This document shows, piece after piece, positions 1 through 32,803 of a stretch of 32,803 bases of DNA. The translations under genes were made by a program, and so were the position numbers. Position 1 is the stretch's first letter, and each line of letters begins with the position of its first letter. Under the pieces are notes generated by a model. It had not been told where the DNA came from and searched no databases. It was given only the letters and a program-made list of their open reading frames with translations. This DNA is from Polymorphobacter sp. (GTDB lineage Bacteria; Pseudomonadota; Alphaproteobacteria; Sphingomonadales; Sphingomonadaceae): contig NZ_JANYGL010000061.1 of the NCBI RefSeq assembly GCF_025362435.1, forward strand, positions 1 through 32,803, written 5' to 3'.

Positions 1-278
1 TCCTCGTGGAACGCAGCGTGGTTGCGGAAGCTGCCGAGGAACAGTTTCAGCGACTTCGACTCGACGATCATCGCTCCGGGGACATAGTCGATGACGATGT
101 GGGCGAAGTCGGGCTGGCCGGTGACGGGGCACAGCGAGGTAAATTCGGGCGCGGTGAAGCGGACGAGATAGTCGACGCCGGGGCGCGGGTTCGGCGGATA
201 GTCGAGCACCGCGGCTTCGGGGCTGGCGGGCAGGGCGCTGGCGTGGCCGAGGGCGTGCAATGATGTCGGATCGATCAT
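1..278 (-). CDS. queF: NADPH-dependent 7-cyano-7-deazaguanine reductase, 5' part (runs off the left edge)
   Basis: QueF reduces preQ0 to preQ1 in queuosine biosynthesis, in the cytoplasm. The reverse strand from an ATG at 278 gives 92 complete codons. They contain [13 protein letters not shown] (nucleophilic Cys50, catalytic Asp57), [15 protein letters not shown] (residues 73-87) and FHE ending in Glu92. The Cys-Asp-Glu spacing is that of short-form type I QueF (about 150 residues), so roughly the last third lies outside the window. It is divergent from the sulfurtransferase gene across an 86-base gap that must hold both promoters. The forward-strand reading of the same stretch is an antisense shadow. 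Identification is firm; only the C-terminus is unseen. Confidence 0.93.
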
Positions 279-364
279 CCGCCACGCCGTAGCGGCAAAT
301 CTCACACTGACAAGGGCCGGAGCCGCCGCTATGCACGGTTCATTATCCTTGGGAGAGCGATCGA

Positions 365-1207
365 ATGACCCCGCTGGTGACGACCGAATGGCTGGCCGCC
401 GAGCTCGGCGCGAACGATCTGCGGATCGTCGACGCGACGATGTTTTTGCCTGAAACCGGGCGCACAGCGCGCGCCGAGTTCGAGACCGGGCATATCCCCG
501 GTGCGGTGTTCATGGATTTGGACGAGCTCGTCGACACGGGCAACCCGGTGCCCAACATGCTGCCCAGCCCTGAGAAGTTCGCCAGCCGGATGCAGGCGCT
601 CGGCCTCGGCGACGGCAGCCGGATCGTGGTCTACGACAACTCGCCGCAGCATTCGTCGGCGCGGGCGTGGTGGATGCTCAACCTGTTCGGCGCGCACGAG
701 ATCTCGATCCTCGATGGCGGCTTCGCCAAGTGGCAGACCGAGGGCCGCGCGATCGAGTCGGGCAAGCCCGTCGTCCGCCATCGCCACTTCACCGTCTGGG
801 GCGACACCAAGGGCGTCCGCACGATGCAGGCGATGATCGACAACCTCCGGACCAAGGCCGAGCAGGTCGTCGACGCGCGCCCGGCGGGCCGCTTCCTCGG
901 CACCGAGCCCGAGCCGCGCGCAAGCCTGCGCAGCGGCCACATCCCTGGATCGCGCAACCTGCCGTCGAGCAACCTGTTCAACCCCGACGGGACGTGGAAG
1001 CAGGGCGACGCGCTCCGCGCCGCCTTCACCGACGCCGGGGTCGACGTCGACAAGCCGCTGGTGACGACGTGCGGCTCGGGGATCACCGCGGCGGTGCTCA
1101 GCTTCGGCGCGACCCTGCTCGGCGCCAAGGATGTCGGATTGTACGACGGCTCGTGGTCCGAATGGGGCGCATCGCCGACGGCGCCGGTGGTCACCGGGGC
1201 CGCGTGA
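365..1207 (+). CDS. sseA: 3-mercaptopyruvate sulfurtransferase (tandem rhodanese domains)
   Basis: The 280-residue protein transfers sulfane sulfur from 3-mercaptopyruvate to thiols or cyanide. It has two rhodanese domains: an inactive N-terminal one (about 5-135, with [14 protein letters not shown] and the linker ending ILDGGFAKW) and a catalytic C-terminal one (about 150-280) with [10 protein letters not shown]. The active loop is CGSGITA with Cys236 as the sulfur-carrying residue; the CGSG(V/I)TA loop marks mercaptopyruvate rather than thiosulfate sulfurtransferases. Length is normal for the family. The ATG is preceded by a GGGAGAG Shine-Dalgarno. The next gene (MetC-like) begins 22 bases after its stop, so the two probably form a sulfur-amino-acid operon. 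Confidence 0.93.
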
Positions 1208-1229
1208 GCGAAGCTCACCGAGAAAAACT

Positions 1230-2429
1230 GTGACAGCCGACGGCGAGCTAGGGCCCAACACACGGCTCGTCGAGGCGGGGCGGCGGACCGAGTGGACGCG
1301 CGGGCCCGGCATGACCGCCGGGATCGTCAATCCGCCGGTGTGGCACGCCTCGACGATCCTGTTCGACAATCTCGCCGCGCTCGACGATGCGCGGCGGCAC
1401 CCCGACGCCGGGCTGTTCTACGGGCGGCGCGGGACGCCGACGCAATGGGCGCTCGAGGAGGCGCTGACCGCGCAGGAGCCCGGGGCGGCGGGGACCAAGC
1501 TGTACCCGTCGGGGGTCGCGGCGATCGCGGCGGCGCTGTTGACGGTGGTCAAGACCGGCGACCATGTCCTGATGGTCGACACCGCGTACGAGCCGAGTCG
1601 CGCCTTCGCCGATCGCCTGCTCAAGCCGCTCGGCGTCACGACGACTTACTATGCGCCGACCGCCGACGTCGCGCCGCTGATCCAGCCGAACACCAAGGCG
1701 ATCCTGCTTGAGAGCCCGGGGTCGCTGAGCTTCGAGGTCCAGGACGTCCCCGCGATCGTCGCCGCCGCCAAGGCGCGCGGTGTCGCGACGATCCTCGACA
1801 ATACCTGGGCGACGCCGCTGCTGTTCCCGGCGATCGGCTTCGGCATCGACTTCACCATGCAGGCGCTGACCAAATACACCGGGGGGCATAGCGACCTGAT
1901 GATGGGGTCGGTGACGACGACGAAGCGCTGGTGGGGCAAGCTCAAGACCCAGTCGTACCTGCTCGGCTATTGCGTCGGGCCGGACGACGCCTTTCTCGCG
2001 CTGCGCGGGCTGCGGACGATGGCGCTGCGGCTCGAGCGGCAGGGGGCGAGCGCGCTGACCATCGCCAAGTGGCTCGAAACTCATCCCGCGGTAGCGCGAG
2101 TGATGCACCCGGGGCTCCCGTCCGACCCGGCTAACGCGCTGTTCGTGCGTGATTTCAAGGGCGCGTCGGGGCTGTTCGGCATCGTCCTTCGGCGCGGCGA
2201 GCGGCGGCATACCGCGGCGCTGATCGACGACCTCGCCCATTTCGGCATCGGCTTTTCGTGGGGCGGGTACGAGAGCCTGATCCTGCCGGTGGAGCTCGAC
2301 GGCATCCGCACCGCGACGACGACCGATTCGGGCGGGCAGATCGTCCGGCTGAGCATCGGCCTCGAAGACCCCGTCGACCTGATCGCCGACCTCGCCGCGG
2401 GGCTCGACCGCTACGAGGCGCAGTTCTGA
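1230..2429 (+). CDS. metC: Cystathionine beta-lyase family protein (PLP-dependent Cys/Met metabolism enzyme)
   Basis: This 399-residue fold-type I PLP enzyme of the Cys/Met metabolism family cleaves cystathionine to homocysteine, pyruvate and ammonia. The GTG at 1230 is chosen because it keeps the conserved opening NTRLVEAGR...VNPPVWHASTILFD; the next ATG (1311) would cut into it, and codons upstream of 1230 belong to the sseA end. Visible motifs are YGRRGTPT (substrate and PLP-phosphate region), YPSGVAAI, LDNTWATPLLF (PLP-binding Asp) and TKYTGGHSDLMMG with Schiff-base Lys215. The Shine-Dalgarno is weak. GGYESLILP near the C-terminus fits MetC better than gamma-lyases, but a gamma-lyase or synthase activity cannot be excluded from sequence alone. 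Confidence 0.88.
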   Translation: MTADGELGPNTRLVEAGRRTEWTRGPGMTAGIVNPPVWHASTILFDNLAALDDARRHPDAGLFYGRRGTPTQWALEEALTAQEPGAAGTKLYPSGVAAIAAALLTVVKTGDHVLMVDTAYEPSRAFADRLLKPLGVTTTYYAPTADVAPLIQPNTKAILLESPGSLSFEVQDVPAIVAAAKARGVATILDNTWATPLLFPAIGFGIDFTMQALTKYTGGHSDLMMGSVTTTKRWWGKLKTQSYLLGYCVGPDDAFLALRGLRTMALRLERQGASALTIAKWLETHPAVARVMHPGLPSDPANALFVRDFKGASGLFGIVLRRGERRHTAALIDDLAHFGIGFSWGGYESLILPVELDGIRTATTTDSGGQIVRLSIGLEDPVDLIADLAAGLDRYEAQF

Positions 2430-3817
2430 GGCGATCCACCGCAACCGCCGCGCTCGCGGGGTTGGCGGGACTGATCCTCGCAGTCGCGTGGCCGGGTATC
2501 GCGCTGTTCGACACGATCAGCCAGTTCACCCAGGTTCGCAGCGGCAGTTACGACGACTGGCACCCGCCGATGATGGCGCGGCTGTGGTTGGGGTTCGAGG
2601 CTGCGGGTCTCCACGGCACCGCGCCGTTGTTCGTCCTCCAGGTCGTCCTGTTCTTTGCCGGGCTCGGGCTGTTCGCCGCGGCGCTCCCACGGATCCGCCC
2701 GATTGTCGCCGCGCTCGCCGTCGTCCCGCTGCTGATCCCCGCCGACTGGATGAGCGTCGTCGTCAAGGACGCGCAGATGATCGCCGCGCTGACCGCGGCG
2801 ACCGGGATCGTCGCGGCGTACCGGCTGCGGTCGCGGGCGGTGCCGGTCGCGGTGGTCGTCGTCGTCGCCGTGCTGCTGGTGTACGCGGTTCTGCTCCGGG
2901 CGAATGCGGTGTTCGGTATCGTGCCGCTGGTGTGCGTGTGGGCGGGGTGGGGCGGGCTGCGGCATCCGGCGGCGCGGGCTGCACTGATGCTGGCAGCGGT
3001 CCTCGCCGTGCTGGCGGTGTCGCCGGCGATCAACCACCGGCTGCTTGGGGCGCGGCCCTCGCATGTCGAGCGCGTGCTGCCACTGTATGACCTTGCCGGG
3101 ATCGCGCATTTCGGCGGCCTCGCCACCCTCCCGCGCCTGCCCGAGGCAAGCTGGCGCGAGGCCGAGGCGCGGGGCTGCTATCTTGCGACGATGTGGGACG
3201 CGTACAGCGACCCTGCCGCGTGCGGCTTCGTCGCCGACGCGACCGGGTTCGACGGCGAGCCGGGTGCCGGGCTGTATGGCGAATGGGCGCGTGCCGTCGT
3301 CGCCCATCCGCTGCCCTACCTCCGCCACCGGCTCGGCCATTTCAACATGACGATGCGCTGGCTGGTGCCCTTTGGAGAGCCGCGCGCCGCCGCTCCGCCC
3401 GATTCGCAGCCGAACCAATACGACATCGGGCGCCGCGCCGATCCGCTGCTCAAGCAGGTCGCCTTTGCCGCCAACGCGCTCGCCGCGACGCCGTTCGGCT
3501 GGCCGGCGGCGTGGCTCGCTGCGAGCCTCGGGCTGTGGTGGACGGCTGCCGGGGCACCGCGGTCGGGGCCGCGAGACATGGCGCTGGCGCTGGCGCTATC
3601 GGCGACGGCGATGCTGCTCAGCTTCGCGGTGGTCAGCATCGCCTCCGACCTGCGCTATCATCTGTGGGCGATGGTCGCGACGACGCTCGGCACGCTGGCG
3701 CTGGCCGTGGCTCCCGGGGTGTCGCGATCGCGCGTGCAGGAGGCAGCGACAGCGGTCGCCGTGGTGGCTGCCGCCGGGATTATCGCACGGCTGATGCTGC
3801 CCGCCGGAACATGGTAG
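2426..3817 (+). CDS. Polytopic membrane protein with a D-x3-Q / DWHPP first loop (glycosyltransferase-like, function unknown)
   Basis: About 463 residues with roughly nine to ten hydrophobic segments. The first periplasmic loop reads FDTISQFTQ then YDDWHPPMMA, a pattern I associate with GT-C-like or DUF6020-like membrane proteins that use polyprenyl-linked sugars; this is inference, as no catalytic assay motif is decisive. No ATG, GTG or TTG fits the first membrane helix. A CTG at 2426 does: it overlaps the metC stop as CTGA, has GAGG seven bases upstream (2415-2418), and gives a basic start (Leu/Met-Arg-Arg-Ser) followed by a full-length helix. A TTG at 2462 is the fallback but would shorten that helix. 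The reading frame extends upstream to 2258 inside metC, which I consider spurious. Confidence 0.7.
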   Translation: MRRSTATAALAGLAGLILAVAWPGIALFDTISQFTQVRSGSYDDWHPPMMARLWLGFEAAGLHGTAPLFVLQVVLFFAGLGLFAAALPRIRPIVAALAVVPLLIPADWMSVVVKDAQMIAALTAATGIVAAYRLRSRAVPVAVVVVVAVLLVYAVLLRANAVFGIVPLVCVWAGWGGLRHPAARAALMLAAVLAVLAVSPAINHRLLGARPSHVERVLPLYDLAGIAHFGGLATLPRLPEASWREAEARGCYLATMWDAYSDPAACGFVADATGFDGEPGAGLYGEWARAVVAHPLPYLRHRLGHFNMTMRWLVPFGEPRAAAPPDSQPNQYDIGRRADPLLKQVAFAANALAATPFGWPAAWLAASLGLWWTAAGAPRSGPRDMALALALSATAMLLSFAVVSIASDLRYHLWAMVATTLGTLALAVAPGVSRSRVQEAATAVAVVAAAGIIARLMLPAGTW

Positions 3818-3911
3818 GAAGCGTGGCAAACGCCTCTCGATCGCCACGATAGTTTAGCTTTCCACCGCCAATGCTGCACTGCGGTAGACTCGGTGCGTTT
3901 TCGCGCGTAGA

Positions 3912-3922
3912 TGTGAGTCACA
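3912..3922. promoter_or_regulatory. Perfect 11-base palindrome in the efflux operon leader
   Basis: TGTGAGTCACA reads the same on both strands around a central G. It lies 17 bases before the adaptor start codon, in the only non-coding stretch upstream of the three-gene efflux operon. It could be the operator of a dimeric repressor. No TetR or MarR gene is encoded beside the operon in this window, so a cognate regulator would be distant. The half-sites resemble those of CRP/FNR proteins, but the one-base spacer does not fit that family. Confidence 0.35.
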
Positions 3923-3939
3923 CTCGACAAGGCGAACCC

Positions 3940-5157
3940 ATGCGATCAGTTCTGATTCTTGCCAGCGTCCTGGCTCTCGCCAGCTGCGGCAAGAAGGATG
4001 ACGGCACCGGCGCTCCTCCGGGAGCGCCCGGCGGACCGGCGCCCGAGGTCACCGTCGCGCATCCGCTGGTCAAGCCGATCGTCGACTGGGACGATTACAC
4101 CGGGCGCTTCGAAGCGGTCGACAGCGTCGATGTCCGCCCGCGGGTGTCGGGCTATCTCCAGTCGATCAACTTCCGCGACGGCCAGTTCGCCAAGAAGGGC
4201 CAGCTGCTGATGGTCATCGACCCGCGTCCTTTCCAGGCGATCCTCGAGCAGGCCAAGGCCGACGAAGCGCGTTACGTCGCCGCTGCCGCCGTCGCGCAGA
4301 CCGCGTTCAATCGCGAAAAGGAGCTCCTCGACCTCAAGGCGGTGAGCCAGGAAGAGTTCGATAACTCGCAGGCATCGCTCCGCCAGGCGAACGCGCAGCT
4401 GGGTTCGGCCCGGGCGAATACACGGGCCAAGGCGCTCGACGTCGAATTCACCCGCGTCACTGCCCCCGCGGCGGGCCGGCTGTCCGACCGCAAGGTCAGT
4501 GCGGGCAACTATGTGACGAGCGGGACGACGGTGCTGACGACGATCGTCTCGCTCAATCCCATCCACTTCCTCTTCACCGGCTCCGAAGCGGTGTACCTCA
4601 AGTACCAGCGGGCGAACCGCGCCGGCACCCGTCCGTCGTCGCGCGTCGCGGCGAATCCGGTCGATATCCGCCTCGGCGACGAAAGCGAGTATCGCTGGCA
4701 CGGGCGGATGGACTTCGTCGACAACGCGCTCGACCTCGGCTCCGGCACGATCCGCGGGCGCGCCGTCGTCAGCAACCCCGATGGGCTGCTGACGCCGGGG
4801 ATGTTCGGCCACATGCGGCTGCTCGGCTCGGGCGCGTACCAGGGAATGCTGATCCCGGAGGACGCGATCGTCACCGACCAGACGCGCAAGGCGGCGCTCG
4901 TCGTCGGCGCCGACGGCAAGGTGGCGCAGCGCGTCGTCGTTCTCGGTCCGATAATCGACGGCCTGCGCGTCGTCCGCTCGGGGCTGAACGCGACCGACAA
5001 CGTCGTCATCGCCGGGGTCCAGCGCGCGCGCCCGGGAACCCCGGTGACGATCAAGCAAGGCAAGATCGTTCCCCCCGATCCCGGTTCGGGACCGACGCTG
5101 CCGACCTTCATCGAGCCGCCCTCGACCTCGGCGACGTCGGCGAGTTCGGTCCGCTAA
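3940..5157 (+). CDS. RND efflux periplasmic adaptor (membrane fusion lipoprotein)
   Basis: This 405-residue adaptor joins the inner membrane RND pump to the outer membrane channel. The ATG at 3940 gives a lipoprotein signal with the lipobox LAS-C at Cys16, so the mature protein is likely anchored in the inner membrane and faces the periplasm. It shows the MFP order: barrel-sandwich half (RVSGYLQSINFRDGQFAKKGQLL), an alpha-helical hairpin (about 105-165, alanine, glutamine and glutamate rich), the second lipoyl half (VTAPAAGRLSDRKVSAGNYV) and a beta-barrel. The frame is open further upstream, but that extension lacks a signal peptide. The permease starts one base after the stop, so the two are translationally coupled. 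It belongs to the AcrA/MexA class; the substrate is unknown. Confidence 0.93.
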   Translation: MRSVLILASVLALASCGKKDDGTGAPPGAPGGPAPEVTVAHPLVKPIVDWDDYTGRFEAVDSVDVRPRVSGYLQSINFRDGQFAKKGQLLMVIDPRPFQAILEQAKADEARYVAAAAVAQTAFNREKELLDLKAVSQEEFDNSQASLRQANAQLGSARANTRAKALDVEFTRVTAPAAGRLSDRKVSAGNYVTSGTTVLTTIVSLNPIHFLFTGSEAVYLKYQRANRAGTRPSSRVAANPVDIRLGDESEYRWHGRMDFVDNALDLGSGTIRGRAVVSNPDGLLTPGMFGHMRLLGSGAYQGMLIPEDAIVTDQTRKAALVVGADGKVAQRVVVLGPIIDGLRVVRSGLNATDNVVIAGVQRARPGTPVTIKQGKIVPPDPGSGPTLPTFIEPPSTSATSASSVR

Positions 5158-5158
5158 G

Positions 5159-8100
5159 GTGCGTTTCTCCCATTTTTTCATCGACCGGCCGATCTTTGCC
5201 GGGGTGATCTCGATCCTGATCGTTCTGCTCGGGATCTTCGCCTATCCGTCCCTGCCGGTCGCGCAATATCCTGAGATCGCGCCGCCGACGATCGCGATCA
5301 CCGCGGCCTATCCGGGCGCGTCGGCGGAGGTGCTTGCCGATACCGTTGCCGCGCCGATCGAGCAGCAGGTCAACGGCGTCGAGAACATGCTGTACATTAC
5401 GTCGTCGTCGACCGGGAACGGCTCGGTCGTGATCAACGTCGTGTTCAAGCTCGGCACCAATCTCGATACCGCGCAGGTCCTCGTCCAGAACCGCGTCGCT
5501 ACCGCCCTGCCGCGACTGCCGCAGGCGGTCCAGGAACTCGGCGTGACGACCCTCAAGAACACGCCCGACATCTTGATGGCGGTGTTCCTGACCTCGCCCG
5601 ACGGCAGCCACGACATCCAGTATCTGTCGAACTATGCCGGTATCCAGGTCCGCGACAAGCTGCTCCGGCTCCAGGGCATCGGCGGCATCAACGTCTTCGG
5701 CGCCCGCAATTACGCGATGCGCGTCTGGATCGACCCCGAAAAGGCCGCTGCGCGTAACCTCAACGCGTCGGAGATCGTCAATGCTTTGCGGGCGCAGAAC
5801 GTCCAGGTCGCGGGCGGCAGCGTCGGTGCGCCGCCGTTCGCCAAGGGCGGGTCGGGCTTCGAGCTGTCGGTCCAGACGCAGGGACGGCTGTCCACGCCCG
5901 AGGAGTTCGGCGCAATCGTCATCAAGTCCGACGCCAGCGGCGCGCTGACGCGGGTCAGCGACGTTGCGCGGGTCGAGATCGGCGCGCAGGACTATGGCAC
6001 CAACGCCTATGTCAACAGCACGCCCGGCGTCGGTCTCGGCATCACCCAGTTGCCGGGGTCGAACGCGCTGGCGACGGCGGCGGCGATCATCAAGACGATG
6101 GACGAGGCGAAGAAGGACTTCCCCCCGGGCGTCTCTTACTCGATCCCGTACAACCCGACGGCTTACGTCCAGCAGTCGATCGACAGCGTCCAGCAGACCC
6201 TGTTCGAAGCCGTCCTGCTCGTCGTCCTCGTCGTCCTCGTCTTCCTGCAGAGCTGGCGCGCGGCGCTGATCCCGGTGCTGGCGATCCCGGTGTCGCTGAT
6301 CGGCACCTTCGCGGTGATGGCTGCGTTCGGTTATTCGCTCAACAACCTGTCGCTGTTCGGGCTGGTGCTCGCGATCGGCATCGTCGTCGACGATGCGATC
6401 GTCGTCGTCGAGAACGTCGAGCGCGAGCTGCGCCTCGGCCTGACACCGCACGACGCCGCCTTCCGGACGATGGACGAGGTCGGCGGCGCGCTCGTGGCGA
6501 TCGCATTGACGCTGTGCGCGGTGTTCGTGCCGACGGCGTTCATCAGCGGCATCTCGGGGCAATTCTACAAGCAGTTCGCGCTGACGATCTCGGCGGCGAC
6601 GCTGATCTCTTGCCTCGTCTCGCTGACCCTGTCGCCCGCGCTGGCGGCGCTGCTGCTCAAGCCGCACGATGAACACGCCAGCGAACCGCACGGCTGGTTT
6701 GCGCCGGTGCAGCGCGCGGCGAACGGCTTCAATCGCGGCTTCGACTGGCTCTCGGATCGCTACGGCCGCCTGACCGCGCGAACGATCCGGCTGATCGGCT
6801 TCGTTCTGATCGCCTATGTCTGCCTGCTCGGCCTTGCCGGGTGGCGCTTCGCGGTGACGCCGACCGGCTTCATTCCGGCGCAGGACCAGGGCTATCTGAT
6901 CGGTGTCGTCCAGATGCCCCCGGGCGCGACGCTCGAACGGACCGACGCCGTTATCCGCGCGACGATCAAGCAGGGGCTCAAGGTCCCGGGCGTCAACCGG
7001 ATCGTCTCGATCACCGGGCTTGACGGCGCGAGTTTCTCGAACGCGCCGAACGCCGCGACGATGTTCTTCGCGCTCGACGAGTTCGATGTGCGCCACGACC
7101 ATCACCAGACGGGCGATTCGATCCTCGCCGACTTGCGCAAGACCTTCAGCAGCGTCGACGCGGCGAACGTCCTAGTCATCGCTCCGCCGCCCGTCCGCGG
7201 CATCGGCACCGGCGGCGGCTTCAAGATGATGATCCAGGACCGTGGCAACAAAGGCGTCAAGGCGCTCGAAACCGCGACCTTCGCGATGATGATGAAGGCG
7301 AACGGGATCCCCGGCCTGACGTCGGTGTTCACCCTCTACAACACCGGCACGCCGCGGCTGTTCGCCAGTATCGACCGCGAAAAGGCGCAGCAGCTCGGCG
7401 TCGCACCGGCGGACGTCTTCTCGACCCTCCAGACCTATCTCGGGTCGAGCTACGTCAACGACTTCAACCTGTTCGGCCGGACCTTCCGGGTGACCGCACA
7501 GGCCGACGCGCAGTACCGCCACTCCCCCGCCGACATCGTCAACCTCAAGACGCGCTCGGCGTCGGGGCAGATGGTGCCGATCGGCTCGGTGGCGACGCTG
7601 ACCGACGATTCGGGGCCGTATCGCGTCGTCCGCCACAACCTCTACACTGCCGCCGAATTGCAGGGCGATACCAAGCCCGGCTTCTCGTCGGGGCAGGCGC
7701 TCAAGGCGATGGAGGATCTCGCGGCGAAGACGCTGCCCGAGGGCTTCGGCTACGAATGGACCGAGCTCGCCTACCAGCAGAAGACGCAGGGCAATACCGC
7801 TGCGATCGTTTTCGCGCTCGCCGTCGTGTTCGTCTTCCTGCTCCTCGCGGCGCAGTACGAATCGATCGTGCTGCCGTTCGCGGTGATCCTGATCGTGCCG
7901 ATGTGCCTGCTGGCGGCAATCATCGGGGTCAATTTGCGCGGCTTCGACAACAACATCCTGACGCAGATCGGGCTCGTCGTCCTCGTCGGTCTCGCCGCGA
8001 AGAACGCGATCCTGATCGTCGAGTTCGCCAAGCAGGACGAGGAGCGCGGCGAGGACCGCTGGCAGGCGGCCGAGCACGCCGCGCGGACCCGGTTGCGACC

Positions 8101-8359
8101 GATCCTGATGACCTCGTTCGCCTTCATCCTCGGCGTCGTTCCGCTCGTCTTCGCGGTCGGCCCGGGGCAGGAGATGCGGCAGGCGCTCGGCACCGCGGTG
8201 TTCTTCGGGATGATCGGCGTGACGGTCTTCGGGCTGTTGTTCACCCCGGTGTTCTACGTCATCGCCAGCTGGGTGACGTCGAAGCTGCCGACCGTCCATA
8301 TCCGCAAGAAGACCGCCGAGCCGCCCGCGGCCCTGCCGGCGCCGGGACCCGCCGAATGA
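5159..8359 (+). CDS. RND multidrug efflux permease, HAE1 family (AcrB/MexB-like)
   Basis: A 1066-residue proton-driven exporter of the inner membrane, slightly longer than AcrB. It starts on a GTG one base after the adaptor stop and reads FSHFFIDRPIFAGVISI, the classic first helix. The proton relay is intact: Asp411-Asp412 in helix 4 (GIVVDDAIVVVENV) and Lys948 in helix 10 (GLAAKNAILIVEFAKQ). Two large periplasmic loops (about 30-340 and 565-880) follow helices 1 and 7. The hydrophobic-amphiphilic class is inferred from these residues and from LPVAQYPEIAPPTI. Its stop overlaps the next start as ATGA, so the three components form a tightly coupled operon. Hydrophobic drugs or toxic lipophiles are likely substrates by family analogy only. 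Confidence 0.95.
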   Translation: MRFSHFFIDRPIFAGVISILIVLLGIFAYPSLPVAQYPEIAPPTIAITAAYPGASAEVLADTVAAPIEQQVNGVENMLYITSSSTGNGSVVINVVFKLGTNLDTAQVLVQNRVATALPRLPQAVQELGVTTLKNTPDILMAVFLTSPDGSHDIQYLSNYAGIQVRDKLLRLQGIGGINVFGARNYAMRVWIDPEKAAARNLNASEIVNALRAQNVQVAGGSVGAPPFAKGGSGFELSVQTQGRLSTPEEFGAIVIKSDASGALTRVSDVARVEIGAQDYGTNAYVNSTPGVGLGITQLPGSNALATAAAIIKTMDEAKKDFPPGVSYSIPYNPTAYVQQSIDSVQQTLFEAVLLVVLVVLVFLQSWRAALIPVLAIPVSLIGTFAVMAAFGYSLNNLSLFGLVLAIGIVVDDAIVVVENVERELRLGLTPHDAAFRTMDEVGGALVAIALTLCAVFVPTAFISGISGQFYKQFALTISAATLISCLVSLTLSPALAALLLKPHDEHASEPHGWFAPVQRAANGFNRGFDWLSDRYGRLTARTIRLIGFVLIAYVCLLGLAGWRFAVTPTGFIPAQDQGYLIGVVQMPPGATLERTDAVIRATIKQGLKVPGVNRIVSITGLDGASFSNAPNAATMFFALDEFDVRHDHHQTGDSILADLRKTFSSVDAANVLVIAPPPVRGIGTGGGFKMMIQDRGNKGVKALETATFAMMMKANGIPGLTSVFTLYNTGTPRLFASIDREKAQQLGVAPADVFSTLQTYLGSSYVNDFNLFGRTFRVTAQADAQYRHSPADIVNLKTRSASGQMVPIGSVATLTDDSGPYRVVRHNLYTAAELQGDTKPGFSSGQALKAMEDLAAKTLPEGFGYEWTELAYQQKTQGNTAAIVFALAVVFVFLLLAAQYESIVLPFAVILIVPMCLLAAIIGVNLRGFDNNILTQIGLVVLVGLAAKNAILIVEFAKQDEERGEDRWQAAEHAARTRLRPILMTSFAFILGVVPLVFAVGPGQEMRQALGTAVFFGMIGVTVFGLLFTPVFYVIASWVTSKLPTVHIRKKTAEPPAALPAPGPAE

Positions 8360-9981
8360 CCCGTTTCCCGCGCTTCATCCCGTCGATCGTCGCGCTTGCG
8401 CTCGGCGCCTGCGCCGTCGGACCGAACTTTCGGCCACCGGCGACCCCGGCTGCGTCGGCGGGGAAGTACGGCGCTGCCGATTCGATCGCGGTGTCGTCCG
8501 AGCCGCTGCCCGAAAAATGGTGGCAGCTGTACGACGATCCCGCGCTCGACGCCCTCGTCACCGAGGCGCTGACCGCGAACACCGACATCCGCGTCGCCAC
8601 CGCCAGTCTGCGCCGGGCGCGCGCGATCCTCAGCGAAACGCGCGGCCAGCTGCTGCCGTCGACGAACATCAGCGGCGGCGCAGCGTATGTGCGCAGCAAC
8701 GGCACCAGCGGCGGCGGGTCGGGCGGAACGTCGTCGATCGGCACCGGGACCGGCGGAGCTGGCACCGGCACCGGCACCGGTGCTGGCGGCACCGGAATTG
8801 GGACCGGCACCGGAACCGGAACCGGCGGAACGGGCGCTGGCACCGGCGGTACGGGCACGGGCAATGGCACCACCGGGACCACCGGCGCGACGGTCACCAG
8901 CTCGTCGTACCAGGGCCAGTTCTACCAGGCCGGGCTCGACGTCAGTTACGAACTCGACCTCTATGGCCGAGTCCGCCGCGACATCGAGGCATCGCGCGCC
9001 GACCTCGCCGCGCAGGAAGCGCAGCGTGACACCGTTCGCACCAGCGTCGCGGCGGAAACCGCGCGCGCTTATGCCGATGCCTGTTCGGCGGCGCTCCAGA
9101 TCGGCGTCGCTCGCCAATCGCTGTCGCTCCAGCTCGAGACCTACGACCTCACCGAGCGCCTCGCGCAGGCCGGGCGCGGGACGCCGCTCGATACGTCGCG
9201 GGCGCGGGCGCAATACGAGCAGGTCCGCGCGACGCTGCCGTCGTTCGTCGCCTCGCGCCGCGACGCGCTGTACCGGCTGAGCGTCCTCACCGGGCATCCG
9301 CCCGAGGAGACGCCGTCGGCTGCCGCGGCATGCACGACCCCGCCGGTGCTCAAGCGTCCGATCCCGGTCGGCGACGGCACCGCGCTGATCAAGCGCCGCC
9401 CCGATATCCGCCAGGCCGACCGCAACCTCGCCGCCGCGACCGCGCGGATCGGCGTCGCCACCGCCGCGCTTTATCCGAAGATCTCACTCGGCGGGTCGAT
9501 CGGTACCTCGGGGATCAGCCTCAGCCAGCTCGGCGGCAAGGAGGGACTTACCTTCAACGTCGGTCCGCTGCTTAGTTGGACCTTTCCCAACATCACCGTC
9601 GCCCGTGCGCGCATCCGCCAGGCCGAGGCGAGCAGCGAGGCGGCGCTGGCGAGCTTCGACGGGACGGTGCTGACGGCATTGCAGGAGACCGAGACGGCGA
9701 TGACCGACCTAGCCGGTGAGCTCGACCGGCAGGCGGCGTTGACTGCGGCGCGCGACTATAGCGCCGAGGCGGCGCGCATCGTCGGCTTGCGCTACGGCGC
9801 GGGGGCGGAGAATTTCCTCGCCGTGCTCGACGCGCAGCGGACGCTCGCAACCGCCGAGGCGAACCTCGCCGCGTCGCGCGCACAGCTCACCACCGATCAG
9901 GTCGCGGTGTTCAAGGCGCTCGGCGGCGGCTGGGAAAACGCGCCGGAAACAAATACTTCGTTAAAAGTTACGTACCCGTAA
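8356..9981 (+). CDS. Outer membrane efflux lipoprotein (NodT/OprM family) with Gly/Thr-repeat insertion
   Basis: A 541-residue outer membrane channel for the preceding RND pump. The ATG overlaps the permease stop by four bases. The lipobox LGA-C puts the acylated residue at Cys19, followed by AVGPNFRPP, typical of this family. Both structural repeats are present: EKWWQLYDDPALDALVTEAL, and YELDLYGRVRRDIEASRADL for the first; TARIGVATAALYPKISLGGSIG and LSWTFPNITVARARIRQAEA for the second. The oddity is residues 116-179, almost only Gly and Thr, inserted between the two beta-strands of the first repeat, where an extracellular loop is expected. Apart from that insertion the length and order are ordinary, so the channel should be functional. 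Confidence 0.93.
   Translation: MTRFPRFIPSIVALALGACAVGPNFRPPATPAASAGKYGAADSIAVSSEPLPEKWWQLYDDPALDALVTEALTANTDIRVATASLRRARAILSETRGQLLPSTNISGGAAYVRSNGTSGGGSGGTSSIGTGTGGAGTGTGTGAGGTGIGTGTGTGTGGTGAGTGGTGTGNGTTGTTGATVTSSSYQGQFYQAGLDVSYELDLYGRVRRDIEASRADLAAQEAQRDTVRTSVAAETARAYADACSAALQIGVARQSLSLQLETYDLTERLAQAGRGTPLDTSRARAQYEQVRATLPSFVASRRDALYRLSVLTGHPPEETPSAAAACTTPPVLKRPIPVGDGTALIKRRPDIRQADRNLAAATARIGVATAALYPKISLGGSIGTSGISLSQLGGKEGLTFNVGPLLSWTFPNITVARARIRQAEASSEAALASFDGTVLTALQETETAMTDLAGELDRQAALTAARDYSAEAARIVGLRYGAGAENFLAVLDAQRTLATAEANLAASRAQLTTDQVAVFKALGGGWENAPETNTSLKVTYP
8701..8892 (+). repeat. Gly/Thr-coding simple repeat inside the outer membrane channel gene
   Basis: About 190 bases built from imperfect repeats of the hexamer GGCACC/GGAACC (GGNACC) encode alternating Gly-Thr with occasional Ala, Ile or Asn. 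The reading frame is kept throughout. Hexamer units can be gained or lost without a frameshift, so loop length is expected to vary between strains. Confidence 0.85.
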
Positions 9982-10035
9982 GCGTCCGATCCTGCATTGG
10001 TCCGTTAGTGGATCAGTTTAATTGTGGGAGGATCG

Positions 10036-10647
10036 ATGCCTGGTGACTCGGGTGGTGTTGCGCGTACGCTGGCCATAGCGCACCCGTTTCCCTTGGTCGT
10101 CGAGGCGCTGGCAACGATAGCGACCGCGGCCGGCATTGCCGCTTCGGTGACGGCTGCCGCCGACGAGTCGGACGCAGTTCTGCTGGAGGCCGACCTTGCG
10201 ATCATCGCGGTTCAGCTCGGCGGCATTGCAATTCTTCGTGCCCGCCGTGCCGTTGGCGTTCCAACCGTCATCGTGTTCGACCAGCCGAACCCCGAAGCGC
10301 TCCTAGCCGCCGTCGAGCTTGCCGCCGAGGGCGTGGTGCTGACGACGAGCAAGGCAGAGGCGGTTGCCGCTTGCCTCACCGCGGTCGCAGCCGGTGAGCA
10401 GTGGCGCGATCCCGAGGCGACGCGGCTGATCATCGAACGCGTCACGCGCCCCGCCGGGCCGACGTTGACCCGGCGTGAGCAGGATGTCGCCAATCTCGTT
10501 TTCGCCGGGCAGCGCAATCGCGCGATCGGCGATGCGCTCGGTATCTCCGAGGGCACGGTCAAGATGCACCTCCACAATGTCTATGCGAAGCTGGGCCTAC
10601 AGAGCCGGACGCAGCTGGCGATGGAGCTACGCACGCGCCTGGCGTGA
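10036..10647 (+). CDS. LuxR-family transcriptional regulator with degenerate receiver domain
   Basis: A 203-residue protein with a response-regulator-like N-terminus (about 10-120) and a LuxR/FixJ/NarL helix-turn-helix (about 143-198: LTRREQDVANLVFAGQ, ISEGTVKMHLHNVYAKL). The ATG at 10036 is chosen over an in-frame GTG at 10024 because GGGAGG (10026-10031) lies just before it. The receiver has lost its phosphorylation chemistry. Where the acidic pair should be it has Ala15-His16 (LAIAHPFPLVVEAL), the phosphoacceptor position is Ala58 (DLAIIAVQL), and the conserved Lys is Thr103. It therefore cannot be a standard two-component target. It lies 54 bases after the efflux operon on the same strand; a regulatory link is possible but unproven. 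Confidence 0.85.
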   Translation: MPGDSGGVARTLAIAHPFPLVVEALATIATAAGIAASVTAAADESDAVLLEADLAIIAVQLGGIAILRARRAVGVPTVIVFDQPNPEALLAAVELAAEGVVLTTSKAEAVAACLTAVAAGEQWRDPEATRLIIERVTRPAGPTLTRREQDVANLVFAGQRNRAIGDALGISEGTVKMHLHNVYAKLGLQSRTQLAMELRTRLA

Positions 10648-10660
10648 CGGCGTCGGCAAG

Positions 10661-10682
10661 CGTGCGGGACTCGAACCGCACG
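10661..10682. other. Seven-base-pair hairpin after the luxR-type gene
   Basis: CGTGCGG and CCGCACG pair perfectly around the eight-base loop GACTCGAA, 14 bases after the stop codon. It may act in 3'-end formation, but no T-run follows. The loop resembles a tRNA T-arm read on the other strand, yet no cloverleaf can be built around it. The rest of 10648-10888 shows nothing I can identify; an open frame crosses it but has no family features. Confidence 0.4.
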
Positions 10683-10888
10683 ATGGCTGCCTTGCTTTGC
10701 GTGGGCAAACCACCCTACAGCCACGGTCATGCCGTCGAAGTTTCGACGCGCTTCAACCATCAGGCTGACGAGTTGGCGATGACCTCAACCGACACCTTGG
10801 CAACATGTCGTTTGCGGGCGATATCCCCCGTCGCGATCGGCGCGTCGGGCGACAAGGCAGAGTTCGCGGTCCGCATTCGGGTATCGAA

Positions 10889-11428
10889 ATGAAACTGGCT
10901 GCGTCACTGGTTTGCCTGACTTCGCTGCTCATCAGCGGATGCGTCGACCGCCCGCCCTCCTTTACGCCGAGCCTGCCCGAAGCCCGCGTTCGCATCGCCG
11001 GCACCATCGGCAAGGTGTCCGCAACGGTCGACCCCGCGACTCAAGCGGCTGGCGACGTCAGCCTGATCTTCGGCAGCGACGAGACCCCGGCGCAGTGGCA
11101 GCGCGGACTGGCCAGCGCCCTCGACCAGTCGCGCCTGTTCGACGGCAGCCCGCGGATCCTCGATGTCACGGTGACGATCATCAAGATGAAGCCGCCGCAT
11201 ACGGGCGCGACGATCGAGACGCCGGCCAGCGCGCGGTACCAGGTCTTCGACGCCCAATCGCACGCGGTTGTGTTCGCAGCGACGATCGACAATGTTGGGC
11301 GTGCCCGTCCCGACGATAACTTCCTCGGCGCGGTTCGCATTCGCGATTCGATCGACCGCGCGGTCCAGGGCAATATTACGCTGTTCGTCGAGCGGCTGGC
11401 GAAGACTCCGGAGCTCACCTCACCGTAG
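10889..11428 (+). CDS. Small putative lipoprotein of unknown function
   Basis: A 179-residue protein. The ATG at 10889 gives MKLAASL...LISGC, a clear lipoprotein signal with the modified Cys18. The +2 residue is Val, so outer membrane sorting is plausible. The mature part has a mixed alpha/beta pattern with WQRGLASALDQSRLF, a central strand block (RILDVTVTIIKMK), RYQVFDAQSHAVVFAATI and an amphipathic C-terminus (RIRDSIDRAVQGNITLFVERL). The layout resembles small YajG-like or envelope-assembly lipoproteins, but I cannot name a family. It converges on the transglutaminase-like gene with a 29-base gap. The frame is open upstream to 10805 without a better start. Confidence 0.75.
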   Translation: MKLAASLVCLTSLLISGCVDRPPSFTPSLPEARVRIAGTIGKVSATVDPATQAAGDVSLIFGSDETPAQWQRGLASALDQSRLFDGSPRILDVTVTIIKMKPPHTGATIETPASARYQVFDAQSHAVVFAATIDNVGRARPDDNFLGAVRIRDSIDRAVQGNITLFVERLAKTPELTSP

Positions 11429-11457
11429 CTCGGGTTCCGCGCAGACGACCTGCGCGG

Positions 11458-12240
11458 CTACTCCTGAAGCTGGATCACCGACACCGTCATCGCGATCTGC
11501 CGCACCGCCCCGCCTGTCGTCAGGAACGCAATATCCGCAGCGTCGCGCCCGGTCGCGATGCGGATCAGCCCGTCGCCCGGCGCCAGCCGCGTCGGATCGG
11601 CGAGCCACCACTGGCCGCCGACATAGACCTCCATCACCGCGTGAAAGTCGGCGGGCTCGAGCCGCCACGCATACGCCCCGACCGCGCGCGCCGGGATGTT
11701 CGCCGCGCGGCACAGCGTGATGCCAAGGTGGGTGAAGTCGCGGCAGACGCCGGCGCGGTCGACGAAGGTGCGCTCGGCGGTGGTCTCGGTGTCGCTGACG
11801 CCGTGGATATAGTCGACCTCGGCGTGGAGCCAGTCGAGGATGGCGTGGACCTTCGCCCCGCCCTCGCCGACATGGCCGAATTCGCGAAGGACGAAGCGCC
11901 CGAACTTGTCGGATGGGCAGTAGCGGCTCGGCAGTAGGTAATCGAGCGTCTCGGGGGGAAGCTCGTTCCAGCGGTGCTGGCGCGCATCGTCGGGAATACG
12001 CAGCCGCGGCGCGACGTCGACCGTCGCGGTATAGCCGATATCGACGCGCCCCTCGACCTCGCCGCGCAGCATCCGCGTGCCGTCGGCGGCGGTCACCGAG
12101 ACCAGCCGCGCGCCCGCGCTCAGCCCGAGCGTCTCGGCAACGATGACCTGGTCGGACGCCGCGAGGACCTGGACCTTGGCGATCGCCTCGACCGGGACGT
12201 CGAGTTCATACGCGAGATTGCATTGCGCGAAGAGCCGCAT
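11458..12240 (-). CDS. Transglutaminase-like cysteine protease-fold protein
   Basis: A 260-residue protein with an N-terminal beta-rich region (about 1-85) and a transglutaminase-like core. The catalytic triad is present: Cys166 in DRAGVCRDFTHL, His200 in PADFHAVMEVYVGG and Asp215 in WWLADPTRLAP. Such bacterial proteins hydrolyse or transfer amide or peptide bonds; no signal peptide is seen, so it is probably cytoplasmic. It is the last gene of the 5-oxoproline operon, nine bases after the DUF2891 stop. A role in producing or trimming gamma-glutamyl or pyroglutamyl peptides would suit this context, but that is inference; these genes are also common as stand-alone proteins of unknown substrate. 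Confidence 0.85.
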   Translation of the reverse strand: MRLFAQCNLAYELDVPVEAIAKVQVLAASDQVIVAETLGLSAGARLVSVTAADGTRMLRGEVEGRVDIGYTATVDVAPRLRIPDDARQHRWNELPPETLDYLLPSRYCPSDKFGRFVLREFGHVGEGGAKVHAILDWLHAEVDYIHGVSDTETTAERTFVDRAGVCRDFTHLGITLCRAANIPARAVGAYAWRLEPADFHAVMEVYVGGQWWLADPTRLAPGDGLIRIATGRDAADIAFLTTGGAVRQIAMTVSVIQLQE

Positions 12241-12249
12241 GGGGACCTG

Positions 12250-13242
12250 TCAGGCGAGAGCGGGCGGGGAGGTCAGGGCGAGAAAGGCGAAGGTCGCGAG
12301 CCAGTGCTCGCCGGCATAGTCACCGGCGACATGGTCGATGCTCGCCGCGATATGCGCGCCCGCGGTCGATTCGGCCACGGCATAAAGCGGGTGCGAGGGC
12401 GCCAATCTTGCGGCGATCTCGCGCCAGCACCATGCGCGGCTGAAGTTCAGTCCGTCGAGGTGGGCGATCTTGCCGTCGCTGCGGTCGGACGGGACGGCGG
12501 GGGCGAACAGCGCCGCCGGCTCGCGCGCGGCGGCGCGGGGGAGGAAGGCATCGAACCACGCGGTGAACTCGGCGGCGGGGAGGACGCGCGACATCGCCAG
12601 CGCCTCGCACAGCACCGGCGACAGGAAGGCGTCGCCGTCGGGCTCCCATGCCTGCGCGTCGCGGTCGTTGCCGTACCAGCCGGTGACCCGGCCTGCGATC
12701 AGCGCGGCGATGGCAGGGTCGTGGACCGCTGCCCAGTCGTGGGTGAGGACGCAGGCGAAGGCGGTATTGGCGTGGCTGCCGGTCCGGATCGGATACGTTG
12801 CCTTGGGCAGGAAGGCGGCGAAGCGCGCGGTAAAGGCGCGGGCGAGCGGGTCGAGCGCGGGGCCCCATTCGGTGTATGCGGCCGCGCCGTGGAGCGCGAG
12901 CAGCCACGCCCAGCCGTACGGCCGCTCGAAGCCGCCGCTGTTCGGGCGGTCGAGATAGGCGAGCTCGGCGGCGAGCTTGGCGGAGGTAAAGGTCGTCGCC
13001 GCAAGCGGGTCTATCGACGCCGCGAGGCCGGGATACGCCGCGCGCAGGCGGAACAGCAGCCACCAGCCGTGGACGCAACTGTGCCAGTCGAAACTGCCGA
13101 AGAACACCGGGTGGAGTTCGGTGTGTGACGACATATCAGCGGCCGAGTTCGCGACATGATCGGCCTTGTGCGGGTATGCGTGCGCGACGTGTCCCAGCGC
13201 GATGTTGGCGAAGCGGGCGGCGATCTCGGGGGTCATCTTCAT
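12250..13242 (-). CDS. DUF2891 family protein
   Basis: A 330-residue protein starting MKMTPEIAARFANIALGHV. It matches what I know of DUF2891: an early HPVFFGSFDWHSCVHGWWLLFR motif, FERPYGWAWLL, YPIRTGSHANTAFA, and DAFLSPVLCEALAMSRVL. These are dense in His, Trp and aromatic residues, and the protein looks all-helical, like an alpha/alpha toroid enzyme. No signal peptide or membrane segment is visible. Its ATG overlaps the DUF979 stop as ATGA. The biochemical function is unknown; its recurrent pairing with DUF969/DUF979 genes suggests a part in 5-oxoproline or pyroglutamyl-peptide use. Confidence 0.85.
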   Translation of the reverse strand: MKMTPEIAARFANIALGHVAHAYPHKADHVANSAADMSSHTELHPVFFGSFDWHSCVHGWWLLFRLRAAYPGLAASIDPLAATTFTSAKLAAELAYLDRPNSGGFERPYGWAWLLALHGAAAYTEWGPALDPLARAFTARFAAFLPKATYPIRTGSHANTAFACVLTHDWAAVHDPAIAALIAGRVTGWYGNDRDAQAWEPDGDAFLSPVLCEALAMSRVLPAAEFTAWFDAFLPRAAAREPAALFAPAVPSDRSDGKIAHLDGLNFSRAWCWREIAARLAPSHPLYAVAESTAGAHIAASIDHVAGDYAGEHWLATFAFLALTSPPALA

Positions 13243-14174
13243 CGGAACGCGAGCCAGTCCATCAGCGCGGTGTTGACCGCAAGTATCGGTAAAGCCGTCA
13301 TGAATTGCGCCTTGATGACGCCGTAGCGATCGTCGAGCTCGAGCAGGGTCGCGGGAACGATGTTGAAGTTGGCCGCCATCGGGGTCATCAGCGTCCCGCA
13401 GAACCCGCTGAGCATCCCGAGCGCGCAAATCGGCGCCGGATTTCCGCCCAAGCCATTGACAAGTATCGGTAATCCGATCGCGGCGGTCATCACCGGAAAC
13501 GCCGCGAAGGCGTTCCCCAGCACCATCGTGAACCCCGCCATCCCGACCGTATAGGCGATCACCGCCGCCAATCTCACCCCATGAGGGAGCATCGGTGCGA
13601 TCAACCCGCCGACTACGGCGCCAACCCCCGCCAGCGCAAACACCGCCCCCAACGCCGCCAACGCCTGCGGCAGCGCCGCCGCCCAGCCGACCGAGTCGAT
13701 CATCGAGCGGCCACCTTCGAGCGATTCCAGTGGCCTGGGCCGCAGCCAGGCGAGGCAGACGGCGAAGGCGATGACGACGCCGAGGCCGAGCGAGACGAGC
13801 GTAACCTGCTTGGGGTCGACCAACCCGCTCCCGGGAAGCGCGAAGGTGCCGATCAGCGCCACCGCCGGGATGATCAGCGCAGCGGCGAACAGCCAGTTGC
13901 CATGACGCGCAGCCGCCGCCTGTTGTGCTTCGCGATCAACGACTTGCCTCCCCCGCCCGAGCGCCCCGGCGCCCGCCAGCACGGCGAGGGCGATGACGAT
14001 CATGCCGTTGCCGAGGTCGCCGATCCGGTCGCCGCCGAGAAAGCTCAGCGCCATCAGCCCCCAGAACACGGCGTTGCCGAGGCGCTTCGGATTGCTCCGG
14101 TCGCGCAGGCCGCGCACGGCAAAGACGGCAAACATCGCCCCGGTCAGAGCATAAAGTGCTGGCAAGCCAATCAC
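13239..14174 (-). CDS. 5-oxoproline transporter, DUF979 family subunit
   Basis: A 311-residue integral membrane protein with about nine to ten helices. The GTG at 14174 overlaps the DUF969 stop (GTGA) and yields VIGLPALYALTGAMFAVFAVRGL. Recognisable DUF979 features are FLGGDRIGDLGNGMIVIALAVLAG near the start and GFCGTLMTPMAANFNIVPATLLEL near the end. DUF979 works with DUF969 as a two-part permease for 5-oxoproline according to current family naming. The neighbouring 5-oxoprolinase supports this strongly. The motif LPIL followed by a Val-Asn pair occurs twice, 60 codons apart, encoded by an identical 13-base stretch. The frame is open upstream inside the other genes, which is not coding. Confidence 0.88.
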   Translation of the reverse strand: MIGLPALYALTGAMFAVFAVRGLRDRSNPKRLGNAVFWGLMALSFLGGDRIGDLGNGMIVIALAVLAGAGALGRGRQVVDREAQQAAAARHGNWLFAAALIIPAVALIGTFALPGSGLVDPKQVTLVSLGLGVVIAFAVCLAWLRPRPLESLEGGRSMIDSVGWAAALPQALAALGAVFALAGVGAVVGGLIAPMLPHGVRLAAVIAYTVGMAGFTMVLGNAFAAFPVMTAAIGLPILVNGLGGNPAPICALGMLSGFCGTLMTPMAANFNIVPATLLELDDRYGVIKAQFMTALPILAVNTALMDWLAFR

Positions 14175-14821
14175 TTGAACGACCGGTCGAGGCGCCACAG
14201 GCGGAAGCCGTGGACCAGCAGCGCGGCGATCGCGGTCGGGATCGCCCAGACCGACAGCCCGAACGGCGACACGACGATGCCGTTGACCTCGAGAAAGCCC
14301 TTGATCAGCAGGATCGACGCCACCGCGAGAAAAATGTCCTCGCCGAAGAAGACGCCGACATTGTCGGTCGCCGCCGCCATCGCCCGCAACCGCTGGCGAT
14401 CCGCACCGGTCAACGGCCGCTGCCGCTCCGCCGCCGCCTCGGCCATCGGCGCGACCAGCGGCCGGATCGTCTGCGCCTGCCCGGCGATCGCGATCAGCCC
14501 GAGCGCGGCGGTGATCTGCCGGAAGACGAGGTACACCGTCAGCAGCCGCCCTGGCGTCGCCGCCCCGATCCCCGCGATCAACCCGCGCGCACGCTCCTGC
14601 AAGCCATGGCGCTCGAGCAGCCCGATCACCGGCAGCACGACCCAGATCACCGAGACATAACGGTTTGTATTGAACGCCTTGCCGAGCGCAGCGACGACCG
14701 CGAGCGGCGACAGTCCCGCCGCAACGCCGGTCGCCAGACCCGCCGCGACGACCACCGCGAGCGGGTTGAGCCGCAGCGCGAAGCCGACGACGATTACCGC
14801 GATCCCGATCAGGGTCAGCAC
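14171..14821 (-). CDS. 5-oxoproline transporter, DUF969 family subunit
   Basis: A 216-residue inner membrane protein with about five to six helices. It begins on a GTG at 14821, seven bases inside the end of the 5-oxoprolinase gene, and reads [29 protein letters not shown]. Family features include VIWVVLPVIGLLERHGLQERA and FFGEDIFLAVASILLIKGFLE. It is the partner of the DUF979 protein and is thought to form the 5-oxoproline permease with it. The overlaps on both sides imply translation in fixed ratio with the oxoprolinase. The function rests on family knowledge plus gene context. Confidence 0.88.
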   Translation of the reverse strand: MLTLIGIAVIVVGFALRLNPLAVVVAAGLATGVAAGLSPLAVVAALGKAFNTNRYVSVIWVVLPVIGLLERHGLQERARGLIAGIGAATPGRLLTVYLVFRQITAALGLIAIAGQAQTIRPLVAPMAEAAAERQRPLTGADRQRLRAMAAATDNVGVFFGEDIFLAVASILLIKGFLEVNGIVVSPFGLSVWAIPTAIAALLVHGFRLWRLDRSFK

Positions 14822-17800
14822 CCGTCTGCCTCCCCGTAGCCGCCGCCGCCCGGCGTCGCGACAATGAACACGTCACCGGGGGCCATGTCGACCGTCGCGG
14901 TGCTGCCGAGGCGTTCGACCGATCCGTCGCCACGTTCGACGCTGTTCTCGCCCGCGGCTCCGGTCCCGCCGCCCGCCAGGCCGAACGGCGGCACGATGCG
15001 GCGGTTCGACAGGATGCCCGCCGTCGCCGCCTCGCGGAAGCGGATCCGCCGGACGACACCGTTGCCGCCGTGCCACTTGCCCGTGCCCCCCGACCCGCGC
15101 CGGATCGCGAAGCTGTCGACGAGCACCGGGAAGCGGCTTTCGAGGACTTCGGGGTCGGTCAGGCGGCTGTTGGTCATGTGCGTCTGGACCGCGCTCGTCC
15201 CGGCGAACCCCACGCCCGCGCCAGAACCGCCCGCGATCGTCTCGTAATATTGGTGACGCGCGTTGCCGAAGGTGAAGTTGTTCATCGTCCCCTGCGCGCC
15301 CGCCATGACGCCAAGCGCACCGAACAGCGCGTCGGTAATGACCTGGCTGGTCTCGACATTGCCCGCGACGACCGCCGCCGGATATGCCGGATCGAGCATC
15401 GACCCCGGGGGGACGATGACCTCGATCGCGCGCATGCAGCCGTCGTTCAGCGGGATGTCGTCGTCGATCAGGCAGCGGAACACGTAGAGCACGGCGGCGC
15501 GGACGACGCTGCGCGGAGCGTTGAAATTGCTCGGCAACTGCACGCTCGTGCCGGTGAAGTCGACCGTCGCCGAGCGCGCCTCTTGGTTGATCCGCACCGC
15601 GACGCGGACGACTGCGCCGTTGTCCATCGGGTAGTCGAACGCGCCATCGGTCAGCCCGGCGATGGCGCGGCGCACAGCTTCCTCGGCGTTCGCCATGACG
15701 AAGCGCATGTACGCCTCGACGGTATCGCGCCCGACCTCGGCGCAGAGCGTGCGGAGTTCGCCCGCGCCGCGCGCGCAGGCGGCGACCTGCGCCTTGAGGT
15801 CGCCGATATTCTGGTCGGGATTGCGCGCGGGGGAGGCGCCCGACCCAAGCAAGGCGCGCACTTCATCTTCGCGGAAGACGCCGGCATCGACGAGCAGGAC
15901 GTCGTCGATCAGCACGCCCTCCTCCTCGACCGAGACGCTGTTCGCCGGCATCGATCCCGGCGAGATCCCGCCGATGTCGGCGTGGTGACCGCGCGCCGCG
16001 ACGAAGAACGCCGGGGTGGCCTCGCCGTCGAGGAACACCGGCATGATCACGGTGATGTCGGGCAAATGCGTGCCGCCGTTGTACGGGGCGTTAAGCATGA
16101 CGACGTCGCCGGGGCGGAGCCCATCGCGGCGGCGGCGGACCGCGGCGACGCTCTCGCCCATCGAGCCAAGATGGACCGGCATGTGCGGCGCGTTGGCGAT
16201 CAGGCTGCCGTCGGCGTCGAACAGCGCGCAGCTGAAGTCGAGGCGCTCCTTGATGTTGACCGATGCCGCGGTCGACTGCAGCGCGACCCCCGTCGCCTCG
16301 GCGATCCCCATGAAGCGGTGCGCGAACAGCTCGAGGCGGATCGGATCGACGGTGTCGAGCGATGACGATGCCTGCACACGCGTTGCCTCGCCGCGGGTGA
16401 GGATCAGATTGCCCGCGCCGTCGACTTCTGCGCGCCAGCCGGGTTCGACGACGCTGGTCGCCGACGCATCGACGATGATCGCGGGCCCGGTGACCACGAA
16501 GCCGACAGGCAGCGTCGCCCGGTCGAACAACGGCGTCGGCACATCGGCCATCGTCACCATGACCGGCACGGGATCACCGACAGGCTCAGGCGGGGCGATG
16601 TCGATTGCAACCGTCGACCCGACGGCCTCGACACGCAACGCATCGATGACCAGCCGTGCGTCGCTGGCGAAGCCGAAACGCGCGACATGCTGTGCGGCGA
16701 ATGCCGACGCCATCGCTGCGGGTTCGTCGAGCACGACTTCGAGCGGGGTGTCGGTCCCGGCGTATTTGACGAGCGCGGTGCGGACCAGCTCGATCCGGTC
16801 GAAGATGACGGGCTGGCAGTGGAGCGCGGCTTCGGCAGCGGCGGCAAGCGCGTCGGCGGCGGCAGCGACATCGGCGCCAAGCGGCTGGTCGACGGTCGCC
16901 TCGCGCAACACCCTGACGTCGGCAAGCCCGATGCCGAGCGCCGACAACACCCCGGCAAACGGCGAGATCATCACCCGCCCGATCCCGAGCGCGGCGGCGA
17001 CGAGGCACGCATGCTGCCCCGCCGCTCCGCCCATGCAGACCAATGTGTAGGCCGCGACGTCGTGACCGCGCTCGATCGAGACGCTGCGGATCGCCCTCGC
17101 CATCGTCGCGACGGCAATGTCGACGAACCCTGACGCGAGCGTCATCGGCGCGATGCCGGTTTCGGCGCTGAGGGCATCGAACTCCGCGGCGACCACCTCG
17201 CGGTCGAGTGGCTGGTCGCCGCCAGGGCCGAACAGTGCCGGGAAATAGCCGGGCTGGAGCTTGCCAAGCAGAACGTTGGCGTCGGTCACGGTTAGCGGGC
17301 CGCCGCCGCGATACGCCGCCGGCCCGGGGACCGCGCCCGCGCTTTCTGGTCCGACGCGGAGCCGCGTTCCGTCCCAGCGGCAGATCGAGCCGCCGCCCGC
17401 TGCGACGGTGTCGATCGCCAGCATCGGCACGCGGATGCGAACCCCGGCGACGAGCGCCTCGGTGCTGCGTTCGTAGGTGCCGGCATAATGCGAGACGTCG
17501 GTCGAGGTGCCGCCCATGTCGAAGCCGATCAGGCGGTCGAGCCCGACGGCGCGCGCGGTTGCGGCCATGCCGACGATGCCGCCCGCCGGACCCGACAGGA
17601 TCGCGTCCTTGCCGCGGAAATCGCGCGCCGCGACAAGCCCGCCGTTCGACTGCATGAACAGCAGCGGGGTGTCGCCGAGCGCGCCGCCGACCTGCTCGAC
17701 GTAGCGGCGGAGGATAGGCGACAGATAGGCGTCGACCACCGTCGTATCGCCGCGCGGGACGAGCTTGATCAGCGCGGCGACGTCGTGACTGACCGAGACC

Positions 17801-18333
17801 TGGGTGAAGCCGATTGTCCGGGCAATCGCCGCGACGCGTTCCTCGTGCTGCCGGAAGCGGTAGCCGTGCATGAGGACGACGGCGACCGCGCGATAGCCCT
17901 TGGCGAACGCCGCGGTCAGGGAGGCATGGGCAGCGGCTTCTTCGAGTGCGTGAAGCACCTGCCCCTCGGCATCGATCCGTTCGTCGACTTCGATGACGCT
18001 CTCGTAGAGCGGCTCGGGCAGGACGATCTGGCGGTCGAACAATCGCGGTCGCGCCTGGTGCCCGATCCTCAGCGCGTCGCCGAAGCCGCGGGTGATCGCC
18101 AGCACAACCGGCTCGCCGGCCCGTTCGAGCAGGGCGTTGGTCGCGACCGTCGTCCCCATCCGTACCATGTCGACGGTGTCGTCGCCGGCGAAGCGCGCGA
18201 TGCCCTCGATCGCGGCATCGGCATAGGCCGGCGCGCTCGACAACAGCTTGAGCGTGGCGATGCCGCCATCGGGCCGCCGCGCGACGATGTCGGTAAACGT
18301 GCCGCCGCGATCGATCCAGAAGCTCCAGCCCAT
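14815..18333 (-). CDS. oplA: ATP-dependent 5-oxoprolinase (fused hydantoinase A/B type)
   Basis: A 1172-residue cytoplasmic enzyme that opens 5-oxo-L-proline to L-glutamate with ATP hydrolysis (EC 3.5.2.9). The HyuA-like half (about 1-650) has the ATP-site start DRGGTFTD (8-15), [38 protein letters not shown] and [12 protein letters not shown]. The HyuB-like half (about 665-1172) has [69 protein letters not shown] and a C-terminal TPGGGGYG. Both halves in one chain, and the wording of the motifs, match the eukaryotic OPLAH type rather than separate N-methylhydantoinase subunits. It heads the operon with DUF969/DUF979, and AGGG lies seven bases before the ATG. Hydantoin is a less likely substrate. 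Confidence 0.9.
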
Positions 18334-18384
18334 CGCCAGACCCTAGCGGAGGAAGCGGGCACAATGAAACCACCCCGAGTTATC

Positions 18385-18409
18385 GATTGGGCAAACAATT
18401 GTTGCAATC
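18385..18409. promoter_or_regulatory. Candidate operator between the divergent oxoprolinase and TonB-receptor genes
   Basis: The 187-base divergent spacer holds the perfect palindrome AACAATTGTT (18394-18403). It is flanked by GATTG on the left and its complement CAATC on the right, centred within about two bases of the core. This AT-rich dyad stands out against the GC-rich surroundings, about 52 bases upstream of oplA and 111 bases upstream of the receptor. It could bind a dimeric regulator shared by both genes. No regulator gene is encoded alongside. Confidence 0.4.
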
Positions 18410-18520
18410 TGGTGACAGATGTCGCCCAAAGAATGCGGTGCAGCATCGCGAAACGCGGTTGGCGATTGCCTCGACGGCTGGCTGCCATTTACCAACGCCG
18501 ATCGAGCAAGGGGATGAACG

Positions 18521-21409
18521 ATGTCGATCAAGTCGGTGATGTTGAGCGGCGTGATGCTGGCGACGCTTCTGGACGGCGGTGCTGGACTTGCCCAGGCGGT
18601 CGCCGTCGGGCCGACTGCTGCAGCGACCGATGCGACCACCCCCGCCGAAGAGATCATCGTCACCGGATCGCGCATCCGCCGTGACCCGCTGGCGCAGGAA
18701 AGCCCGGTCATCGTCCTCGATCAGGCGTCGATCGAGCGCACCGGCCTGTCATCGGTCGCCGACGTCCTCCAGCGCCTGCCGAGCGCGAGCGGCGGCCTCA
18801 ACTCCAAGGTCAACAACAGCGGCAACATCGGCAACCCCGCCGATGGCGGCGGCGTCGGCGCCGGTTCGGCCGAAATCGACCTGCGCTATCTCGGCGCCAA
18901 GCGGACGCTGGTCCTCGTCGACGGCATCCGCTTCGTCGCCGGCGCGAGCGGCAGCGGCATCCCTACCACGGTCGACCTCAACACCATCCCGAACAGCTCG
19001 ATCGAGCGGATCGAGGTCCTGCAGTCGGGCCAGTCGCCGCTGTATGGCTCGGACGCGCTTTCTGGCGTCGTCAACATCATCACCAAGGCGACGCAGGAAG
19101 GGCTCGAGGCATCGGCGCAGTTCGGCACCTTCCGCCAGGGCGACGGCCACACCCAGGACTATAACGCCAGCTACGGCATCAAGCTGCCGACGACGAACAT
19201 CGTGTTCGGCGCCAGCTATGTGAAGCAGGAGGCGGTCCGTACCGCCAACCGCTCGACCTCGCAGTTTCCGAACCCGTTCCAGACGAGCTGCGATCAGCTA
19301 GACGCGAACAAAGTTCTTATAGGTGGCTGCAGCAGCTCGACCCCCAGCGGGCGCTTCGTCGGCATTCCGGGCACCACGGGCAACGTCACGCTCACCCATC
19401 TGCCGATCACCGGGAAGCCGCTGCTAACCGACTTCCGGCCGTTCACCGCCGCCGATCGCTTCGACTTCGCCCCGTACAACTATTTCCTGACGCCCTCGGA
19501 GCGATACGGCGGTTGGATCAGCGTCAAGCAGGAACTCGGCGATACCGTCAACCTGCGCGTGAAGGCCGAATACAACCGGCGTAATTCGCAGAACCAGGCG
19601 GCGTTCCTGCCGCTCGTCGTCGGTCCCGACGCCGGTAACGGCAACCTGCTCGACACGATCACGATCGACGGATCGAACCCGTACAACCCGTTCGGTACCC
19701 TGTCGGCCGGCGGCGCGGGTAACCCGCCGGCGAACTATTCGACGATCTACCGTCGCCTCGTCGAAAACGGCCAGCGGACCTACACTCAGCACGTCGACAC
19801 GTTCTCGGGGACGGCGACGCTGGACGGCTCGTTCCATATTGGCGAGCACAAGTGGTACTGGGACGTCAACGCTAGCTTTGGCCTCAACGACGCCCACCAG
19901 ACCTTCACCGGCAACATCAACGCCGCCAAGCTGGCGCGGGCTCTCGGTCCGGTCGCGCTGTGCACCGCTGACTGCGTTCCCTTCGACCTGTTCGGCGGCG
20001 CGGGATCGGTGACCCCGGCGATGCTCAACTACATCGGCTTCACCGAGCGTGACCGCAGCAGCCAGGAACTGTTCGACTATACCGCCAACGTCTCGGGCGA
20101 CCTGTTCGACCTGCCTGCCGGTGCGGTTGGCGTCGCCGCTGGTTACGAGCATCGCTACCAGTACGGCAGCTTCAACCCCGACCCGATCATCGTCGCCGGG
20201 CTCGGCGCCGACATCCCGGCCCAGCCGGCGTCGGGCCACTACAGCACCAACGAAGTCTACGGTGAAATCCGAGTCCCGCTCGTCAAGGAGGTGCCGTTCC
20301 TCTACTCGCTCGAGGCCGACGGCTCGGTCCGCTACGCCGATTATTCGACCGGGTTCAACAGCACGACCTACACCGGCACCGGCCTGTGGAAGCCCGTCGC
20401 CGACCTGCTGCTCCGCGCCAGCTACGCCACCGGCTTCCGGGCACCGTCGATCGGCGAATTGTTCGGGGCGGCGTCGCGCAACGACGCGGCGATCAACGAT
20501 CCGTGCACCAACGTCGCCGGCTCACCGTACCAGACCTCGGCAACGGTCAAGGCGAACTGCACCGCCAACGGCGTCCCCGCGAACGGCAGCTATGCCGAGC
20601 CCAACGGCGGCCAGCTCGGCGTGCTGACCGGCGGCAACGCCGCGCTCAGGCCCGAGAAGTCGCGCACCCTGTTGTTCGGCGCGGTCTATTCGCCGGGCTG
20701 GGCGCGCAACAGCGGCTTCGCCAGCGTGCTCAGCCTCGAAGGCAACTACTACGACATCCGCGTGACCAACGCGATCGCGCCGACCGACCCGCAGCTGACG
20801 CTCCAGCAGTGCGCGTTCAACGCCGATCCGCTGAGCTGCGCCGCGGTCACCCGCACGCCGAACGGCCTGATCTCGCGGATCAACGCGACGCTGGGCAACA
20901 TCGGCGGCATCCGCACCCGCGGCGTCGACCTGACGTTCAACTACCGCACCCCCAGAACCGGATACGGCATGTTCGGCCTGTCGCTCAACGGCAACTATTT
21001 GCTCAAGTATAGCGAGACCTTCCCGTCCTCGACCGGCTTCATCACGACCAACTATCTCGGTACAACGCGCGGCTCGCCCGACCAGTCGTACCCGCACTTC
21101 AAGGGCACCGGCGTCGTCGACTGGGCGCTCGGCGATATCGATGCCGCGTTTACCGGGCGCTATATCGACCATGTCTACGAGACCTCGGTGAAGACGGGCA
21201 ACCGGCTCGGCGATACCTTCTACGGCGACGTCCGCCTGACGTATTCGCCGTCGGCGCTCGGCCGCAAGCTGGCGCTGACCGTCGGCGTCAACAACATCTT
21301 CAACAAGAACCCGCCGGCTTGCTACAGCTGCACCGGCCCGAACTACGATCCGACGACCTACGACGTCCCCGGCCAGTTCGGTTACCTGCGGATCGCCTAT
21401 CACATGTAA
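18521..21409 (+). CDS. TonB-dependent outer membrane receptor
   Basis: A 962-residue active-uptake receptor. The ATG is preceded by AAGGGG with seven-base spacing. There is a signal peptide ([17 protein letters not shown]...AQA), then a TonB-box/plug start [14 protein letters not shown] (about 43-56), and a plug with [21 protein letters not shown] and [17 protein letters not shown] large barrel follows, with [11 protein letters not shown] and a late [15 protein letters not shown] motif. Several outer loops carry cysteine pairs (for example LCTADC and CYSC), common in large sphingomonad receptors. The chain ends in YHM rather than the usual terminal aromatic. The substrate cannot be read from sequence; the divergent position next to the 5-oxoproline operon makes a peptide or amino-acid-derived ligand possible. 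No energiser (TonB/ExbBD) genes are here. Confidence 0.93.
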
Positions 21410-21421
21410 AGGGTCAGGCCT

Positions 21422-21460
21422 GCGAAACGGGAGCCGGTTGATGCCGGCGACCCGTTTTGC
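21422..21460 (+). terminator. Long hairpin after the TonB-receptor gene
   Basis: GCGAAACGGG (21422-21431) pairs with CCCGTTTTGC (21451-21460) with one G-T pair. Inside it GCCGG (21433-21437) pairs with CCGGC (21444-21448) around a six-base loop. It starts 12 bases after the stop codon. No T-run follows, so it may stabilise or end the transcript without being a textbook intrinsic terminator. Confidence 0.55.
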
Positions 21461-21555
21461 GAGGCTGAAAGGTCACACGAAGTTCACGGTATTCGACATC
21501 GCAATGCGACTGCGTGGCGGTCCCGGTTCGAGTTGACGGATGCCATCTGCTCGAA

Positions 21556-21631
21556 CCGTCATCCCCGCGGAGACGGGGGCCTACCACTCCGGCAGTCGGG
21601 TGATGGATCCCCGCCTTCGCGGGGATGACGG
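21556..21631. repeat. REP-like palindromic element
   Basis: Perfect 14-base inverted arms, CCGTCATCCCCGCG (21556-21569) and CGCGGGGATGACGG (21618-21631), enclose further GC-rich partial pairing. This is the widespread proteobacterial intergenic repeat whose false translation gives VIPAKAGIQ-like peptides. Only one copy was noticed in the window. Confidence 0.8.
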
Positions 21632-21800
21632 TGTCTATCCGCCGGTTGCGCGATCGAACGCCTGACAATGAGAAAGAGCGCGGCCGCCGCCCGCTGGCGA
21701 CGCGGCAACGCTAGACGCGGCGTCGGGGTGTAGGACAGCAAATACTAACTAATGAGATTTGGCCTCAGCGTGCCTTCGCGGTCCCCGGCCGAGACCCGCG

Positions 21801-23408
21801 TCACGTCGGGTCGACCGTGCCCATCGCGATCATCCGCAACGCGGTCAGGCTCGGCAGGAAGAAATACTCGCCGCCGCGGGTCTGGACGAACTCGGGCAGG
21901 CCGCTGGCGATGAACGGCGCATTGGCGGCGCCGGCGGGGATGACGTGCTTGTCCGACATCGTCCGGTTGCCGATCAGCGGACAGGCGTCGTTGCCCGCGT
22001 CGAAGTCGAGGCCATAGTTCATCCACTGCTGCTGGATGAACTCGAACTGGCGGAACAGGCTCGAACAGATCGCCATGAAGACGATGCCCTTTTCGCCACC
22101 CGCGTCCTCGTACGGCAGTCCGCGACGAAGGATGCGACGGCGGTTGGTCAGCGTCGATGCGCCGACCGTCGGGCTAAGCTTCGGGTCGAGCATGTCGCGC
22201 GGGTTGGCGCGGCGGATATGCGCGCCGAGCGGGCACTTCGCCCCGTCGCGGTCCTCGCCGTAGCGAAAGCCGGTCATCAGCAGGTTGAACTTCGCCAGCC
22301 GTTGCGCCTCGTTCGAATCACGCGGCTTGCGCAGGGCGATGGCGATGCACGCGGCATATTCGTCGTCGAGCCCGCGATAGTCGGCCCACGTCGGTGCGGC
22401 GACAAGCGGGATGCCGTTGCGCCAGCGCCCGACGATCTTCGCCCGAATCGTCTCGCCTGCTTCCTCGGCGGTCGTCCCAGGGTTGACCGCCTGCCATAGC
22501 GCCGCCTTCGCGGTCATGTCGGCGTCCCACGCGGCGACATCCTGCTTGAGCTTGCGCCAGACCATGAAGGTGCCGTTGCGCGCGAACATCGCCGGCTGGG
22601 TCGCGACCGGCAGCTGCTGGCCCTCGTCGGGCTGGCCGAGGATGAACTCGCCAGCTTCGAGCGGCGACCAGCTTGTCGCCGCATCATAGGTCCCGGTCGC
22701 GAGCTTGCCGCCGCCGATCGCGGCGAGTTTCCCGGCGGCGGGGTCGTCGAACTGGCCGCGGAAGACCGGGTCGCTGATGCCATCGGTGAAGCCGAAGTGC
22801 TCGCGCGCGGCGGGGCGGCGGGTGCCGTCGGGGAGCATCTCCATGATCGCCGCCGAATCCTGCCAGCGCCCCGCGCCGTCGGCACCGTGGCCGCCGACCA
22901 GCGTCACGGCATCGACCGCCAGGCCTTCGAGCCAAACCGTCCAGTCGTCGAGGACGGGGAACGGCGTGCCGTCGGGGTTCGCGCCGACGTTGAGCGAAAT
23001 CCAGATGTGGATCGGGTGCTCGGGCTCGCGCCAAATCCGGTCCCACGCCGCGGGTGCGCTGCCGCCGGCGTCGCCGAGGATCGCGGCGCGGCACCCCATG
23101 CCGTCGACGAACTCGTCGGGCATCAGCCGCAAGGTTCGCGTCGGCAACTCGAGCGCGTGCAACCCCATGAAACTGAAGCCGATGTTGAGTGTCACCGGCG
23201 GCTTGGCGACGATCCGCGTGCCGCTTGCGTCCTCGCTTGCATCCCACGGCTCGGCGGTCGTCACGCGCGCGCGGACCGCGTCGACGAAGGCGCGTCCGGC
23301 GGCGGCGTCGGCGATGTGGAAGAACATGTGTCGGGTAAAAGGAAAGCCGAAGCGGCCGTAGGGGCGGTAGATATTGCCCTGGATGTCGGCGAGTTCGAGC
23401 GTCGTCAT
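21801..23408 (-). CDS. DyP-type haem peroxidase
   Basis: A 535-residue dye-decolourising peroxidase that uses hydrogen peroxide to oxidise varied substrates. The signature GXXDG is in FGFTDGISDP with catalytic Asp209; the proximal haem ligand is His397 in LGAHIRRANPRD; the conserved distal Arg lies in NRRRILRRG (422-430). IQGNI near the start and IVFMAICSSLFRQFEFIQQQWMN are typical of the family. There is no Tat or Sec signal and no obvious encapsulin-loading tail, so it appears cytoplasmic. It is larger than type A/B enzymes and fits the longer C/D-like (P/V class) group. The ATG overlaps the stop of the upstream 316-residue gene (ATGA), so both are made together. Confidence 0.92.
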   Translation of the reverse strand: MTTLELADIQGNIYRPYGRFGFPFTRHMFFHIADAAAGRAFVDAVRARVTTAEPWDASEDASGTRIVAKPPVTLNIGFSFMGLHALELPTRTLRLMPDEFVDGMGCRAAILGDAGGSAPAAWDRIWREPEHPIHIWISLNVGANPDGTPFPVLDDWTVWLEGLAVDAVTLVGGHGADGAGRWQDSAAIMEMLPDGTRRPAAREHFGFTDGISDPVFRGQFDDPAAGKLAAIGGGKLATGTYDAATSWSPLEAGEFILGQPDEGQQLPVATQPAMFARNGTFMVWRKLKQDVAAWDADMTAKAALWQAVNPGTTAEEAGETIRAKIVGRWRNGIPLVAAPTWADYRGLDDEYAACIAIALRKPRDSNEAQRLAKFNLLMTGFRYGEDRDGAKCPLGAHIRRANPRDMLDPKLSPTVGASTLTNRRRILRRGLPYEDAGGEKGIVFMAICSSLFRQFEFIQQQWMNYGLDFDAGNDACPLIGNRTMSDKHVIPAGAANAPFIASGLPEFVQTRGGEYFFLPSLTALRMIAMGTVDPT

Positions 23409-24355
23409 GCGTGCCACTCGACCTGCGGGGCGGCGACTGCGCCGGGGATCAGCGCCGGGCTCGCCGCGCTGGGCTGCGTCGCGGCGAGGAAGCTGCCGAA
23501 GTGCGCGTAGAGGGCGGCGTCGTCGAGTCCCTGCGCACTGCTCGCGAAGCCGGTAAATGCCTGCTGGAGGAACAGTGCCTTGAGGACCGACGGCAGGTCG
23601 CTGTCCGGTGCGGTCGGGAACGGCCGCGCTCCCCAGCCGATGATGAAGCGCCACGCCCCGTACAGCACCAGCGCGACCAGCCCGGCGGCGAGCGCCAAGC
23701 CGGGCCAGCCGCGCGTGACGGCAAGGTAAACCGCCGCCGCAACGACGACCGCGGCGACCGCCCCGACGGCACCCAGCGGCGCCGCCGGGGCGACGAGGCC
23801 ATCGGCCCAGTAATCGTTGAACGGCATCGTCGTCTCGATCTGGCAGCGTACGACATAGGCGTTGAACCCGGCAGCGTCGGTGACGGTCTCGAAGCCAAGG
23901 CAATGGCCGAAGGTCGCGTCAAGCTCGGGCCGCATCGTCGCCCACAGGGTGTCGGTATAGCGCCGCAGCGCCGTCGGGCCATCGAGTTGCTGCGCATCGA
24001 CGTCGGCAGCGAACAGCAGGAACGGCGTCGTCAGCACGTCGACCGGCTGCGCCACCAGCGGGTCGGTGCTGCGTACGAGGCCAGCGAGCGTGTCACTCGA
24101 CTCGCGGCCGTTATACGCGGGACCATCGATCACGACGAAGCGCGCCAAGTGGTTGAGCGTATTGCGCGCGAATGGCGACGACGGGGCATCGGCCGGCGAC
24201 GCCGCGGTCTGGCGCCCGGCGGGGAGCAGCGCCAGCGCCTGCCGCAACAGATGCGGATGCGACCGCGACGCTCCGGTCACGGTATCGACCATGTTGCCGG
24301 TCCGCACCGGGGCGAGCATGGTCAGGAAATAATGGCCGCCGTCGAGATTAGGCAT
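23405..24355 (-). CDS. Unnamed DyP-cassette protein with two membrane helices
   Basis: A 316-residue protein I cannot assign to a named family. The N-terminal soluble part (about 1-185) has ordered motifs: YFLTMLAPVR (9-18), LNHLARFVVID (67-77), FLLFAADVD (112-120), LDATFGHCLGF (145-155) and FNAYVVRCQIETTMPFNDYW (164-183). Two hydrophobic segments follow (about 193-213 and 217-240, with GW pairs between and after), then an alanine-rich tail. The same motif order occurs in the neighbouring 225-residue protein, so they look like paralogues. It sits between that gene (overlap of eight bases) and the peroxidase (overlap of four), implying a joint complex, perhaps a membrane-bound one. Function is unknown. 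Confidence 0.8.
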   Translation of the reverse strand: MPNLDGGHYFLTMLAPVRTGNMVDTVTGASRSHPHLLRQALALLPAGRQTAASPADAPSSPFARNTLNHLARFVVIDGPAYNGRESSDTLAGLVRSTDPLVAQPVDVLTTPFLLFAADVDAQQLDGPTALRRYTDTLWATMRPELDATFGHCLGFETVTDAAGFNAYVVRCQIETTMPFNDYWADGLVAPAAPLGAVGAVAAVVVAAAVYLAVTRGWPGLALAAGLVALVLYGAWRFIIGWGARPFPTAPDSDLPSVLKALFLQQAFTGFASSAQGLDDAALYAHFGSFLAATQPSAASPALIPGAVAAPQVEWHA

Positions 24356-25025
24356 GACCGCCGCCCGCCTTCCCGCCGGCCGCCACCCGCGTCGCGATGA
24401 AGCTTCGCCGCGCCGTGTCGGCGCTCCGCGTCGCGACCGAGGCGATCGGGGCGAAGCCCGGTGCGGCGAGCGAATTGATCAGCCGGGCAAAGGCCGCGCG
24501 ATACGAGGCGGCGAAGACGGCAGGGTCGCCCTGCGCGTGGACCGTGCCAAGCCCGAGCATCTCGCGGCGGACGCGCAACGCCGCCTTGATGTCGCGCTGC
24601 GCCGACCCCGGCGTCGCGTTGTAATAGTAATTCGTCTGGATCTGGTTTGCGCCGATATAGTCCTTGAACACCGAGATCGGGATCGAATGCGGGTATTTGG
24701 TGCTCGCGTACCAGAACAGGTCGAGCCCGCCCGGGATGCCGTCGGCGAAGGCATCGATATACTGGTCCCATGTCCCGTTGAAGTTCGACAGGAACAGCAT
24801 GTAGTCGTTCGTCAGCGTCTGCTTGCCCTGGCCGAGATCGGGCCATTGGTCGCGGCGGATCATCACCCAGCGGGCGAAGTGGATCAGCTTGAGCCCGAGC
24901 AGTCCCGCGAACTGCGACGGCATTGCCCGTCCCGCCATGAAGATCAGGACCTGGAGCCACGTCCTCGACGGCCGCATCGGGGTCAACACGTTCATCGCAT
25001 AGGCTTTGCCGGCGATGTTCGACAT
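24348..25025 (-). CDS. Unnamed DyP-cassette protein, first gene of the operon
   Basis: A 225-residue protein of no family I can name. Motifs in order are YAMNVLTPMRP (9-19), LKLIHFARWVMI (45-56), YMLFLSNFNGTWDQYIDAF (75-93), LDLFWY (101-106), FKDYIGANQIQTNYYYN (120-136), then a basic helical tail ending in a Gly/His-rich stretch. Each has a counterpart in the same order in the next gene, which suggests an ancient duplication. HFARW and FLSNFNG look like core strands of a ferredoxin-like alpha/beta fold, the same fold class as DyP itself; this is inference. An internal ATG at residue 11 is an alternative start. It shares eight bases with the downstream gene. Confidence 0.8.
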   Translation of the reverse strand: MSNIAGKAYAMNVLTPMRPSRTWLQVLIFMAGRAMPSQFAGLLGLKLIHFARWVMIRRDQWPDLGQGKQTLTNDYMLFLSNFNGTWDQYIDAFADGIPGGLDLFWYASTKYPHSIPISVFKDYIGANQIQTNYYYNATPGSAQRDIKAALRVRREMLGLGTVHAQGDPAVFAASYRAAFARLINSLAAPGFAPIASVATRSADTARRSFIATRVAAGGKAGGGHA

Positions 25026-25212
25026 GTCAGGCGGCGCCTGTCGCGGCGGCGCGTCGATCGACGATCGCGCCTATCCCGCACGTATGATCATGCGATAATC
25101 TAAACGCGGACGCCCGCTGCCCCAAACCCGCCATGCCCATGCCTGCCCCACAGCCGTGCAATGGCGAAAGCTAACATGAAGCGCGTTAACAATCCATGCG
25201 GCTTGACACGGC

Positions 25213-25815
25213 TCAAGCGGTCAGGAGGCGCTTGTAGCGCAGGCCGACGCCGACGACGGTAAACCCGGTCGCGAGCAAGGCCCATGTCTCGGGGTCGGGC
25301 ACCGAGCCGGTGCCGGCGCCGGGGCCCGATACCGGGAGGGATGCGGGCGGCAGGGGCGTCGAACCGCCGCCACCGCCGCCGCCGCCGCCGACCACGCCGC
25401 CGCCGCCACCGATCACACCGCCACCGTTTCCGCCGCCTCCGCCGATACCTCCGCCGCTGCTACCGCCCCCGCCACCGCTGCCACCGCCGGGGAAGCCGCC
25501 GCCGCCCCCGCCGAAGCCGCCGGGCTGCGAGGCGCCGCCGATCGGACTCGCGAGACCGGCAAGATTCGTCAGACCACCGCCGCCGATACCGGGCGCGCCG
25601 CCAGGGCCGCCGGCCTCGGCCAGCGTCGGGGCGCAGGGGATGTTGGCGTATTGCATCGGCGCGGCCGGGGCGGCCGGCACGCCGTCGAGTCGATTGGCCG
25701 CGCGCTGGAGCAAATGCGCAACCGCGTGCCGCGCGGGCTTGTGCACCGCGACGATCACCGGCGGCGCGACGAGCGCCGGGCAAATGCAGAGAGCGACGAC
25801 CTTAGCTTTTAACAT
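25213..25815 (-). CDS. Glycine-rich PEP-CTERM (PEPxxWA-type) sorting domain protein
   Basis: A 200-residue secreted protein. The ATG at 25815 gives a signal-like start (MLKAKVVALCICPALVAPPVIVAV). The middle (about 99-151) is nearly all glycine. The C-terminus VPDPETWALLATGFTVVGVGLRYKR is an exosortase-type tripartite signal: a PEPxxWA motif (here PDPETWA, with Asp for the usual Glu), a hydrophobic helix and a basic end. Such proteins are processed by exosortase and displayed outside the cell, often with exopolysaccharide. No exosortase gene is in the window. An upstream in-frame GTG (25836) is less likely. The role of the glycine tract is unknown, perhaps a flexible or aggregating surface segment. 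Confidence 0.82.
   Translation of the reverse strand: MLKAKVVALCICPALVAPPVIVAVHKPARHAVAHLLQRAANRLDGVPAAPAAPMQYANIPCAPTLAEAGGPGGAPGIGGGGLTNLAGLASPIGGASQPGGFGGGGGGFPGGGSGGGGGSSGGGIGGGGGNGGGVIGGGGGVVGGGGGGGGGSTPLPPASLPVSGPGAGTGSVPDPETWALLATGFTVVGVGLRYKRLLTA
25363..25521 (-). repeat. Poly-glycine-coding simple repeat
   Basis: About 160 bases of imperfect GGC/GGT/GGA triplet repeats code for residues 99-151 of the PEP-CTERM protein, about four fifths glycine. The frame is maintained. Triplet slippage could alter its length without breaking the gene. Confidence 0.85.
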
Positions 25816-25840
25816 GACAACCCCGACGCAAACCAAGCAC

Positions 25841-25878
25841 TTAACGACAGTGAGTTATATTTCATTCACGGTCGTTAA
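25841..25878. promoter_or_regulatory. AT-rich dyad upstream of the PEP-CTERM gene
   Basis: TTAACGAC-A-GTGA (25841-25853) is mirrored by TCAC-G-GTCGTTAA (25866-25878): 12 of 13 positions pair around a 12-base AT-rich centre. It lies 25 bases before the PEP-CTERM start and 69 bases after the recQ stop, both leftward. It may be an operator of the PEP-CTERM gene or a hairpin ending recQ transcription. No T-run is present, which favours an operator. Confidence 0.45.
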
Positions 25879-25947
25879 CAAGATGGTAATACGTTCCGGG
25901 GCACTAATGGTTGCAGATAAGGGGCGGTTGAGCCGGCTTAACCAACT

Positions 25948-27735
<1,788 letters not shown>

Positions 27736-27768
27736 CACCGAGGAGATAGGCGCTCGGCGCGCGAATCG

Positions 27769-28383
27769 CTACCGCGTTGCTGCCGGTTCGCGCCACATCG
27801 ACCAGAATCGGAGGCCCGGCGCGGCGGTGTATTCGTCGGTCACGGCGAAGCCGAGCGCGGTGTAGATCGCGAGATTGCCCTCGTTGGCGGTCTCAAGCGC
27901 GGCGGGGAGCCCGGCGAGGTCGCAGTCGTGGAGCTTGGAGCGGATCGCCGCGCCGCCGAAGCCGCGTCCGTGGAAAGCGGGGTCGCAGCCGGCGAAGGCG
28001 AGGTACCAGTGAGGCGTCACCGGGTGGTGCTCGTCTACCAGCGCCTGCAGGCGCAAGGCGCGCGGTAGGGCTGTGCCGAAGGTGGCGATCAGTGGGATCG
28101 CGGCGCGGAGCATCGCTGAGACGGGCACGCGCCACTCGCCGGGAGGCCGCCAGATCGTCACCGCGGCGGTGTCACCCGCGATCAGAGTATCGCCGGCATT
28201 GGCCTCGGTTTGGGCGATCAGGCTGAAGAATTGCAACAGCTTGCCCGGTCGGCGCGCCGCATCCGGGAACAGATACGTCAGGACTGGATCGGCGACGAAC
28301 GCCCGCGACAGGGTCGCGGCGATGGCTGGCGCATCGGCGGGCGTTGCCGGGCGGACGGGGATGGCGGCGCGCTGCACCGCCAT
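27769..28383 (-). CDS. GNAT-family N-acetyltransferase
   Basis: A 204-residue acetyltransferase. The acetyl-CoA loop is AFHGRGFGGAAIRSKL (motif A), followed by LPAALETANEGNLAIYTALGFAV (motif B), with IPVRPATPADAPAIAATLSRAF at the start and the FWSMWRE end typical of this branch. The substrate is not predictable. Its start lies only four bases after the L28 stop, so it is likely read from the rpmB transcript at a lower rate, having a poor Shine-Dalgarno. RecQ begins 33 bases downstream and may share the message. Confidence 0.88.
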   Translation of the reverse strand: MAVQRAAIPVRPATPADAPAIAATLSRAFVADPVLTYLFPDAARRPGKLLQFFSLIAQTEANAGDTLIAGDTAAVTIWRPPGEWRVPVSAMLRAAIPLIATFGTALPRALRLQALVDEHHPVTPHWYLAFAGCDPAFHGRGFGGAAIRSKLHDCDLAGLPAALETANEGNLAIYTALGFAVTDEYTAAPGLRFWSMWREPAATR

Positions 28384-28387
28384 GGCG

Positions 28388-28699
28388 TCAGGCGGCGGCG
28401 GTCGCGGCTTCGGCGGTCGCGGCGAGCTTCTTCTTGATCTCGCGCTTGAGCTTGACGCAGCGGTCGCTCAGCTTTTCGGCCTTGGTCTTGACCAGCCAGT
28501 TGTCGAGGCCGCCGACATGCTCGACCGAACGCAGGCCGTTCATCGAAACGCGCAGGCGAACCGAACGGCCGAGGGCGTCGGACATTAGCGTGACGTTCTG
28601 AAGGTTGGGCAAGAACAAGCGCTTGGTCTTGTTGTTGGCGTGGGAGACATTGTTCCCGACCAGGCGACCCTTGGCGGTCAGTTCGCAGATGCGCGACAT
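28388..28699 (-). CDS. rpmB: 50S ribosomal protein L28
   Basis: A 103-residue basic ribosomal protein. [34 protein letters not shown] is the diagnostic L28 opening; it has [19 protein letters not shown] in the middle and a Lys-rich helix followed by an Ala-rich tail. The long form of about 95-105 residues is usual in alphaproteobacteria. No zinc-binding Cys set is present. It is divergent from the YciI-like gene across a 167-base spacer that should contain a strong promoter. Confidence 0.97.
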
Positions 28700-28866
28700 C
28701 GTTTACGTCCTTGGCAACCGGAGGGTCCGGCAAAGGCGAGGCGCTTACCTCAAGGGGTGGTCGTGGTCAACCTAAAGGGGTGTTTTTGCCGCTGTTCCAA
28801 GGCGCGGCGACACTCTAGACGTGTCTCTGCGGGCGCGACCAGCGTCGCATAGTTCCGGAGCTGGCC

Positions 28867-29148
28867 ATGCCGTATTTCGCGATCCATTGCATCGACAAGC
28901 CCGGCAGCACTGACCTGCGCGCCGCGACCCGTGATGAACACCTGAACCATATCAACACCGTAGCCGATCACATCGTCGCCGCGGGGCCTTTGCTCGGCAT
29001 CGACGGCGCACCGATCGGGTCGCTGCTGATCATCGAGTTCGCCGACCGCAAGGCAGCGATCCAGTTCGCCGCCGCCGATCCCTATGCCCTCGCCGGATTG
29101 TTCGCCAGCGTCGCCGTCACCGCGTGGCGCAAGGTTTACCCTGCGTGA
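28867..29148 (+). CDS. YciI-like protein
   Basis: A 93-residue single-domain protein of the YciI family, a small ferredoxin-like dimeric alpha/beta-barrel fold. It reads MPYFAIHCIDKPGS, then TRDEHLNHI with the conserved His residues, GPLLGIDGAPIGSLLIIEF and ADPYALAGLFASVAVTAWRKV, all typical. Members may have dehydrochlorinase-like or other small-molecule activities; most are uncharacterised. GGAG lies six bases before the ATG. It is monocistronic: its downstream neighbour ptsP is convergent. Confidence 0.9.
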   Translation: MPYFAIHCIDKPGSTDLRAATRDEHLNHINTVADHIVAAGPLLGIDGAPIGSLLIIEFADRKAAIQFAAADPYALAGLFASVAVTAWRKVYPA

Positions 29149-29229
29149 GATGCCGGGCGAACCCCGGCTGCACTGCGGCGCACACAGGCCCGCACATCTA
29201 CGAACCACGGACGCGCCCGGGGATCGCCG

Positions 29230-31497
29230 CTAGCCGCGGGTGACGCCGGCCTTGTCGGCAAGTGCGGTCAGGTCGGCGCGGATCGTCGGCGCCCCGCGGT
29301 CGAGCCAGCCCGCCATCGCCGCGCGGACCGGCGCCAGTTCGACCGAGCGGATCATCGCCTTGATCGGGCCGATCGCGGCAGGAGTGATCGACAGCCGCTC
29401 GATCCCGATCGCCATCAGCGCGAGTGCTTCGAGCGGGCGCCCACCCATCTCGCCGCAGACGGTGACGGGGACGTTCGCGGCGGCGCAGGCGGCGGCGACG
29501 CGGCGGAGGAAGCGCAGGATCGCCGGTGACAGCCAGTCGTAGCGGTCGGCGAGCTTGGGATTGGCGCGGTCGGCGGCGAACAGGAACTGCGTCAGGTCGT
29601 TGGTTCCGATTGACAGGAAATCGACCTTGGGCAACAGCACGTCGAGGCATTCGGCGAGCGCCGGGACCTCGAGCATCGCGCCGTAGCGAACGTGGTCCGG
29701 CAGCGGGCGCCCCGAACGGACGATCCACTCGCGCTGCGCCTCGACCAGCGCCTTCGCCGCGTCGAACTCCCACGGCTCGCTGACCATCGGGAACATGATG
29801 TTGAGCGTCCGCCCGGCACCGGCCTCGAGCAAGGCGCGCGCCTGGACCTTCATCAGCCCCGACCGCCCGAGCGCGAGGCGCAGCGCCCGCCAGCCCATCG
29901 CCGGGTTTTCCTCCTCATGGGCGTCGTCGCGCATGTACGGCACCGCCTTGTCGCCGCCGATGTCGACCGTGCGGAACACCACCGGGCGGTCGCCGGCGGC
30001 GTCGAGCACCGCCTTGTACAGCGCGGTCTGGCGTTCGCGGCGCGGGAGGGTCGCCGAGACGAGGAACTGAAATTCGGTGCGGAACAGCCCGATGCCGTCG
30101 GCATTGGTCGTGTCGAGCGCGGCGGCGTCGTCGCGCAGCCCGGCGTTCATCATCAGCGCGACGCGGGTGCCGTCCTTCGTCACCGCCGGCAGGTCGCGCA
30201 ACCGCGCGTATTCCGCCTGGCGCTTGGCCTTGAGCGCACTCGTCGCGGCGAACGACTTGAGCATTTCGGGCGACGGGCGGACAAGCACCGTCCCTGCCGA
30301 GCCGTCGACGAGCAACTCGTCGCCGTCGGTGATCGTCGTCCGCAGGTCGCGGACGCGGCCGACGACGGGCACCCCCATCGCCCGCGCGACGATCGTGACG
30401 TGCGCGGTCAGCGAACCTTCCTCGAGGACGACGCCCTTGAGCACGCGGCGGTCGTATTCGAGCAATTCGGCCGGGCCGAGATTGCGCGCCAGGAGGATCG
30501 TGTCGCCGCGCAGCCCCGATTGCGCCGCCGAACCCAATTGCCCCGAGACGATGCGGATCAGCCGGTTCGACAGGTCGTCGAGGTCGGTCAGGCGTTCGCG
30601 CAGATACGGGTCGGCGATCGAGCGCATCCGCGCGCGGGTCCGCTGCTGGACGCGGTCGATCGCCGCCTCCGCCGTCAGTCCCGAATCGATCGCCTCGTTA
30701 ATCCGCCGCGACCAGCCCTCGTCATACGCGAACATCTTGTACGTCTCGAGGACGTCGGAGGTGTCGCCGCCGCCGAGGAACTCGACCTGCCCCATCATCC
30801 CGTCGATCTGCTCGCGCATCTTGACGAAGGCGCCGTAGACGCGGGCTCGCTCGACCTCGATGTCGTCGGCGACGGTGTGCTCGATGACAACGCGCGGCTG
30901 GTGGAACACCGCCGTCCCGCGCCCGAGGCCGTCGACGAGCTTGAGCCCGGTCAGGCGGACGGGGCCGCTTGCCGCGCTGCGCGCCCTCGCGGCGGCGACG
31001 TCGTCGATCAGCCCGGCCCCGGCGATCAGCTCGGCGAGGACCATCGCAACGGTCTGCAGTACCTCGATCTCGATCTCGGCATATTCGCGCGGGTCGGCGT
31101 GCTGGACGCAGAGGACGCCGACCGAGGCTTCGCGGCGGACGATCGGCACCCCGGCAAAGCTGTGGAAGATTTCCTCCCCCGTCTCGGGCTTGTAGGCGAA
31201 GTCGGGATGCGCCCGCGCCTCGGCGAGGTTGAGCGGCTCGCGCGTCGCGGCGATGACCCCGGTCAGCCCCTCGCCCATCGCCAGCCGGGTGACATGGACC
31301 GCCGCCTGGCTCAGCCCGCGCGTCGCGTACAGCTCGAGGACGCCGTCGCGGAGCAGGTAGATCGACGCCACCTCGCTATCGAGCTGCTCGGCGACGATCG
31401 CGACGACGGCATTGAGCTTCGCCTGCGCGCTGGTCGACGACGCCATGACGTCGTGGAGGCGGCGGAGGATTTCACGCGCGGGGGAGACGGGGGGCAC
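29230..31497 (-). CDS. ptsP: PEP-protein phosphotransferase PtsP (enzyme I of the nitrogen PTS)
   Basis: A 755-residue enzyme that phosphorylates NPr from phosphoenolpyruvate, a regulatory PTS linked to nitrogen and potassium status. Order: GAF domain (about 20-160, sensing glutamine in studied members), PEP-utilising N-terminal region, swivelling phospho-His domain with His366 in GSLTAHVTIVARAMG, and the PEP-binding TIM barrel with GIGLFRTEFQFL, SIGTNDLTQFLFAADR and Cys681 in VCGEMGG. The GTG at 31497 gives the usual alphaproteobacterial length; a frame extension to 31608 reads through an inverted repeat and is not credible. The Shine-Dalgarno lies inside a repeat hairpin (31506-31524). No ptsN or ptsH-like gene is in the window. 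Confidence 0.94.
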   Translation of the reverse strand: MPPVSPAREILRRLHDVMASSTSAQAKLNAVVAIVAEQLDSEVASIYLLRDGVLELYATRGLSQAAVHVTRLAMGEGLTGVIAATREPLNLAEARAHPDFAYKPETGEEIFHSFAGVPIVRREASVGVLCVQHADPREYAEIEIEVLQTVAMVLAELIAGAGLIDDVAAARARSAASGPVRLTGLKLVDGLGRGTAVFHQPRVVIEHTVADDIEVERARVYGAFVKMREQIDGMMGQVEFLGGGDTSDVLETYKMFAYDEGWSRRINEAIDSGLTAEAAIDRVQQRTRARMRSIADPYLRERLTDLDDLSNRLIRIVSGQLGSAAQSGLRGDTILLARNLGPAELLEYDRRVLKGVVLEEGSLTAHVTIVARAMGVPVVGRVRDLRTTITDGDELLVDGSAGTVLVRPSPEMLKSFAATSALKAKRQAEYARLRDLPAVTKDGTRVALMMNAGLRDDAAALDTTNADGIGLFRTEFQFLVSATLPRRERQTALYKAVLDAAGDRPVVFRTVDIGGDKAVPYMRDDAHEEENPAMGWRALRLALGRSGLMKVQARALLEAGAGRTLNIMFPMVSEPWEFDAAKALVEAQREWIVRSGRPLPDHVRYGAMLEVPALAECLDVLLPKVDFLSIGTNDLTQFLFAADRANPKLADRYDWLSPAILRFLRRVAAACAAANVPVTVCGEMGGRPLEALALMAIGIERLSITPAAIGPIKAMIRSVELAPVRAAMAGWLDRGAPTIRADLTALADKAGVTRG

Positions 31498-31503
31498 GAC
31501 TAG

Positions 31504-31638
31504 ATCCTCCCCCTCAGGGGGAGGGGGACCGCGCCCCTTGGCGTGGTGGAGGGGGTTCGCCAAGCGGAAGGCACGGCGCGGAACGCCCCCTCCACCATGC
31601 AAGAGCATGGTCCCCCTCCCCCGAAGACGGGGGAGGAT
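31504..31638. repeat. GC-rich nested inverted-repeat element A (sphingomonad-type intergenic repeat)
   Basis: Outer arms ATCCTCCCCC (31504-31513) and GGGGGAGGAT (31629-31638), and next arms GGGGGAGGGGGACC (31517-31530) and GGTCCCCCTCCCCC (31609-31622), pair perfectly. Inner arms GGTGGAGGGGG (31545-31555) and CCCCCTCCACC (31586-31596) also pair, with a small hairpin ACCATGC-AAGA-GCATGGT near the right end. It fills nearly the whole space between ptsP and the nitronate monooxygenase gene. It encodes no protein and resembles a non-autonomous mobile or structural repeat. Confidence 0.85.
31506..31524 (-). promoter_or_regulatory. Hairpin carrying the ptsP ribosome binding site
   Basis: On the ptsP mRNA strand, CCTCCCCC, a three-base loop and GGGGGAGG form a perfect eight-pair hairpin. 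The 3' arm is the only Shine-Dalgarno of ptsP, eight bases before the GTG. The hairpin is one arm of repeat element A, so translation initiation should depend on melting it. Confidence 0.65.
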
Positions 31639-31657
31639 TTTTGAAGGGTGTTCCCCC

Positions 31658-32659
31658 TCATCCGCGTCCCGCCAGCGCGGCTTCCGCCTCGCCGACCAGT
31701 TCCGCGATAATCTCCGCCACCGGCATCACGCTCGTCACCATGCCGACCGACTGGCCGGCCATCAGCGAGCCGCTCTCGATGTCGCCGTCGACGACCGCGC
31801 GGCGGAGCGCTCCCGCCCAATAATGCTCGATCTGGAGCTGGCCCTCGGCGAGGCCGATTTCGCCGGCGTCGATGCGGTTGGCGATCTCGCGCTGCTTCGC
31901 GGCGAACGCCTCGCTGCCGGCGTTCTTGAGCGCGCGGACCGGGATGACCGGCAGGCGCGGGTCGAGCTGGACCGATGCCAGTGCGTCGCGCGCCGAGGCG
32001 CGGACGAAGGCGCGCTTGAAGTTGGCGTGGGCGACGCTTTCGGTCGCGGCGGCGAAGCGCGTGCCGAGCTGGACTCCGCTCGCGCCCATCTCAAGATAGG
32101 CGGCGATCGCCGCGCCGCGCCCGATGCCGCCGGCGACGAACACCGGCACGTCGCGGATGACGGGGAGGATTTCCTGCGCGAGGACGCTGGTCGACACCGG
32201 GCCGATATGGCCGCCGGCCTCGCTGCCCTCGATGACGATCGCGTCGACGCCCGATCGAACCAGCTTCTTCGCCAGCGCCGCGGTCGGGGCGAAGCACATC
32301 AGCTTCGCGCCGGTCGCCTTGATCGCCTCGATCGCCGCCCCCGACGGCAGCCCGCCGGCGAGGACGACGTGGCTGACATCGTGCTTGCCGCAGATCGCGA
32401 TGAGCTCGGCCATCGCCGGGTGGAGGGTGATGAGGTTGACCCCGAACGGGCGGTCGGTCAGCGCCTTCGTCGCGGCGATCTCGGCATCGAGGATCGCCGG
32501 CGGCATCGACCCGCAGGCGATCACGCCGAATCCGCCGGCGTTCGAGATCGCGCTGACAAGGTTACGCTCGCTGACCCACGTCATCGCCCCCGCCATGATC
32601 GCATGGGTCGAGCCGAGGAAATCGCGGCCGCGTGCGGAGAGGGTGTCGAGCCGGGTCAT
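31658..32659 (-). CDS. Nitronate monooxygenase family FMN protein
   Basis: A 333-residue TIM-barrel flavoenzyme (NPD/2-nitropropane dioxygenase family) expected to oxidise alkyl nitronates. Visible motifs are IMAGAMTWVSERNLVSAISNAGGFGVIACGSM (opening strand and first FMN loop, about 22-53), FGVNLI, VIEGSEAGGHIG with the catalytic-region His, VFVAGGIGRG and GASGVQLGTRF (phosphate binding). FabK-type enoyl-ACP reductases share this fold, so that remains an alternative. The ATG at 32659 is preferred; the open frame continues to 32758 through repeat element B. Its Shine-Dalgarno, GGGGAGGGG three bases before ATG, is part of that repeat. Confidence 0.88.
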   Translation of the reverse strand: MTRLDTLSARGRDFLGSTHAIMAGAMTWVSERNLVSAISNAGGFGVIACGSMPPAILDAEIAATKALTDRPFGVNLITLHPAMAELIAICGKHDVSHVVLAGGLPSGAAIEAIKATGAKLMCFAPTAALAKKLVRSGVDAIVIEGSEAGGHIGPVSTSVLAQEILPVIRDVPVFVAGGIGRGAAIAAYLEMGASGVQLGTRFAAATESVAHANFKRAFVRASARDALASVQLDPRLPVIPVRALKNAGSEAFAAKQREIANRIDAGEIGLAEGQLQIEHYWAGALRRAVVDGDIESGSLMAGQSVGMVTSVMPVAEIIAELVGEAEAALAGRG

Positions 32660-32662
32660 TCT

Positions 32663-32684
32663 CCCCTCCCCTTCAGGGGAGGGG
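32663..32684 (-). promoter_or_regulatory. Hairpin carrying the nitronate monooxygenase ribosome binding site
   Basis: CCCCTCCCC, a four-base loop and GGGGAGGGG form a perfect nine-pair GC stem on the mRNA strand. The 3' arm is the Shine-Dalgarno and ends three bases before the ATG. This repeats the arrangement in front of ptsP. Confidence 0.65.
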
Positions 32685-32803
32685 CGAGAGACGCGCCGCT
32701 TGGCGCGGCCCGGGTGTGGGGACTTCTTCTGCTGGCGAGAATGCGGCGACTGCCCCACCCCCGGGCCGTCGCAAGGGCGACGTCTCTCTCCCCTCCCCTG
32801 AAG
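32671..32803. repeat. GC-rich nested inverted-repeat element B (may continue past the right edge)
   Basis: The left arm 32671-32693 and right arm 32781-32803 match at 22 of 23 positions as an inverted repeat (starting CTTCAGGGGAGGGG). Inner arms GGCCCGGGTGTGGGG (32707-32721) and CCCCACCCCCGGGCC (32753-32767) differ by one base. Layout and base composition match element A, with divergent arm sequence, so they look like two members of one family. The bases left of 32671 extend the same theme, so the full element is probably longer than the window shows. Confidence 0.8.

Follow-up and report, generated by a model that had tools for sequence, protein, structure and literature searches.

The window, the whole 32,803-nucleotide stretch of Polymorphobacter sp. 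DNA that was analysed, carries three genes arranged head-to-tail on the minus strand. They encode two partner proteins, A and B, and a DyP-type peroxidase (DyP), and the features of the locus are as follows:

24348-25025, minus strand: gene A, a partner protein of 225 aa with one predicted ferredoxin-like domain and without a strong membrane segment
24348-24355, minus strand: overlap of A and B, 8 bases
23405-24355, minus strand: gene B, a 316-aa paralogue of A (by profile match) with a membrane hairpin
23630-23776, minus strand: membrane segment within B at residues about 194-242, likely a pair of helices (hydropathy up to 2.4 and AlphaFold2 helix)
23405-23408, minus strand: overlap of B and DyP, 4 bases (ATGA)
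21801-23408, minus strand: DyP gene, a DyP-type peroxidase of 535 aa with an ATG start at 23408

The preliminary description had reported three leftward genes overlapping by eight and four bases, and its coordinates were confirmed exactly. The A/B overlap recurs at the same length in a congener (L011), and the B/DyP overlap is retained in L011, L013, L014 and L015. In comparison with one congener, A, B and DyP are under purifying selection (dN/dS of 0.09, 0.17 and 0.08, respectively). No promoter consensus was found in the cassette region and no encapsulin shell gene among the scanned neighbours of DyP (TonB receptor, A, B, RecQ and others). Just upstream of A, a Gly-rich protein (25213-25836, minus strand) has the C-terminal end PDPETWALLATGFTVVGVGLRYKRLLTA, which resembles a PEPxxWA-CTERM sorting tail. 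An inverted repeat (GTCATCCCCGCGAAGGCGGGGAT ... CCGCGGGGATGACGG; 21560-21630) that looks like a REP-type element lies in the gap separating DyP from the convergent TonB-dependent receptor gene.

The DyP protein matched two Pfam families above cut-off (PF21105 with 32.1 bits, cut-off 27.5; PF20628 with 29.2 bits, cut-off 20). Its catalytic residues are intact and fall in invariant columns: the distal D209 (GFTDG), the proximal H397 (GAHIRR) and the distal Arg (R428/R429). The nearest relatives in the PDB are 8re3/8re2 (E 7e-29). Judging from its sequence, the protein most likely belongs to the class V/C-like subfamily, and peroxidase activity is predicted. An assignment to EfeB was not obtained (TIGR01412, only 11.1 bits where 428 are required). 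EfeB in the EfeUOB system and the DyPs that are cargo of encapsulins likewise have dedicated partner genes, but the partners in the window are unrelated to iron-uptake proteins or shells. In L016 (5548-7030) the DyP gene is split across two frames (395 + 119 aa), which reflects either a frameshift or a sequencing error.

Six motifs had been described as common to A and B in the same order. We recovered the full ordered set from each protein, whereas 20,000 shuffled versions of B never yielded it. While BLASTP of A against B was not significant (E 0.12), a profile-profile comparison linked the two at 98% probability (E 2.9e-13; 6 + 6 sequences), and a larger one at 99% (E 3.2e-18 over 195 columns; 65 + 67 sequences). 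The paralogy that had been proposed is thus borne out, and on the basis of these profiles A and B are true paralogues. Intermediates between the two types were also detected, namely the second partner protein of L016, which single-sequence searches connect to A at 1e-10 and to B at 1e-11, and a Granulicella B-type protein without a membrane segment that matches an A-only profile at 1e-18. Conserved residues of A include H49-x-x-R52, F78, Y89, F93 and P112, and the His and Arg are invariant in all variants of the partner domain. Neither protein matched any Pfam or NCBIfam family. Matches to CYTH and other Pfam families were below cut-off and not common to the members, and were rejected. By these searches the partner family appears undescribed, in the sense that it is absent from Pfam, NCBIfam and open-licence papers. 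Relatives of A were not found on viral contigs. Single-sequence searches of the PDB with A and B returned chance hits only, and a profile search with A gave two weak matches (uS3c, E 0.0024; PITG_15142, E 0.067).

The AlphaFold2 model of A (mean pLDDT 84, pTM 0.64) shows its elements in the order beta-alpha-beta-beta-alpha, compatible with the beta-alpha-beta-beta-alpha-beta pattern of a ferredoxin-like domain. The highest Foldseek probabilities (0.89, 0.85 and 0.84) went to dimeric alpha+beta barrel proteins, and since their E-values are weak (0.09-0.14), we regard the modelled ferredoxin-like fold of A as likely rather than proven. PeHNL (a hydroxynitrile lyase), At3g17210 and TcmI, all of the dimeric alpha+beta barrel type, may share the predicted fold of A, but no similarity to them in sequence was found, and A has extra C-terminal helices. 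More generally, searches with Pfam and DyP profiles detected no sequence or profile similarity of A or B to known members of this fold. The model of B (pLDDT 89) has a single long helical segment at residues 194-242. A fold search with B found no match in the PDB; tubulin matches of low probability (TM 0.12) were rejected. The preliminary description had suggested that the partners may share the ferredoxin-like fold of DyP. Such a fold is predicted for A, whereas homology of A and B to DyP in sequence was rejected (profile probabilities of 0.2% and 0.04%), and for this reason a DyP-like fold of the partners stands as a structure prediction.

Among the window partners, B alone is strongly hydrophobic (residues about 186-240), in agreement with the earlier placement of membrane helices in the longer partner only. 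According to the profile alignment, the hydrophobic insert sits inside the shared domain, after the Q-I-x-T strand and before the C-terminal helices. At least one hydrophobic segment was present in each of the 72 B orthologues examined, and such segments were lacking in 65 of 73 A orthologues. The segment is missing from the Granulicella B protein, from B of L146-L148 and from the single-domain partner of Deinococcus, and we therefore rejected a membrane tether as a universal feature. The membrane-tethered assembly with DyP that had been put forward fits this clade, with its B segment and single-chain fusions, but does not extend to all members.

A scan of bacterial genomes with the A alignment yielded 386 loci, of which the best 80 were kept, a choice that favours close relatives. 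These represent alpha-, beta- and gammaproteobacteria and contain A in 80/80, B in 79/80 (the other contig ends at A) and DyP in 75/80 cases; the contigs of the remaining five end too soon for a DyP to be visible. Conserved linkage was the outcome of the survey of DyP neighbourhoods suggested earlier, with the order A-B-DyP in 75/75 named loci of this set with enough sequence. In an even sample covering one phylum (399 Pseudomonadota genomes), an A-type domain was present in 26 genomes, each time with a DyP of the subfamily adjoining. Viewed from the peroxidase, 30 DyPs were recovered at E < 1e-50; the partner domain is adjacent in 27, lies about 0.9 kb upstream in one (L158) and was not found in two (L159, L160). 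No partner domain was found in the 13 genomes whose DyP matches were all weaker than 1e-10. Plasmid records, on which the spread to three further phyla rests, add Acidobacteriota (Granulicella, L167), Deinococcota (D. radiodurans, L166) and Actinomycetota (Streptomyces, L170; Rhodococcus, L171), and in these records the partner is annotated as 'hypothetical protein'. In the open-licence literature we found nothing relevant on these DyP neighbourhoods or on DyP-P450 fusions. A gene of 337-340 aa without a Pfam family occupies the gap between partner gene and DyP on the Streptomyces plasmid (L170:7586-8599) and in an alphaproteobacterial genome (L158:7213-8232), and the two proteins match each other at E 1e-159.

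The second heme enzyme of the cassette, which was missed by the preliminary description, is the strongest clue to its function. In 51 of the 70 named loci for which 1.1 kb or more is available downstream, the gene right after DyP encodes a P450 (PF00067). Of 36 further loci, 16 carry the P450 and 10 a small catalase-family protein in its place; in no case do both lie beside DyP. The catalase-family proteins are weakly related to Pfam Catalase, below its cut-off. The cassette P450 keeps the ExxR and Cys-loop motifs, and its nearest solved structures are ordinary bacterial P450s. The O2-activating acid of the I-helix is replaced by Pro in 10/10 aligned members, with the Thr retained in 8/10 (GAIPT, as opposed to GGNDT in canonical P450s of related bacteria). 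P450s that lack the I-helix acid fit the use of peroxide instead of O2 and NADPH, and from its sequence we infer that the cassette P450 may do the same, perhaps as a hydroperoxide-processing P450 of the CYP74-like or fungal-fusion kind. A large antisense cluster after DyP was dismissed as a shadow of the P450 gene.

Near the window cassette no second heme enzyme was found. Candidates for a missing fourth gene elsewhere in the same genome were rejected, as they are just generic P450s (E 6e-12 or weaker), the only kind found in the genus. In a quick DyP tree, in which some 'none' labels for P450 elsewhere reflect contig ends, the window clusters with three Mesorhizobium loci, one MAG and its congener. 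No member of this cluster has the P450, and the cluster is nested within branches that do. This nesting fits a loss of the P450, and the window lineage may thus retain the A-B-DyP core alone.

The strongest evidence at hand for a physical cooperation of the parts comes from natural fusions. A and B form a single open frame in L082, L085 and L095. In L018 and L141-L143, partner domains with a hydrophobic stretch lead into DyP within one chain, and in L143 the DyP is fused to a catalase-family part. Eight loci (L129-L133, L136, L168 and L169) encode a single chain of about 1410-1620 residues that runs from P450 through one or more partner domains with a hydrophobic segment to DyP; L168 is Novosphingobium pNL2 and L169 is Sulfitobacter. 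Other architectures were also observed. A 708-aa partner protein (L134:6250-8373) has two partner domains flanking about 10 hydrophobic segments, possibly a multi-helix membrane part. A chain of 1599 aa (L139:356-5152) passes from a partner domain to DyP, an unassigned stretch and a GDSL lipase-like end that is below the Pfam cut-off.

One of the related sets encodes a peroxidase that has already been crystallised. The structure paper describes DyP of D. radiodurans (DR_A0145, PDB 8re2/8re3) as a class C/V enzyme without activity at neutral pH and asks how it might be switched on (PMC10820274). It makes no use of the words operon, neighbour or partner. By sequence match to DR_A0145 and 8re2/8re3, we identified its gene as one that, like that of the window, starts right after a partner-family gene (WP_051618841; A-only profile, E 5e-11). 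The set differs from the window in that the partner has a single domain and no membrane segment, and Met replaces the last Gly of GXXDG in the DyP. A catalase-family gene follows, in the place where other cassettes have the P450, and a 3-hydroxyacyl-CoA dehydrogenase gene precedes the set.

We consider it somewhat probable that A, B and the class V/C-like DyP form a dedicated physical complex in which the partners also serve as anchor. A and B would most likely pair via their ferredoxin-like domains and bind DyP, while the membrane segment of B, or the hydrophobic stretch of the fused forms, would hold the assembly at the cytoplasmic face of the inner membrane. A cytoplasmic location is the most likely one because no signal peptide is evident in A, B or DyP. 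The partners would most likely be functional subunits, presenting substrate to DyP or changing its heme pocket. The preliminary description had also suggested that they feed DyP with substrate or peroxide, an idea for which this analysis gained no support. In many relatives the assembly would also carry the acid-less P450 or the small catalase-family protein, which would handle peroxide or hydroperoxide. Given this second heme enzyme, the two heme centres would most likely pass a peroxide, an organic hydroperoxide or its product from one to the other at the membrane. Paralogy, linkage, gene order, the fusions, the hydrophobic segment and the intact DyP residues are observed; what we infer from them is that the proteins associate physically, that they do so on the cytoplasmic side, that the partners activate DyP or present substrate to it, and what type of substrate is used. 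The complex is favoured by the fixed gene order, adjacency, overlaps, fusions, P450 neighbours with Pro in place of the acid, membrane segments of B and intact DyP residues. Counting against it are the partners without membrane segment (Granulicella, L146-L148 and Deinococcus), the lack of a second heme enzyme near the window and the two subfamily DyPs without a detectable partner.

What such an assembly acts on is a separate matter, and a lipid-hydroperoxide pathway seems to us rather unlikely. Fungal dioxygenase-P450 fusions and the cyanobacterial 10S-DOX with its catalase-related lyase likewise join an oxidase to a second enzyme, P450 or catalase-related, frequently on a single polypeptide, and P450 and catalase-family proteins are the two kinds of enzyme known to act on fatty-acid hydroperoxides next to dioxygenases (PMC13049297). 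Their oxidase is COX-like and they have no A- or B-type domains, making them functional parallels, not relatives. On this model, DyP would make or first convert a lipid hydroperoxide, A and B would present the lipid at the membrane, and the P450 or catalase-family protein would rearrange or cleave the hydroperoxide. This oxylipin-like module, which we think doubtful, draws on the nature of the second enzyme, the single-chain P450-partner-DyP proteins, the chain with the GDSL lipase-like end (below the Pfam cut-off) and the dehydrogenase gene of D. radiodurans. However, open-licence papers gave no DyP acting on fatty acids (the match found was a lipoxygenase paper), and the window has no second enzyme. 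Many cassette-bearing bacteria also have few polyunsaturated fatty acids, which again speaks against the module.

Two further roles have been weighed, and both appear quite improbable to us. A and B might deliver heme to DyP or stabilise it while folding, with no part in catalysis; their specificity to one DyP subfamily, the invariant His and Arg of the domain and the binding of heme by several alpha+beta barrel proteins (PMC4835899) agree with this, but the D. radiodurans DyP acquires heme even if the partner is not expressed with it (PMC10820274), and to keep its domains within single-chain fusions would be unusual for a chaperone. The cassette might instead serve general peroxide stress, DyP and the catalase-family proteins removing H2O2 with A and B as accessory anchors. 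Catalase-family neighbours, as well as KatG and a Fur-family regulator near the Granulicella set, point in this direction, yet a single-chain P450 fusion is hard to explain as scavenging, and the inactivity of the D. radiodurans DyP at neutral pH (PMC10820274) is likewise at odds with it.

The dedicated complex therefore remains our preferred reading. A wider proposal, to which we give little credence, is that class V DyPs, instead of being free-standing peroxidases, make up half of a hydroperoxide pathway with two hemes that is organised at the membrane, in which the partners activate DyP or present lipid and an interchangeable P450 or catalase-family protein finishes the reaction. If true, it would constitute a bacterial counterpart of oxylipin or prostanoid cascades built on an unrelated oxidase, and the lack of activity of some purified DyPs at neutral pH would be explained by missing partners. 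In the search for the natural role of DyP peroxidases, WP_051618841, together with the downstream second heme enzyme, is a specific candidate for a missing factor. As the D. radiodurans DyP is encoded directly downstream of a partner gene, the activation idea is testable in that non-pathogenic model organism. The partners themselves make up a widespread protein family that Pfam and NCBIfam lack, and the natural single-chain P450-DyP enzymes may be of use in biocatalysis. A homologous regulator gene lies upstream of each of these single-chain genes examined (L129-L133, L136, L168 and L169), annotated as SARP family in L168 and with TPR matches in L169.
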